A stretch of DNA of 64,000 bases from Asanoa ishikariensis (GTDB taxonomy: Bacteria; Actinomycetota; Actinomycetes; Mycobacteriales; Micromonosporaceae). A program made the translations under genes and the position numbers. The stretch spans positions 1,984,001 to 2,048,000 of the forward strand of contig NZ_FNQB01000002.1 of the NCBI RefSeq assembly GCF_900107455.1. The letters are read 5' to 3'. Positions 1 through 64,000 of the stretch are shown here, one piece after another. Numbering within the stretch: position 1 is the stretch's first letter; every line of letters begins with the position of its first letter. Below the pieces are notes generated by a model, which did not search any database, was not told where the DNA came from, and saw nothing but the letters and a program-made list of their open reading frames with translations.

Positions 1-3000
1 CCTGGGCGGGGCGCTGTGCCGCCGGGCGGACCGACGGCCACGGGCGGCCTGCCGCCGGTGATCACACCCCCGGTCGTGCCGGGCCGTGAGCCCGGGCCGG
101 GGCGTCGTGCGGCGCCCGAGCCCCCGGCCGGTGCGCCGGAGACATTCGGTGGCCGTGGCGGGCGCGGTCGTGGTGTCGCGGGGCCGGACGGTCCCGACGC
201 CGCCGACGGGTCCTTCGCCGGTCGTGGTCGGCCCGGTGGTCCGGGCGCGCCGACCGGCCGCGGCGGTGCCGCAGGCCCGGACGTGCCAGGCGGCATCCAA
301 GGGCAGCGGCCGGACGCCGCAGGCGGTCGCGGGAGACCGGGTGGCCCGCCGGGTCGCGGCGGTGTCCCAGGCGACGTGCCGGCGGGCGACGGCGCTGTCG
401 GGTCCGGCCCGGCAGCCGGCGGACGCGGGCGCGGCGGTGGCCCCGCGGGCCGCGGCGGCGTCCCAGGCCCGGACGAGGGCGGCGCCGGAACTGGGCGGCC
501 CGAGGCCTTTGGCGCTCGTGGCCGGCCCGGTGGTCCAGGCGGGAACGTGCCTGGCCGCGCGGAGACGTTTGGTGGCCGGCCCGGTGGACCGGGTGTGCCG
601 CCGGGTGACGGTGTTGGTGGGCCTGGCCCGGCCGAGTCGTTCGGTGGTCGTGGTCGCCCCGGTGGACCGGGTGTGCCGCCAGGTGACGGCGCTGGTCAGC
701 CCGGCTCGGCCGAGGCGCTCGGTCGTCGTGGCCGGACTGCCGGCCCTGGTGACGGTCCCGGTGCCGCGGGGCCAGGCCGCGCGGAGCCGTTCGGCGGTCG
801 TGGGCGGCCCGGTGGTCCAGGCGCGCCGGGCGGCACTGGTGACGTGCTCGCCGGTGACAGTCTCGCCGGGCCCTCGTTCGATGGTTTCGCACGGCCGAGC
901 GGCCCGGAGACGCCCAGTGGCGACAACGCCCCGGCCGCGCGGCCGGTCAGTGGCGCGCGCAGCCGGTTCCGCGGTGGTGCGGCCGGCGCGGAGCCGCCCG
1001 CTGGGCGGCGGGCAGCGCCTGAGGAGGCGTCGGACCCGGCCGCCGGTCCACGCGGCCGGCACGGCACCGCGGCCGACCTCGCCGGGGCGGCGTCGGGTGG
1101 TGTCCCGGGCCAGGACGGCGCCGGGCGGGCCAGCCGGCACGGTGCGGCGAACGACGAAGCGCTCAACACCACCGGCGACGTGACCGGCCCGGCTGGTGGG
1201 CGGCGCCGGCGGGCCGGCGACACCGACACCGGCTCGCCCGCCGGTGCGCGAGGCAGATTCAACGACGACGGAGACCAGACGCCGGGCGGTGCGCGCGGCC
1301 GGTTCGGCGACGGCGCGCGAACGCCCGACGCGACCGGCGGACGGCGGGCCGCCCCGGACAGCTCCCCAGGGGCTCCGGCCGACGGACCGGGTGGCGTCTC
1401 CCGCCTGCGGGTGCCGGGCGGGCTAGACAGCACCGGTCGGCCGGGTCCCGCTGACGGGCCTGGCGGCAATCGCCCACCGGACGGCACGGGCGCGGTGCGC
1501 CCGCCTCAAGGCCCTGAACAGGGCAACCGGGGCCGCCGAGGGGCACCCGACGGCACCGGCGCGGTGCGTCCACCGCTCGGCCCGGACCAGCCCGGCCCGC
1601 GCAGACCTGGTGGACCGGACGGCACGGGCGAGGTGCGTCCGCCGCTGGGACCCGAAGCAGGCGGCCGAGGCCGGCGCGGCCGACCGGACGGCCCCACAGG
1701 CCCGGAGGGCCTCCGACCTGACCAGGCCGGCATGCCCGGCAACCGGGGCACGCGCCGCGACGGCCCGGGAGCGCTCGCTCCTGACCAGACCGGCAACCGG
1801 GGTGCCCGCCCCGACGGCCCGGACGGCACGGGAGCCGTGCGTCCCCCACTTGGACCAGACCAGGCCGGCATGCCGAACGGCCCCGGCAATCGGGGTGGCC
1901 GCCGCGGTGCACCTGACGCCGGTGACGGAACCGGCGCCCTGCGGCCCGGCCCGGATCAGCCCGGCCCTCCCCGCGGTCCGGGCAACGCCCGCCGCGGTGG
2001 CCCGGACGCGCCCGGCGCCGCCCGCCCGCCGGTCGGACCGGCCGGACCAGCCGGACCGGTCGGCCCGCCCGGAGCCAACCCCGGCATCCCCGCAGGCCCA
2101 GGCGCGCCGAGCGGCCCAGCCGCACGCGGCGCGGTCCGCCCCGGCGCGCGCCCCCCGCACGCCGGCGGCCCCGGCACGCCCGACGCCCCTGGCCCCAACC
2201 GCCCACCCGCCGCTCCCCACCAGCCCGGCCCGGACGGCCCAACCTCAGGCCCAGGCGCACCCGGCGCACCCGGCGGACCGGGCGGACCCAACGGACCGGG
2301 CGGACCCAACGGACCAGGAGGCCGTCCTGGCCGCGCGGGCGCACCCGGACCCGCCGCCGCCCCGGACGCCCCAGGAATGCGCCCGCCGGCCCCACCAGTC
2401 CGGGCCTCCGCCGCAGCGGCCGTGGTCGCCCCACCCGGCGCCCGCCCACCGGCCGCCGCAGGCACGGCCCGCCCACCGGCCCAGGGCGTACCCCCGGGAG
2501 ACCCGACCGGAGGGATCCGTCGCTCGGCGTCGGTCCCGGTCACCCCGGAGACCAGCCAGCCGATCGAGCCCGAAGGCCAGCCGGAAGGCCCGCGCAAGAG
2601 CACCCGCGTGACGCCGGCCCAGCTCAAGGCCCAGTTCCGGGAGCCACGCAACATCCGGCTCGGCGTACTCGCGTTGGGAATCCTGCTCGTCCTGGTAGCT
2701 CTGCCGCTCTATTCCTGGTCCAAGGCCGAGTCACGGGACCCCGTCTTCGTCTCGCTGGACAGTCTGGCGGTGCCCGACTGGGCCAACACCAAGCCGATCG
2801 ACCAGATCGACGGCAACCGTTGGTGTCTGGAGGAGTGCCGGTTCCGGGAGCGGACCACCCACTCGGACAACGCGCCCGAGGAGACCGCCAAGGCGTACCG
2901 GGAGGCTCTGGTCGCGAGCGGTTGGCAGACCTGGAAGCCGGCCAAGTGTCCGGAGACGAAGGTCGACGGCAGCTACACCTGCTGGACCAGGGACGAGCTG

Positions 3001-3243
3001 ACCCTTGACCTGTGGGTACGCGCGCCCGCGTGCGGCAACGTGCCGATCGGTGTGGAGCCCGAGCCGGGTGCCAGCCAGGGTGCTCCGGTCGGGCTGAGTC
3101 CCGAGGACTGCAAGGGTTCCGACGTGTCCATCAAGGTCCGCAACGCCATCGCGGACGAGCGCACCGGGCCGCAGCCCGACGTCAACCCAGGAGATGTGGG
3201 AGAGACGCCTTACGGGCTCCTTCCGACGGCCGCACCGTCGTGA
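1..3243 (+). CDS. Gly/Pro/Arg-rich low-complexity membrane protein, 5' end outside window
   Basis: The frame is open to the left edge, so the true start is probably upstream; the first start codon inside is GTG at 16. About 880 residues are almost entirely Gly, Pro, Arg, Ala and Asp, with degenerate repeats such as FGGRGRPGGPG in the first third and GTGAVRPPLGPDQ in the middle. A basic stretch then leads into one membrane helix (about nt 2660-2720, RLGVLALGILLVLVALPLY). The C-terminal ~110 residues form a folded, probably extracytoplasmic domain with six cysteines, which could make three disulfides. By the positive-inside rule the long repeat region should be cytoplasmic. I do not recognise the family beyond its position before the alaS-linked small proteins. 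The extreme composition gives long open frames on every strand, but only this one has the helix and the ordered domain. Confidence 0.8.
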   Translation, partial: PGRGAVPPGGPTATGGLPPVITPPVVPGREPGPGRRAAPEPPAGAPETFGGRGGRGRGVAGPDGPDAADGSFAGRGRPGGPGAPTGRGGAAGPDVPGGIQGQRPDAAGGRGRPGGPPGRGGVPGDVPAGDGAVGSGPAAGGRGRGGGPAGRGGVPGPDEGGAGTGRPEAFGARGRPGGPGGNVPGRAETFGGRPGGPGVPPGDGVGGPGPAESFGGRGRPGGPGVPPGDGAGQPGSAEALGRRGRTAGPGDGPGAAGPGRAEPFGGRGRPGGPGAPGGTGDVLAGDSLAGPSFDGFARPSGPETPSGDNAPAARPVSGARSRFRGGAAGAEPPAGRRAAPEEASDPAAGPRGRHGTAADLAGAASGGVPGQDGAGRASRHGAANDEALNTTGDVTGPAGGRRRRAGDTDTGSPAGARGRFNDDGDQTPGGARGRFGDGARTPDATGGRRAAPDSSPGAPADGPGGVSRLRVPGGLDSTGRPGPADGPGGNRPPDGTGAVRPPQGPEQGNRGRRGAPDGTGAVRPPLGPDQPGPRRPGGPDGTGEVRPPLGPEAGGRGRRGRPDGPTGPEGLRPDQAGMPGNRGTRRDGPGALAPDQTGNRGARPDGPDGTGAVRPPLGPDQAGMPNGPGNRGGRRGAPDAGDGTGALRPGPDQPGPPRGPGNARRGGPDAPGAARPPVGPAGPAGPVGPPGANPGIPAGPGAPSGPAARGAVRPGARPPHAGGPGTPDAPGPNRPPAAPHQPGPDGPTSGPGAPGAPGGPGGPNGPGGPNGPGGRPGRAGAPGPAAAPDAPGMRPPAPPVRASAAAAVVAPPGARPPAAAGTARPPAQGVPPGDPTGGIRRSASVPVTPETSQPIEPEGQPEGPRKSTRVTPAQLKAQFREPRNIRLGVLALGILLVLVALPLYSWSKAESRDPVFVSLDSLAVPDWANTKPIDQIDGNRWCLEECRFRERTTHSDNAPEETAKAYREALVASGWQTWKPAKCPETKVDGSYTCWTRDELTLDLWVRAPACGNVPIGVEPEPGASQGAPVGLSPEDCKGSDVSIKVRNAIADERTGPQPDVNPGDVGETPYGLLPTAAPS

Positions 3244-3312
3244 GGTGGTGCGGCGTTACGGACGGTAGGGTCTGCACGTTGGCGCACGGGGTACGTCGTG
3301 GAGGAGGTTCGG

Positions 3313-3777
3313 GTGGACGGTGGAGAAGTCGCGTGGCTCGTTGTGGCCGGCGCGTTCCTGATGCTGGTGCTGGTGCTCGCCGTGCCCATCCTGCGGCTCC
3401 GTAAGACGATCGACGCCGCGACCAACGCGATCAACGATCTCAACGATCGCACCGCCCCGATCCTGGCCAACGCCAACACGACGATCGAGGGGGTCAACGT
3501 GGCGCTGAGCCAGGTGCACACCTCGCTCGACGGGGTCAACATCCAGCTCGCCAAGATCGACACGATGACCGGGCACGCCCAGAACGTCACCGCGAACGTC
3601 GCCAACCTCGCCACTGTGGTCTCGGCCGCCGCGGCAAACCCGCTGGTCAAGGTCGCCGCCTTCGGTTACGGCGTGCGCCGGGCCGCCTCCGCCCGCCGCA
3701 ACGCGGAAGACGAGCGCGAGGTGCGCACCACGCTCAAGCAGCAGCGCCGCGCGGCCAAGAGGGCCACCACGCGCTGA
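3313..3777 (+). CDS. DUF948 family membrane-anchored protein
   Basis: Short protein with an N-terminal membrane helix (VAWLVVAGAFLMLVLVLAVPIL) followed by a long helical, heptad-like region rich in Asn, Thr, Ile and Val (ATNAINDLNDRTAPILANANTTIEG) and a basic tail. This architecture fits DUF948 proteins, which are encoded directly before alaS in many actinobacteria. I chose GTG at 3313 because GGAGG at 3303-3307 lies 5 nt upstream; an in-frame GTG at 3298 has no such site. Molecular function is unknown. A role at the membrane or envelope is inferred from the helix and coiled-coil character. Confidence 0.85.
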   Translation: MDGGEVAWLVVAGAFLMLVLVLAVPILRLRKTIDAATNAINDLNDRTAPILANANTTIEGVNVALSQVHTSLDGVNIQLAKIDTMTGHAQNVTANVANLATVVSAAAANPLVKVAAFGYGVRRAASARRNAEDEREVRTTLKQQRRAAKRATTR

Positions 3778-3805
3778 TCATCGCGCCGCGAGGAAGGATG
3801 GAACC

Positions 3806-4117
3806 ATGAAGCGGTTGCTCTGGCTGGGCGTCGGCCTCGCGGTGGGCGCCCTGGTCGTGCGCAAGCTGACCCAGAAGGCCAACGAGTTCACCCCGAGCGG
3901 CATCGCCGGCTCGGTGAGTCAAAGCGCCGGCGGCCTGGTGGAGTCCGTGCGGGCCTTCGTCGAGGACGTACGCGTCAACATGGCGGAGCGCGAGGAGCAG
4001 ATCCACGAGGCCTTCGCCAACGGCGTGGCCTTCGACGACCAGTTCGAGGACCTCCGGGGCGACGACCTCGAGGTCCAACTGGAAGAGCCGACCCATCCAC
4101 GACAGCGTCACAACTGA
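3806..4117 (+). CDS. DUF6167-like small protein
   Basis: 103 residues. The N-terminus (MKRLLWLGVGLAVGALVVRKL) is a short membrane or amphipathic helix, followed by an amphipathic helical body (SVSQSAGGLVESVRAFVEDVRVNMAEREEQIHEAF) and an acidic tail. Small proteins of this type sit between DUF948 genes and alaS in Micromonosporales; the DUF6167 assignment is from memory of that context and composition. A GAGGAAGGA-type ribosome-binding site precedes the ATG. It is probably cotranscribed with the DUF948 gene, 28 nt upstream, and with alaS, 43 nt downstream. Confidence 0.75.
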   Translation: MKRLLWLGVGLAVGALVVRKLTQKANEFTPSGIAGSVSQSAGGLVESVRAFVEDVRVNMAEREEQIHEAFANGVAFDDQFEDLRGDDLEVQLEEPTHPRQRHN

Positions 4118-4160
4118 AACGCCATAACTGAGTAAGCGCCACAACTGAGGAAGGCACCTG

Positions 4161-6842
4161 ATGAAGACGGCGGAGATCAAGCGGCGGTTCCTCGCGCATT
4201 TCGAGGCCAACGGTCATGCCGTGGTCCCGAGCGCCCCGCTGCCCGCCATCGACGATCCGAACCTGCTGTTCATCAACGCCGGCATGGTTCAGTTCGTGCC
4301 CTATTTCCTGGGTCAGCGCACCCCGCAGTGGGACCGCGCGACGAGCGTGCAGAAGTGCATCCGTACGCCGGACATCGACGAGGTCGGCAAGACCAGTCGG
4401 CACGGCACGTTCTTCCAGATGAACGGCAACTTCTCGTTCGGTGACTACTTCAAGGCCGGCGCGATTCCGCTGGCGTGGGACCTGGTCACCAAGCCGGCCA
4501 GTGAGGGCGGGTTCGGGCTCGACCCGGAGCGCATCTGGGCGACGGTCTACCTCGACGACGACGAGGCGATCGAGATCTGGAAGCAGACGGGCATCCCGTC
4601 GGAGCGCCTGGTTCGCCGGGGCAAGAAGGACAACTACTGGTCGATGGGCATCCCGGGCCCGGCCGGACCGTGTTCGGAGCTCTACTACGACCGCGGCCCC
4701 GCCTACGGCCCCGAGGGCGGCCCCGAGGTCGACGAGGACCGGTTCCTCGAGTTCTGGAACCTCGTGTTCATGCAGTACGAGATCACCAACGTGAAGAGCA
4801 AGGAAATCTTCGACGTCGTCGGTGAGCTGCCGGCCAAGAACATCGACACCGGCATGGGCCTGGAGCGGATGGCCTCGCTGCTGCAGGGCGTCGACAACCT
4901 GTACGAGATCGACGAGGTCAAGCCGATCCTGGACCGGGCGGCCGAGCTGACGGGCAAGCGCTACGGCGTCGGCAGCGGCCACGTCGCCGCCGAGTCCCAC
5001 CCGGACGACGTGCGGCTGCGGGTGATCGCCGACCACGTGCGCACCGCGCTGATGCTGATCGGCGACGGGGTCACCCCTTCCAACGAGGGCCGGGGGTACG
5101 TGCTGCGCCGGATCATGCGCCGCGCGATCCGGTCCATGCGGCTGCTGGGTTGGCAGGAGCGCTCGTTGCCCGAGCTGCTGCCGGTCGCGCGGGACTGCAT
5201 GGCACCGTCGTACCCGGAGCTCGCCGAGGACTTCGGCCGGATCGCCGACTACGCGTACGCGGAGGAAGAGGCCTTCCTGTCGACGCTGCGTGCCGGCACG
5301 ACGATCCTTGACACCGCGGTCACCGAGACCAAGCAGGCCGGTGGCACCACGCTCTCCGGCGACCAGGCGTTCCAGCTCCACGACACGTACGGCTTCCCGA
5401 TCGACCTGACCCTGGAGATCGCGGCCGAGCAGGGCCTGCAGGTCGACGCCGACGGCTTCCGCCGGCTGATGGCCGAGCAGCGCTCCCGGGCCAAGGCCGA
5501 CGCCCAGGCCCGCAAGACCGGCCACGTCGACCTGTCCGCCTACCGCACGGTGCTCGACGCGGGCGGCCCGGTCGAGTTCACCGGGTACGCCGAGGTCAGC
5601 CGCGAGTCGCGGGTCCGAGCGGTGCTCGACGGCGGCGGCCGTGCCGTGGAGGTGGCCGGCGAGGGCGACACCATCGAGCTCGTGCTCGACGTGACGCCGT
5701 TCTACGCCGAAGGCGGTGGCCAGCAGCCCGACATGGGCCTGGTCACGGTCGGCAGCGGGCAGGTCGAGGTGTTCGACGTGCAGTCGCCGGTCCCGGGGCT
5801 GGTCATCCACCGCGCCAAGGTGGTGCGCGGCGAGGTGCGGGTCGGCGAGGCCGGCTTCGCTGAGATCGACATCACGCGGCGCAAGGCCATCTCGCGGTCG
5901 CACACGGCGACGCACCTGGTGCACCAGACGATGCGCAACTTCCTCGGCGAGTCGGCGACCCAGGCGGGCTCGCTCAACGCGCCGGGCCGGCTGCGGTTCG
6001 ACTTCAACACCCCGGCCGCGGTCCCGCCGAGCGTGCTCAACGACGTCGAGCAGCAGATCAACGAGGTGCTGCTCGGCGACCTGGAGGTGCACGCCTTCAT
6101 CACCTCGCAAGCCGAGGCGCGGCGGCTGGGCGCCATGGCACTGTTCGGCGAGAAGTACGGCGACGAGGTCCGGGTCGTCGAGGTCGGCGACTACGCCCGC
6201 GAGTTGTGCGGTGGCACCCACGTGTCGCGCTCCGGCCAGCTCGGCCTCGTCAAGATCCTTTCAGAAGCGTCGATCGGCTCAGGTGTACGCCGCGTCGAGG
6301 CGCTGGTCGGCATCGACGCGTTCCAGCACCTCGCCCGTGAGCACCTGCTGGTGGCCCGCCTGGCCGAGCTTTACCGGGTGCCGGGCGACCAGGTCGCCGA
6401 GCGGGTCGCGCAGACGATCAGCCAGCTCCGCGACGCGGAGAAGGAGCTCGAGAAGCTCCGTGGCCAACTCGTGCTCGGCGGCGCGGCGGCGCTGGCGGCC
6501 GGGGCGGTCGACATCCGCGGCGTCGCGTTCGTCGGCACCGAGGCGCCCGAGGGTGCCGCTGGCAACGACGTGCGTACGCTCGCGCAGGAGATCCGTGGCA
6601 AGATCGATCCGGCGCGGGCCGCGGTCGTCGCGGTGGCAGCCAGGTCCGGAGGCAAGGCCTCGCTCGTCGTGGCGGCTAACGCCGCGGCCAAGGCGCGTGG
6701 CCTGTCGGCCGGCGATCTGGTCAAGGGTGCGCTGTCCGGGCGGGGTGGCGGCAACGCCGACCTTGCCCAGGGTGGCGGCGTGCCGGCGTCCGAAGCGGCC
6801 AACCTCCTGGCCGCCGTGGAAAAGGCGATTGACGGAGCGTGA
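4161..6842 (+). CDS. alaS: Alanyl-tRNA synthetase
   Basis: 893 residues, usual length for bacterial AlaRS. It charges tRNA-Ala in the cytoplasm and clears mischarged Ser/Gly-tRNA. The N-terminal class II catalytic domain begins [19 protein letters not shown]. The editing domain carries the zinc/active-site motif HTATH near residue 580 and CGGTH near residue 682. The C-terminal C-Ala/DHHA1 region ends with [14 protein letters not shown]. The start is ATG with GAGGAAGG upstream. The stop overlaps the proposed ruvX start, so alaS-ruvX-mltG-aroE look like one transcription unit. No T-box leader fits in the 43-nt upstream gap. Confidence 0.98.
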
Positions 6843-7305
6843 CGGTCTGAGTGCCTTTCACCGGGGTGTACGACTCGGTGTCGATGTAGGTAACGTGCGT
6901 GTCGGGGTCGCGAGGTGCGACCCCGACGGCATTCTCGCTACGCCGCTGGTCACCCTGCGTCGTGACATGGATGCCGGAGACGAAGCTATTCCTGCAGATA
7001 TCGCCGAACTTGCTCGGCTTGTCGGGGAGCACGCGATCATCGAAGTGGTGGTCGGTCTGCCCGTCACGTTGAGTGGCAAGGACGGACCTGCGGCGGTCGG
7101 TGCGAGGGCCTATGCTCACCGGTTGGCGACGGTCATCGATCCGGTGCCCGTTCGGCTGGCGGACGAACGGCTGTCCACAGTCGTCGCGACCCGTAGGCTC
7201 GCCGAGCGCGGCGTACGGGGGCGGCGCCAACGTGCGGTAGTCGACCAGGCGGCCGCGGTGGAGATCCTGCAGGGCTGGCTGGACGCACAGCGGAGGCGAA
7301 CGTGA
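6829..7305 (+). CDS. ruvX: Putative pre-16S rRNA nuclease / Holliday junction resolvase-like RuvX (YqgF)
   Basis: 158 residues. The RNase H-like fold is recognised from [16 protein letters not shown] near residue 13, which carries the first catalytic Asp, followed by the family motifs [11 protein letters not shown] and LADERLSTV. The only start in this frame at the right distance is TTG at 6829, which overlaps the end of alaS by 14 nt; no ATG or GTG is available before the conserved core. Known role of the family: 5' maturation of 16S rRNA. It overlaps mltG at a GTGA junction, so the two are translationally coupled. Confidence 0.92.
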
Positions 7306-8513
7306 CGATCGACGATCTTGACCTCGCGTTCGAGGACAGGGCCGACAAGGGTCGCCATCGACGCGGCTACAGAGAGCGAGCCGCCGGCAACGGCCAGAAG
7401 AAGAAGCGCAAGGGCAGCGGCGGCAAGACCGCGATCGCCTTCTTCATGGCCCTGGTGCTGTTGGGCGGGCTCGGCGCTGGTGCCTGGTACGGCTTCGACC
7501 GGGTGCAGAGCTACTTCACCACCCCCGACTACGACGGCAGCGGCACGGCCGAGAAGGTCAACGTCGAGGTGAAGCAGGCGCAGACCGCGACCGACATCGC
7601 CAACACGCTGGTCAAGGCCGACGTCGTGAAGAGCGCCAAGGCGTTCGTCGAGGCGGCCGACGCCGACAGCCGCAGCAAGAACATCCAGCCGGGCGTCTAC
7701 GGGCTCAACAAGCAGATGAGCGCCAAGGCGGCCCTGGCGGTGCTGGTCGACCCGAAGAAGAAGATCGTCAACGGCGTCACCGTGCCCGAGGGCCTGACCA
7801 TGCTGTCGACCTTCAAGCGGCTGTCCGAGCAGACCAAGATCCCGGTCAAGGACTTCCAGGCCGCCGCCAAGAATGTCGACTCGTTCGACATCCCCGACTT
7901 CTGGTTCAAGCGCCAGGACAAGAAGCCCGTCGTCAAGTCGCTCGAGGGCTTCCTCTTCCCTGATACGTACGAGATCCCGCCGAAGCCGAACGCCAAACAG
8001 GTCCTCGACATCATGGTCAACCGGTTTCTGACCGTGGTCGGTGACATGAAGTTCACCGAGAAGGTGGAGCAGGACCGGGGGATCTCGCCGTACGAGGCGC
8101 TGATCGTCGCGTCGTTGGCGCAGGCGGAAGCCGGAAACAAGGACGACCTCGGGAAGATCGCCCGGGTCGCCTACAACCGCGTGTACGTCAAGGACATGCC
8201 GCTCCAGTTCGACGTGACGCTCAACTACGGTCTCGAGATCGCCGGCAAGAAGACCAAGGCGTCCAAGGAAATGACCGACGAGGACTACGCCAACGCGGGC
8301 AACAAGTACAACAGCCACTACTACAAGGGCTTGACTCCGACGCCGATCGACAACCCCGGCAAGCAGGCGCTGGAAGGCGCGATGAACCCGCCGGCCGGCG
8401 GTTGGCTGTTCTTCGTGGCGATCGACAAGGAAGGTCACTCGGCGTTCGCCGAGACCGACGCCCAGCACGAGGCGAACAAGGACCGGGCGCGCGCGGCCGG
8501 GATCATCAATTGA
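7302..8513 (+). CDS. mltG: Endolytic murein transglycosylase MltG (YceG-like)
   Basis: 403 residues: a basic, charged cytoplasmic N-terminus, one membrane helix at about residues 46-66 (AIAFFMALVLLGGLGAGAW), a LysM-like region, then the YceG catalytic domain. The catalytic Glu lies in SLAQAEAGNKDDL, followed by ARVAYNRV, LQFDVTLNYG, and the end motif GLTPTPIDNPGKQAL. It cleaves nascent glycan strands at the outer face of the membrane and is thought to set glycan length. GTG start in GTGA overlap with ruvX. The ruvX-mltG-aroE order is conserved in actinobacteria. Confidence 0.95.
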   Translation: MTIDDLDLAFEDRADKGRHRRGYRERAAGNGQKKKRKGSGGKTAIAFFMALVLLGGLGAGAWYGFDRVQSYFTTPDYDGSGTAEKVNVEVKQAQTATDIANTLVKADVVKSAKAFVEAADADSRSKNIQPGVYGLNKQMSAKAALAVLVDPKKKIVNGVTVPEGLTMLSTFKRLSEQTKIPVKDFQAAAKNVDSFDIPDFWFKRQDKKPVVKSLEGFLFPDTYEIPPKPNAKQVLDIMVNRFLTVVGDMKFTEKVEQDRGISPYEALIVASLAQAEAGNKDDLGKIARVAYNRVYVKDMPLQFDVTLNYGLEIAGKKTKASKEMTDEDYANAGNKYNSHYYKGLTPTPIDNPGKQALEGAMNPPAGGWLFFVAIDKEGHSAFAETDAQHEANKDRARAAGIIN

Positions 8514-9319
8514 CGCGTGCGGCAGTCCTGGGCAGGCCCATCGCCCACTCGCTCTCTCCGGTGATCCATAACGCCGGGTACGCGGCACTGGGCCTGACCG
8601 ACTGGTCGTACACCGCGATCGAATGTGACGAGGCCGGGCTGCCCGGCCTCGTCGCCGGTCTCGGCCCGGAATGGGCGGGCCTGTCGCTGACCATGCCGCT
8701 GAAGGAAGCCGCCCTGAAGGTGGCGACGTCGGTGGCCCCACTGGCCGCCACCGTCGGCGCGGCCAACACCCTGGTCCGCCGGCCCGACGGCTGGTACGCC
8801 ACGAACACCGACGTAGACGGCATGGCCTCGTTGCTGACTGAGGCGGGCGTCGACGGCGGCGCGCGCTTCACGGTGCTCGGAGCCGGCGGCACGGCCCGCG
8901 CGGCACTGGCCGCCGCATCCCGACTGGCGGCTTCGTCGGTCACGGTGGTCGCCCGCCGCCAGTTCGCGATCGAAGAACTCGCGGCCGCCGCGGCCGAGCT
9001 GGGCCTGCCCCTGGTGCCGGCCTTGTGGCCAGACGCCCACGCGGCCCTGGAAGCCGACGTGGTCATCTCCACGGTTCCCAAGGGGGTCGCGGACCCGCTC
9101 GCGATCAACGCGAACTGGCGCCGAGGGACGATCCTGTTCGACGCTCTCTACGACCCGTGGCCGACGCCGCTGGCCGACTCGGCCGCTCGGGCCGGCTGCC
9201 GCATCCTGTCCGGGCTCGACCTGTTGCTGGCCCAGGCGCTGGGCCAGTTCCGCCTCTTCACGGGCGCGGAACCCCCGGTCGAAGCTATGCGCCAGGCGTT
9301 GGCCCAGGCCAGGAGCTAG
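8510..9319 (+). CDS. aroE: Shikimate dehydrogenase
   Basis: 269 residues. Reduces 3-dehydroshikimate with NADPH. The substrate site is visible in HSLSPVIHN near residue 15 and in the Lys of MPLKEAA; the Asp is in NTDVDGM. The nucleotide-binding loop [12 protein letters not shown] is near residue 124. I place the start at TTG 8510, which overlaps the mltG stop and lies directly before the conserved [12 protein letters not shown]; earlier in-frame starts would sit inside mltG with no family support. It ends in a 335-nt gap before aroC. Confidence 0.95.
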
Positions 9320-9496
9320 TCCCTGGGGCATTCGGCCGCGCTTCCACACTGGGGCGATGCTTGATCGCGTCAGGCCTCGGCGCCGGGACTCATTCTCGGC
9401 CGATAGGCAACGTATTCGCGTCGGGTCGGGCGCTGGCCGTGGTCTGTTTTGGCTGGTTTCTCGCTCACGGTTGGGTCGGGTGGCAGTGTTCGGCCG

Positions 9497-9546
9497 GTGG
9501 CGGTCGCGGTGGCGGTGGCGGTGGCGGTGGCCGGTGGCCGGTGGCC
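9497..9546. repeat. GGTGGC-type simple repeat in the aroE-aroC gap
   Basis: Within the 335-nt stretch between aroE and aroC (9320-9654) a run of hexanucleotide-like units, GGTGGC then CGGTGGC, is repeated about seven times. No coding frame in the gap looks real, and there is no CRISPR-like spacer structure. The rest of the gap is G+C-rich with no terminator hairpin that I could identify; it must hold any aroC promoter. Confidence 0.6.
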
Positions 9547-9654
9547 GGATCTGGCTCCTTGATCTGGGTGCGCGGAGCTCGGATTGATTGCCCGGGTTTT
9601 GGGACTCGGTGGCCGGATGGTGGGCGGGAATCGGGGTCGTGTCAGACTTGGGCC

Positions 9655-10833
9655 GTGTTGCGCTGGTTGACCGCAGGTGAATCGCACGGGCCCGCGTTGG
9701 TCGCTGTGCTCGAAGGGGTACCGGCCGGGGTCGAGGTGACCACCGCGGAGATCGGCCGGCAGCTCGCCCGCCGGCGGCTCGGCTATGGCCGGGGCGCGCG
9801 GATGTCGTTCGAGCAGGACCTTGTCGAGATTCTGGGCGGGGTGCGGCATGGCCTGACGCTTGGCAGCCCGGTGGCCGTCAAGGTCGGCAACTCGGAGTGG
9901 CCCAAGTGGGAGACCGTCATGGCGGCCGACCCCGTGGATCCTGAGATCCTTGCCAAGCTCGCCCGCAACGCGCCGTTGACGCGGCCTCGGCCGGGGCACG
10001 CTGATCTTGCCGGCATGCAGAAGTACGGGCACACCGATGCTCGTCCGATTCTTGAGCGGGCCAGCGCGCGGGAGACCGCGGCGCGGGTCGCGGTCGGCAC
10101 CGTCGCGCGGGAGCTGGTGCGGCAGGCGCTTGGCATCGAGATCGTGTCGCACGTCGTGGAGCTCGGCAGCGTCTCCGCCAAGCCCGGGTTGCACCCGCGG
10201 CCCGAAGACGCCGAGCGGATCGACGCCGACCCGCTGCGTTGCCTCGACCCCGACGCCAGTGCGCGGATGGTCGCCGAGGTCGACGCGGCCAAGAAGGACG
10301 CGGACACGCTGGGGGGCATCGTCGAGGTGCTGGCCTACGGCGTACCGCCGGGGCTCGGCAGCCACGTGCAGTGGGATCGCAAGCTCGACGCCCGGTTGGC
10401 CACCGCGCTGATGTCGATTCAGGCGATCAAGGGTGTGGAGATCGGCGACGCCTGGACGCAGGCCCGGTCCCGCGGCTCCCAGGCCCACGACGAGATCATT
10501 CCCACCGCCAACGGGGTCCGGCGGGTCACCGACCGGGCCGGTGGCCTGGAAGGTGGCATCACCACCGGTGAGCCGCTGCGGGTCAGGGCCGCGATGAAGC
10601 CCATCTCCTCGCTCAACCGGGCACTGTCCACCGTGGACGTCGTGACCGGTGAGGCGGCGACGGCGATCAACCAGCGGTCCGACGTGGCCGCGGTGCCGGC
10701 CGCCGCGATCGTGGCCGAGTCGATGGTCGCGCTGGTGTTGGCCGAGGCGGCTACCGAGAAGTTCGGCGGCGACTCGGTCGCGGAGATCCGCCGCAACCTG
10801 GCCGGCTACATCGAGAACCTGGTGATCCGGTGA
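9655..10833 (+). CDS. aroC: Chorismate synthase
   Basis: 392 residues, typical length. Converts EPSP to chorismate with reduced FMN. Signatures: [11 protein letters not shown] at the N-terminus, [12 protein letters not shown] near residue 137, and the C-terminal [15 protein letters not shown]. The start is GTG at 9655, eleven residues before the His of GESHG, matching the family. It overlaps aroK at a GTGA junction. The FMN need links it to the rib operon further downstream only in a general metabolic sense. Confidence 0.97.
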
Positions 10834-11339
10834 CCGGGCAGCCGCGGGCGATCCTGGTCGGCGCGCCCGGCTCGGGCAAGACCAGCACCGGGCAGGCGCT
10901 CGCCGAACGGCTCGGTGTGGCCTTCCGTGACACCGATGCCGACATCGCGGCCACGGCCGGCAAGCCGATTCCCGAGATCTTCCTCGACGACGGCGAAGAC
11001 CATTTCCGCGCCCTGGAGCGAGCCGCCGTCGCTGCCGCGGCGAGCGACTTCGACGGCGTGCTCGCCCTCGGCGGCGGCGCGATCCTGGCCGAGGAGAACC
11101 GCGCCGCGCTCGCCGGGCACCAGGTCGTGCACCTGGTGGTGAGCCTCGGCGAGGCGGTCAAGCGGGTCGGGCTCAGCTCTGGGCGCCCGCTGCTGGAGAT
11201 CAACCCGCGGGCCACCCTCCGGTTCCTGTTGGACCAGCGGATTCCGCTCTACGAGTCGGTCGCGACGATCACGGTCGAGACCGACGGGCGTACGCCGGAC
11301 GAGGTGGCCGAAGAGATCGCCGCGCTGCTCAAGCCCTAA
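10830..11339 (+). CDS. aroK: Shikimate kinase
   Basis: 169 residues. P-loop kinase that phosphorylates shikimate: Walker [12 protein letters not shown] near residue 11, the Asp pair of DTDADI near residue 32 for shikimate and Mg, GGGAIL near residue 79, and the LID arginine in SSGRPLL. GTG start overlaps the aroC stop. Its TAA stop interlocks with the TAG of the convergent hydrolase gene, so there is no room for a terminator between them. In relatives aroB normally follows directly; here it is 4.5 kb away. Confidence 0.95.
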
Positions 11340-12019
11340 GCTCCTCGGGCCCTCAGCAGGTCGGCCAGGCGGTCAGGCTCTGACAGCATCGGCCAGTGGC
11401 CGGTGGGCAAGCCACGGATCACCACGTCGTCGGCCATGGCGGCGAAGAACGGGTGGCCGGCGGCCCGCATCTCAGCGATCTGCTCCGGCGAGAACGTGCA
11501 CGCGATCAGCGTCGCGGGTGGGTTGAGCGTCCCGCCGCGGTGCAACGGCTGGGCCACCGACGCGTACGGGTGGGCGGTGGATCGCTTGCGCAGCAGGGCC
11601 AGCGCCTCGTCGTCCAGCCCGGCGAGCAGTTCCGGGTCGTCGGCCGGCTCCCACGGGCGGGGCGGCACGGCTTCGGTCGACTCGGGCGGCGGGCCCATGT
11701 CGAGCTGGCGCGTCCCGTCCGGCAACGGACCACTGTCCACATAGACCACCCGTGAGACCGGGATCCGGGCGGCGGCCGCCGTCACCGGCAACCCGCCGTA
11801 GCTGTGTCCAACCAGGACGACGTTGTCCCGGCCCCGCGCCGCCTCGATGATGTCGGCCACATGCCGCTCCAGGTCGGCGTCCTCGCCCGCCCGCTCGCCG
11901 ACCCCGGTCAGCGTCACCGCGATGGCCTCGTCACCGGCCTCCCGCAACCGCGCGGCCACGCCGTCCCACACCCAGCCGCCGAGCCACATACCTGGCACCA
12001 ATACGAAGGTCTCTGTCAT
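11336..12019 (-). CDS. Alpha/beta hydrolase
   Basis: 227 residues of a compact alpha/beta hydrolase. It starts with the strand [14 protein letters not shown], has the nucleophile elbow GHSYGG (Ser near residue 72), and the late catalytic His in LPTGHWPML. No signal peptide, so cytoplasmic; the substrate is not predictable. On the minus strand TACGCT (12027-12032 on the plus strand) lies 7 nt before the ATG, with no ribosome-binding site, consistent with a leaderless mRNA. It is divergent from the WYL regulator at 12077, which may control it. Confidence 0.88.
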
Positions 12020-12076
12020 GTGGCGAAGCGTAAGGTGGCATCCGGACGTTTTCAGTCCGGATAAGGAGCGTGACGG

Positions 12077-13033
12077 GTGTCACATCCCGCCTCCCGGGTG
12101 CTGGGCATGCTCGAACTGCTGCAGACCCACCATCACCTGACCGGCGCCGACCTCGGTGCCCGGCTCGGCGTCGACGAGCGCACCGTCCGCCGCTACGCCA
12201 CCACGCTGGCCGACCTCGGCATCCCGGTGGCCGCCGCCCGCGGCCGTTACGGCGGCTACCGGCTGAGCCCGGGCTACAAGCTGCCTCCGCTGATGCTCAC
12301 CGACGAGGAGGCAGCCGCGGTGGTGCTCGGGTTGATCGCGGCCGAACACCTCGGGCTCACCACCGAGGCGCCCGCGACCGGTCTGGCGTTGGCGAAGATC
12401 CGCCGGGTGCTGCCGACGAACCTGGCCGAGCGCCTCGCGGGCGTACAGGAAAGCCTCGGTTTCACCGTCGATCGCCGGGCGACGGCGGCGCGGCCGGCGA
12501 CCACGACGTTGTTGACGCTAGGCGCCGCCGCCCGGGCCACTCGCCGGGTGAGCCTCACCTACCGGTCGTGGAAGGGCGCCGTCTCGTTGCGCGAGGTCGA
12601 CCCCTACGGCCTCGTCTTCCACGCCGGCCGCTGGTACGTCACGGGGTTCGATCATCGGCGCGGGGAGATCCGTACCTTCCGGCTCGACCGCATCACCGCC
12701 GTGGACCTTGGAGAGGCCACGTTCGTGGTGCCGGACGGGTTCGACGCGGTCGGGCACGTCACCCGTTCGTTGGCCGGAGTGCCGTACACGTGGGAGGTCG
12801 AGGTGCTTTTCGAGGCCGATCTCGCCCAGGTACGCCGCCGCGTGCCGGCCACTGTCGCGGAGATCACCGAGACGGGCGACGGCGTACTGCTGAAGACCCG
12901 GGCCCAAAGTCTGCCCGGAATGGCGCAAATGTTGGCCGGTCTGGGGTGGCCGTTCCGGATCGTTGGGCCGCCGGAGCTACGGGATGCGGTGCGGGAGCAC
13001 GCGGAGCGACTGACCGAGCACGCGGCGCGGTGA
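12077..13033 (+). CDS. WYL-domain transcriptional regulator (YafY family)
   Basis: 318 residues. The N-terminal ~60 residues are a winged helix (LELLQTHHHLTGADLGARLGVDERTVRRYATTL). The middle holds the WYL domain, read in the segment YGLVFHAGRWYVTGFDHRR, and a C-terminal WCX-like extension. WYL domains bind small ligands or nucleic-acid fragments and tune DNA binding. It sits divergent to the alpha/beta hydrolase with a 57-nt gap, a common arrangement for a regulator and its target. GTG start preceded by AAGGAGCG. An overlapping longer frame in the same direction is Arg-rich and unlikely to be real. Confidence 0.9.
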   Translation: MSHPASRVLGMLELLQTHHHLTGADLGARLGVDERTVRRYATTLADLGIPVAAARGRYGGYRLSPGYKLPPLMLTDEEAAAVVLGLIAAEHLGLTTEAPATGLALAKIRRVLPTNLAERLAGVQESLGFTVDRRATAARPATTTLLTLGAAARATRRVSLTYRSWKGAVSLREVDPYGLVFHAGRWYVTGFDHRRGEIRTFRLDRITAVDLGEATFVVPDGFDAVGHVTRSLAGVPYTWEVEVLFEADLAQVRRRVPATVAEITETGDGVLLKTRAQSLPGMAQMLAGLGWPFRIVGPPELRDAVREHAERLTEHAAR

Positions 13034-13184
13034 ATCTCCACAGAGGACAGCCTTTACTCGATGGGGTTCGAGCAAACGGGCGATCGGCGGCCCGCGGGAC
13101 GGGTGTTAAAATCTTTGGAGATTGGCGTAAAGCGGGCGCGTCCGACAATTCGGGCAGGGCTCTCTCATTCGAGGATCGAGGCGC

Positions 13185-14126
13185 ATGGGCAACCAGCGGT
13201 CCATCACCGTCAACGGTGACCTGGGAAGTGGCAAGAGCACCGTGTCGGTCGGGTTGGCGGAGCGGCTGCACCTGCGCCGGATCAGCGTCGGAGACCTCTA
13301 CCGCGAGATGGCCCGCGAGCGCGGGATGACCGCCCTCCAGCTCAACCTGCACGCCGAGCTCGACGACGTGATCGACGGCACGGTCGACCAGATGCAGCGG
13401 GAGATCGCCGAGTCGGGCCAGCGGGTCATCATGGACAGCCGCCTGGCCTGGTTCTTCTTCACCAACGGCTTCAAGGTGCACCTGATCACCGACCCGACCG
13501 TGGCGGCCCGCCGGGTGCTCGGCCGACCGGCCAACGAGGTGGAGAACTACGCCACTCTCGAAGAGGCCAAGGACCAGCTCCGCAGCCGCAGCGAGAGTGA
13601 GCGCCAGCGGTTCCTCACCCGTTACCACGCCGACAAGCACGCGCTGCGTAACTACGACCTGGTCCTGGACACCACCCGGGCCCGGCCCGACGAGGTGGTC
13701 GACCTGGCGGTGGCCGCGATCGAGGGCCGGATCGGCGCCGAGACCACGCCGCTGCTCCTGCTCGACCCCGCGCGCATCTACCCGACGGGTGACATCACCG
13801 CGCTGCGCGGGATGGACGACATCGAGGCGGCGGCACTGTCCGGACCGGACGCGCTCGAGCCGATCTCGATCGGTTACGCCGACTCGCGTTTCTTCGTCGT
13901 CGACGGCCACCGCCGGCTCAGCGCGGCGCTGCGGGCCGGGTTCCGGCTCGTGCCCGGCACTCTGCTGGCGCAGGACAACGACCCGGTGGTCGGCGGGCTG
14001 TCGGCCCGAGAGTTCTTCGCGTCGACGGTGACCATGAGCAAGGTGTACGACTGGCAGGAAGCGCACGGCACCGAGCTCGAGATGCCGGCACACGCACTGG
14101 GCGATCCGGCGCCGGTCCACTCCTGA
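13185..14126 (+). CDS. Cytidylate kinase-like P-loop kinase fused to a ParB/sulfiredoxin-like domain
   Basis: 313 residues. Residues ~1-190 resemble CMP-kinase-type P-loop kinases: SITVNGDLGSGKSTVSVGLA (Walker A), then GDLYREMA, VIMDSRLAWFF and a LID-like basic segment RSRSESERQRFLTRY. Residues ~200-290 resemble the ParB/sulfiredoxin fold: LLLDPARIYPTGD, then FFVVDGHRRLSAALRAG. ParB-fold enzymes bind CTP or ATP, so the pairing with a nucleotide kinase is suggestive. ATG start at 13185. The 151-nt gap upstream contains an A/T-rich stretch (GTGTTAAAATCTTTGG) that could be a promoter. Function unknown; domain calls rest on motifs only. Confidence 0.8.
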   Translation: MGNQRSITVNGDLGSGKSTVSVGLAERLHLRRISVGDLYREMARERGMTALQLNLHAELDDVIDGTVDQMQREIAESGQRVIMDSRLAWFFFTNGFKVHLITDPTVAARRVLGRPANEVENYATLEEAKDQLRSRSESERQRFLTRYHADKHALRNYDLVLDTTRARPDEVVDLAVAAIEGRIGAETTPLLLLDPARIYPTGDITALRGMDDIEAAALSGPDALEPISIGYADSRFFVVDGHRRLSAALRAGFRLVPGTLLAQDNDPVVGGLSAREFFASTVTMSKVYDWQEAHGTELEMPAHALGDPAPVHS

Positions 14127-14146
14127 TTCCTGTCGTACCCGGCCTC

Positions 14147-14152
14147 TAAGGT
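14147..14152 (+). promoter_or_regulatory. Putative leaderless -10 element of the DinB-family gene
   Basis: TAAGGT lies 6 nt before the ATG at 14159 and no Shine-Dalgarno sequence is present, so transcription would begin at or next to the start codon. Confidence 0.5.
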
Positions 14153-14158
14153 CTTGGT

Positions 14159-14644
14159 ATGACTGAGCGTGCCGATCTGCTGGCCTCCCTCCAGCGTCAC
14201 CGTGGGTTCCTGCTGTTCACCGTTCGTGGGCTGACCGAGGAGAAGGTGCGGCTGACGCCGACCACGAGTGCGCTGTGCCTAGGTGGGCTGCTGCGGCACG
14301 TCGCCAACACCGAGCGGAGTTGGTGCGCGTTCGCGGCCGGGGGCGCCGACGGGATGGCGTCCTTGCCACAGGTTGACTGGGCGAGCGCCTTCGCCATGCC
14401 GGCGGGCGCGACCCTGGCCGACGTGATCGCCGACTTCGAGGCCGCCGCTGCCGAGACCGACCTGCTGGTCGAGAAGCTCGACCTCGACCAGGCACACGAG
14501 CTACCCAAGGCGCCCTGGTTCGAGCCGGGCGTGTCCTGGTCGGTGCGTCGCGTGTTCCTGCACCTGATCGCCGAGATCTCCCAGCACTCCGGGCACGCCG
14601 ACATCCTCCGCGAGACCATCGACGGCCAGAAGACGATGGGCTGA
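14159..14644 (+). CDS. DinB / DUF664 family protein
   Basis: 161 residues, a four-helix-bundle DinB-like protein. Potential metal ligands are the His in GLLRHVANTERSW and the two histidines in HLIAEISQHSGHADILRETI, in the usual spacing for the three-His site. Members of the superfamily use thiols such as mycothiol or bacillithiol; a mycothiol-dependent role is plausible in an actinobacterium but not shown. Apparent leaderless start. Seven nt separate it from the frameshifted gene downstream. Confidence 0.88.
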   Translation: MTERADLLASLQRHRGFLLFTVRGLTEEKVRLTPTTSALCLGGLLRHVANTERSWCAFAAGGADGMASLPQVDWASAFAMPAGATLADVIADFEAAAAETDLLVEKLDLDQAHELPKAPWFEPGVSWSVRRVFLHLIAEISQHSGHADILRETIDGQKTMG

Positions 14645-14651
14645 GCCCCTT

Positions 14652-15825
14652 TTGGACCGTGAGGTGTTCGCGGCGCGGTTGATCGAGGCGGCCGCGTTTG
14701 CCAGGACCTTTGCCCAGGCGCACGTGGTGGAGGACCTGCCGGAGGCGCTGGTCTTCCGGGTGCGGCTCAACCAGTCCTATGACGGCCATCCGCCCCGGCC
14801 TGGTGAGGTGCGGTTTCCGGCCGACGGCGGGCTCGACCGGGCGGTCGCGCTGCTGCGGTGCGACGCGGAGACGGTCGTGGCCCAGCTATGGCGCGACGGC
14901 CTTGTTCCCGAATGGGTCAGTCAACCTGACCGTCGTCGGTGAGACCGGTGCTGCGACGGTGGTCGAGGTTGTCTGCTGTGGTCGGTTCACCGCTGACGAC
15001 GCCGTGCTCTACCACGCCGGTGAGGGCTGGCCGCCTTTTCACGTGCTCGGGCCGTCCCATCCGGTGGTGCACGACGGGAGTCCGTACAGCATCCATGATC
15101 GCTTCGAATGCTGGGATCGCGTCGATCTCGAGCAGTTGGCGGCTGTCGGCGATCGGGTGCGCTTCCTCACGGTGTGGACACCCGAGCTGGGTGCGGAGTC
15201 GTTGCCTCCGCTGACCGGGCTGACGATCCTCGAACATGACGCATTCGCTGATGGGCTGCCGGCATACAGCCGCTTTCCAAAGCTAAGTCACCTGCGTCTG
15301 CGGCTCGCGGCGGCGGATGCGTTCCAGGTCGTCGACTCGGGCGATCCGCTGCGGTCGCTGGAGTCGTTGACGATCTCCAACCTGCCCGCGCGCGACTGGG
15401 GGCACGCGGCACTGGCCGCGATCGCGCCGGCGGTGACCCGCGTCGAGCTTCATGCCGCGGGGCGGCTTTGGCTCGGCGCCTTCGGTGCGGGGCTTCGTTC
15501 GATCACGCTCAGCGGCGACACGATCGACGGCCCGGTCGAGCTGCCGCCCCACCTTGAGCGCCTCAACCTGCGGCTTCGCGAGACCACGGACCGTGACGTC
15601 AGCGCGTTACTCGAAGCCGAGATCGACTACCTGACGCTGAGCGGGACCACGGTCACCGAGGCGATCCTGGCCGCGGCGGGGCGGTCCGCGCGGCGACAGG
15701 TCGACCTGTTCAGGACCGGGCTCAGCCCGGAGGCGTTGGCGCGTTTCCGCACCGACCACCCGGCGCTCGACGTTTTGCCGTGGGAGGCCCAGTACGACGC
15801 GACTATGCTCAGCGCCGATGGATGA
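14652..15825 (+). pseudogene. Frameshifted gene for an unrecognised protein with repeat-like C-terminus
   Basis: Two frames join into one continuous protein. The first, from TTG at 14652, reads to RDGLVPEW near 14915 and then ends at a stop at 14940-14942. The second frame, shifted by +1, continues with SVNLTVVGETGAATVVEV and runs to a stop at 15823-15825. Removing one G from the GGG run at 14914-14916 restores about 390 codons without interruption, which points to a one-base insertion or a base-calling error. The C-terminal half has leucine-rich-repeat-like periodicity (FPKLSHLRLRLA, LRSLESLTISNLP, LERLNLRLRE). I do not recognise the family. It overlaps aroB by 8 nt. Confidence 0.75.
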
Positions 15826-16894
15826 GATCACCCACATTCCGGTCGGTGGTGAGCAGGCCTACGACGTAGTCGTCGGGCGCGGGCTCACCGATCAGGTCAG
15901 CGCCCTGTTGCCGGGCGCCGACCGCGTCGCCGTGCTCGCGTCGACGGCGCTCTTCGCGCGGGCCGAGGCGGTCGAGGCCGCGCTGTCCGCCGCTGGGCGG
16001 CAGGTCACCCGCATCGAGATACCCGACGCGGAGAGCGGCAAGACCGTCGAGACCGCCGCCGAGTGCTGGGACCAGCTCGGCGCAGCCGGGTTCACCCGGT
16101 CCGACGCGGTGGTGGCCGTCGGTGGCGGTGCCGCGACCGACCTCGGTGGCTACGTCGCGGCCGCCTGGCTGCGCGGGGTGCGCTGGGTACCCGTGCCGAC
16201 CTCGCTGCTCGGCATGGTCGACGCCGCGGTGGGCGGCAAGACCGGCATCAACACGGCCGCCGGCAAGAACCTGGTGGGCGCGTTCCACCCGCCGGTCGGC
16301 GTGCTGTGCGACCTCGACGCGCTCGACACGCTGCCGGTCAAAGACCTCACCGCCGGCTTGGCCGAGGTGGTCAAGTGCGGCTTCATCGCCGAGCCGGCGA
16401 TCCTCGACCTGATCGAGCGCGACCCGCAAGCGGCCGCCGACCCGAAGAGCTCAGCGGTCCGAAGCCTGATCGAGTACGCCATCCGGGTGAAGGCTGACGT
16501 TGTCGGCGGCGACCTCAAGGAATCCGGCCGGCGCGAGATCCTCAACTACGGGCACACGCTGGCCCACGCGATTGAGAAGGTCGAGTACTACACCTGGCGC
16601 CACGGCGACGCGGTCTCCGTCGGGCTGGTCTACGCGGCCGAGCTCAGCCGGCTGGCCGGGCGTCTCGACGCTGCCACCGCCGCACGGCACGGCGAGATCC
16701 TGTCGGCGCTCGGGCTGCCGACCCGCTACGCCGCCGGTGCCTGGCCGGACCTGCTCGCCGCCATGCGCGTCGACAAGAAGGCCCGCGGCTCCCGGTTGCG
16801 GTTCGTCGTGCTCGACCGGCTGGCCGAGACCGACCTGCTCGAGGGCCCGTCCGACGACCTGCTCGCCGAGGCCTACGCCGCCGTCGCCAACTGA
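15818..16894 (+). CDS. aroB: 3-Dehydroquinate synthase
   Basis: 358 residues, normal length. Converts DAHP to 3-dehydroquinate using NAD and a divalent metal. Seen: the NAD loop GGGAATDLGG near residue 104, PTSLLGMVDAAVGGKTGIN near 128, the metal-binding His in GHTLAHAIE near 248 and in HGDAVSVG near 265. The ATG overlaps the end of the frameshifted gene. TATGCT lies 8 nt before the start and could be a promoter of its own, useful because the gene is cut off from aroECK. The type II dehydroquinase gene that usually follows in relatives is not here. Confidence 0.96.
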   Translation: MDEITHIPVGGEQAYDVVVGRGLTDQVSALLPGADRVAVLASTALFARAEAVEAALSAAGRQVTRIEIPDAESGKTVETAAECWDQLGAAGFTRSDAVVAVGGGAATDLGGYVAAAWLRGVRWVPVPTSLLGMVDAAVGGKTGINTAAGKNLVGAFHPPVGVLCDLDALDTLPVKDLTAGLAEVVKCGFIAEPAILDLIERDPQAAADPKSSAVRSLIEYAIRVKADVVGGDLKESGRREILNYGHTLAHAIEKVEYYTWRHGDAVSVGLVYAAELSRLAGRLDAATAARHGEILSALGLPTRYAAGAWPDLLAAMRVDKKARGSRLRFVVLDRLAETDLLEGPSDDLLAEAYAAVAN

Positions 16895-17156
16895 GCTGCC
16901 GACTGCGGATCTGACGCCGCCGGCCGAACCCGCGGATCCGACGAGTGCCTGGGCGATGCCGACCAGTTAGGGCATGCCGCCGGAGAAGCCCTTGAGCTTG
17001 AGGCCGGCCACGTCCGACCGGCCGATCAGGTGTCGCTGGGGTCGGGCGCGCATTAAGCGTCGACCGTTGTGTCGCTTGAGGCGGCTTGATCGTTGCGCTG
17101 CGTTGCCCGCGTCGGTGGGTGAGTTGTGCGTGGCGATTCCGGGGGTCGGGGGCGCG
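16895..17156. other. Intergenic stretch after aroB with a degenerate copy of the neighbouring gene's 3' end
   Basis: No plausible gene was seen in these 262 nt; no trace of aroQ was recognised. On the minus strand, beyond the stop of the glycosyltransferase gene, the sequence ACAACGGTCGACGCTTAA (ending near 17054) resembles the real end of that gene, ACAACGATCGACGCGTAA. This looks like a decayed tandem duplicate of the 3' end. Confidence 0.5.
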
Positions 17157-18332
17157 TTACGCGTCGATCGTTGTGCTGCGCGTGCCCGCGTCGATCGTTG
17201 TGCCGTCTGGGTCGATGGTTGAGCCGTGCGCGGTGGTGTCGGGGTTTGCGTTGTCGGTGGCCGGCGAAGCGGCCTCGATCGGTAGGAAGGCCAACAACCC
17301 CAAGGCGATCCAGACGTAGAGGTTGCCGCCCACGACCGCGGTTAGTGAGCGCTCACTCTCGGACCACAGCCACACCGCGCTAGTGCAGAGCAGCACATAA
17401 GCGGCCACCACAAAGGCCCGGCCGAGGCCGCGTTCGGTCCGTTGCCACGCCAGGTACAGCGCCGGTAGCAGCCATACCAGGTGGTGTACCCAGGTCACCG
17501 GGCTGATCAGGCAGGTCGCCACCCCGGTCAGGGCGAAACCGGTGACGTGGTCGCCCGCCAACGCGGCTCGGCGCGCTCGGACTATCCACAGTGCACAAAC
17601 CAAGACCACCGCCAGTGCCCACCACCAGCCCGGTAGGTCCGCCCGGGCCAGCACACCCCGCAGGGACTGGTTCGACACGTAGCCCAGGTCGCCCACCCGG
17701 CCCGTGTTCCACAGCGCCTCGGTCCAGAAGGTGCGCGACGCCGCCGGGGCGATCGCCGCCGCCAGCAACACAGCTCCCGCGATCGTGGCTACCGCCACCA
17801 GGAACGCCCGCCAGCGGCGGGCCAGCGCCAGGTAGACCACGAACAGGCCGGGAGTGAGCTTGACCGCGGTCGCCAGACCGATGCCGATGCCGGCCCGCGG
17901 CCCCCGGCGCAGGTCCCACCAGACCAGCGCCAGCAGCACCAGGTTGACCTGGCCGAAGCTGACCGTGTCGCGGACCGGCGCCAGGAAGACGCAGAGCAGC
18001 GCTACCCACAGCCAGGCCCGAAGGCCGGCGCCGACCAGCCACCGGAGAACCAGCCCTCCGGCCACCACGTTGACCGCGATGCTCACCGCGATCGCCGTGT
18101 GCCAGGACAGTGGCGCCAGCGGGGTCATCAGCAGCGCCGCGAACGGGGGATAGGTGAACCCGTACACGGTGCCGGGTCGCAGGTAGTCGTAGAGATCCCC
18201 GCCGCCGATCCAGTGCTGGACCGCGCCGTAGTAGACGCCCACGTCGAAGAAGCCGCGCCGGCCTGGCACGAGCAGCACCCACAGAAAAGCCAGAACAGCC
18301 AGCAACGCGAGGGTGCGGCGGGACGGGGTCAT
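17157..18332 (-). CDS. GT87-like polytopic glycosyltransferase (DUF2029)
   Basis: 391 residues, about ten membrane helices. Near the N-terminus is the GT-C signature region FFDVGVYYGAVQHWIGGGDLY, then FTYPPFAALLMTP and later VKLTPGLFVVYL, all typical of GT87/DUF2029 polyprenol-phosphate-mannose-dependent transferases. The ATG overlaps the stop of the upstream gene at ATGA, so I place the start at 18332, not at an earlier in-frame position inside that gene. The hydrophilic tail repeats the unit TTIDA (STIDPDGTTIDAGTRSTTIDA, encoded by a 27-bp direct repeat at 17161-17202). It probably acts with its upstream partner on a mannosylated envelope glycolipid or glycan; the acceptor is unknown. Confidence 0.85.
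   Translation of the reverse strand: MTPSRRTLALLAVLAFLWVLLVPGRRGFFDVGVYYGAVQHWIGGGDLYDYLRPGTVYGFTYPPFAALLMTPLAPLSWHTAIAVSIAVNVVAGGLVLRWLVGAGLRAWLWVALLCVFLAPVRDTVSFGQVNLVLLALVWWDLRRGPRAGIGIGLATAVKLTPGLFVVYLALARRWRAFLVAVATIAGAVLLAAAIAPAASRTFWTEALWNTGRVGDLGYVSNQSLRGVLARADLPGWWWALAVVLVCALWIVRARRAALAGDHVTGFALTGVATCLISPVTWVHHLVWLLPALYLAWQRTERGLGRAFVVAAYVLLCTSAVWLWSESERSLTAVVGGNLYVWIALGLLAFLPIEAASPATDNANPDTTAHGSTIDPDGTTIDAGTRSTTIDA
17161..17202. repeat. 27-bp-period direct repeat at the 3' end of the GT87-like gene
   Basis: GCGTCGATCGTTGTG occurs at 17161-17175 and again at 17188-17202. A diverged third copy lies outside the gene at about 17057-17071. Confidence 0.7.
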
Positions 18333-19774
18333 CCGGCCAGCCCCGGAGCCAGGTCGTCCTCCGGTGTGCTGGCGAAGGCCGCCATGACCAGCAGCGCGAC
18401 CGCCAAGATGCCCCCGGCCAGGGCGAAGCCCAGCGGACCCAGGCCGTGGGGCGCGAAGCCGTCGGGCAGCACCACCAACGCCAGCACGGCGGACGCGGCG
18501 GCGGCGAGCCGGCCCGCCCGGCCGAACGGCGCGCTCGCGGCCAGCGGGACGACGGCCCACAGCAGGTACCAGGGCCGCACCGCCGGCCCGAACACCACGA
18601 CGCCGCCGAGCACCAGTCCCACCCCCTGCACGGGACCGACCGAACGGCGCCGGTGCCAGACCAGCAGCGCGGCAGCCACCGCCGCGCACAGGCCGGCCAG
18701 CCGCCAGCCCGTCATCGGTGCCGTGCCCAGCGACGCGTCCAACGCCTCCAGCAAGCCGCTGGTCGCCCGGCCGAGAGCGCTGGTCAGCGACCAGCTATCG
18801 GCGGTCACGGGAGTGCGCAGCGCACCCACCCAGCCGAAACCGGTGCCGGCGAGCCAGGTCACACCGACCGCCGTACCCCCGGCGACCAGGACCGTTCCCC
18901 CGAGAGCGCGCACCCGGGGCCACCGCCCAGCAGCCGAAGACGCCCAGACCAGGGCGACCGCCGCGAGCCCGACCGCCGCCGGCACCTTGACCAGCGCGGC
19001 GAGGGTGACGGCAACGGCGCCGAGCACGGGCCGTCCGCCCACCGCCAAGGCCAGCCCAAAAGCCAGCAGCCCGACCAGCACCGCGTCGTTGTGCGCGCCG
19101 CCGACAAGATGCAGCAGGACCAGCGGGTTGAGCACCGCCAGCCACAGCGCGGCCGCGGGCGCGACGCCGAAGCGCCGGGCCAGCGGCGGCAGGGAGAACG
19201 CGAGCAACGTCACCCCACCGAGAGCGACCAATCGCATCAGGAGTACGCCGAGCGTCACGTGCCCGCCGACCAGGGTGGCCACCGCGGTGGCCAGGAGCAG
19301 GAACGCCGGCCCGTACGGGGTGGCCGTGTGCTGCCAGATCGCCGGCACCTCGGCCGCGAACGGGCCGCCCAGCGCGGCGGGGCCGTCGCGGTAGACGTCG
19401 AGCCCGGCCCCGACCATCGCGCCCTGGGCCAGGTAGCTGTAGACGTCGCGGCTGAACACCGGCGGGGCGATCAGCAGCGGTGCGGCCCACATCAGCAGCG
19501 TGGCCAGCAGTTCTTCGGCTCGGGGCGGTCGCTGCCGCACCAGCCGACCCAGCCGCCACCAGGCGACCACCAGCAGCACCAGGCCGAAGTAGGCGACGGC
19601 GATGCCGGCGGTGAACAGGTCGACTGGAAGATCAGGGCGGGCCAGCGGCCCCTCGGCCGGCCCGGCGCCGGCGCCCACCCCGCCCAGGGCCACGCACATC
19701 GTGCCGGCCACACCCCAGGCGCGGCACCGCCCTAGCTGGCCGGCGTCGGGGTTGGCGAGGACCGGCGCGGACAC
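18329..19774 (-). CDS. MptB-like alpha-(1->6)-mannosyltransferase, polytopic
   Basis: About 481 residues with 11-13 hydrophobic helices. MptB-type motifs: FSRDVYSYLAQGAMV with the acidic catalytic pair of the GT-C fold, TPYGPAFLLLA, NPLVLLHLVGGAHNDA and ALVKVPA. MptB uses polyprenol-phosphate-mannose on the outer membrane face to build the alpha-1,6-mannan core of lipoglycans in actinobacteria; the exact product here is inferred. I chose GTG at 19774: a longer in-frame start at 19840 would run into the efp promoter and leader, and the extra 22 residues are not hydrophobic. Translationally coupled to the GT87-like gene by ATGA. Confidence 0.82.
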   Translation of the reverse strand: MSAPVLANPDAGQLGRCRAWGVAGTMCVALGGVGAGAGPAEGPLARPDLPVDLFTAGIAVAYFGLVLLVVAWWRLGRLVRQRPPRAEELLATLLMWAAPLLIAPPVFSRDVYSYLAQGAMVGAGLDVYRDGPAALGGPFAAEVPAIWQHTATPYGPAFLLLATAVATLVGGHVTLGVLLMRLVALGGVTLLAFSLPPLARRFGVAPAAALWLAVLNPLVLLHLVGGAHNDAVLVGLLAFGLALAVGGRPVLGAVAVTLAALVKVPAAVGLAAVALVWASSAAGRWPRVRALGGTVLVAGGTAVGVTWLAGTGFGWVGALRTPVTADSWSLTSALGRATSGLLEALDASLGTAPMTGWRLAGLCAAVAAALLVWHRRRSVGPVQGVGLVLGGVVVFGPAVRPWYLLWAVVPLAASAPFGRAGRLAAAASAVLALVVLPDGFAPHGLGPLGFALAGGILAVALLVMAAFASTPEDDLAPGLAG

Positions 19775-19804
19775 CCGACGAGGATGGCAATCGTTGATGG
19801 CCGG

Positions 19805-19810
19805 TAGACT
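19805..19810 (+). promoter_or_regulatory. Putative -10 element of efp
   Basis: TAGACT lies about 39 nt before the efp ATG, in the divergent gap with the MptB-like gene. No convincing -35 was found at the usual spacing. Confidence 0.35.
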
Positions 19811-19848
19811 CGTCTGGTCTGTCCGCCGAGTGAAGATCAAGGCAGGAA

Positions 19849-20406
19849 ATGGCCACCACCAACGACCTGAAGAACGGTCTGGTTCTCAACCTCGACGGCG
19901 AGCTCTGGTCCGTCGTTGAGTTCCAGCACGTCAAGCCCGGCAAGGGTGGTGCGTTCGTGCGCACCACGCTCAAGAACGTGCTGTCCGGAAAGGTCGTCGA
20001 CAAGACCTTCAACGCGGGGACCAAGGTCGACACCGCCACCGTCGACAAGCGCACGATGCAGTACCTGTACGCGGACGGCGAAGACTACGTCTTCATGGAT
20101 CTGGACACCTACGACCAGATCAACGTCAACGGCGGCACGGTTGGCGAAGCGGCCAACTACCTGCTGCCCGAGGCCGAGGCGATGGTCGCGACCCACGAGG
20201 GCGTCCCGCTCTACGTCGAGCTGCCGACCAGCGTCGTGCTCGAGGTCACCTACACCGAGCCCGGCATGCAGGGCGACCGCTCCACCGGCGGCAACAAGCC
20301 GGCCACCGTCGAGACCGGCGCGACCGTCCCGGTCCCGCTGTTCATCACCATCGGTGAGAAGATCAAGGTCGACACCCGCGACGGCCGTTACCTCGGCCGC
20401 GCCTGA
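19849..20406 (+). CDS. efp: Elongation factor P
   Basis: 185 residues: KOW-like domain I, OB domains II and III, ending [11 protein letters not shown]. It relieves ribosome stalling at polyproline, relevant to the Pro-rich proteins in this window. The tip loop of domain I reads [13 protein letters not shown]; the Lys is at about residue 32. Many actinobacterial EF-Ps have PGKGP in this loop, so the Gly in place of the last Pro is noteworthy. The start is ATG after AAGGCAGGAA. The stop overlaps the nusB ATG. Confidence 0.97.
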
Positions 20407-20840
20407 TGGCGGAGGGCCCCAAGACCTCGATGCCCGCGCGCCGCAAGGCGCGCAAGCGGGCCCTCGATGTGCTGTTCGAAGCCGACCTGCGGGACCGGCC
20501 GCCCACTGACGTGCTCACGGACTACGTCGCGCGGCTGGACCGCCCGTTGCCCGGTCACCTGGACTACGCGATCGGCCTGGTCAACGGTGTCGCCGCGCAC
20601 CTCGACCGGATCGACGAGCTGATCGCCAGCTACGCCGAGGGTTGGACGATCGACCGGATGCCGGTGGTCGACCGCAACCTGGCGCGGATCGCCGTCTACG
20701 AGCTGCTCTACGTCGACGAGATCGACGACGCCGTGGCGATCACCGAGGCCGTCGAGCTCGCCCGGCAGATGTCGACCGACGACAGCCCGCGGTTCCTGAA
20801 CGGGCTCATCGGGCGAATCGCCGAGTACGCATCGCGCTAA
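20406..20840 (+). CDS. nusB: Transcription antitermination factor NusB
   Basis: 144 residues. All-helical NusB: RRKARKRALDVLFEADLRD at the N-terminus and EAVELARQMSTDDSPRFLNGLIGRI at the C-terminus, the latter being the family signature. It binds boxA RNA with NusE in rRNA antitermination. The ATG shares its first base with the efp TGA stop. Followed 14 nt later by a strong hairpin that separates it from the convergent bldD. Confidence 0.95.
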   Translation: MAEGPKTSMPARRKARKRALDVLFEADLRDRPPTDVLTDYVARLDRPLPGHLDYAIGLVNGVAAHLDRIDELIASYAEGWTIDRMPVVDRNLARIAVYELLYVDEIDDAVAITEAVELARQMSTDDSPRFLNGLIGRIAEYASR

Positions 20841-20853
20841 AACTCCCTTTCAT

Positions 20854-20903
20854 CAACAAGGGCCCCTTCCGTCGCTCGTGGCGACGGGAAGGGGCCCTTG
20901 TTG
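20854..20903. terminator. Bidirectional hairpin between nusB and bldD
   Basis: Left arm 20854-20875 (CAACAAGGGCCCCTTCC followed by GTCGC) pairs with the right arm 20881-20903 around a 5-nt loop, with one bulged base. No U-tract of note follows, but convergent genes on both sides make termination its likely role. It shares AACAAGGG-CCCTTCC with the hairpin at 53739-53795. Confidence 0.8.
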
Positions 20904-20914
20904 TATGAGCGGAT

Positions 20915-21403
20915 CTAGCTGGCGAAGAAGGCGCGGGGGTCTGCGACCAGGACGCCGTGCTCGTTGAGGCGCTCGATCAGGCCCGACGGCGACGAGTCGT
21001 AGACGATCGCGAGCGCGCGCAGGTCGTCCGCGCGGATCGAGAGGACCCGGCCGTTGTAGTCGCCGCGCTGCTGCTGGATGGCGCGCGCGTAACGGGCCAC
21101 GTAGGCGAGCTCCTCCGAGGCCTCGTCGTAGAGGCGCTCGAGGTCGAGCACGATCTTGTTGGTGGGCTCGTGGCGGACACCGCTGCCGTCGGGCAGCAGC
21201 TCCGAGACGGGCACCCGGTAGAAGTCAGCGAGCTCGGCGAGGCGGGAGACCGTCACGGCCCGGTCGCCGCGCTCGTAGGAGCCGACGACGACCGCCTTCC
21301 AGCGACCGTTCGACTTCTCCTCCACACCTTGCAGGGAGAGGCCCTGCTGCTGGCGGATGGAGCGCAGGCGCGCGCCCAACGACTTGGCGTACTCAGAAGG
21401 CAT
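20915..21403 (-). CDS. bldD: Developmental master regulator BldD
   Basis: 162 residues. The N-terminal ~70 residues are an XRE-type helix-turn-helix (YAKSLGARLRSIRQQQGLSLQGVEEKS). The C-terminal domain carries RGD, eight residues, then RADD, matching the RxD-X8-RxxD signature by which BldD binds a c-di-GMP tetramer. Known role in Streptomyces: repression of sporulation and development genes when c-di-GMP is high. I place the start at ATG 21403, where the conserved N-terminus begins and GGGAGAG lies upstream; longer in-frame starts add only non-conserved residues. The 282-nt gap to pyrR holds the promoters of both. Confidence 0.97.
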   Translation of the reverse strand: MPSEYAKSLGARLRSIRQQQGLSLQGVEEKSNGRWKAVVVGSYERGDRAVTVSRLAELADFYRVPVSELLPDGSGVRHEPTNKIVLDLERLYDEASEELAYVARYARAIQQQRGDYNGRVLSIRADDLRALAIVYDSSPSGLIERLNEHGVLVADPRAFFAS

Positions 21404-21642
21404 TGACGACTCTCCCAGTGCTGGCACCCGGGGTTCTCCCCAGCTATCGCTACGGAGCGTGACGGTACGGGGAATGAGAGAACTGGTCAAGTGCTCATTA
21501 CCCATTACTTGGGATAACTGTCGTGTCTTGTCCGAATTTTCCTGCACCATGCATCAACGACTCGCGGCAGTGTTACGCACGGCACGCTGCGCTTACCCGC
21601 ACGGTCCCCGCTGGTAACGTGATCGACGGTTCGCCGAAGACA

Positions 21643-21679
21643 TCCTTTAACGACCCGTCCCGTGAGGCGGGGAAGGAGG
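21643..21679 (+). promoter_or_regulatory. PyrR-binding hairpin covering the pyrR Shine-Dalgarno
   Basis: GUCCCGUGAGGC at 21657-21668 fits the PyrR-loop consensus RUCCNGNGAGGY at every position. The flanks pair CCCG with CGGG and, further out, TCCTT (21643-21647) with AAGGA (21673-21677). AAGGAGG (21673-21679) is the pyrR ribosome-binding site, 6 nt before the GTG. PyrR bound to UMP would stabilise the hairpin and block translation, as described for mycobacterial pyr genes. No terminator follows, so translational and not transcriptional attenuation is inferred. Confidence 0.85.
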
Positions 21680-21685
21680 TCCGCC

Positions 21686-22276
21686 GTGGCCTATCCTCAG
21701 GCCGCTTCATCCTCGACGACGTCCGGTTCACCACCGACTGTGAAGGTCATCCTCACAGAAACGGACCTGCAGCGGGTCGTCGACCGCATCGCGCACCAGA
21801 TCCTCGAGAAGACGGACGGTGCCGACGGCACGGTCCTGCTCGGCATCCCGACCCGCGGCGTTCCACTGGCCCGCCGGCTGGCCAGCCGCATCGCCGCGTT
21901 CGAGTCGGTCGATGTCCCGGTGGGTGTGCTCGACGTCACTCTTTACCGCGACGACCTCCGGCTCAAGGCCACCCGCGCGATCGGCCCCACCGACCTGCCG
22001 CCCGGTGGCATCGACGGCCGGCGGGTCATCCTCGTCGACGACGTGCTGTTCTCCGGCCGCACTGTGCGGGCCGCGCTCGACGCCCTCTCCGACCTCGGCC
22101 GGCCCAGCTCCGTGCAACTCGCCGTGATCGTCGACCGGGGGCACCGCGAGTTGCCGATCCGCGCCGACTACGTCGGCAAGAACATCCCGACCGCGCGCGC
22201 CGAGATCGTCAAGGTGGCGCTGGCCGAGATCGACGGCCTGGACGAGGTCAAGCTGCTCGGCGAGGAGACCAAATGA
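21686..22276 (+). CDS. pyrR: PyrR bifunctional regulator / uracil phosphoribosyltransferase
   Basis: 196 residues. The PRPP-binding motif [21 protein letters not shown] is near residue 113 and [14 protein letters not shown] near residue 48. It binds pyr mRNA with UMP and may also form UMP from uracil. The GTG at 21686 is chosen because of AAGGAGG 6 nt upstream; the residues before conserved [19 protein letters not shown] form a short extra N-terminus ([14 protein letters not shown]). First gene of the UMP operon; its stop overlaps the pyrB ATG. Confidence 0.96.
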
Positions 22277-23193
22277 TCAAGCATCTGCTGTCGGCCGCCG
22301 ACCTCGACGCCCAGCACGCCACGCTGGTCCTGGACACCGCCGCGGAGCTGGCCAACGTGTCCAGCCGCGAGGTGAAGAAGCTGCCCACGCTGCGCGGCCG
22401 CACCGTGGTCAACCTGTTCTACGAGGACTCGACCCGCACGCGGATCTCCTTCGAGGCCGCGGCCAAGCGGTTGTCGGCCGACGTCATCAACTTCTCCGCC
22501 AAGGGCTCCAGCGTCTCCAAGGGCGAGAGCCTCAAGGACACCGCGCTGACCCTGCAGGCGATGGGCGCCGACGCGGTGGTCGTCCGACACCCCGCGTCCG
22601 GCGCGCCGCACCGGCTGGCGAGCTGGGTCGACGGCTCGGTGGTCAACGCCGGCGACGGCACCCACGAGCACCCGACCCAGGCGCTGCTCGACGCGTACAC
22701 GATGCGTTCCCGACTGGGCCGGGTCGCCGGCCTGCACGTGGCGATCGTCGGCGACGTGCTGCACAGCCGGGTCGCCCGGTCGAACGTCCTGCTGCTCACC
22801 ACGCTGGGTGCCAAGGTCACGGTGATCGGCCCGCCGACCCTGATCCCGGTCGACGTCGGCCCGGCGCTGTCGCCCGACCTGCGCGTCTCCTACGACCTCG
22901 ACGCGGTGCTGCCGGACGTCGACGTGGTGATGATGCTGCGGGTCCAGCGCGAACGGATGAACGACTCCTTCTTCCCGTCGACGCGCGAGTACGCGCGCCG
23001 TTACGGGCTCGACGCGGCCCGCATGCGCCGGCTGCCCGAGCACGCGATCGTCATGCACCCCGGCCCGATGGTCCGCGGCATGGAGATCACTCCGGAGGTG
23101 GCCGACTCGGCCCGCTCCACGATCGTCGAACAGGTCGCCAACGGCGTCTCCGTCCGGATGGCCGTCCTCTACCTGCTCCTGGGGGGCAAATGA
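22273..23193 (+). CDS. pyrB: Aspartate carbamoyltransferase catalytic subunit
   Basis: 306 residues. Condenses carbamoyl phosphate with aspartate. Carbamoyl-phosphate motif [11 protein letters not shown] near residue 50, KGESLKDT near 84, [11 protein letters not shown] near 134 and the C-terminal [12 protein letters not shown]. No pyrI is present, as usual in actinobacteria. ATGA overlaps with both pyrR and pyrC imply tight translational coupling. Confidence 0.97.
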
Positions 23194-24467
23194 GCAGCAC
23201 CACGTACCTCGTCAAGGGCGTCAGCGTCGTCGGCGCCGAGCCGACCGACCTGCTGGTCCGCGACGGTGTGGTCCTCGAGGCCGGCGCGAGCGCCCAAAAC
23301 GCCCAGGTGATCGACGCCGATGGCCTGGTCGCGCTGCCCGGCCTGGTCGACCTGCACACCCACCTGCGTGAGCCCGGCCGCGAGGACGCCGAGACCGTCG
23401 AGTCCGGCTCGCGGGCCGCGGCGCTGGGCGGCTACACCGCCGTCTGCGCGATGGCCAACACCTCGCCGGTCGCCGACACCGCCGGCGTGGTCGAGCAGGT
23501 CTGGCGGCTCGGCCGCGAGGCCGGCCTGGTCGACGTGCAGCCGATCGGCGCCGTGACGGTCGGCCTGGCCGGCCAGCACCTCGCCGAGCTCGGCGCGATG
23601 GCCACCTCCGCCGCCAAGGTGCGGATCTTCTCCGACGACGGGCACTGCGTCTCCGACCCGCGCCTGATGCGCCGCGCCCTGGAATACGTGAAGGCGTTCG
23701 ACGGCGTGATCGCCCAGCACGCCGAGGAGCCCCGGCTCACCGAGGGTGCCCAGATGCACGAGGGCGAGATCTCCGCGCGGCTAGGGCTGACCGGCTGGCC
23801 GGCGGTCGCCGAAGAGGCGATCATCGCCCGGGACGCGCTGCTCGCGGGCCACGTCGGCGCCCGGCTGCACGTCTGCCACGTGAGCACCGCCGGGTCGGTC
23901 GACGTGCTTCGCCAGGCCAAGGCGGCGGGGGTACGGGTGACCGCCGAGGTCACGCCGCACCACCTGCTGCTGACCGACGAGCGGGCCAGCTCGTACGACC
24001 CGGTGTTCAAGGTCAACCCGCCGCTGCGCACCCAGAAGGACGTCGCCGCGCTGCGAGCGGCCCTGGCCGAGGGCCTGATCGACATCGTGGCCACCGACCA
24101 CGCGCCGCACGCGATGGAAGACAAGGAATGCGAGTGGGCGTACGCGCGCCCCGGCATGCTCGGCCTGGAGACAGCGCTGTCCATCGTGCTCGACGTCCTC
24201 GGGCCGGACTGGCCGCTGATCGCCGACCGGATGTCGCGGACGCCGGCCCGGATCGCCGGGCTGACCGACCACGGCCACCTGCCCGCGGCCGGCGCACCCG
24301 CGACGTTCACCCTGGTCGACCCGGCGGCCCGCTGGCAGGTCGACCCCACGGCGTCGGCATCCCGCTCACGTAACACCCCGTACGCGGGGATGACCCTGCC
24401 CGGTCGGGTCGTCGCGACGTTCCTGCGCGGCGAACCGACGGTGCTGGACGGAAAGGCAGTCAAATGA
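23190..24467 (+). CDS. pyrC: Dihydroorotase
   Basis: 425 residues, class I-type dihydroorotase of the amidohydrolase superfamily. Zinc ligands are in [10 protein letters not shown] near residue 52, the later His in HVSTAGSVD, and the catalytic Asp in IVATDHAPH near residue 303. It cyclises carbamoyl aspartate. ATGA overlaps on both sides; in some relatives a small bbl-like gene lies between pyrC and carA, here it is absent. Confidence 0.96.
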
Positions 24468-25574
24468 GGCGCCCCGCGCTGCTCGTCCTGGAGGACGGGC
24501 GGACGTTTCACGGTGAGTCCTACGGCAGCGTGGGCGAGACCTTCGGCGAGGCGGTGTTCACCACCGCGATGACCGGCTACCAGGAGACGCTGACCGACCC
24601 GTCGTACCACCGGCAGGTCGTGGTCCAGACCGCGCCGCACATCGGCAACACCGGCGTCAACGACGAGGACGACGAATCGGCGAAGATCTGGGTCGCCGGG
24701 TACGTGGTGCGCGACCCCGCCCGGCTCGCCTCCAACTGGCGACGCACCGGCGATCTGGAGGACCGGCTCGCCGCCGAGGGTGTGGTGGGCATCTCCGGGG
24801 TCGACACCCGGGCGCTGACCCGGCACCTGCGTGACCGGGGCGCCATGCGGGTCGGCGTGTCCAGCGTGACCGACGACCCGGCCGCCCTGCTGCGCAAGGT
24901 GCAGGAAGCGCCCGAGATGGTCGGCGCCGACCTGTCGGCCCAGGTGACCACCGCGAAGCCGTACACCGTGCAGGCGGTTGGCACGCACGAGTTCACCGTC
25001 GCCGCAGTCGACCTGGGCATCAAGCGCAACGTGGCCCGGCGGCTGGCCGCCCGGGGCGTGACCACGCACGTGATGCCGGCCGGCTCGACCATCGACGACC
25101 TGCTCGCCACCGGCGCCGACGCGGTGTTCCTCTCGCCCGGACCGGGCGACCCGGCCACCGCCGACGGCCCCGTCGCGCTCGCCCGCGAGGTGATGCGGCG
25201 GCAGATTCCGCTGTTCGGCATCTGCTTCGGCTCACAGATCCTCGGCAGGGCGCTCGGCTTCGGCACCTACAAGCTGGCCTTCGGCCACCGGGGCAGCAAC
25301 CAGCCGGTGCTCGACCGGACGACCGGCAAGGTCGAGGTGACCGCGCACAACCACGGGTTCGCCGTGGACGCGCCGCTCGACGGCACCGTCGCGACCGACT
25401 TCGGCGACGTCGCGGTGTCGCACGTCTGCCTCAACGACAACGTGGTGGAGGGTCTGCGGGCGCACGACGTCCCGGCCTTCACCGTCCAGTACCACCCGGA
25501 AGCGGCCGCTGGTCCGCACGACGCCGATTACCTCTTTGATCGGTTCCGGGAGCTCATCGCGGGGGAGAGGGTCA

Positions 25575-25582
<8 letters not shown>
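24464..25582 (+). CDS. carA: Carbamoyl-phosphate synthase small (glutaminase) subunit
   Basis: 372 residues. N-terminal CPSase small-chain domain ([17 protein letters not shown], then [16 protein letters not shown]) and a C-terminal class I glutamine amidotransferase domain: nucleophile Cys in [15 protein letters not shown] near residue 254, and the His-Glu of [11 protein letters not shown] near residue 345. It feeds ammonia to CarB. It overlaps carB by 8 nt. Confidence 0.97.
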
Positions 25583-28890
<3,308 letters not shown>

Positions 28891-28910
<20 letters not shown>

Positions 28911-29910
28911 GCGGGTCGTCCGCCCCGCCCTGTTCCGGATCGGTGCCGGCGACGCCGAGACCGCGCACGAGTGGACGCTGACGCGGCTGGCGGGCCTCCC
29001 GCCGGCCGCGCGGCGGCTGATGGCTCTGCGGTACGCGGTGCGCCGGCCGACCACGGTGTTCGGGGTCGAGTTCCCCAACGCGGTCGGGCTGGCCGCGGGC
29101 GTCGACAAGAACGGCGTGGCGCTGGCGGCCTGGCCGGCCCTGGGGTTCGGCTTCGTCGAGGTCGGCACGGTGACCGCCCACGCGCAGCCGGGCAACCCGA
29201 AGCCGCGGCTGTTCCGGCTGCGCGGCAGCGACGCGATCGTCAACCGGATGGGCTTCAACAACGAGGGCGCGGCGGCCCTCGCACGGCGCTTGGAAGGGTC
29301 CCTTGCGCTGAGGGCCCCGTTAGGGATCTCGCTCGGGAAGTCCAAGGTCACGCCGCTCGAGGACGCGGTCGACGACTACCTCGCGTCCTACAAGCTGTTG
29401 CGGGACTACGGCGACTACTTCGCCGTCAACGTGTCCTCGCCCAACACGCCGGGGCTGCGGTCCCTCCAGGATCGGGACTCGATCGACGCGCTGCTGGGCG
29501 CGCTGGTGGGGGAGAAGCCGATCCTCGTGAAGATCGCTCCGGACCTGACCGAGGCGGCCATCGCGGAGCTCCTGGAGGTCTGCCTGGCCCGCGGGGCCGC
29601 CGGGGTCATCGCCACCAACACCACCCTCGCCCGGGACGGCCTGGTGGCCGCTGACGTGGCCGCCGGGGCCGAGGCCGGCGGGCTCTCCGGTCGTCCCCTC
29701 ACCGCGAAGGCCCGCGACGTCGTGCGGTTCGTGCACACCGAGACGGGCGGACAAATCCCGGTGATCGGGGTCGGTGGCCTGATGACGGCCGACGATGCGG
29801 CGCGGATGTTCGACGCCGGCGCGAGCCTTGTGCAGGTCTACAGCGGGTTCATCTACCACGGGCCGGCGCTGGTCCGGCGGATCGCGTCGTTGAAGAAAGG
29901 ACAATCGTGA
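28891..29910 (+). CDS. pyrD: Dihydroorotate dehydrogenase, class 2 (quinone)
   Basis: 339 residues. The membrane-associating helical N-terminus [19 protein letters not shown] marks class 2. The FMN barrel has [13 protein letters not shown] near residue 68, [10 protein letters not shown]-like [11 protein letters not shown], the catalytic Ser in [14 protein letters not shown] near residue 182 and [11 protein letters not shown]. Start is GTG 28891 or GTG 28900; both overlap carB. The loop before [15 protein letters not shown] is coded by a segment (29290-29306) identical over 17 nt to one arm of the hairpin at 53739-53795. GTGA overlap with pyrF. Confidence 0.96.
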
Positions 29911-30752
29911 CCAAAGCCTTCGGATCACGCCTGTACGAGGCCCTCGCGACCCGCGGCCCGCTGTGTGTAGGCATCGATCCGCATCCAAGTCTGCTGGCGT
30001 CCTGGGGGCTGCCGGACGACGCCGACGGGCTGGCCCGATTCTGTGCGACCGTGATCGAGGCGCTCGGCGACCGGGTCGCGGTGGTCAAACCGCAGTCGGC
30101 CTTCTTCGAGCGACACGGCTCCCGAGGGGTCGCCGTGCTTGAGTCGGCTATCCGACAGTTGCGGGAAGCCGGCGTACTGGTACTCCTCGATGTGAAGCGC
30201 GGCGACATCGGATCGACGGTCGCCGCTTACGCGTCCGCGTATCTCGACCCGACGAGTCCGCTGCGTGCTGACGCGATCACGGCGAGCCCGTACCTCGGCG
30301 TCGGATCCTTGGCCCCGATGTTCGACGCGGCGCGCGCGCATGATGGCGGCGTGTTCGTCCTCGCGCTCACCTCGAACCCGGAAGGCGCCGAGGTGCAACG
30401 CGCCGTCGGTCCCGGCGGTCGGACTGTCGCTCAGAGCGTGATCGACGAGATTTCCCAGCTCAACGCGGGTACGGAGCCGCTCGGGAGCTTCGGATTGGTG
30501 GTTGGAGCGACGATCGGGGATACCGGCCACGATCTCTCCCGCGTCAACGGCCCGATTCTCGCGCCCGGGCTCGGTGCGCAGGGTGCGACCGCTGCCGACC
30601 TGCGTACGGTTTTCGGTAATGATCTTGATTGGGTGGTTCCGTCCTACTCGCGGGAGATCCTCGCTCGCGGGCCCTCGGTGTCCGATTTGCGAGCGGCGAC
30701 GGCCGACGTTCTGGCCCAGTGCCGAGCCGTTTTGGCCCCCCGATCGAGGTGA
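29907..30752 (+). CDS. pyrF: Orotidine 5'-phosphate decarboxylase, long actinobacterial type
   Basis: 281 residues. Begins with [17 protein letters not shown]; the catalytic Lys/Asp motif is in [17 protein letters not shown] near residue 96. Last step to UMP. GTG start at the pyrD stop. Last gene of the UMP run. A 168-nt gap follows before mihF; it is less G+C-rich than its surroundings (GTGATCAAGG, CCGCTAGTTTTCCC) and probably holds the mihF promoter, but I found no clear terminator. Confidence 0.96.
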
Positions 30753-30920
30753 CACGGGGGATCAAGATTTCGTGATCAAGGCGCGCCGACGTTGCCGAAA
30801 ACCAATCGGGCCGCTAGTTTTCCCGGCGCTGGGAACCACATGCCCCTTTGGTTCACGGCCACCCCACGTTTCACGACCGCGGCGGATTTTCCCGATCGCG
30901 GTAGGACCTGAGGAGAACTG

Positions 30921-31238
30921 GTGCCGCTCCCGTCACTGAGCCCCGAACAGCGCGCGGCAGCGCTGGAAAAGGCAGCGGAGATCCGCAAAGCCCGTGCTGA
31001 ACTGAAAGAGCAGCTCAAGCAGGGCAAGACCACCCTCGCCGCGGTGCTCGACCGGGCCGAAGGCGACGACGTCGTCGGCAAGCTCAAGGTTTCGGCCGTG
31101 CTGCAGGCGATGCCGGGCATCGGCAAGATCCGGGCGACCCAGATCATGGAGAAGCTCAAGATCGCTGACAGCCGCCGGCTGCGCGGTCTGGGCGACCAGC
31201 AGCGCAAGGCGCTCCTTGGAGAGTTCGCCGGCAGCTGA
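30921..31238 (+). CDS. mihF: Actinobacterial integration host factor (mIHF)
   Basis: 105 residues. Long N-terminal helix (LSPEQRAAALEKAAEIRKARAELKEQLKQG) followed by the helix-two-turns-helix DNA-binding segment AMPGIGKIRATQIMEKLKI. Nucleoid-associated protein that bends DNA, essential in mycobacteria and affecting development in Streptomyces. GTG start after TGAGGAGAACTG. Its position between pyrF and gmk is the usual one. Confidence 0.95.
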   Translation: MPLPSLSPEQRAAALEKAAEIRKARAELKEQLKQGKTTLAAVLDRAEGDDVVGKLKVSAVLQAMPGIGKIRATQIMEKLKIADSRRLRGLGDQQRKALLGEFAGS

Positions 31239-31263
31239 CCCGGCACCCGGGTAAAAACAAGTT

Positions 31264-31791
31264 GTGACCACGCATGACGAGGCGCGCCCGGCGGCTCGGC
31301 TCACGGTCCTGACCGGTCCTTCGGAAGCCGGTCGGGCAGCCGTGATCCGGCTCGTCCGGGCGCGCTCGCCATGGGTGCGGATGCCCGTCCTGGTCACCAC
31401 TCGCCGGCGGCGCGACCACGAGGTCGACGGCGTGCACTACACGTTCGTCGACGAGGCCGCGTTCGACCGCATGGTCGACGAGCACGGCCTGCTCGAGTCC
31501 GCGGCGATCCGGCACCACCGCTACGGCACCCCCCGCCGCCCGGTGGAGGACTGGCTCGCGGCCGGTGAGCCCGTCCTGCTCTCCATCGACCCGCGCGGCG
31601 CCGAGCTCGTGAGCCTGGCATTTCCAGACGCTCGGACGGTGCTCCTGCTGGCACCCACCGATCAGGTGACGGCCGGCGACGGCGTCGCCGGAGCGATCAT
31701 CAACCACGCCGCCGGGCGCGCTGCCGATGAGCTGGTAGGATTGCTCGGTTCGTCATTCCTGACCCCGGCACGACCGCCGCGCGGCGGTTGA
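31264..31791 (+). CDS. gmk: Guanylate kinase-like protein, apparently degenerate
   Basis: 175 residues at the canonical gmk position. It aligns by eye with guanylate kinase: RLTVLTGPS at the start, [43 protein letters not shown]. However the P-loop reads [10 protein letters not shown] where GPSGVGKST/GT is expected, so the ATP-binding Lys is absent. The segment [16 protein letters not shown] lacks the usual WAE. The LID region with its arginines (about 35 residues) is missing and replaced by a short [11 protein letters not shown]. No frameshift explains this. Probably not an active kinase; the essential activity would need another gene elsewhere. GTG start. Confidence 0.82.
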
Positions 31792-31811
31792 GAACTTTGA
31801 GGTTTGTTTTC

Positions 31812-32078
31812 GTGGGATCCATCGCCACCAACCCTGAAGGCATCACCAACCCGCCGATCGACGAGCTGCTCGAGAAGACCACGTCGAAGTACGCGCTGGT
31901 CATCTTCGCGGCCAAGCGCGCCCGCCAGGTCAATGCCTACTACAGCCAGCTCGGCGAGGGCCTTCTCGAATACGTCGGCCCGCTGGTCGAGACCACGCCG
32001 CAGGAGAAGCCACTCTCCATCGCGATGCGTGAGATCAACGCCGGCCTGCTCACGGCCGAGCCGACCGACAACCCCTGA
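31812..32078 (+). CDS. rpoZ: DNA-directed RNA polymerase omega subunit
   Basis: 88 residues. Contains the omega core [32 protein letters not shown]; promotes assembly of RNA polymerase by binding the beta-prime C-terminus. GTG at 31812 is chosen because the conserved N-terminus begins there; a TGAGG site lies 9 nt upstream. Four nt separate it from coaBC. Confidence 0.96.
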
Positions 32079-32082
32079 GGTC

Positions 32083-33300
32083 ATGACGGCCCGGGTCATC
32101 CTCGGCGTCGGCGGCGGCATCGCCGCCTACAAGGCCGCCGAGTTGCTCCGTCTGTTCACCGAGTCGGGGCACCGGGTCCGGGTCGTCCCGACGGCGGCTG
32201 CGCTGCGCTTCGTCGGCGCGCCGACCTGGGCCGCGCTGTCGCGTGAGCCGGTCGCCGACGACGTGTGGTCCGACGCGCACGAGGTGCCGCACGTACGCCT
32301 CGGCAAGGAAGCCGATCTGGTGGTGGTGGCTCCGGCCACCGCCGACCTGATCGCCAAGACCGCGCACGGTCTGGCCGACGACCTGCTCACCAACACGCTG
32401 CTCACGGCGCGCTGCCCGGTCGTGCTGGCGCCCGCGATGCACACCGAGATGTGGGAGCACCCGGCCACCCAGGCCAACGTGGCGCTGCTGCGCTCCCGTG
32501 GCGTGCTGGTGATCGAGCCGGCGAGCGGGCGGCTGACCGGCTCCGACACCGGCAAGGGCCGCCTGCCCGACCCCGCCGAGATCTTCGCGTACGCCCGCCG
32601 GGTCCTGGTCCGCGGCGCCGACGCACCCCTCGACCTGACCGGACGGCACGTCGTGGTCACGGCCGGCGGCACCCGCGAGCCGCTCGACCCGGTGCGCTTC
32701 CTCGGCAACCGCTCGTCCGGCAAGCAGGGCTACGCGTTCGCCCGCACCGCCGCGGCCCGCGGCGCTCGCGTCACCCTCGTCAGTGCCAACCCGACCCTCC
32801 CGGCCCCGGCCGGTGTCGACGTCGTCGTGGTGAGCACCACCGAGGAGTTGCGCAAGGCGACCGTCGAGGCGGCCGCCGACGCCGACGCCGTGGTGATGGC
32901 CGCCGCGCCCGCCGACTTCCGCCCGGCGGTCTACGCCCCGCAGAAGATCAAGAAGGTGCCGGGCGCCGGTCCGGAGCCGATCGCCCTCGCGCTAAACCCC
33001 GACATCGCCGCCGAGCTAGGCGAGCGCAAGCCGGCCGGTCAGGTGCTGGTGGTCTTCGCGGCCGAGACGGTGGACACCGAGGACGCGCTGGCCAACGCGC
33101 GACAAAAACTAATTGTTAAGAACGCCGACCTGATCGTCGTCAACCAGGTCGGCACCGATAAAGTCTTCGGGTCCGACGCCAACACCGCGACGGTGCTGGG
33201 TGCCGACGGCACGGAGACGGTTTTCCCGCAGCAACCCAAGGAAGACCTCGCCGACGCCGTCTGGGATCTGATAACAACACGCTTGACCAGTACGTCTTAA
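32083..33300 (+). CDS. coaBC: Bifunctional phosphopantothenoylcysteine decarboxylase / synthetase
   Basis: 405 residues. The CoaC half (1-190) is a flavoprotein: ILGVGGGIAAYKAAELLR, active-site His in EVPHVRLGKEAD, and PAMHTEMWEHPAT. The CoaB half (from ~190) starts DLTGRHVVVTAGGTREPLDPVRF with the NRSSGKQGYA motif and the C-terminal KNADLIVVNQV. Makes 4'-phosphopantetheine for CoA. ATG start. The rpoZ-coaBC-metK order is conserved in actinobacteria. Confidence 0.97.
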   Translation: MTARVILGVGGGIAAYKAAELLRLFTESGHRVRVVPTAAALRFVGAPTWAALSREPVADDVWSDAHEVPHVRLGKEADLVVVAPATADLIAKTAHGLADDLLTNTLLTARCPVVLAPAMHTEMWEHPATQANVALLRSRGVLVIEPASGRLTGSDTGKGRLPDPAEIFAYARRVLVRGADAPLDLTGRHVVVTAGGTREPLDPVRFLGNRSSGKQGYAFARTAAARGARVTLVSANPTLPAPAGVDVVVVSTTEELRKATVEAAADADAVVMAAAPADFRPAVYAPQKIKKVPGAGPEPIALALNPDIAAELGERKPAGQVLVVFAAETVDTEDALANARQKLIVKNADLIVVNQVGTDKVFGSDANTATVLGADGTETVFPQQPKEDLADAVWDLITTRLTSTS

Positions 33301-33372
33301 CCAGGGCGCGGCCGCCGGAGGCTTACGGCGCCGCGGAGACCTGGGGCCGGACCCGAGATTTTGAGGAGCACC

Positions 33373-34569
33373 GTGGCACGTCGCCTGTTCACGTCCGAGT
33401 CGGTCACGGAGGGCCACCCGGACAAGATCGCTGACCAGATCAGCGATGGCATCCTCGACGCCCTCCTGGCGCAGGACCCGCGGAGCCGGGTCGCGGTCGA
33501 GACCCTGATCACGACCGGCCAGGTCCACGTCGCCGGTGAGGTGACCACCCAGGCCTACGCGGACATCCCGACCATCGTCCGCGAGACGATCCTCGGCATC
33601 GGGTACGACTCGTCGAAGAAGGGCTTCGACGGCGCGTCCTGCGGCGTCAGCATCTCGATCGGCTCGCAGTCGCCCGACATCGCGCAGGGCGTCGACACCG
33701 CCATCGAGCTCCGCGACGGCGAGAGCGCCGGCGACGCGCTCGACCGCCAGGGCGCCGGCGACCAGGGCATGATGTTCGGCTTCGCGTGCTCCGAGACGCC
33801 CGAGCTGATGCCGCTGCCGATCGCGCTGGCCCACCGCCTGGCCCGTCGGCTGTCCGCGGTCCGCAAGGACGGCACGGTTCCCTACCTGCGTCCCGACGGC
33901 AAGACCCAGGTCACCATCGAGTACGACGGCCTGCGCCCGGTCCGCCTCGACACCGTCGTGGTCTCGTCGCAGCACGCCGCCGACATCTCGCTCGAGTCGC
34001 TGCTCACCCCGGACGTCCGCGAGCACGTGATCGCGCCGGAGCTGGAGAGCCTCGGCCTCGACACCGAGGGCTACCGCCTCCTGGTCAACCCGACCGGCCG
34101 CTTCGAGATCGGCGGCCCGATGGGCGACGCGGGCCTGACCGGCCGCAAGATCATCGTTGACACCTACGGCGGCTACGCCCGCCACGGCGGCGGCGCGTTC
34201 TCCGGCAAGGACCCGTCCAAGGTCGACCGTTCCGCGGCGTACGCGATGCGCTGGGTCGCCAAGAACGTCGTCGCTGCCGGCCTGGCCGAGCGCTGCGAGG
34301 CCCAGGTCGCCTACGCGATCGGCAAGGCCCACCCGGTCAGCCTGTTCGTCGAGACGTTCGGCACGGAGAACGTCCCGGTCGACCGGATCGAGAAGGCCAT
34401 CGCCGAGGTGTTCGACCTCCGCCCGGCCGCGATCATCCGCGACCTCGACCTGCTGCGCCCGATCTACCAGCAGACCGCCGCGTACGGCCACTTCGGCCGC
34501 GAGCTGCCGGACCTGACCTGGGAGAACACCGACCGCGCGGCCGACCTGAAGAACGCCGCCGGCCTCTGA
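33373..34569 (+). CDS. metK: S-adenosylmethionine synthetase
   Basis: 398 residues. Signatures: [20 protein letters not shown] at the N-terminus, [12 protein letters not shown] near residue 131, and [19 protein letters not shown] near residue 272. Makes SAM from ATP and methionine. GTG at 33373 with GAGGAG 5 nt upstream is chosen over an in-frame TTG at 33361. The 72-nt gap upstream has a G+C-rich stem but nothing I can match to a SAM riboswitch. Confidence 0.97.
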
Positions 34570-34584
34570 GCCACACGTAACGCA

Positions 34585-34624
34585 CGAAAGCGGGTCCGCT
34601 CCGGCGGGCCCGCTTTCGCGTTTG
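34585..34624 (+). terminator. Terminator hairpin after metK
   Basis: CGAAAGCGGGTCCGC (34585-34599) pairs with GCGGGCCCGCTTTCG (34604-34618) across a 4-nt loop with one G-U pair, followed by CGTTTG. Marks the likely end of the mihF-gmk-rpoZ-coaBC-metK unit. Confidence 0.8.
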
Positions 34625-34655
34625 TCGATGCGCACCCGACGGGTATCCCGGTCCC

Positions 34656-34892
34656 ATGCGGACTCGCCCGGACAAGGCCCGCGACATATGGCGTGACGTC
34701 GCCCGGTATGCGCTGGCCGCCCTCGTCGGCTGGCCCCTCGCCGCGCTCGTAGGCGTCTGGCTCACCGACGAACCGTTCGACGAGTCGCTCGCGTCGACGT
34801 TCCCGATGGTGGTGATCACGGTGCTCTTCCTGGTCGCCGCCGAGCGCGCCACTCGCCGCTTCCTCCCACGGCGGGGGAGGGACGACGACTGA
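34656..34892 (+). CDS. Small two-helix membrane protein
   Basis: 78 residues: basic N-terminus (MRTRPDKARDIWRDV), a helix ALAALVGWPLAALVGVWL, a short acidic loop, a second helix FPMVVITVLFLVAA and an Arg-rich end. Not recognised. It lies between metK and priA in the same direction, 33 nt before priA. The helical pattern and the fit in the gap support a real gene, but no family motif does. Confidence 0.6.
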   Translation: MRTRPDKARDIWRDVARYALAALVGWPLAALVGVWLTDEPFDESLASTFPMVVITVLFLVAAERATRRFLPRRGRDDD

Positions 34893-34925
34893 ACCCGGCG
34901 TCCCGCGCGGTGGAAGGATGGTGCG

Positions 34926-37103
34926 GTGGCGAACCGGAGCAACCGTGCGGAGCGAGTGCCCGCACCCGAGCTGCCGGTCGCCCGTGTCTGCGTCGACGTG
35001 CCGTTGCCGCATCTCGACCGGCTCTTCGACTATCTCGTACCGGCCGAGATCCACGAGACCGCGCGGCCGGGCACCCGGGTCAAGGTCCGCTTCGCCGGCC
35101 AGCTCGTCGACGGCTGGCTGATCGAGCGCGCGGCGGAGTCGGCGGTGCCCAAGCTCGCCTACCTGGATCGGCTCGTCTCGGCCGAGCCGGTGCTCACCCC
35201 GGAGATCGCGGGGCTCGCCCGAGCGGTGGCCGACCGCTACGCGGGCAGCCTGGCCGACGTCCTGCGCCTGGCCGTCCCGCCCCGGCACGCCCGGGCCGAG
35301 CAGGCGGCCGGTGCCGACCGCCCGCCCGCGGCCGGCGCCGACCGCCCGCCCGCGGTCGGAGACGACACTCTCCAGACGGCCGGCGAGGACCGCCGACTCG
35401 CGGCCGGCGAGGACCGCCTACTTGCGGCCGGCGAGGACCGCCCGCCCGCAGCCGGTGAGGACCGCCCGCAGGTCGCCGAGGGCGATGACCGCTCGGAGCC
35501 GGTGGGCGAGTCGCCTTTGGCCGCCGCAGCGGACGAACCGGCGACCCCCGCGGCGCTTGTCACCGGCACCGGGTGGTCCGAGTACCAGGCCGGCGAGGGG
35601 TTCCTGCGGGCGCTGCGGGACGGCAAGAGCCCAAGGGCCGTCTGGTCGGCGCTGCCGGGGGAGGACTGGCCCGCGCGGATCGCCGAGGCCGCCGCCGTCA
35701 CCCTCGCCGCGGGCAAGGGCGTGGTCGCCGTCGTGCCGGACGCCCGTGACCTCGAACGCCTCGACGCCGCGCTGGCCAAGACGCTCGGCCCCGACCGGCA
35801 CGTCATCCTGGCCGCCGGCCTCGGCCCGGCCAAGCGCTACCGGGCCTTCCTGGCCGCCAGCCGGGGCCAGGTCAAGGTGGTCGCCGGCACCCGGGCCGCC
35901 ACCTTCGCCCCGGTCCACGACATCGGCCTGGTGGTGATCTGGGACGACGGTGACGACCTGCACGCCGAGCCCAGGGCCCCGTACCCGCACGCCCGCGAGG
36001 TCCTCCTCACCAGGGCGCAACGGGCCGGCGCGGCCGCCCTCGCGGGAGGCTTCAGCCGCACCACCGAGGCACAGCTCCTGCTGGAGACCGGCTGGGCCCG
36101 CGAGGTCGTCGCCGACCGGGCCACCCTGCGGCGGCGCATGCCGACGATCACCCCGACCGGCGACGACCCGCAGTTGGCCCGCGACCCCGGCGCCGCCACC
36201 GCGCGGCTGCCCAGCCTGGCCTGGGAAGCCGCGAGAGCGGCCCTTAAGGCCGACGCGCCGGTGCTGGTCCAGGTGCCCCGCCGCGGTTACCTGCCGTCGG
36301 TCTCGTGCGCCACCTGCCGGGCTCCGGCCCGCTGCACCGCCTGCGCCGGCCCGCTCGCGCTGCGCTCCTCGCACGCGGTGCCGGCCTGCCGCTGGTGCGG
36401 CCGCGTGGCCGGCGACCACGTCTGCCCGCACTGCGGCGGGCGAGGGCTGCGTGCCTCGGTCACCGGTGCCCGCCGGACCGCGGAGGAGCTCGGCCGGGCG
36501 TTCCCTGACATCCCGGTGCGCACCTCCGGGCGGGACGAGGTGCTGACCGAGGTGCCGGCGACGGCCGCGGTGGTGGTGGCCACGCCCGGCGCCGAGCCGG
36601 TCGCCGAGGGCGGCTACGGGGCCGTGGTGCTGCTCGACACCTGGGCGCTGCTCACCCGGGCCGACCTGCGGGCCGGCGAGGAGGCGCTGCGGCGCTGGAT
36701 GACCGCGGCGGCCCTCGCCAAGCCCAGCGGCCGGGTGGTCGTGGTCGCCGACGGCAGCGTGCCGGTCGTCCAGGCCCTGCTGCGCTGGGACCCGGGCTGG
36801 TACGCGGAGCGCGAGCTGTCCGAGCGCCGCGAGCTGCGGTTCCCCCCGGCCGCCCGGATGGCCAGCCTGACCGGTGCCGCGCCGGCGGTGGCCGACCTGC
36901 TCGACGCCGCTCATCTGCCGCCGGACGCCGAGCTGCTCGGGCCGGTGCCCGCCGACCAGGGCCAGGAGCGCTATCTGGTCCGTGTCCCCCGTGCGAAAGC
37001 CGCCGAGGTGGCCGCCGCGCTGCACGCCGCCACCGGCGTACGCAGCGCCCGCAAGGCACCTGATCCGGTGCGCGTCCAGGTCGATGCCACCGACCTGTTC
37101 TGA
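34926..37103 (+). CDS. priA: Primosomal protein N' (PriA), helicase-dead actinobacterial type
   Basis: 725 residues. The N-terminal DNA-binding domain is seen in ARVCVDVPLPHLDRLFDYLVP. An inserted linker at residues 128-183 is coded by seven 24-bp tandem repeats. The helicase core is degenerate: where a Walker A is expected the sequence is AVTLAAGKGVVAVVPD, and the DEAH-like box is VVIWDDGDDLH, as known for actinobacterial PriA. The zinc-binding region has eight cysteines (CATCRAPARCTACAG, then CRWCG and CPHCG). It should load the replication-restart machinery without unwinding. GTG start. Position before def and fmt is conserved. Confidence 0.93.
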   Translation: MANRSNRAERVPAPELPVARVCVDVPLPHLDRLFDYLVPAEIHETARPGTRVKVRFAGQLVDGWLIERAAESAVPKLAYLDRLVSAEPVLTPEIAGLARAVADRYAGSLADVLRLAVPPRHARAEQAAGADRPPAAGADRPPAVGDDTLQTAGEDRRLAAGEDRLLAAGEDRPPAAGEDRPQVAEGDDRSEPVGESPLAAAADEPATPAALVTGTGWSEYQAGEGFLRALRDGKSPRAVWSALPGEDWPARIAEAAAVTLAAGKGVVAVVPDARDLERLDAALAKTLGPDRHVILAAGLGPAKRYRAFLAASRGQVKVVAGTRAATFAPVHDIGLVVIWDDGDDLHAEPRAPYPHAREVLLTRAQRAGAAALAGGFSRTTEAQLLLETGWAREVVADRATLRRRMPTITPTGDDPQLARDPGAATARLPSLAWEAARAALKADAPVLVQVPRRGYLPSVSCATCRAPARCTACAGPLALRSSHAVPACRWCGRVAGDHVCPHCGGRGLRASVTGARRTAEELGRAFPDIPVRTSGRDEVLTEVPATAAVVVATPGAEPVAEGGYGAVVLLDTWALLTRADLRAGEEALRRWMTAAALAKPSGRVVVVADGSVPVVQALLRWDPGWYAERELSERRELRFPPAARMASLTGAAPAVADLLDAAHLPPDAELLGPVPADQGQERYLVRVPRAKAAEVAAALHAATGVRSARKAPDPVRVQVDATDLF
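35307..35474 (+). repeat. Seven 24-bp tandem repeats within priA
   Basis: Units start at 35307, 35331, 35355, 35379, 35403, 35427 and 35451, each about GCCGGCGAGGACCGCCCGCC plus four bases. They code for an 8-residue unit near AAGEDRPP. The third unit is the most diverged (AVGDDTLQ). Confidence 0.9.
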
Positions 37104-37206
37104 CGTCACATCGGGGGTCCGGGCGGTTCCGGGCAGGGCTCCGTAGACTTGTCGGGATTGCGCCTCGCCCGCCCCCGCGCGAGCGACCCCGAACGAGGAG
37201 TTCCAC

Positions 37207-37764
37207 GTGACCGTCCAGCCCATCCGTCTGTTCGGCGACCCGGTGCTGCGCACCCCCGCCGACCAGGTCGTCGACTTCGACGCTGAGCTGCGCAAGCTGG
37301 TCGCCGACCTGGTCGAGACCATGCAGGAGCAGTCCGGGGCGGGGCTGGCCGCACCGCAGCTCGGCGTCGGGCTGCGGGTGTTCGCCTTCGACGTCGACGA
37401 GGTGGTCGGGCACATCGTCAACCCGACGGTCAGCTTCCCCGACGACGAGGAGCAGGACGGCCCGGAGGGCTGCCTGTCGATCCCGGGGGTCTACGTCGAC
37501 ACCAAGCGCCGCCAGAACGTCGTGGCCACCGGCTTCAACCAGTTCGGCGACCCGATCAAGCTGGTCGGCAGCGGCCTGATGGCGCGCTGCGTGCAGCACG
37601 AGACCGACCACCTCGACGGGGTGCTCTTCATCGACCGGCTGGACGCCGCGGCGCGCAAGGACGCGATGAAGGAGATCCGGCAGGCCGAGTGGTACGACGC
37701 CGGCGCGCCGCCGGTGATCAAGGCCAACCCGCACAGCGCGTTCGGCCTGGGCGGGGTCCGCTGA
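37207..37764 (+). CDS. def: Peptide deformylase
   Basis: 185 residues. The three PDF motifs are intact: [10 protein letters not shown] near residue 46, EGCLSIPG near residue 91, and QHETDHLDG near residue 135, giving the Cys and two His metal ligands and the catalytic Glu. Removes the formyl group from nascent chains. GTG start after GAGGAGTTCCAC. TAGACT at 37144-37149 is a possible -10. The stop overlaps the fmt ATG, pairing formylation and deformylation. Confidence 0.97.
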
Positions 37765-38690
37765 TGCGCCTGGTCTTCGCCGGCACACCGGCGGTCACGC
37801 TGCCCGCTCTCGAGGCCATCGCCGCCTCCGACCACGAGCTGCTGGCCGTGGTCACCCGGCCCGACGCGCCCGCCGGCCGGGGCCGCAACCTGGTCCGCTC
37901 GCCCGCCGGGGCCTGGGCCGACGAGCACGGTGTCGAGGTGCTGACGCCGGCCAAGCCGCGTGAGCCCGAGTTCCAGGAGCGGCTGCGCGACCTCGCGCCC
38001 GACTGCGTGCCGGTGGTCGCCTACGGCGCCCTGGTGCCGCCGGCGGCGCTGGAGATTCCCCGGCACGGCTGGGTCAACCTGCACTTCTCGCTGCTGCCGG
38101 CCTGGCGTGGCGCCGCACCTGTGCAGCACGCGGTGCTGCACGGCGACGAGATCACCGGAGCAAGCGTGTTCGAGCTCGAGGCGGGCCTGGACACCGGTCC
38201 GGTCTACGGCACCCTGACCGACGAGATCCGGCCCACCGACACCTCCGGCGACCTGCTCGGCCGGCTGGCCGAGTCCGGCGCCGGGCTGCTGGTCGCCGTG
38301 CTCGACGCGATCGAGCAGGGCACGGCCCGGGCCGAGCCGCAGCCCGCCGACGGGGTGAGCCTGGCGCCGAAGCTGAGCGTCGAGGACGCGATGGTCCGGT
38401 GGGAGGAGCCGTCGTTCGCGGTCGACCGCAGAATTCGAGCCTGTACGCCGGCGCCAGGCGCCTGGACCACGTTCCGCGAGGACCGGGTCAAGCTGGGCCC
38501 GGTCCGGCCCGTCGCCAACGGTCCCGCGCTCAAGCCCGGTGACCTGCTGGTCGACCGCACCGGCGTCCTGGTCGGCACGGCAACCACGCCGGTCGCCCTC
38601 GGTGAGGTGCGGGCCGCGGGCAAGCGGGCCATGCCGGCCGCCGACTGGGCGCGCGGCGTCCGGGTCGAGTCCAGCGAGCGTTTCGCGTGA
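37764..38690 (+). CDS. fmt: Methionyl-tRNA formyltransferase
   Basis: 308 residues. [17 protein letters not shown] at the N-terminus, the folate-site signature [19 protein letters not shown] near residue 107 with catalytic Asn, His and later Asp (AGLDTGPV), and the C-terminal OB-like domain. The ATG at 37764 shares a base with the def stop; an earlier in-frame start inside def is not real. GTGA overlap with rsmB. Confidence 0.97.
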
Positions 38691-40159
38691 GCGCCCCGGT
38701 GCGCGGCCCGGGCGGCCGCGGTGAAGGTGGCGGCGGACGCGGGCGCGACGGCGGGCGCGGCGACGGCGGGCGCGGCCCGGCCAGCCGGGATCGCCGACCG
38801 ACGGTCGACCCGGCCCGGTTCGCGGCCTACGAGGCGATCGCCGCGGTGCACCGCGACGACGCGTACGCCAACCTGGTCCTGCCGCACATCCTGACCGACC
38901 GCGACGTGCGCGGCCGCGACGCGGCGTTCGCCACCGAGCTGACCTACGGCACCCTGCGCGCGCTCGGCACCCTCGACGCGGTGATCGCCCACGCGGCCGG
39001 CCGCGAGGTCGACCGGATCGACCCGCCGGCACGCGACGCGCTGCGGCTGGGCGCCTACCAGATTCTCAACATGCGGGTCCCGGCGCACGCCGCGGTCTCG
39101 TCCACCGTGGACCTCGTGCGGATCGTCGCGCCGGGCGCCACCGGCTTCGCCAACGCGGTGCTCCGCGAGATCACCACCCGCGACCTCGACACCTGGGTCG
39201 AACAGCTCGCGCCGGCGTACGAGACGGACCCGATCGGCAACCTCGCCCTGACCAACAGCCACCCGCAGTGGATCGTGCGGGCGTTCCAGGAGGCGCTCGG
39301 TGGCGACCTCGAGGAAACCAGCCGACTGCTGATCGAGGACAACCAGGCAGCGGCCGTCGTGCTCTGCGCCCGGCCCGGCCGGGTCGACGCGGTTGACCTG
39401 GCCGAGGAGGTCGGCGGGTCCCCGGGCGCGTTCTCGCCCTACGCCGTCTACCTGTCCGGCGGTGCGCCCGGCGACCTGGCCGCGATTCGCCACGGCCGGG
39501 CGCACGTGCAGGACGAGGGCTCGCAACTCGTCGCGGCCGCGCTGGTCGACGCGCCGATCGAGGGCAACGACACCCGTTGGCTCGACCTGTGCGCCGGCCC
39601 GGGCGGCAAGGCGGGCCTGCTCGGCGCGCTCGCCGCGCAACGCGGCGCCCAGTTGACCGCGGTCGAGGTGACCGAGCACCGGGCCGAGCTCGTGTCCAAG
39701 GCGGTCGCCGGTTTCCCGGTGACCGTGCTGCACACCGACGGCCGCGAGGTCGGCCGCGAGACCGAGCTCCCCGAGCAGGGTTTCGACCGGGTGCTGGTGG
39801 ACGCGCCGTGCACCGGGCTGGGTGCGCTGCGCCGCCGGCCGGAGGCCCGCTGGCGTCGTCAGCCGAGCGACCTGCCGCCGCTGACCAAGCTGCAGCGGGA
39901 GTTGCTGACCGCGGCACTGCGGGCGGTCCGCCCGGGTGGGGTGGTCGGCTACGTGACCTGCTCGCCGCACACCGTCGAGACGCACGTGTCGGTCACCGAG
40001 GGCACCCGGCGCTCCGACATCGAGGTCGACTTCGTCGACGCCCGCCCGTTGCTCCCGGCCGGCATGCCAGGCCTGGGCACCGGCCCGACGGTGCAGCTCT
40101 GGCCGCACCGGCACGGGACGGACGCGATGTTCCTGGCGGTCCTGAAGCGGACTAGTTGA
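38687..40159 (+). CDS. rsmB: 16S rRNA (cytosine967-C5)-methyltransferase RsmB (Sun family)
   Basis: 490 residues. A disordered Gly/Arg-rich N-terminus of ~40 residues ([20 protein letters not shown]) precedes a NusB-like domain ([22 protein letters not shown]) and a Rossmann methyltransferase: SAM motif [14 protein letters not shown] near residue 300, first Cys in VDAPCTGLG near 371 and second Cys in [10 protein letters not shown] near 424. Family function is m5C967 of 16S rRNA. The end overlaps the convergent lipoprotein gene by 8 nt. Confidence 0.94.
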
Positions 40160-41036
40160 CCGGCATCAGGGAGGTGCCGCCGCCCTTGATGGACCTGGTG
40201 TACGTGCGGCCGCTGTCCCAGGAGAAGCACTTCACGCCGCGGTTGCCCTGGTCCCACTCGGCGGCGGTGGGGTAGTAGTAGATCGTGCCGGTGCGGAACG
40301 CCAGGTTGTCGTCCTTCGGCAGCTTGGCGTACGCCGCGACGGTGTTCAGGCAGGCCTTGTGGATGGCTTCGCCGTCGTCGATGAACGTCTTGTAAGGCTT
40401 GTTCGGTGCCTCGAAGATGCCGACGAACTCGCTGCGGTGCGACTTGGTGCAGGGGATCGCGACCATCTCCTGCACCACCTCCTTGGAGATCTTCGGGGTG
40501 AAGCAGCCGTAGTGCAGCCCGCCCGCCTTGGTCAGCGCGCCCTTCAGCGAGGCGGAGCGGTAGGCGGTGCTGGTGTCGTCGAGCGACGTCGTCTCTCCGA
40601 CGTCGCAGCGGTACCAGCGCGAGCCGCCCTGCCACGCCTCCGGCCCGGGCAGCGCGAGGCTGAGGGTGAGCCGGGCCGTGCGCCAGTCGCCACCGAGGTA
40701 GTCGGCCGCCTTCGCGCCGCAGTCGGCGTACGCCGCCTGGTATGGCTTCTCGCCGGGTTTCGGTGGTTTGGCGCCCGCGTCCGTGAACGATCCGACGTGG
40801 ACCGTCTCGATCATGTGCGGGGAGGCGCAGTCCACCGGCGCGTACGCGGCCAGGTAGCCGGACTCGACCGCGGAGGCGTGGCAGACCTCGGCGTCGGGCA
40901 CGAACGGCTTGGGTTCGCTCATCGGGCGCCAGTCGTCGCTGATGTCGCCGTCGACCCCGGCCGGGTTGCCGCCGCAACCGGTGAGGGCCAGAGTTGCCAC
41001 GAGGCCCGCGAGGCCCACTGCCCACCACCGTCGCAT
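40152..41036 (-). CDS. Septum-formation-family lipoprotein
   Basis: 294 residues. Type II signal peptide: [22 protein letters not shown] with Cys at the lipobox. The mature part holds two related Cys-rich segments: [32 protein letters not shown] and [31 protein letters not shown], each with a C...C..H pattern typical of the septum-formation domain. Anchored outside the membrane; function in division is from the family name only. ATG at 41036 is chosen because GGAGGG lies just upstream; an in-frame GTG at 41048 would include that site. Confidence 0.85.
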
Positions 41037-41093
41037 GCATCCCTCCACAGGGCCGGGTTGAGGGCAACCCTACGGGGATCGGCCTCAGGTTCG

Positions 41094-41099
41094 TACACT
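41094..41099 (+). promoter_or_regulatory. Putative leaderless -10 element of rpe
   Basis: TACACT lies exactly 6 nt before the GTG at 41106 and there is no ribosome-binding site, so the mRNA probably begins at the start codon. Confidence 0.55.
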
Positions 41100-41105
41100 G
41101 GCCCG

Positions 41106-41786
41106 GTGACCCGACCGTCGCCGATCGTCGCCCCCAGCATCCTCGCCGCTGACTTCGCCCATCTCGCCGACGAGGTCCGTCTGGTCGAGCAAGACGCCGA
41201 CTGGTTGCACATCGACGTCATGGACAACCATTTCGTGCCCAACCTGACGATCGGGCTGCCGGTGGTGCAGAGCCTCCGCCCGATCACGCAACTGCCGTTC
41301 GACGTGCACCTGATGATCGACGAACCGCGCCGCTGGGCACCGGCCTACGCCGACGCCGGCGCGTACAACGTCACCTTCCACGCGGAAGCGTGCGACAACC
41401 CGGTGGCGCTGGCCAAGGACCTGCGTTCGGCGGGTGCCAAGGCCGGCCTGGCGATCGACCGGGACACCCCGATCGAGCCCTACCTGGAACTGCTGCCCAG
41501 CTTCGACACGCTGCTGGTGATGACCATCAAGGCGGGCTTCGGCGGACAGCGCTTCGTGCCGGAAATGCTCGACAAGGTCCGCCAGGTGCGTGCGGCCCAG
41601 CAGAGCGGCCATTTGGAACTGCGCATCGAGGTCGACGGCGGGATCGCCGCCGACACCATCGAGCAGGCGGCCGAGGCGGGGGCCGACGCGTTCGTCGCGG
41701 GCACCGCGGTCTACGGCGCTGACGACCCGGCCGAGGCGATCAGACGGCTGCGGGCCCTCGCGGCCGGTGTGGTCGGGCACCGATGA
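41106..41786 (+). CDS. rpe: Ribulose-phosphate 3-epimerase
   Basis: 226 residues, TIM barrel. Motifs: [33 protein letters not shown] near residue 37, [10 protein letters not shown] near 66, [17 protein letters not shown] near 140 and [11 protein letters not shown] near 178. Interconverts ribulose 5-phosphate and xylulose 5-phosphate; ribulose 5-phosphate is also a substrate of RibBA downstream. The GTG at 41106 is the first start before the conserved core. ATGA overlap with the REC-GGDEF gene. Confidence 0.97.
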
Positions 41787-42760
41787 GCGAGCGCAGCGAG
41801 GTCAGCCTGGAGACCACCAACAAACTCGGTCTCATCCTGGTCGTCGACGATGACGAAGACATCGCCCGGTTCGTCGGGATCAGCCTCAAACTGCACGGTT
41901 TCGACGTCATGCACGCCGCCGACGGGCAGGAGGCGCTCGAGCTGATCGAGCGCGCGCGGCCGGACCTCTGCGTGGTCGACCTGATGATGCCCCGCATCGA
42001 CGGCGTCGAGCTGACCCGGCGGCTGCGCGCCAACCCGATGACCGCCGCGCTGCCGATCATCATGCTGACCGCCAAGGGGCTGACCGTCGACAAGGTCTAC
42101 GGGCTGACGAACGGCGCCGACGACTACATCGTCAAGCCGTTCGACACCTCGGAGCTCTGCGCGCGGGTCGAGTCGACGCTGCGCCGCAACCGTGAATATC
42201 GCGAGGTCTCGCCGCTGACCGGCCTGCCCGGCAACACCCGGATCGGCCGCGAGATCACCGACCGGGTCCGCAGCGGCACCGACTACGCGGTCGCCTACAT
42301 CGACATCGACCGGTTCAAGAGCGTCAACGACGTGTACGGCTTCGGCCGGGGCGACGAGTTCATCAGCGCGCTGGCCCGCAGCCTCCACCGGGCGGTGATC
42401 GAGGCCGGCCTGCCACCGGCGTTCCTCGGCCACATCGGTGGCGACGACTTCGTGATCGTCTGCGCGCCGCAGCAGGTCCGGCCGCTGTCCGAGAAGGCGG
42501 TCCTCGACTACGAGAAGACCACCGACGGGCTCTACGACGAGCGCGACGCCTCCCGCGGCTACGTCGAGGTCCGCGATCGCCGCAACAACATCCAGCGGGC
42601 GGCACTGGTCACGCTCTCGATCGGGGTGGCCCTCTCCAGCGGCGACCGCCGGTTCTCCGACCCGCGCGAGATCATCGCGCTGGCCAACGAGATGAAGGGC
42701 GTCGCGAAGAGCCAACCGGGCTCGTACGTGGCGGTTGACCGGCGGCTCGCGGCCAGCTGA
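41783..42760 (+). CDS. Response regulator with GGDEF-type output (GGDDF)
   Basis: 325 residues. Receiver domain 10-130: acidic pair in [10 protein letters not shown], phospho-Asp in [12 protein letters not shown], Thr in IMLTAK and Lys in IVKPFD. A GGDEF-like domain follows: [37 protein letters not shown], and the active loop HIGGDDF, with Asp at the fourth position where Glu is usual. No RxxD inhibitory site precedes it. An insertion of ~35 residues follows the loop. It may make c-di-GMP weakly or only bind nucleotide. Translationally coupled to rpe; no sensor kinase is adjacent. Confidence 0.88.
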
Positions 42761-42869
42761 CCGATTTATTCCGCGGTGTCCGTGACCGTCGCCGCGTGTG
42801 AGGTAGGTCGCCTGTCGATCGCTGTTCTGCGAATTGCGTGTAAGACTGGAGCCAACCCACCACGCGCTG

Positions 42870-43031
42870 GCGGGACTCGGTGAAATTCCGAACCGGCGGT
42901 GATCCGGGGGCCTGGCCCCTGGTAAGCCCGCGACCCGGTCGAGGAACCTCTCGAACGGTGGACCTGGTGAGAATCCGGGGCCGACGGTTGGGCAGCCCCT
43001 ATGGCCGCCCAGACAGTCCGGATGGGAGACA
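42870..43031 (+). ncRNA. FMN riboswitch (RFN element)
   Basis: The conserved blocks occur in order: GGTGAAATTCCGAACCGGCGG (split at 42880-42899), TAAGCCCGCGACCC at 42923-42936, GGTGAGAATCCGGGGCCGACGG at 42965-42987, and AGTCCGGATGGGAGA at 43015-43029. Between 43032 and the ribD start at 43169 is a G+C-rich platform ending in GGGAAGGA, the ribD ribosome-binding site. Translational control by FMN is the likely mode. Upstream (42761-42869) no gene was seen; TAAGACT near 42841 might belong to a promoter. Confidence 0.95.
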
Positions 43032-43168
43032 GCGCGAGGGCGGATGGCCGCGCCGTTCCCTGGTGCCGCCGTCGGGGCGGCTCTGCGATGCCGTCCCGAG
43101 CCGCGCCTTGCCGCACCTCCCGCATCCTGCCCGCGCCGCGTGAACACGGCGAACGGGAAGGAACGGGC

Positions 43169-44236
<1,068 letters not shown>

Positions 44237-44241
44237 CCCGC

Positions 44242-44838
44242 ATGTTCACCGGCATCATCGAGGAGCTCGGCGAAATGGTCGGCTGGACGGCGACCGGCGA
44301 CGACTCCGGCCTGATCGCCATCCGCGGCAAGACCGTCGTCGACGACCTCAAGCACGGCGACTCGATCTCGGTAAACGGCGTCTGCCTGACCGCCGTCGAG
44401 ATCTCGGCCGACGGGTTCACGGCCGACGTGATGGGCGAGACGCTGCGGCGTTCGTCCCTCGGCGAGCTGCACCCGGGCGACCCGGTCAACCTGGAACGCG
44501 CGGCCCGGCTGGACAGCCGGCTCGGCGGCCACCTGGTGCAGGGGCACGTCGACGGCGTCGCCCGAATCGTCGGGCGGGAGGCCGCCGAGCAGTGGACCAC
44601 CGTCCGGTTCGAGCTGCCCGCCGCCATCAGCCGCTATGTCGTGGAGAAGGGCTCGATCACCGTCGACGGTGTCTCGTTGACGGTGATGGAGGCGGGTGAC
44701 GACACGTTCGCGGTCGGGCTGATCCCGACCACGCTGTCGCTCACCACGCTCGGGCACAAGCAGATTGGCGACCTCGTCAACCTCGAGGTCGACGTGATCG
44801 CCAAGTATGTCGAACGGCTCCTGGGGGAGAGGTCATGA
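44242..44838 (+). CDS. ribE: Riboflavin synthase alpha chain
   Basis: 198 residues with the internal duplication of lumazine-binding domains: [12 protein letters not shown] and [24 protein letters not shown]. Both lumazine-site segments [14 protein letters not shown] and [14 protein letters not shown] are present. Dismutates two molecules of 6,7-dimethyl-8-ribityllumazine. Six nt after ribD; ATGA overlap with ribBA. Confidence 0.97.
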
Positions 44839-46067
44839 CGCTGTCCACTGTGGAAGAGGCCGTTGCCGCGATCGCGGCCGGCAAGCCGGTCGTGGTCGTC
44901 GACGACGAGGATCGCGAGAACGAGGGCGACCTGATCTTCGCCGCCGAGAAGGCGACGCCGGAGCTGCTCGCGTTCACCGTCCGCTACACGTCGGGCTACA
45001 TCTGCGCGCCGGTGACCGAGGAAGAGGCGGACCGGCTCGAGCTGCCCCCGATGTACCACACCAACCAGGACCGGCGCGGCACCGCGTACACGGTGACGGT
45101 CGACGCCCGTGAGGGCGTCAGCACCGGCATCTCGGCAGCGGACCGGGCGCACACGATCCGGCTGCTGGCGTCGCCGGACACCACCCCGGGCGACCTGTCC
45201 CGCCCCGGCCACGTCGTTCCGCTGCGGGCCAAGGCCGGCGGGGTGCTGCGCCGGCCCGGCCACACCGAGGCGGCGATCGACCTCGCGGTGCTGGCCGGCC
45301 TGCGTCCCGCCGGCGTGCTCTGCGAGCTCGTCAACGACGACGGCACCATGATGCGCCTGCCCGACCTGGAGAGGTTCGCGGCCGAGCACGACCTGGCGGT
45401 CATCTCCATCGCCGACCTGATCGCCTACCGGCGGCACCACGAGAAGCAGGTCGAGCGGGTCGTCGAGACACGCCTGCCGACCGATCACGGCGTGTTCACC
45501 GCGATCGGCTACCGCGCCGAGCACGACGCGGCGGAGCACGTGGCGATGGTCTTCGGCGACATCGGCGACGGCGACGACGTGCTCGTCCGGGTGCACTCCG
45601 AGTGCCTGACCGGCGACGTGTTCGGCTCGCTGCGCTGCGACTGCGGCCCGCAGCTCAACGCGGCGCTGGCCCGCGTGGCGGCCGAGGGCCGCGGCGTGGT
45701 GCTCTACATGCGTGGCCACGAGGGTCGCGGCATCGGCCTGCTGCACAAGCTCCAGGCCTACCAGCTCCAGGACATGGGCCGCGACACCGTCGACGCCAAC
45801 CTCGACCTGGGCCTGCCGGCGGACGCCCGCGACTACGGCACCGGCGCGCAGATCCTCTACGACCTGGGCGTGCGCTCGATGCGCCTGCTGACCAACAACC
45901 CGGCCAAGCGAGCTGGCCTGGAGGGCTACGGGCTGACCATCGTCGGCCGCGAGGGCCTGCCGGTGCGCCCGCACCCGGAGAACGTCCGTTACCTGCGGAC
46001 CAAGCGTGACCGAATGGGACACCTGATCGACGTCCTCGACGACGTCGACCTTGCGGAGGGATTCTGA
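44835..46067 (+). CDS. ribBA: Bifunctional DHBP synthase / GTP cyclohydrolase II
   Basis: 410 residues. RibB half: [22 protein letters not shown] near residue 18 and later [14 protein letters not shown]. RibA half: zinc cysteines in [21 protein letters not shown] near residue 255 and [14 protein letters not shown] near residue 295. It supplies both precursors of riboflavin from ribulose 5-phosphate and GTP. The ATG overlaps ribE, and the TGA overlaps the ribH ATG by one base. Confidence 0.97.
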
Positions 46068-46534
46068 TGGCCGGTTTCGGCGAACCTGACGTGGCCACCG
46101 TGGACGCCTCGGGCCTGACGGTCGGCATCGTCGCCGCCCGCTGGCACGGCGAGCTAACCGACCACATGGTCGGTCGGGCGGTGGCGGCGGCCAAGGCCTC
46201 GGCGGTCTCCGACGTCGCGGTGGCGCGGGTCGCGGGATCCGTGGAGATCCCGGTGGTCGCGCAGGCACTGGCGAAGAAGTACGACGTGGTGGTCGCCCTC
46301 GGCGTGGTCATCCGGGGCTCGACGGCGCACTTCGACTACGTGTGCCAGTCGGTGACCGAGGGGCTGACCCGGGTCGCGCTCGACTCGGGCAAGCCCGTCG
46401 CGCATGGCGTGCTCACCGTCAACACGCTGGAGCAGGCGCAGGACCGCGCGGGCCTGCCCGGCTCGGCCGAGGACAAGGGCTACGCCGCGACGCTGGCCGC
46501 CCTAGACGCGGCCCTGGCCATCCGGGCCATCTAG
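46067..46534 (+). CDS. ribH: 6,7-Dimethyl-8-ribityllumazine synthase
   Basis: 155 residues. VGIVAARWHGELTDHMV, the core loop VAGSVEIPVVAQALAKK and VALGVVIRGSTAHFDYV with the catalytic His region. Forms an icosahedral or pentameric shell in the family. The TAG stop interlocks with the TAG of the convergent oxidoreductase (shared CTAG), so the operon ends without a hairpin terminator. Confidence 0.96.
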   Translation: MAGFGEPDVATVDASGLTVGIVAARWHGELTDHMVGRAVAAAKASAVSDVAVARVAGSVEIPVVAQALAKKYDVVVALGVVIRGSTAHFDYVCQSVTEGLTRVALDSGKPVAHGVLTVNTLEQAQDRAGLPGSAEDKGYAATLAALDAALAIRAI

Positions 46535-48219
46535 AGATCCAGCACGACCTCGCCGCGGGGGCGGGAGCAGCAGATCAGTGTGTTGCCCGGCCCCGCGGGT
46601 TCGAGGGGCTCGGGGTCGAAGTCGACGTCACCAGAGAGCAGTGCGGTCTCGCAGGTGTGGCACACGCCGGTGCGGCAGGACCAGCGCGTCGGCACGTCGC
46701 ACGACTCCGCCAGCTCCAGCAGCGAGCGGCGGTCGTCGGACCACGGGATGGTCAGGCCGCTGCGGGCGAAGGTGACCGCCGGTCCGGTGCCGGGCGGCCC
46801 CTCCGGCGGGTGGGGCTGGCGGCGGGTCTTGTCGGTGATGCCGGGGTTGATAGCCGAGCGGGCGGCGAACAGTTCCGTGCGCACCCGGTTCGGCTTCATG
46901 CCGTAGTCGACCAGCGCGGTGCTGATGTCGTCCATGAAGGACTCTGGACCGCAGACGTACGCGTCTGCGTCCTTCGGTGGCGCCAGCGAGTCCAGCACCG
47001 CCCCGGTCAGCCGGGTCTCCGTCGACCAGAACAGGTGCTCGTGGGCGTTCGGCAGGGCCGCGATCAGGGCACGGGTCTCGTCCGCGAAAGCGGCGTGGCT
47101 CGCATCGTGTGCCGTGTGGATCCACCAGATCTGCCGCTGGTCGCGGTCGGCGGCCAGCCGGTGCAGCATCGCGAGCACGGGCGTCACGCCGATGCCGGCC
47201 GAGATGAGCAGGATCGGGTCTGTGCCGTCGGCCAGCAGGAACTCGCCGCGGGCGGGTGCCACCTCGACGAGCGCGCCCGGCTTCACGTGGTCACAGATCC
47301 AGCGGCTGACCGATCCGTGACCCTCCTGCTTCACGGTGATCCGGTACGCGGCCGGGTCGGAGAGCGAGTACGAGCGCACCGGCACGGGGTCGCCGGCCTC
47401 GGGGACCCGCAGCGTCAGATACTGCCCGGGCTGGGCCGGCGGCAGCGGCTGGTCGTCGGTCCCGGCGAGGTAGAACGAGGTGATCGACGCGGTCTCGGGC
47501 ACGACCCGGTCGACCCGCAGCTTGCGGAAGCCCCGCCAGGCCGGCTCGTGACCCACCGGGATCGGGGCGAGCCCGCCACCGCCGGCCAGCACGTCGTGGA
47601 ACGAGGCCTGCCAGCCGGGGCTGAGCGCCGGGATGTCGAGGGCGGCGCGGATCCGGTCGTGGTCGGGGTTCGGCAGGTAGAGCAGCGCGTCGACCTCGGC
47701 GACGGTGACCTGGTGCGGCCCGACCCGGGTGCGGAGGATCTCGTCGCCCGCGCCGACCTCGCCCTCGGTGATCACCCGCAGGTAGAACCCGGGACGGTGG
47801 TGACCGACCAGCAGCGCCGGCAGCCTCGGCTCCTCGAGCCGCATGCCGACCCGGAAGCAGGTGACCCGGGGCTGGGTGACCTCGAACTCGGCGTCGCCGA
47901 TGCGGTAGCGGTCGCCGATGTGCACCTCGTCGTCGGGCAGCCCGTCGACGGTGAAGTTCTCACCGAACGCGCCGTAGCCACCGAGGTCCTTGGCGAAGAC
48001 CTTCGACCAGTGTGCGTACGAGTCGGTCTGGTAGACCAGCACGGCCCGTTGCTCGCCGCCGTGCCCGTCCAGGTCGCCCTGGCCGTCGCCGTCGATGTTG
48101 AGCCGGCGGACCATCCGGCGCCCCGGCACGGGCGCCTTCCACACTCCGGTGTGGACGGTCCTGCCCTGCCAGTCGACGTCCTTGGGCATTCCGACGTTCA
48201 CCGACAACAGTGTCGCCAT
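46531..48219 (-). CDS. MOSC domain - ferredoxin reductase - [2Fe-2S] fusion protein
   Basis: 562 residues, four modules. A YiiM-like MOSC domain (residues ~1-160, with the conserved Cys in QPRVTCFRVGMRLEEPRLP) and a 3-alpha segment (VAEVDALLYLPNPDHDRIR). Then an FAD-binding domain (VRSYSLSDPAAYRITVKQEGHGSVSRW), a NAD-binding domain (ILLISAGIGVTPVLAML), and a plant-type ferredoxin with RWSCRTGVCHTCETALLSGDV plus a final Cys in LICCSR. Probably a self-contained NAD(P)H-driven molybdenum-linked reductase, perhaps for N-hydroxylated compounds; the substrate is unknown. ATG at 48219 with GAGAGGGGG upstream. Confidence 0.92.
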   Translation of the reverse strand: MATLLSVNVGMPKDVDWQGRTVHTGVWKAPVPGRRMVRRLNIDGDGQGDLDGHGGEQRAVLVYQTDSYAHWSKVFAKDLGGYGAFGENFTVDGLPDDEVHIGDRYRIGDAEFEVTQPRVTCFRVGMRLEEPRLPALLVGHHRPGFYLRVITEGEVGAGDEILRTRVGPHQVTVAEVDALLYLPNPDHDRIRAALDIPALSPGWQASFHDVLAGGGGLAPIPVGHEPAWRGFRKLRVDRVVPETASITSFYLAGTDDQPLPPAQPGQYLTLRVPEAGDPVPVRSYSLSDPAAYRITVKQEGHGSVSRWICDHVKPGALVEVAPARGEFLLADGTDPILLISAGIGVTPVLAMLHRLAADRDQRQIWWIHTAHDASHAAFADETRALIAALPNAHEHLFWSTETRLTGAVLDSLAPPKDADAYVCGPESFMDDISTALVDYGMKPNRVRTELFAARSAINPGITDKTRRQPHPPEGPPGTGPAVTFARSGLTIPWSDDRRSLLELAESCDVPTRWSCRTGVCHTCETALLSGDVDFDPEPLEPAGPGNTLICCSRPRGEVVLDL

Positions 48220-48311
48220 GGTCGTCCCCCCTCTCGCCAACGTAGATCGGAGGCAGCGGGCCGACAACGGGTGTGACCGCCGCCGGGCCGCTCAATTTCT
48301 CGCCACGCATG

Positions 48312-49022
48312 TCACACCAGCCTCTCGCCGCCGTCGATTCCCAACGACACCCCGGTCAGGAAGGTGTTGGTCAGTGCGAAGACGACCGCCCGGGCGACGT
48401 CGTCGGCCGTGCCGACCCGGCGGGCCGGGTTGGTGCCGCTCCGGCCGGCGAACAGGGCCGCCTTCTTCTCCGGGCCGAGCGCGTCGTACGCGCCGGTGTC
48501 GATCGTGCCCGGCGAGATCGCGTTGACCCGGATCGGTGCGAGCTCCACGGCGAGCGAACGGACGATCGCGTCCACGGCGCCGTTGGTGGCCGCGACGGCC
48601 AGCATCCCCGCCGCCGGCTTGACCGACGTCGCGCCGGAGAACAGCAGGAACGAGCCGTCCGCCGGCATCCGGTTGGCGAAGTGCTTGGCCAGCAGGATCG
48701 CGCCGACCGCCTTGGTGCGCAGGGACAGCGCCACCACGTCGGGGTCGAGTTGGCCCACCGGCCCCCGCGCCCGCGCCGACGCGGTGGTGACCACGTGGTC
48801 GACGGTGCCGAGGCGCTCGGCGAGCCCGGCGACGCTGGACTCGTCGGTCAGGTCGACGGTCTCAGCGGTGATCGCCGGGTCGTCGTAGGCGACGGCGAGC
48901 GTGGCGGGATCGCGCCCGGCGACCACGACCGACGCACCGGCCTCCCGCACGGCGTCGGTGGTGGCCCGGGCGATCCCGCCGCCCCGGCCGATGATCAGAA
49001 CGGTCCGGTCCTTGAGTGTCAT
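48312..49022 (-). CDS. Short-chain dehydrogenase/reductase lacking the Tyr-Lys catalytic pair
   Basis: 236 residues of SDR fold: nucleotide loop IIGRGGGIARATTDAV, FSGATSVKP with the Ser position, and RVNAISPGTIDTGAYD. The usual YxxxK motif reads VAATN, so both the Tyr and the Lys are replaced. Related SDR subfamilies with this loss exist in actinobacteria. It may bind NAD(P) without classical dehydrogenase chemistry. ATG start after GAGAGGGG. Divergent from the CGNR regulator with a 102-nt gap, so likely its target. Confidence 0.88.
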   Translation of the reverse strand: MTLKDRTVLIIGRGGGIARATTDAVREAGASVVVAGRDPATLAVAYDDPAITAETVDLTDESSVAGLAERLGTVDHVVTTASARARGPVGQLDPDVVALSLRTKAVGAILLAKHFANRMPADGSFLLFSGATSVKPAAGMLAVAATNGAVDAIVRSLAVELAPIRVNAISPGTIDTGAYDALGPEKKAALFAGRSGTNPARRVGTADDVARAVVFALTNTFLTGVSLGIDGGERLV

Positions 49023-49112
49023 GGTCTTGACCCCTCTCTAACGCATAACTCGACGCTAGAAGCATTAGGAAGGTGGGTGCAAGCGGTTCTCGCGATCGTC
49101 CCAACTAATGGA

Positions 49113-49118
49113 TAAGCT
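49113..49118 (+). promoter_or_regulatory. Putative leaderless -10 element of the CGNR gene
   Basis: TAAGCT lies 6 nt before GTG 49125, with no ribosome-binding site between. Confidence 0.5.
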
Positions 49119-49124
49119 AGGCGG

Positions 49125-49718
49125 GTGAGCATCAGTCTGGCCGATGTCCAGGCGGCTGGCTTCCCGATGGGCGGCGAGCCGCTGGTCGCGCTCGACCTGG
49201 TCGACACCAAGATGCTCGTGACCGACCCGCCACAGGACCTGATCGCCGACCCGGCCGCGGCGGACGCCTGGTGGCGGCTCCAGTCGCCGCGCCTGCCCGT
49301 CGGCCCCGCGCCGGACCTGGCCGCCACCCAGCGGCTGCGCACGGCGATCCGCGACCTGTTCGACGCGCACCTGGAAGGCCGGCGGCCGGACCCGGGCAGC
49401 CTCGACGACGTCAACGCCGCGGCCGCCGCGGTCCCGACCAGCCTGCGCCTGACCGCCACGGACGGCGGCTACCGGGAAGAGACCGACTGGCACGCCGAGC
49501 GCGGTGGCAACGCGGCCCTGGCCGCCACCGCGCGCGGCGCGATCGAACTGCTCGCCGACGAGCAGCGGCTGGCCCGGCTACGCCGGTGCGCCAACCCCAA
49601 CTGCTCGATGCTGTTCCTCGCCGAGACCACCCGCCGCCAGTGGTGCACTCCCAACATCTGCGGCAACCGCACCCGAGTCGCCCGCCACTACGCCCGCACC
49701 CACCACAAGGACTCCTAG
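49125..49718 (+). CDS. CGNR zinc-finger regulator (ABATE domain)
   Basis: 197 residues. The N-terminal ABATE-like region includes FPMGGEPLVALDLVDTKML and AADAWWRLQSPRLP. The C-terminal zinc finger is CANPNCSMLFLAETTRRQWCTPNICGNRTRVARHYAR, with the CGNR signature near residue 182. Such proteins are stress-linked transcription factors. It is divergent from the SDR gene and convergent with helD; its TAG interlocks with the helD TAG. Confidence 0.9.
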   Translation: MSISLADVQAAGFPMGGEPLVALDLVDTKMLVTDPPQDLIADPAAADAWWRLQSPRLPVGPAPDLAATQRLRTAIRDLFDAHLEGRRPDPGSLDDVNAAAAAVPTSLRLTATDGGYREETDWHAERGGNAALAATARGAIELLADEQRLARLRRCANPNCSMLFLAETTRRQWCTPNICGNRTRVARHYARTHHKDS

Positions 49719-51973
49719 CCGAGCTCCCTCGGGAGCGGTTTCTGGTGCAGGACGACCAGGCTCGCGACCGCGCGGGTCAGGGTCACGTAGAGGCGGGCCA
49801 GGCCGCGCGGTTCCGCGGCGACGATGTCGGCGGGCTCCAGGACGATCACGTGGTCGTATTCCAGGCCCTTGACCATGCTGGCCGGCACCACGGCGGCACC
49901 GGGGAGGTCGCCGAGGGTCGCGGCCAAGTCGTCGGCGGCGATCACCGCCACCGTCGCGTCTGGCGGCAGCTCCTGGAGAGCTTCGCGTGCGGCCGCGGTG
50001 AGGTCGTCCACCCGCCGCACCTCCAAAGAGCCGCCGGGTTGGTAGGAGCGGGTCGGCTCGATGCCGGGTGCCAGCGCGCGGGCCGCGTAGTCCGCGATCG
50101 TCTGCGGCACGCGGTAGCCCGTGTGCAGGTCCAGCGTGCGGACCTCGTGCTTGCCGAGCCGGGCGACCAGGTCCGGCCACGAGTCGGCGGCCAGCGGGTG
50201 GGTTGCCTGGCCGAGGTCACCGACGATGGTCATCGACGCGTACGCCGCCCGCCGTGCGATCATCCGGGACTCCATCGGCGACAGGTCCTGCGCCTCGTCG
50301 ACGATCACGTGGAGGTACGGCTCCTCCACCGGCGCGTCGTCGGTCTCGGTGACCGGCAGCGGCTCGGCGAGCACGGGCACGTACCCCTCCTCGCCGTGTG
50401 GGTCGAAGCCGTCGGTCCAGCCGACCACCTTGTGGCCCTCGCGCAGGATGACGGCTTCCGCCCACCGCTGCGCCAATCCGGCCGCGTCGTTGTCGATGCC
50501 CTTGCCGGCCAGCGCCATCGGGGTCGCCAGGCCCGGCGCGTAGAGCTCCCAGCCCTCCTGGAGCCCACAGCTCAGCACGAAGGTGTCCACCAGCCGCCGG
50601 TCGCTGGTGAGCTCGCGTAGCTGCCACTCCGGCTTGGGTGCCCGCGGCGGCGGTGGCGGGTCGCCGAGCAACCCGGTCAGCTCGTCGAGCAGCGGCACGT
50701 CGTCGACCGAGAATCCTGACGGGTCGCGGTACGAGGCCGACAGCGTCGAAGCGTCCGGCCCCGCCACCCGCGCCGGATCGGCGAGCCACGACAGCACCGC
50801 CGTCGGGGTCAGCGCCGGCCACCACGCGCGCAGGAACCGTTGGAACTCGCCCCGGTCGCCGACCTCGTCGACGAACAGCTCACGGTCGAGATGGTCGGCG
50901 TCGACGGTCGACCACAGCTCGTCGAGCAGGACCGCGGCGGCGGTCGGGCGGGCGGAGTTGGGCAGCGTGCCGTCGGCCTCGCAGCGGGCGCGGACCCGGG
51001 TGCGGGCGGCCGACAGGTCGTTGGCGCCGATCGTGAGCACCTGGCCGGCGTACACGACGCGCAGCTTGTCCGGTGCTCCCGGCGGTGTCTGCCACATCAG
51101 CTCGGTCAGCACCTCGCGCATGCGCTCGCTGCCCTTGATCCGGGCGACCTCGGCGCGGTCGCGACGGGTGGCCGTGACCCCGTCGAACAGCTCGCCGATC
51201 GCCCGCAGGTGCACGCTGTCCTCGCCGAGCGACGGGAGCACCCGGCCGATGTAGTCGGTGAACACCGTCGACGGGCCGACCACCAGGATGCGGCCGGCGG
51301 TGAACCGGCCGCGGTCGGTGTAGAGCAGGTACGCCGCGCGGTGCAGCGCGACCTGCGTCTTCCCGGTGCCCGGGCCGCCGGTGATCAGCGTGACGCCGCG
51401 GGCGGGTGCCCGGATGGCCTCGTCCTGCTCGCGCTGGATGGTGGTGACGATGTCGCGCATGTGCGGGCCGCGGGACCGGCGCAGCGCGGCCAACAGCGCG
51501 CCCTCGCCGAGCACCCGCAGGTCACCGGAGGCATCGGGGGACAGCAGGTCGTCGTCGAGGTCGACGACCCGCTCGCCGCGGCAGAAGATGACGCGGCGCC
51601 GCACCACGTCCAGCGGGTCGCCGGTGGTCGCGCGGTAGAACGGCGCCGCGGCCGGCGCACGCCAGTCGACCAGCAGCGGCTCGATGCCGTCGCGGACGCC
51701 CAACCGTCCGATGTGGTACGTGTCGCCGTCGGTGAAGTCGAGCCGCCCGAACACCAGGCCGTCGGCCTCGGCGTCGAGCTCGTGCATCCGGCTGGCGGCC
51801 CGGTGGACGATCGCGTCCCGCTCCACCAGCCCGGTCGCCGACCTGGTCGTGGCCCGCTGGTGCCCCTCACCCTCGAGCGCCCTGGCCTGCTCGCGCAGCA
51901 CGTCGAGGCGCTGGTAGATCCGATCGACAACCTGCTGCTCAGCGGCGATTTCCTGTGTCCTGACTGCGGGCAC
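49715..51973 (-). CDS. helD: HelD-like RNA polymerase-associated UvrD/Rep-family ATPase
   Basis: 752 residues. N-terminal coiled-coil (IAAEQQVVDRIYQRLDVLREQARALEG), Walker A GGPGTGKTQVALHRAAYLL near residue 212, DEAQDLSPMESRMIARR near residue 565, and the C-terminal helicase half ending MVKGLEYDHVIVLEPADI then ARLYVTLTRAVASL. HelD removes RNA polymerase from DNA in Gram-positive bacteria and can confer rifamycin tolerance. GTG at 51973 is preferred because GGGGGAG lies upstream and the coiled coil begins there; the longer in-frame extension is not conserved-looking. Confidence 0.9.
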   Translation of the reverse strand: MPAVRTQEIAAEQQVVDRIYQRLDVLREQARALEGEGHQRATTRSATGLVERDAIVHRAASRMHELDAEADGLVFGRLDFTDGDTYHIGRLGVRDGIEPLLVDWRAPAAAPFYRATTGDPLDVVRRRVIFCRGERVVDLDDDLLSPDASGDLRVLGEGALLAALRRSRGPHMRDIVTTIQREQDEAIRAPARGVTLITGGPGTGKTQVALHRAAYLLYTDRGRFTAGRILVVGPSTVFTDYIGRVLPSLGEDSVHLRAIGELFDGVTATRRDRAEVARIKGSERMREVLTELMWQTPPGAPDKLRVVYAGQVLTIGANDLSAARTRVRARCEADGTLPNSARPTAAAVLLDELWSTVDADHLDRELFVDEVGDRGEFQRFLRAWWPALTPTAVLSWLADPARVAGPDASTLSASYRDPSGFSVDDVPLLDELTGLLGDPPPPPRAPKPEWQLRELTSDRRLVDTFVLSCGLQEGWELYAPGLATPMALAGKGIDNDAAGLAQRWAEAVILREGHKVVGWTDGFDPHGEEGYVPVLAEPLPVTETDDAPVEEPYLHVIVDEAQDLSPMESRMIARRAAYASMTIVGDLGQATHPLAADSWPDLVARLGKHEVRTLDLHTGYRVPQTIADYAARALAPGIEPTRSYQPGGSLEVRRVDDLTAAAREALQELPPDATVAVIAADDLAATLGDLPGAAVVPASMVKGLEYDHVIVLEPADIVAAEPRGLARLYVTLTRAVASLVVLHQKPLPRELG

Positions 51974-52151
51974 GCTGCTCCCCCGGGTATCCGCTCGTAG
52001 TGGGTCCCGACGAGCATATGAGCAGGTCAGAGCGTGAAAATCAGCATCCGGGTCGATTCGTAGGGGTTGCGCCGCACGTATAGTTAAAGGGGCAGAGAGA
52101 AATACCGGTCGTGCGGGAGCATGAACGCTCCACGACCGAAGGGACGCCCGC

Positions 52152-52640
52152 ATGAGTTCTGAGCTCGACGAGATGGCGCGTCAGATCATCGACGACAACA
52201 AATATCTGACGCTCGGCACCATCGGGTCGGACGGGCGGCCGCGGGTCTCGCCGGTCTACTTCACCCACGTCGGCTATCGCGACTTCTACTGGGTGTCCTC
52301 GCCGGCGGCGCGGCATTCGGTCAACGTCGCCGAGCGGCCCGACGTCGCCATCGTCGTGTTCGACTCCACCGCCGCGATCGGTCGCGGGCGGGCCGTGTAC
52401 GTCGACGCGGTGGCGACCCAGGTTCCCGCCGACGAGCTGCCGCGACGGTGTGCCGAGGCGTTCGGTGACACGGCGCCCGGCGTGGTCGCCTTCACGCCCG
52501 ACGCGCTGTCCGGCGACGCGGAGCTTCGGCTCTACGTGGCCCGGGCGACCGCCCTCGACGTGCACATCCGGGGGAGTGACCCGACGTACGGCGCGCCCAA
52601 CGGGATCGACTCGCGCCGCGGCGCGCAGCCCTGGGCCTGA
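52152..52640 (+). CDS. Pyridoxamine 5'-phosphate oxidase-fold protein
   Basis: 162 residues, split-barrel flavin-binding fold: YLTLGTIGSDGRPRVSPVYFTHVGYRDFYWVSS and VAIVVFDSTAAIGRGRAVYVDAVA. Actinobacterial relatives are F420- or FMN-dependent oxidoreductases or haem-binding proteins, and the sequence does not decide between them. The 178-nt gap upstream, shared with helD, contains TATAGTTAAAGG, a likely promoter region. Five nt precede the next gene. Confidence 0.85.
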   Translation: MSSELDEMARQIIDDNKYLTLGTIGSDGRPRVSPVYFTHVGYRDFYWVSSPAARHSVNVAERPDVAIVVFDSTAAIGRGRAVYVDAVATQVPADELPRRCAEAFGDTAPGVVAFTPDALSGDAELRLYVARATALDVHIRGSDPTYGAPNGIDSRRGAQPWA

Positions 52641-52645
52641 CGCCC

Positions 52646-53107
52646 GTGCCGCGCTGGCGCCCGGTCGTCGCCGGCCACGACCGGGGACGCTACGGGTTCG
52701 CGGTGGGCTGGTCGGTCGTCGGCCTCGTGCCGGCTGTCGCGCCCGCGCTGACCGGGCGCACGGTGGCGGCGTTGGTCGCCCTCCCGATCGTGCTGCTCTG
52801 GCAGGTCGGGCTGTGGCGGACCGTGCTGGTCGGCGTCTACGTCAGCGCGCACGGCATCAAGGTCCGCTCGGTGGCCCGTACCCGCGTCGTGCCCTGGTCC
52901 CAGGTCGACCGCGTCTGGACGGGCCAGGCCGACGGCTACGACGCGTGGCAGATCTGGGTGACGACCCGTGAACCGCAGCGCCACATCCCGACGCCGATCT
53001 GGCGCCGCGGCTCACAGTCATTCCATCTCAACCGGATCGTCCTGCCGGCGGACCAGTTCAGCGCCGTCCTGGCCGCGCTGGCACCGGGTCAGCTCGGCTC
53101 GGTGTAG
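52646..53107 (+). CDS. Membrane protein with bacterial PH-like domain
   Basis: 153 residues. Two hydrophobic stretches (WSVVGLVPAVAPAL and VAALVALPIVLLWQVGLW) are followed by a PH-type beta domain (VYVSAHGIKVRSVARTRVVPWSQVDRVW). Function unknown; the second PH-like gene at 59069 has the same layout. GTG start. It overlaps the convergent collagen-like gene by 19 nt. Confidence 0.75.
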   Translation: MPRWRPVVAGHDRGRYGFAVGWSVVGLVPAVAPALTGRTVAALVALPIVLLWQVGLWRTVLVGVYVSAHGIKVRSVARTRVVPWSQVDRVWTGQADGYDAWQIWVTTREPQRHIPTPIWRRGSQSFHLNRIVLPADQFSAVLAALAPGQLGSV

Positions 53108-53628
53108 CAGAGGATGTAGGCCGTTCCGGCGTGCACCTCGTCCGTGGTGTTGGTGAAGGTCGCCTGCCAGCCGAGCAGGCCGCTGCCGCCGGGGCCGACC
53201 AGCGGCACGCTGCCCACCACGGCCAGGTCGGGGGAGTCGACCTGGAAGCCACCGCCCGTCGGCACCAGCCCGTCCGGGCACGAGACGCTGACGTTCTGGA
53301 ACGCGCTGTTCGCCGGGATGTCCTCGGTCTCGCTGAGCACCTGGCTGGGTCCGGTCAGGCCGGCGGGTCCGGGCGGACCCTGCGGGCCGCGGGGACCGCG
53401 CGGGCCGCGGACGTTCCAGCGCACGCTCTCCTCGAACGGGCCGCAATCGGGCCGGAACCCGGTCGGGATGCGCACGTCGCCGGTCGCCTTGTTGACGCAG
53501 GCGTTGATGACGTGCGCGCCGCCCTCCGGCTCGGCCTGGGCCAGGCTGCCTACGGCCAACAGGGTCGCGGCGGCCAGGCCGGTCACGCTCAGCGCGCGCA
53601 GCGCGCGGCGTCGACTAAGAGATTTCAC
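53089..53628 (-). CDS. Exported protein with short collagen-like Gly-X-Y segment
   Basis: 179 residues. The signal peptide [28 protein letters not shown] has an RR-type n-region and could be Tat or Sec. The mature part has an N-terminal domain (HVINACVNKATGDVRIPTG), about seven Gly-X-Y triplets (GPRGPRGPQGPPGPAGLTGP), then a beta-rich C-terminal domain with NVSVSCPDGLVPTGGGFQV. It has four cysteines. Similar layouts occur in actinobacterial surface proteins of unknown role. GTG start with GAGGAGAG upstream. The region 53629-53700 before it is markedly less G+C-rich (GGTTATATCG, GCACATATCC). Confidence 0.85.
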   Translation of the reverse strand: MKSLSRRRALRALSVTGLAAATLLAVGSLAQAEPEGGAHVINACVNKATGDVRIPTGFRPDCGPFEESVRWNVRGPRGPRGPQGPPGPAGLTGPSQVLSETEDIPANSAFQNVSVSCPDGLVPTGGGFQVDSPDLAVVGSVPLVGPGGSGLLGWQATFTNTTDEVHAGTAYILCYTEPS

Positions 53629-53738
53629 GTCTCTCCTCGATGGAAACCGAAAATGCCTCCTACTTGGAGGGCCAAAACGGTTATATCGCGAAGAAAGTGC
53701 ACATATCCGGGGTTTCGCCGGACCCGGGCGGGCGCCGG

Positions 53739-53795
53739 GCGATTGGAAGGGTCCCTTGCAATCGGAAACCGATAACAAGGGACCCTTCCAATCGC
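53739..53795. terminator. Perfect 20-bp inverted repeat downstream of the ABC transporter operon
   Basis: The arm at 53739-53758 (GCGATTGGAAGGGTCCCTTG) pairs perfectly with 53776-53795. The loop contains a second small stem, ATCGG-AAA-CCGAT, at 53761-53773. It touches the stop of the ATPase gene and should end that transcript. Shares AACAAGGG-CCCTTCC with 20854-20903. Confidence 0.85.
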
Positions 53796-54532
53796 TAGGC
53801 CGGTGCCAGGCGGCGGAGGAACTGCTGCGTGCGGGGCTCGACCGGGTTGTCGAGCACTTGCTCCGGCGGACCCTGTTCGAGGATCCGGCCGGCGTCCAGG
53901 AAGCAGACCCGGTCGGCGACCTGCCGCGCGAACGTCATCTCGTGGGTGGCCAGCACCATCGTCATGCCGTCGGCTTTGAGGTCGCGGATCAGGTCCAGGA
54001 CCTCGCCGACCAACTCCGGGTCCAGCGCCGACGTCACCTCGTCCAGCAGCAACAACCGGGGTGAGTTGACCAGGGCGCGGACGATCGCGACCCGCTGCTG
54101 CTGACCGCCGGAGAGCCGGTCCGGATAGGCGGACGCCTTCTCTGCCAGCCCGATCCGGGCCAGCAGCGCCAGCGCCTGCTCGCGCGCCTCGGCCGGGCGC
54201 CGCTTGTGCACCCGCACCGGCGCCAGCGTGATGTTGTCCAACACCGACAGGTGCGGGAACAGGTTGTACGCCTGGAACACGATGCCGATCTTCCGGCGTA
54301 CCCGGTCGGGGTTGACCCGTGGATCGGTGATGTGCGCACCGTCCAGGTGGATCATGCCGTCGTCGACCTCCTCCAGGAGGTTGACGCAGCGCAGGAGCGT
54401 CGACTTGCCCGAGCCGGACGCGCCGATCAGCGCCACCACCTCGTGCTCGGCGACGTCCAGGTCGAGCCCGTCGAGCACGACCGCCTCGCCGAACACCTTG
54501 CGGACGCCCTGGCAGGACAGGACGGCGGTCAT
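53795..54532 (-). CDS. Polar amino acid ABC transporter, ATP-binding protein
   Basis: 245 residues. Walker A GASGSGKSTLLRCVNLLE near residue 37, Q-loop FQAYNLFPHLSV, signature LSGGQQQRVAIVRAL near residue 138, Walker B LLLLDEVTSALDPE and the H-loop LATHEMTFARQVADRV. The LLRCVNLLE and ATHEM segments are typical of the polar amino acid (PAAT) family. The ATG overlaps the permease stop at ATGA. Confidence 0.95.
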   Translation of the reverse strand: MTAVLSCQGVRKVFGEAVVLDGLDLDVAEHEVVALIGASGSGKSTLLRCVNLLEEVDDGMIHLDGAHITDPRVNPDRVRRKIGIVFQAYNLFPHLSVLDNITLAPVRVHKRRPAEAREQALALLARIGLAEKASAYPDRLSGGQQQRVAIVRALVNSPRLLLLDEVTSALDPELVGEVLDLIRDLKADGMTMVLATHEMTFARQVADRVCFLDAGRILEQGPPEQVLDNPVEPRTQQFLRRLAPA

Positions 54533-55383
54533 CGGCCGGCCTGCCGGCGGGCGGCCCGCAGCGTCACCCAGTCGGTGACCGCGATCAGCGGGATGGCGAG
54601 CAGCACGAACAGGACCCCCGCGACGATGTACGGCGTGTAGTTGAAGTGCTCGGCGGTGGAGATCTGCGCGGCGCGCACCGCGTCGATCGGCCCCGCCAGC
54701 GAGACCAGGCCGACGTCCTTCTGGAGCGCCACCGTGTCGTTGAGCAGCGGCGGCGCCACCCGGCGGACGGCCTGTGGCAGCACCACGTGACGCATCGCCT
54801 GGCGGTAGGTCAGGCCGAGCGAGCGGGCCGCCGCGACCTGGCTGGGGTGCACCGACTCGATGCCGGCGCGGAACACCTCGGCGAGGTAGCCCGAGTAGGT
54901 GAGCACCAGCGCCGCACCGCCGAGCACCAGCACCGACGGCATGCCCTGCAGGCGCAGCCCGGGCACGCCGAGGGTCAGCACGTAGATCACGATGATCAGC
55001 GGCAGGCCGCGGAACGTGTAGGTGTAGCTGGTCGCCAGCGCGCGGACCGGGAAGAAGACCGGGCCACGCAGGGTACGCAGCAGCGCGATCACCAGGCCCA
55101 GTGCGAGCGACCCGAGCGCGCAGAAGAACAGCAGCCGGACGTTGAGCCAGAGCCCGCGCAGGATGTCGGGCAGCGCGTCGGCCGCGATCGACGGGTCCAG
55201 GAACGACGCGCGGACGCGGTCCCAGCCGGGCGCGCCGGTGACCGCGACGACCAGCAGCACGCCGAGCACCGCGGTCGACGCGGCGGCGACCAGGATCGAC
55301 CGGATGCTCTGGCGTCGCCGCCAGGCGATCCGGTCGAGCTGGACGGCCGAGAGCGGCGGAGCGCCGTCGACCAGGCGGGTCAC
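54529..55383 (-). CDS. Polar amino acid ABC transporter, permease
   Basis: 284 residues with five to six membrane helices. The EAA loop reads VHPSQVAAARSLGLTYRQAMRHVVLPQAVRRVAPPLLND, with FRGLPLIIVIYVL upstream, as in HisM/GlnP-type permeases. GTG at 55383 overlaps the stop of the binding-protein gene, which fixes the start; longer frames upstream are shadows of that gene. Only one permease gene is present, so a homodimer is expected. Confidence 0.93.
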   Translation of the reverse strand: MTRLVDGAPPLSAVQLDRIAWRRRQSIRSILVAAASTAVLGVLLVVAVTGAPGWDRVRASFLDPSIAADALPDILRGLWLNVRLLFFCALGSLALGLVIALLRTLRGPVFFPVRALATSYTYTFRGLPLIIVIYVLTLGVPGLRLQGMPSVLVLGGAALVLTYSGYLAEVFRAGIESVHPSQVAAARSLGLTYRQAMRHVVLPQAVRRVAPPLLNDTVALQKDVGLVSLAGPIDAVRAAQISTAEHFNYTPYIVAGVLFVLLAIPLIAVTDWVTLRAARRQAGR

Positions 55384-56243
55384 GAGAGTTCGGGCGCGCC
55401 CGCCGTGTCGGCGAGCCACTTCTTTTCGAGCTCGGCGAGCTGGCCGCCACTGCGGAGCTCGTCGACCGCGTCGCTGACGCACCTGGTCAGCGGCGAGCCC
55501 TTGTCGAGCAGCAGGCCGAACGTCTCCGGCGTGCCCACCTGCGGCAACTGGCCGACGATCTTGCCGTCGGTCAGCTCGGCGCCGGTGATGTAGAACGCCG
55601 TCGGCAGGTCGACGACGAGGCCGTCGATCTGGCCGTTCTCCAGCGCCTTCTTGGCGTCGTCGTTGGAGTTGTAGACCTGCGGCTGGTTGGTCGGCTTGAT
55701 CAGCTCGCTGACCGCCTGGAAGCTGGTCGTGCCCACCTGGGCGCCCAGCTTGGCCGACTTCAGCTCGGCCACGGACTTCGCGTTGGCGATCTTCGACGAC
55801 TTGAGGGCGATGACGGTCTGGCGGACCAGGTAGTACGGCGACGAGAAGTCGACCGCCTGCTGGCGCTCCGGCGTGATCGAGAACTGGTTGACGTCGAAGT
55901 CGAACGCCTTCGGGCCGGGCGCGATCGCGTTGTTGAACGTGACCCGGGTCCACGCCACATCGGACTTCGCGAAGCCCAGCTTCTCGGCCACGGCGTACGC
56001 GACCGCGGCCTCGAAGCCCTCGCCGGACTCGGGCTTGTTGCCGACCACCCACGGCTCGTACGCCGGGTCGTCGGTGGCGACCGTCAGCTTGCCCGCGGTC
56101 TCGGTCCGCAACGAGTCCTTGGTGCAGGACGCGGCGGCCGACCCCGACGGCGTGGCCTCCGGGGTCTCCTCGGGCGCGCAGGCCGCGAGGGTCGTTATCA
56201 GGGCGGCCGCGACCGCGACCGCGAGAGGAGTTCGCCTGGACAT
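55380..56243 (-). CDS. Polar amino acid ABC transporter, substrate-binding lipoprotein
   Basis: 287 residues. Lipoprotein signal RRTPLAVAVAAALITTLAACAPEE with the Cys in the lipobox. The periplasmic-binding type 2 fold shows LTVATDDPAYEPWVVG, GFEAAVAYAVAEKLGF, FDFDVNQFSITPERQQAVDFSSPYY and a late Cys (LTRCVSDAVDELRSGG). Binds a polar amino acid or similar solute outside the membrane. ATG at 56243 is chosen to give a proper signal peptide; an upstream in-frame start would add 27 hydrophilic residues. Confidence 0.94.
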   Translation of the reverse strand: MSRRTPLAVAVAAALITTLAACAPEETPEATPSGSAAASCTKDSLRTETAGKLTVATDDPAYEPWVVGNKPESGEGFEAAVAYAVAEKLGFAKSDVAWTRVTFNNAIAPGPKAFDFDVNQFSITPERQQAVDFSSPYYLVRQTVIALKSSKIANAKSVAELKSAKLGAQVGTTSFQAVSELIKPTNQPQVYNSNDDAKKALENGQIDGLVVDLPTAFYITGAELTDGKIVGQLPQVGTPETFGLLLDKGSPLTRCVSDAVDELRSGGQLAELEKKWLADTAGAPELS

Positions 56244-56416
56244 GGTGGACAGCTTAGAGACGCGTCGGCGTACGTCCATCGAGTTCCCTATCACACCTAT
56301 CGGGAATTCGGATATATCTCCCATGGCGTACGGTGCCGTTTGCCGGTAAACCGGATGCGTCCGTCGCGCGTCAGGTATCCGTGCGAGCCGACACGGCGCT
56401 ACGTCCCCGGAGGGGC

Positions 56417-56935
56417 ATGGCCGAGCGACCGTCCATCGAATGGGACGCCGACCAGGCGGTCACCCATCTCTTCGGCGCGCACTACCGGGCGATGGTGCGG
56501 CTGGCCAGCCTGCTGCTGCACGAGCGCGGCATCGCCGAGGAGATCGTCCAGGACGCGTACGTCCGGCTGCACGCCCGCTGGCACAAGCTCCGCGACCCCG
56601 ACAAGGCGCTGGCCTACCTGCGGGTGGCGGTGGTCAACGGCTGCCGGTCGGCGCTGCGGCACCGCCGGGTCGTCGACGCGCACCTGGCCGCCAGCCGCCC
56701 GCCGATGGACGTGCCCAGTGCCGAGTCCGGCGCTCTGGACCTGCTCACCCAGGCCGCGGTGGTCGACGCGATTCGCCGGCTGCCGACCCGCCAGCGGGAG
56801 GCGATCGTGCTGCGCTACTACGTCGACCTGTCCGAAGCGGAGATCGCCGAGGCGATGGGGGTCAGCCGCGGTGCGGTCAAGAGCCACGCCGCACGGGCGG
56901 TCGCCGCCCTGCGCCCGATCCTGGAGCGGCTGTGA
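56417..56935 (+). CDS. SigE-family (ECF) RNA polymerase sigma factor
   Basis: 172 residues. Region 2: HYRAMVRLASLLLHERGIAEEIVQDAYVRLHARW. Region 4: LPTRQREAIVLRYYVDLSEAEIAEAMGVSRGAVKSHAARAV with its helix-turn-helix. ATG at 56417 with GGAGGGGC upstream; earlier in-frame starts are not supported. It overlaps the next gene by one base. That neighbour is a membrane protein and a possible partner, but lacks a zinc-binding anti-sigma motif. Confidence 0.93.
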   Translation: MAERPSIEWDADQAVTHLFGAHYRAMVRLASLLLHERGIAEEIVQDAYVRLHARWHKLRDPDKALAYLRVAVVNGCRSALRHRRVVDAHLAASRPPMDVPSAESGALDLLTQAAVVDAIRRLPTRQREAIVLRYYVDLSEAEIAEAMGVSRGAVKSHAARAVAALRPILERL

Positions 56936-57804
56936 TGACCCCGGAGGAGACGATCCGGCGGGCGCTGGAGGCCGAGGCGTCCACGGTGGAGGTACGGCCC
57001 GACGCGCTGGCCGCGATCCGGGCGCGCACCCGGCGCCGGCGTGCCCGGGGCTGGGTCACGTGGGGCGCGGGCCTGGCCGTGGCCGCGGCGGTCGCCGTCA
57101 CGATCCTCGTCCTGCCGGACGCGCCGCGCCCGGACCCGCCGCGTCCCGCCGCGCCGACCGCCGCACCTACCCCGACCCCGGCGGCCGGGCCGCTGCTCGC
57201 CGTCTACTACGTCGGACCCCGCCGGGACGACGCCCTGGTGCGCGAGTTCCACCGGGTCGCGCCGGGGTCCGACGCCGTGCGCGCCGCGCTCACCCTGATG
57301 TTCGGCACGGCGCCCCTGGACCCCGACTACGCGTCGGCGTGGCCGGCCGGCACCACGGTCCGGGGCGTCAGCGTCGCCGGGGAGGTGGTCACCGTCGACC
57401 TCGGCGGCGCCACCGCGCCGTCCGCGATCGCCGCGCAACAACTCGTCTGGACGGTGACGGCGGCCAGCGGCCGGCCCGGGGTCCGGATCGGCCCGGACGG
57501 CGAGGTGCTGCGGCGGGCGCCCGCGGTCGACACGCTCGCACCGGTCTGGCTGATCAACCCGCAGCAGGGCGAGGTCGTGCGGGGCGGACGGCTCGACGTA
57601 CATGTGGCGGGCTTCGGATCGACCGCCCGGTTGGAGATCGTTCCCGACGGCGGCGGCGAGTCCATCCGGCAGGACCTGACCCTCCGCGGGGGTAGCCCGG
57701 CACAGCGTGAGGCGCAACTCACACTGTCGCTCCCGCCGGGGCGGTACACGGTGACGGTGACCCTTGCCGGGGTCTCCGACGACCACACCGTGGTGGTCGA
57801 ATAA
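56935..57804 (+). CDS. Membrane-anchored GerMN / Gmad2 domain protein
   Basis: 289 residues. Cytoplasmic N-terminus of ~45 residues (EETIRRALEAEASTVEVRPDALAAIRART), one membrane helix (GAGLAVAAAVAVTILVL), a Pro/Ala linker, a GerMN domain (AVYYVGPRRDDALVREFHRVA, then VVTVDLGG), and a C-terminal Gmad2-like immunoglobulin fold (LINPQQGEVVRGGRLDVHV). The N-terminal segment resembles the part of membrane anti-sigma factors that binds sigma, so a regulatory role on the upstream sigma factor is possible but inferred. Confidence 0.88.
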   Translation: MTPEETIRRALEAEASTVEVRPDALAAIRARTRRRRARGWVTWGAGLAVAAAVAVTILVLPDAPRPDPPRPAAPTAAPTPTPAAGPLLAVYYVGPRRDDALVREFHRVAPGSDAVRAALTLMFGTAPLDPDYASAWPAGTTVRGVSVAGEVVTVDLGGATAPSAIAAQQLVWTVTAASGRPGVRIGPDGEVLRRAPAVDTLAPVWLINPQQGEVVRGGRLDVHVAGFGSTARLEIVPDGGGESIRQDLTLRGGSPAQREAQLTLSLPPGRYTVTVTLAGVSDDHTVVVE

Positions 57805-57873
57805 CGGCGACCACACCGTGGAACGGGGCCGGGTCGGTTCGGCGGCGGCGCCGTTGCCTGGTTGGATGACTGC

Positions 57874-58137
57874 GTGAAGACGTTCGAGGAGCTCTTCGTC
57901 GAGCTGTCGGCGAAGGCCGAGGCCCGCACGCCGGGCTCGGACACCGTCGCCGCGCTCGAGCGCGGGGTGCACGCGATCGGCAAGAAGGTCGTCGAGGAGG
58001 CGGCCGAGTCGTGGATGGCCGCCGAGCACGAGGGTCCGGAGCGGACCGCCGAGGAGATCTCGCAGCTGCTCTACCAGACCCAGGTGCTGATGCTGGCCAG
58101 CGGCCTGAAGTTGGAGGACGTGTACCGACATCTGTGA
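57874..58137 (+). CDS. hisE: Phosphoribosyl-ATP pyrophosphohydrolase
   Basis: 87 residues, all-helical MazG-like His[40 protein letters not shown] with the metal-binding acidic EExxE-like motif, and [28 protein letters not shown]. Second step of histidine synthesis. GTG at 57874 is the start closest to the conserved N-terminus; an in-frame TTG lies 12 nt upstream. hisG follows after 50 nt, the standard actinobacterial pair. Confidence 0.95.
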
Positions 58138-58187
58138 GCCCCGCTCACGGACCGGCACACCTTTCTTCCGACAGGAGTCTTCCCGAA

Positions 58188-59057
58188 ATGCTGCGTATCG
58201 CCGTGCCCAACAAGGGCACCCTCGCGAGTCCCGCCGCCGAGATGCTGCGCGAGGCGGGCTACCGCCAGCGCACCGAACAGCGCGACCTGGTCTGCCGCGA
58301 CGAGGTCAACGACGTCGAGTTCTTCTACCTGCGCCCGCGTGACATCGCGACCTACGTCGGCTCGGGCGACCTCGACCTCGGCATCACCGGTCGCGACCTG
58401 CTGGTCGACGCCGGCAGCCCGGCCGACGAACTGCTCGACCTCGGCTTCGCCGGCGCCAGCTTCCGGTTCGCCGCACACCCGTCCACCATCACCACCGTCG
58501 ACCAGATCGGCGGCCGCCGGGTGGCCACCTCGTTCCCGGGCGTGGTCAACCGCTACCTCGCCGAGAACGGCATCGCGGCCGACGTGATCCGGCTCGACGG
58601 CGCGGTCGAGAACGCCATCCGGCTCGGCGTGGCCGACGTGGTCGCCGACGTCGTGGAGACCGGCGCGACGCTTCGCCAGGCCGGGCTCGCCGTGATCGGC
58701 GACCCGATCCTGACCTCGTCGGCGCTGCTGATCGGCCGGGACCCGGCCACCGACGGCCGGCGCGGCGGCGCGGTCGCGGCCTCGGCGGTGGCCCAGCTCG
58801 TCCGGCGCCTGCAAGGCGTGCTGGTGGCGCGCCGCTACGTGATGCTCGCCTACGACGTCCGGGCCGACCTGTTGGAGCAGGCGACCATGCTGACGCCGGG
58901 CATCGAGTCGCCGACCGTGTCGCCGTTGCACCGCGAGGGTTGGGTGGCCGTACAGGCGATGGTCCTGCGGTCCGACGTCCACAAGATCATGGATGAGCTG
59001 TACGACCTGGGCGCCCGCGCCATCCTGGTGACCGGCATCCACAACTGCCGCCTGTAG
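58188..59057 (+). CDS. hisG: ATP phosphoribosyltransferase, long form
   Basis: 289 residues. Begins MLRIAVPNKGTLASPAAEMLREAGY. The PRPP-binding loop is ADVVADVVETGATLRQAGL near residue 148, and LDLGITGRDLL precedes it. The extra C-terminal ~75 residues, ending HREGWVAVQAMVLRSDVHKIMDELYDLGARAILVT, form the ACT-like histidine-feedback domain, so HisZ is not needed. Condenses ATP and PRPP as the first histidine step. ATG after ACAGGAGTC. Confidence 0.97.
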   Translation: MLRIAVPNKGTLASPAAEMLREAGYRQRTEQRDLVCRDEVNDVEFFYLRPRDIATYVGSGDLDLGITGRDLLVDAGSPADELLDLGFAGASFRFAAHPSTITTVDQIGGRRVATSFPGVVNRYLAENGIAADVIRLDGAVENAIRLGVADVVADVVETGATLRQAGLAVIGDPILTSSALLIGRDPATDGRRGGAVAASAVAQLVRRLQGVLVARRYVMLAYDVRADLLEQATMLTPGIESPTVSPLHREGWVAVQAMVLRSDVHKIMDELYDLGARAILVTGIHNCRL

Positions 59058-59068
59058 ATTGGGCTCCC

Positions 59069-59539
59069 ATGGATAGCGCAGCGGTCAGCTTCCGCCCGCA
59101 GCGGGCGCGCAAGGTCGCGATCGTCGCGGCTGTCGCGGTCGTGGTCGTCTTCACGGCCGTCAGCTTCGGTCTGACCGGCTCGACCGGCGAGGGCAAGGCC
59201 GTGTTCCAGCGCGGCGACCAGACCGCGATGATCGGTCTCGGCATCGCGTTCGCCGCCGGCATCCTGCTCTTCCTCCGCCCGCGGGTCGACGCCGACGCCA
59301 ACGGGATCCGGATCCGCAACGTGATCGGCTCGTACGACCTTCCCTGGGAGGTCGTGCGGGCGATCCGGTTCGACGGCGGCGTCTCGTTCGCGGGCGCGGA
59401 ACTGCACGACGACGAGCTGATCACGATCGTCGCCCTGCAGTTCGTCGACAAGGAGTACGCGCTGACCGGCGTGCGCTCCCTGCGTGAGCTGCTGGCCGCG
59501 CATCAGGCCGCGGCCGCCGCTCCCGCCGAGCCCGCTTAG
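59069..59539 (+). CDS. Membrane protein with PH-like domain
   Basis: 156 residues. N-terminal basic segment FRPQRARKVAIVAAVAVVVVFTAVSF with one helix, a second helix (IGLGIAFAAGILLFL), then a PH-type beta region ANGIRIRNVIGSYDLPWEVVRAIRFDGG and an Ala-rich end. TAGATT lies 8 nt before the ATG. It follows hisG by 11 nt as in related actinobacteria. The TAG stop interlocks with the convergent padR stop. Confidence 0.85.
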   Translation: MDSAAVSFRPQRARKVAIVAAVAVVVVFTAVSFGLTGSTGEGKAVFQRGDQTAMIGLGIAFAAGILLFLRPRVDADANGIRIRNVIGSYDLPWEVVRAIRFDGGVSFAGAELHDDELITIVALQFVDKEYALTGVRSLRELLAAHQAAAAAPAEPA

Positions 59540-60144
59540 GCCTCCGCCGCCTTCATCGACGCGTCGGCGAGTGGGGCGAGCTCGGCGTGGCTCCAAGTGA
59601 ACGAGCCGTCCCGCAGGTCGGCCAGCGTGCCCTCCACCCAGGTCAGCTCGGCCCGCGTCATCGCCCGCGTGTAGTCGTCCTCGATCGCGATGATCCGCGG
59701 TAGCGGCGTCTCCAGCTTCGCGTCCTGGTCGGCGAGCCGGCGCGCGAGGTGAGCGCGCCGCTGTTCGAGTAGCTCCGTCGTGGTCTCCGGCGTGAGCATC
59801 AGCAGGAACGACAGGGCCGCCGGGAGCTCCGGGAACTCGTTGCGCGGGGTCGAGACGATCTCGGCCAACCACTGCCGGGTGGCCGCCCGCCCCGCGTCGG
59901 TGACCTCGTACGTCGTGCGCTCGGGATAGCGCTCGTCGCGGTCGGTGCCGGTCGTGGTGATCAGGCCGGCCTCGTCGAGCCGGTCGATCATCCGGTAGAG
60001 GCTGGCGCGCTGGCCGACGTTGACCACCTGGTCCTTGCCCCATTGCTTGATCAACCGCTGGATCGCGTACGGATGCATCGGACCGGTTTCCAGCAGGCTC
60101 AGGATCGCGAGCGCCAGCGGGGATCGGCGGAAGGTCGAAGTCAC
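59536..60144 (-). CDS. PadR-family transcriptional regulator
   Basis: 202 residues. N-terminal winged helix: SPLALAILSLLETGPMHPYAIQRLIKQWGKDQVVNVGQRASLYRMIDRLDEAGLI. The helical C-terminal dimerisation region (Vir_C-like) follows to the end. GTG at 60144 is chosen: on the minus strand TACGCT (60151-60156 on the plus strand) lies 6 nt upstream, pointing to a leaderless mRNA. It is divergent from an alpha/beta hydrolase, and a palindrome in the gap is a likely operator. Confidence 0.9.
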   Translation of the reverse strand: MTSTFRRSPLALAILSLLETGPMHPYAIQRLIKQWGKDQVVNVGQRASLYRMIDRLDEAGLITTTGTDRDERYPERTTYEVTDAGRAATRQWLAEIVSTPRNEFPELPAALSFLLMLTPETTTELLEQRRAHLARRLADQDAKLETPLPRIIAIEDDYTRAMTRAELTWVEGTLADLRDGSFTWSHAELAPLADASMKAAEA

Positions 60145-60180
60145 CAACTCAGCGTAGCAGTGAGACCAGTTGCGGAAAGA

Positions 60181-60199
60181 CTAGTTGCGTTGCAACTAG
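60181..60199. promoter_or_regulatory. Palindromic operator candidate between padR and hydrolase
   Basis: CTAGTTGC-GTT-GCAACTAG is a perfect 8-bp inverted repeat. Extra half-sites flank it: CAGTTGC near 60167-60173 and GCAACTA near 60207-60213. Together these three sites span most of the 76-nt gap, suiting autoregulation and control of the divergent hydrolase. Confidence 0.7.
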
Positions 60200-60220
60200 G
60201 TTCCGTGCAACTATTCGTCC

Positions 60221-61120
60221 ATGACAGAGATCGAGATGACCACCGGATCGGTTACCTCCGCCGACGGCACCACCATCGGCTACTGGAAGACGGGTCGCGG
60301 CCCGGCCGTCGTCCTGCTGCACGGCAGCATGGAGTCGGCCCGCAGCCACACGCTGCTGGCCCGGGCGCTCGCCGACGACTTCACCGTCTACCTCCCGGAC
60401 CGCCGCGGTCGTGGCCTCTCCGGCCCCCACCGGCCGGACCACGGCATCCGCACCGAGGTCGAAGACCTGGCGGCCGTCGTCGAGGCGGCCGGCGCGCACC
60501 TGGTGTTCGGCGTCAGCGCCGGCGGGCTCGTCACCCTGGAGGCGGCGCGCCAGATCCCGGCGATCCAGAAGGTCGCCGTCTACGAGCCGGCGCTGCTGAC
60601 GGACGGCACCCGGCACACCTCGTGGCTGAGCCGCTTCGACGAGGAGCTGGCCCGCGGGGACGTGGCCGCCGCGATGATCACGAGCATGTTCGGGCTGGAC
60701 CTCGCGCCGCCCATCTTCAAGGTGTTTCCGCGCCGGCTGCTGGCCGCCCTCACCACCATGCTGATGAACAAGGAAGACCGCGCGGCGGCTCCGGACGCCA
60801 TCACCATGCGCAAGCTCGCCCCGACGATCCACTACGAGGGCGTGATCCTGGCCGAGCTCGCGGATTCGGTCGACGCGTTCCGCGACCTGCGGGCCGAGGT
60901 GCTGTTGATGGGCGGGTCCAAGGGGCTGGCGTTCCTGGAGCCGGCCCGCGACGCGCTGGCCGCACGCCTGCCGCACAGCCGGCGCGTCGAGTTCCCCGGC
61001 TTCGACCACGGGGCCTCCAGCGACCCGAGCAACACCAACCAGGACGGCAAGCCCGAAAATGTCGAGCGAATCGCCGGCGAGATCCGGACATTCTTCGCAT
61101 CGGTCCGCGTACGCCCCTGA
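60221..61120 (+). CDS. Alpha/beta hydrolase
   Basis: 299 residues. Oxyanion motif VVLLHGSMESARSH near residue 28, acidic-strand region LPDRRGRGLSGPHRP, nucleophile elbow FGVSAGGLVTLEA near residue 92, and the late His in PGFDHGASSDPS. No signal peptide. Substrate unknown. Divergent from padR, whose likely operator overlaps its promoter, suggesting de-repression by a small, perhaps aromatic or lipophilic, compound. Confidence 0.9.
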   Translation: MTEIEMTTGSVTSADGTTIGYWKTGRGPAVVLLHGSMESARSHTLLARALADDFTVYLPDRRGRGLSGPHRPDHGIRTEVEDLAAVVEAAGAHLVFGVSAGGLVTLEAARQIPAIQKVAVYEPALLTDGTRHTSWLSRFDEELARGDVAAAMITSMFGLDLAPPIFKVFPRRLLAALTTMLMNKEDRAAAPDAITMRKLAPTIHYEGVILAELADSVDAFRDLRAEVLLMGGSKGLAFLEPARDALAARLPHSRRVEFPGFDHGASSDPSNTNQDGKPENVERIAGEIRTFFASVRVRP

Positions 61121-61166
61121 TGCCGCGCCACGGCCGTGGTGTGATGGGACCTTGGCGGCGGTCCCG

Positions 61167-63032
61167 GTGAAGCCACGAGGCGGCCCCGCCGGCGCAGTGC
61201 TGGCGGAGCCGTGGCTGAGCGCACTCCTGGTCATGTTCGGCGGCGCGACCATCGCGATCCTGGTCGGCCCCGCTCCGGTGATCGCGTCGTGGGTGACCCA
61301 GGCGGCGTTCTACGCCGTGTTCGTCGCACTGTCGTGGCGGCTGGCCATGCATGGGACGCGGCCGGACCGGTCGCGCCGGTTCTGGCGGGCGGCCACGGTC
61401 AGCGGGGTCCTCTTCTTCGCGGCCGCCGTGCTGCGCACGGTCGACGAGATAGTCGAGCCCGGATTCGACAGCACCGCCTGGACGGTGCCGTCAGCCCTGC
61501 TCACCGTTGGCTCGGCCTGGCTGTTGGCGTCGATGCTCACGGGCCTTCCCTACAACGGCGGGGCAGCGCGGCGCGACCTGTGGATCGACGCCGCGACGGT
61601 GATGGTGGCGGCCGCGGTCTTCATCTGGACGATCGCCCTGACGGGGGAGAAGAGCGCCGAGGGGCCTGAGCAGCTGGTCTGGACAGCCATCGGCGCGATC
61701 ATCCTGCTGGTCTCGGCGTTCGCGGTCACGCATCTGCTGATCACCGGGATGGCACCCTTCGCGGTCGCCGCCGGGGTCGTGATCGGCTTCGGCGCCGCCC
61801 TGCACGGCCTCGAGCGTGCCCTGAACCCGCAAGTCATGAACGCCGACGACGGGCTGCTGGTGCTGGTGTTGCGGCTGGTGCCGCCCCTGTTCCTGGCCAT
61901 CGCGCCCGCCGTGGAGCGGTTGGGCCCGGAAACGCTGACCGTGCTGCGCGGCCGGCGGGCACGGGTGCTCGCGCCGATGATCGCGCTGGGCACCACCCAG
62001 ATCCTGCTGATCGCGCAACTGTCGGACGAGGGCCTGACCGCTCGCAGCTGGGGAACCGCGATGGGCACGGTGGTCATCGCCGGGCTGATCATCGCGCGCC
62101 AGGACCTGCTGCTGCTGGAGAACGCCCGCCTGGTCGGCCGCCTGGACCGGACGGTGGACACGGTGGGGCGCAAGGAACGCTGGTTCCGGTCGCTGGTCGA
62201 ACACGCCTCGGACTGCACGCTCGTGCTCGACCGCCAGGGCGTGATCACCTACGCGACACCGGCCCTGCACCCGATGCTGGGCCGTGACCCGGACGCCGCA
62301 GTGGGCCGGACGGTCTCCGAGATGCTGCACCCCGTCCACTCCGCGCGGCTGCACACCCTGCTCGCGCCGTTGCTCGCCGGGTCATCCGCCACGGAGGCGG
62401 ACGAGATCGAGGCCCGCCGCTCCGACGGCACCGCGGTCTGGCTGAACGTGATCGCGACGGGCCGGCTCGACGACAAGGCGGTCGAGGGCGTCGTGCTCAA
62501 CGTCCGCGACGTCTCCGACACCGTCACCCTGCGGAACCGGCTCCGGCACGACGCGAGCCACGACCAACTGACCGGGCTGGCCAACCGCGCGCTGTTCAAC
62601 GAGCGCGCGGAGGCACTGCGCGACGCGGGCACCCGGGCGGTCCTGCTGCTCGACCTGGACCAGTTCAAGGACGTCAACGACCGCCTGGGCCACCTGGCCG
62701 GAGACGAGTTGCTGCGGATCGTCGCGCAACGGATCCGGCACAGCGTGCGCCCGGACGACACGGTGGCCCGCCTGGGCGGCGACGAGTTCAGCGTCATCCT
62801 GGCCCACACGACCGAGGCCGTCGCCGCGGCGACCGCCCGGCGAATCGTCGACACACTGGCGCGCCCGGTCTCGATCGGCGCGCAGACCGTGCACCCGGCG
62901 GCCAGCGTCGGCGTGGCCGTCAGCGCGGACAAGCCCGTGGAGGCCCTCCTCCGTGACGCCGACGCGGCCATGTACGCGGCCAAACGCCGCCACTCGGGCA
63001 CCGAGGTCTACGAGCCGGGCGCCCGAGACTAG
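61167..63032 (+). CDS. Membrane PAS-GGDEF diguanylate cyclase
   Basis: About 621 residues. Nine or so membrane helices (residues ~10-310, e.g. FGGATIAILVGPAPVIASWV) are followed by a PAS domain (WFRSLVEHASDCTLVLDRQGVITYATPALHPMLG). The GGDEF domain has DQLTGLANRALFNERA, LDLDQFKDVNDRLGHLAGDELL and an intact active loop ARLGGDEF. RPDD, five residues before GGDEF, is an RxxD inhibitory site. No EAL domain. The start is uncertain: GTG 61167 is my choice since earlier in-frame starts overlap the hydrolase or lack a ribosome site. Confidence 0.9.
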   Translation: MKPRGGPAGAVLAEPWLSALLVMFGGATIAILVGPAPVIASWVTQAAFYAVFVALSWRLAMHGTRPDRSRRFWRAATVSGVLFFAAAVLRTVDEIVEPGFDSTAWTVPSALLTVGSAWLLASMLTGLPYNGGAARRDLWIDAATVMVAAAVFIWTIALTGEKSAEGPEQLVWTAIGAIILLVSAFAVTHLLITGMAPFAVAAGVVIGFGAALHGLERALNPQVMNADDGLLVLVLRLVPPLFLAIAPAVERLGPETLTVLRGRRARVLAPMIALGTTQILLIAQLSDEGLTARSWGTAMGTVVIAGLIIARQDLLLLENARLVGRLDRTVDTVGRKERWFRSLVEHASDCTLVLDRQGVITYATPALHPMLGRDPDAAVGRTVSEMLHPVHSARLHTLLAPLLAGSSATEADEIEARRSDGTAVWLNVIATGRLDDKAVEGVVLNVRDVSDTVTLRNRLRHDASHDQLTGLANRALFNERAEALRDAGTRAVLLLDLDQFKDVNDRLGHLAGDELLRIVAQRIRHSVRPDDTVARLGGDEFSVILAHTTEAVAAATARRIVDTLARPVSIGAQTVHPAASVGVAVSADKPVEALLRDADAAMYAAKRRHSGTEVYEPGARD

Positions 63033-63035
63033 GCC

Positions 63036-63764
63036 CTAGGCGGTCACGACCTCGGAGGGCACGAACCGCATGGTGCCGAACCCCTCCAGCTTCATCACCG
63101 CGCTCAGCGGGGCCATGCTCTCGTCACCGGACTTGACGATGAAGCGGAACGAGGCGGCGATGTCCCGCACCGCCACGCGGTCGAACGCGGTGGTCAGCTC
63201 ACCCCGGTCGCGGCAGCGGTCGCGCAGCCGGTCGCGGGTCTGCTCGGCGGTCTCGAACGAGAGGTCCTCCACCCGCGGCAGGGCGCGGATCGCCCGCTCG
63301 ATCGCGGCGCGCTGCTCGGCCGTCGACGTCTCCGCCAACCGCACCACCACACCGATCGTCGCCAGCGTGTCGACGTCGCGGTCGTCCGGGCCGAGGGTCG
63401 TGTCCAGAACGCCGTCGAACGTGCCGATCGCCAGCTCAAGAGCCTCCGCGAGCGCCGGCTCTTTGACCTTCGCCGACACGGTCGCGGGAGTGTTGTCGGC
63501 GGTCCCTCCCGCCAGCGCCTCCGGGGTGTCCGCCAAGCTCTTCTTCAGGTCCGCGAAGGAGTCCGCCTTGGAGCGGAAGCTGACCTCACCCACGCCGGGG
63601 AGAGCGCGGATGTGTTCCTCGACCGGCGAGGGATCCGCGGCCGCGTCGTCCTCGATCATCGCGACCACCCGAACCGGCAACGGGTCGGCCTCGTCACCGG
63701 AACAGCTCGACAGGGCCGTCGCGGACAAGGTCAGGGCGACCAGGGTCGCGAGATATCGGCGCAC
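63036..63764 (-). CDS. Lipoprotein with FtsX extracellular-domain-like repeats
   Basis: 242 residues. Lipoprotein signal LATLVALTLSATALSSCSGDE. The mature part looks like the extracellular loop of FtsX: VRVVAMIEDDAAADPSPVEEHIRALPGVGEVSFRSKADSFADLKKSL and later a related segment (AAIERAIRALPRVEDLSFETAEQTRDRL). No transmembrane ABC-permease part is present, so this is the loop domain alone. GTG 63764 gives a proper signal peptide; an upstream in-frame TTG would not. Ends 3 nt from the convergent GGDEF gene. Confidence 0.85.
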   Translation of the reverse strand: MRRYLATLVALTLSATALSSCSGDEADPLPVRVVAMIEDDAAADPSPVEEHIRALPGVGEVSFRSKADSFADLKKSLADTPEALAGGTADNTPATVSAKVKEPALAEALELAIGTFDGVLDTTLGPDDRDVDTLATIGVVVRLAETSTAEQRAAIERAIRALPRVEDLSFETAEQTRDRLRDRCRDRGELTTAFDRVAVRDIAASFRFIVKSGDESMAPLSAVMKLEGFGTMRFVPSEVVTA

Positions 63765-63794
63765 GTCGCTCAGGGTAAAAGTGGCCGTCAATGG

Positions 63795-64000
63795 CTACGC
63801 CGCCTCCAGCGGGAGGGTGCGGCCGTCCGGTGCGGGGCCGGCGACGTCCGGGAAGGAGCCGTCGCCGAACAGGACGCGGGCGGCCGCGGCGAGACCGGCG
63901 GGACTGCGCAGCATCGCGACCGCCGCCTCGGCGACCAGCGGCGAGCGGATGCCGGCGAACGCGCGGCGGAGCAACAGCCGGCCGCGGAACCGGGCGCGCA
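63795..64000 (-). CDS. C-terminal end of an unidentified CDS, runs off the window
   Basis: An open minus-strand frame enters from the right edge and ends at a TAG (63795-63797). The 67 visible residues read like a real protein end: LLLRRAFAGIRSPLVAEAAV, then ARVLFGDGSFPDVAGPAP and the terminus TLPLEAA. Not recognised. The gap to the next start is 30 nt on the same strand, so it may be cotranscribed with the lipoprotein. Confidence 0.5.
   Translation of the reverse strand, partial: RARFRGRLLLRRAFAGIRSPLVAEAAVAMLRSPAGLAAAARVLFGDGSFPDVAGPAPDGRTLPLEAA

Follow-up and report, generated by a model that had tools for sequence, protein, structure and literature searches.

Decay of guanylate kinase in Micromonosporaceae travels with a candidate replacement kinase

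Guanylate kinase (Gmk) is one of the points at which GTP and ppGpp are controlled. Its fold also occurs without kinase activity, in the guanylate-kinase-like domains of MAGUK proteins, and PDB entry 4qrh represents a Gmk regulated by (p)ppGpp. In E. coli, Gmk is described as essential (PMC9239236). Here we analyse a stretch of 64,000 nucleotides from Asanoa ishikariensis (the window), in which a degenerate gmk gene lies between mihF and rpoZ, in the order pyrF-mihF-X-rpoZ-coaBC, where X is the degenerate gene. Downstream of coaBC follow metK and priA, both named from ORF reading. The features of this locus are as follows.

30921–31238, + strand: mihF (actinobacterial IHF), the upstream neighbour (NF041260, 141 bits)
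31264–31791, + strand: pseudo-Gmk (degenerate guanylate kinase), 175 aa, GTG start (PF00625, TIGR03263)
31315–31344, + strand: degenerate P-loop of 10 residues, with arginine for lysine and, at residue 4, glutamate for glycine
31657–31692, + strand: linker of 12 residues replacing the LID, hand-counted on the translation
31788–32078, + strand: rpoZ (RNA polymerase omega), ORF as called, overlapping the end of pseudo-Gmk (TIGR00690, 78 bits)

The pseudo-Gmk passes the gathering cut-off of PF00625 (67.3 versus 25.2 bits) and misses that of TIGR03263, the Gmk equivalog (105.8 versus 160.45 bits); its alignment to the latter model stops before the LID, at model position 122 of 180. A preliminary description of this DNA had reported loss of the P-loop lysine, replacement of the WAE motif and substitution of a short linker for the LID, and the translation bears out all three. 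The P-loop reads GPSEAGRAA, failing GxxGxGK[ST]; WAE is replaced within the 16 residues of the LLEW segment; and a linker of about 12 residues (132–143) stands where the LID should be, with the LID catalytic arginines absent from the window gene. An alignment of orthologues at the locus, which that description had proposed, revealed the same motif loss in all six Asanoa genomes (g1). The length of 175 aa and the sequence GPSEAGRAA are common to the six, and the other five proteins are 86–93% identical to that of the window. Because the same features recur in six genomes, sequencing error is excluded, and a base-calling error that hides intact motifs, which had been considered at the outset, is ruled out. 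An AlphaFold model of the protein (pLDDT 75, pTM 0.69) keeps the Gmk fold, with 1znw as the best PDB match (E = 1.2e-15). Judged by its motifs, the window gene looks like that of a pseudokinase, presumably inactive in catalysis.

The preliminary description had gone further, proposing that the true kinase is encoded elsewhere. Its pseudokinase part stands on the motifs, and with it the need for another source of GMP phosphorylation; an intact Gmk elsewhere is what did not hold, as none emerged from the window genome (G000; 9.09 Mb, 99.96% complete), where pseudo-Gmk was the sole PF00625 match over cut-off and the next match scored 17.8 bits. Across 61 genomes, PF00625 gave a match in 60. Eleven of these (G000–G005, G008, G015, G024, G027 and G036) had a single short match of 47.6–88.2 bits, and the best match in each of the other 49 scored 136–168 bits. 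We then searched seven of the 11 degenerate genomes, five of them single-contig, with TIGR03263 at E ≤ 10. There was no second Gmk among the matches listed; the extras among them scored 27.7 bits in G000 and at most 17.2 bits otherwise, mostly covering the P-loop only. A second, diverged Gmk, none being found with either model, was thus rejected as an explanation. The weak match in G000 (L002, 1489–2043; G000:C4, ∼1568180) is a Gmk-like ORF of 184 aa whose P-loop, GSSGVGRS, has arginine for lysine (PF00625, 17.8 bits; TIGR03263, 27.7 bits), and the six other genomes searched hold no equally strong counterpart. Another weak second PF00625 match, of 30 bits, was seen in a genome with intact Gmk (L054; G026:C84:3080–3568).

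A P-loop family search (AAA_33) of the window genome, of G027 and of G013, which has an intact Gmk, brought up a kinase, K, common to both degenerate genomes. The G027 orthologue lies beside pyrF. In Asanoa, K is encoded in the same window, 18 kb from pseudo-Gmk.

13185–14126, + strand: kinase K, candidate replacement GMP kinase, 313 aa, co-occurring with Gmk decay or loss in 133 of 133 genomes
13212–13241, + strand: intact P-loop of K, NGDLGSGKST, in which N10–K17 and T19 are invariant in 32 of 32 aligned K proteins
13740–14123, + strand: C-terminal half of K, weakly ParB-like (ParBc_2/ParB_N, phrog_6218)

The N-terminal half of K matches AAA_18 (62 bits) and Cytidylate_kin2 (58.6 bits). K narrowly misses the cut-off of TIGR02173, the equivalog for archaeal-type (d)CMP kinase (99.0 versus 102.1 bits), and a homologue from Parabacteroides exceeds it (107.9 bits). 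An AF2 model (pLDDT 83.5) predicts a fold of the nucleotide/shikimate-kinase type for residues 2–184, and the fold matches comprise uncharacterised or putative kinases (Z = 15.5 and 15.0), shikimate kinase (13.5) and CMP kinase (12.5). By sequence, solved structures matched K at E = 0.011 and weaker only. The tail bears a weak resemblance to ParBc_2/ParB_N, below the Pfam cut-offs (11.5–13.7 bits, E = 0.07–0.31), and to phrog_6218, a 'ParB-like partition protein' (E = 0.0015); no ParB fold appeared for it among the structure alignments, which mainly cover residues 2–184. In the window, K adjoins ORFs that we read as WYL regulator-like and DinB-like.

To relate K to the state of Gmk, we surveyed 300 Micromonosporaceae genomes, using PF00625 for Gmk and alignment at E ≤ 1e-6 for K. 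Gmk was called degenerate where the best PF00625 E value lay above 1e-35 or there was no match. Two apparent counterexamples were reclassed as intact after inspection: G084 (low Gmk score, no K) has a full-length gmk in two overlapping frames, and in G090 (no Gmk match, no K) the gene is cut by a contig end. Gmk was degenerate or missing in 133 of the 300 genomes, and every one of these 133 carries K, compared with 24 of the remaining 167 (Fisher P = 9e-61, a value that ignores shared ancestry). A LID-less Gmk was found in Micromonospora, Salinispora, Plantactinospora and Asanoa, and no gene is left in Dactylosporangium. Degenerate sequences were read for the 11 genomes above, for G064, G111, G315 and G321, at six of seven junctions in Dactylosporangium-type genomes (g66) and at the named loci; the named set comprises the best 80 of 129 places, with gmk on the same piece in 61 of the 80.

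The smaller panel gave a similar picture. Among its 61 genomes, K scored 383–687 bits in 11 of 11 degenerate genomes; outside these there was a 251-bit match in G023, which has an intact Gmk, a broken remnant of 37 residues in G031 and a match of 20.8 bits in G044, and the remaining 47 genomes gave none. Of the 24 survey genomes in which K and an intact Gmk occur together, 18 were read, and all keep the P-loop GPSGVGKD[SA] and a LID. That K sits alongside an intact Gmk in 24 genomes means that K by itself is not enough to bring about Gmk loss. One of the 24, G031, has an intact Gmk and only a remnant of K: L128 (G031:C19:8254–8364) is a broken copy of 34–37 residues around the P-loop.

K itself differs between these groups of genomes. 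When the kinase halves of 32 K proteins are placed in a tree, a clade of 295–332 aa (support 0.987) unites K from all lineages with degenerate Gmk with that from G082 and G101, both with intact Gmk; proteins outside the clade are 230–295 aa long and come from genomes with intact Gmk. K measured 230–303 aa in the 17 intact-Gmk genomes read for length (L268, L270–L284, L127), with the tail reduced in most, and 305–332 aa where Gmk is degenerate or absent.

The association recurs within genera. In two of them (g23 and g12), the only sampled carrier of K is the genome with a decayed Gmk. In g23, G027 combines K with a degenerate Gmk, and G081 and G100 have no K and a Gmk over the equivalog cut-off. 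Of 22 genomes sampled in g12, G111 alone carries K, 12 kb from gmk, and its Gmk score, 4.1e-32, is the only low one (the remaining 21 genomes are at 1.9e-45 or better). Its P-loop, GPSGAAKSS, has lost one glycine and its LID is about full length but scrambled, and we regard G111 as an earlier stage of decay. At the far end are the Dactylosporangium-type genomes, in which PF00625 and TIGR03263 gave no match in any of the seven and K is present in all seven. No gmk was recognised at the six readable mihF-rpoZ junctions, where 176–544 bp separate the aligned ends; the seventh stops at a contig edge. Micromonospora, Salinispora, Plantactinospora and Asanoa form a further case. Within the Micromonospora-type genus g4, G315 and G321 are the two of 106 genomes without a PF00625 match; the pseudo-gmk there is frame-broken or mostly deleted (L265, L263), with mihF and rpoZ in place.

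On a 74-genome tree of four genes, Fitch parsimony gave six changes for Gmk decay and 12 for K. Because the backbone of this species tree is weakly supported, the number of independent losses is uncertain: there are six by Fitch, of which perhaps about four are well separated. Degenerate copies group together in a tree of gmk genes (support 0.976), a grouping that could reflect long-branch attraction or shared ancestry.

We also compared the genomic positions of K. It lies between priA and def in Micromonospora solifontis, Salinispora mooreana, Plantactinospora mayteni and G064; between aroK and aroB, behind a WYL-type regulator, in Asanoa; between efp and aroB, on the opposite strand, in G111; and between pyrD and pyrF in G027. 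No such marker (priA, def, aro, efp or pyr) was found within 9 kb of K in Dactylosporangium fulvum, and megabases of a single contig separate K from mihF in G091, G130 and G138. In relatives without K, priA is beside def in G013 and G006 and 1.8 kb from it in G035, the regulator is beside aroB in G013, the aroB-efp gap is 0.7 kb in G016 and the pyrD-pyrF gap is 1.4 kb in G081. Given four different sites in the aro-pyr-gmk-priA region and the unlinked position in Dactylosporangium, K was probably acquired several times in the Micromonosporaceae. The genomes are large, and K and gmk still lie within ∼20 kb of each other in four of the five lineages; block transfer by recombination is one possibility.

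As to a source, K had no match among 50,697 phage records, and a phage origin was rejected. Across 394 genomes of the class (E ≤ 1e-10, five candidates scored per genome shown) there were three matches, all in Micromonosporaceae. Plasmids yielded seven records of K-like proteins, each below 60% identity. Those from Rhodococcus plasmids are 39% identical over most of K; two (L319, L320) stand, in identical order, beside a protein with a dsRBD fold, a universal stress protein and one with a Clp N-terminal domain. A Parabacteroides distasonis plasmid (NZ_CP143950) encodes a homologue 37% identical over most of K, in a row with genes for a radical SAM protein, a dehydrogenase and hypoxanthine phosphoribosyltransferase (hpt) (L318, 7998–11622). 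The row looks like a purine-nucleotide-modifying cassette. Its radical SAM protein scores 65 bits against a viperin model and 148 bits against another radical SAM family.

Taken together, these data indicate that Gmk loss is real and repeated and make K a strong candidate for its replacement. We consider it likely that K supplies GMP kinase activity and thereby freed Gmk to decay, in a non-orthologous displacement of an essential enzyme. Members of the Micromonosporaceae would have gained K, apparently several times; K would then have taken over the phosphorylation of GMP, and perhaps of dGMP, making Gmk dispensable. The order we infer is K first and Gmk loss second, after which the LID would have been lost and the P-loop would have decayed, until in Dactylosporangium the gene was gone. 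Against a GMP role we count that the nearest named family of K is (d)CMP kinase. Native Cmk passed its cut-off in each of the 11 degenerate genomes and in a further 16 of 16, 14 of which have a degenerate Gmk or none. Since native Cmk is kept in the Gmk-degenerate and Gmk-less genomes tested, CMP needs no replacement kinase, and we rejected K as a substitute for Cmk, which was present in every such genome. Among the 61 genomes, a Cmk match was missing in two, G010 and G041 (69% and 86% complete), both without a match to K.

Why, then, is the relic still there in most lineages? One explanation, compatible with replacement by K, is that K catalyses and the relic is maintained as a guanine-nucleotide sensor (of GMP, GDP or ppGpp) that regulates at the mihF-rpoZ locus. 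We aligned 73 degenerate and 59 intact Gmk sequences. At five LID arginine positions, the degenerate sequences have a gap or a residue other than arginine, except that G024 and G064 have a single stray arginine apiece, and the intact ones have arginine in 45 to 59. In the P-loop lysine column, 58 of the degenerate sequences have arginine and seven have lysine. We then turned to the columns that we equate with yeast Arg38, Arg41, Glu69 and Asp98; most guanine-contact positions persist. Here the equivalents of Arg38 and Asp98 are kept in all 73 degenerate sequences, that of Glu69 in 72 and that of Arg41 in 63, in keeping with a binding site retained as the catalytic lysine and LID were mostly lost. 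An open frame in the sequences read and a predicted Gmk-like fold also fit a sensor. However, the retained residues may be structural, and arginine replaces the phosphate-binding tyrosines 50 and 78 in 57 and 54 of 61 named sequences, respectively; the six Asanoa sequences retain both.

Selection on the relic was assessed as dN/dS (medians, NG86, unsaturated pairs only). Values were <1 in all pairs used, a point in favour of a sensor. In Asanoa the median for pseudo-Gmk was 0.25, compared to 0.094 for mihF, 0.155 for coaBC, 0.155 for K and 0.177 for pyrF. In the named Micromonospora-type set it rose to 0.49, compared to 0.052 for mihF, 0.193 for pyrF and 0.296 for K. Intact Gmk gave 0.105 (10 g29 genomes) and 0.160 (four g12 genomes). 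The pseudo-Gmk values exceed those of intact Gmk and of the neighbours, and hence the relic is under weak constraint. With selection relaxed (0.49 versus 0.105 and 0.160) and the gene sometimes lost (broken in G315 and G321, absent in Dactylosporangium), a sensor role is weakly supported, and we think it unlikely, if worth keeping in mind. The fuller proposal, in which K founds a new bacterial GMP kinase family and the relic of Asanoa and Micromonospora is a guanine-nucleotide-binding regulator, is somewhat less likely still. It draws on the kept pocket acids and on the exchange of phosphate tyrosines for arginines in the Micromonospora-type set; beside rpoZ, such a regulator would perhaps sense a guanine nucleotide with more phosphates, or it might act on K itself.

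A second explanation is that some other kinase makes GDP (a broadened Adk or Tmk, or a polyphosphate-dependent enzyme) and that K travels with Gmk loss for a reason of its own, for example defence based on nucleotides or the chemistry of nucleoside antibiotics. The N-terminal half of K does match the PADLOC 'viperin-kinase fusion' model (pVip-kinase, 80 bits), and the Parabacteroides homologue has a radical SAM gene next to it and hpt nearby. These plasmid and viperin-model leads hint at kinases that may act on unusual nucleotides. Yet a contrast of 133/133 versus 24/167 is hard to obtain by hitchhiking, given the differences within genera and the differing sites of K, and a second enzyme would need an identical distribution. 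We therefore hold this explanation to be improbable.

It is far less probable that the degenerate protein still phosphorylates GMP, alone or with a partner that supplies the LID and the lysine. The frame is open at a conserved locus and the P-loop lysine persists in 7 of 73 degenerate sequences, including those of G015, G036 and G064. Nonetheless, such proteins have lost the LID and mostly the lysine too, and some K-carrying genomes no longer have the gene. Finally, an artefact of assembly or base calling, or an intact gmk that the assembly misses, of which the split gene of G084 and the truncated one of G090 are reminders, can be dismissed in view of the shared motif loss in Asanoa and of the single-contig genomes G002, G008, G015, G027 and G036, which likewise have no second Gmk.

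If K does replace Gmk, an enzyme treated as indispensable in bacteria has apparently been dispensed with by many antibiotic producers, among them Micromonospora, Salinispora, Dactylosporangium and relatives. The substitution of an essential enzyme, repeated several times independently, is thereby open to direct test. One practical consequence is that, in these genera, genes that match PF00625 may carry wrong names. There may also be a bearing on archaeal GDP synthesis, since K belongs to the archaeal-type kinase group; four archaea of the control panel had no match to Gmk models at E ≤ 0.001. A possible driver of Gmk loss would be escape from nucleoside antibiotics that Gmk activates. In E. 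coli, mutations that confer resistance to 3'-amino-3'-deoxyguanosine have been mapped to gsk and gmk (PMC9239236). In the open-licence literature, searched also for guanylate kinase in Micromonospora and Salinispora, there was no account of this Gmk replacement among the papers listed.

With respect to known systems, the relic shares with bacterial Gmk (M. tuberculosis Rv1389, PDB 1znw) its locus, the N-terminal two thirds, the predicted fold and the guanine-contact acids, whereas relics mostly lack the P-loop lysine, have no LID and score below the equivalog cut-off. It differs from the MAGUK domains in being bacterial and a single domain, with the LID removed. With the 4qrh enzyme it has in common the guanine nucleotide site of the same fold, but not the catalytic elements. 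K, in its N-terminal half, shares the P-loop and overall fold of archaeal-type (d)CMP kinases (TIGR02173) and Cytidylate_kin2 (PF13189), and is set apart from them by its extra tail, by the native Cmk alongside and by the accompanying loss of Gmk. As for the viperin-associated kinases, the PADLOC model was built for a viperin fusion, and K instead carries a tail that is weakly ParB-like.
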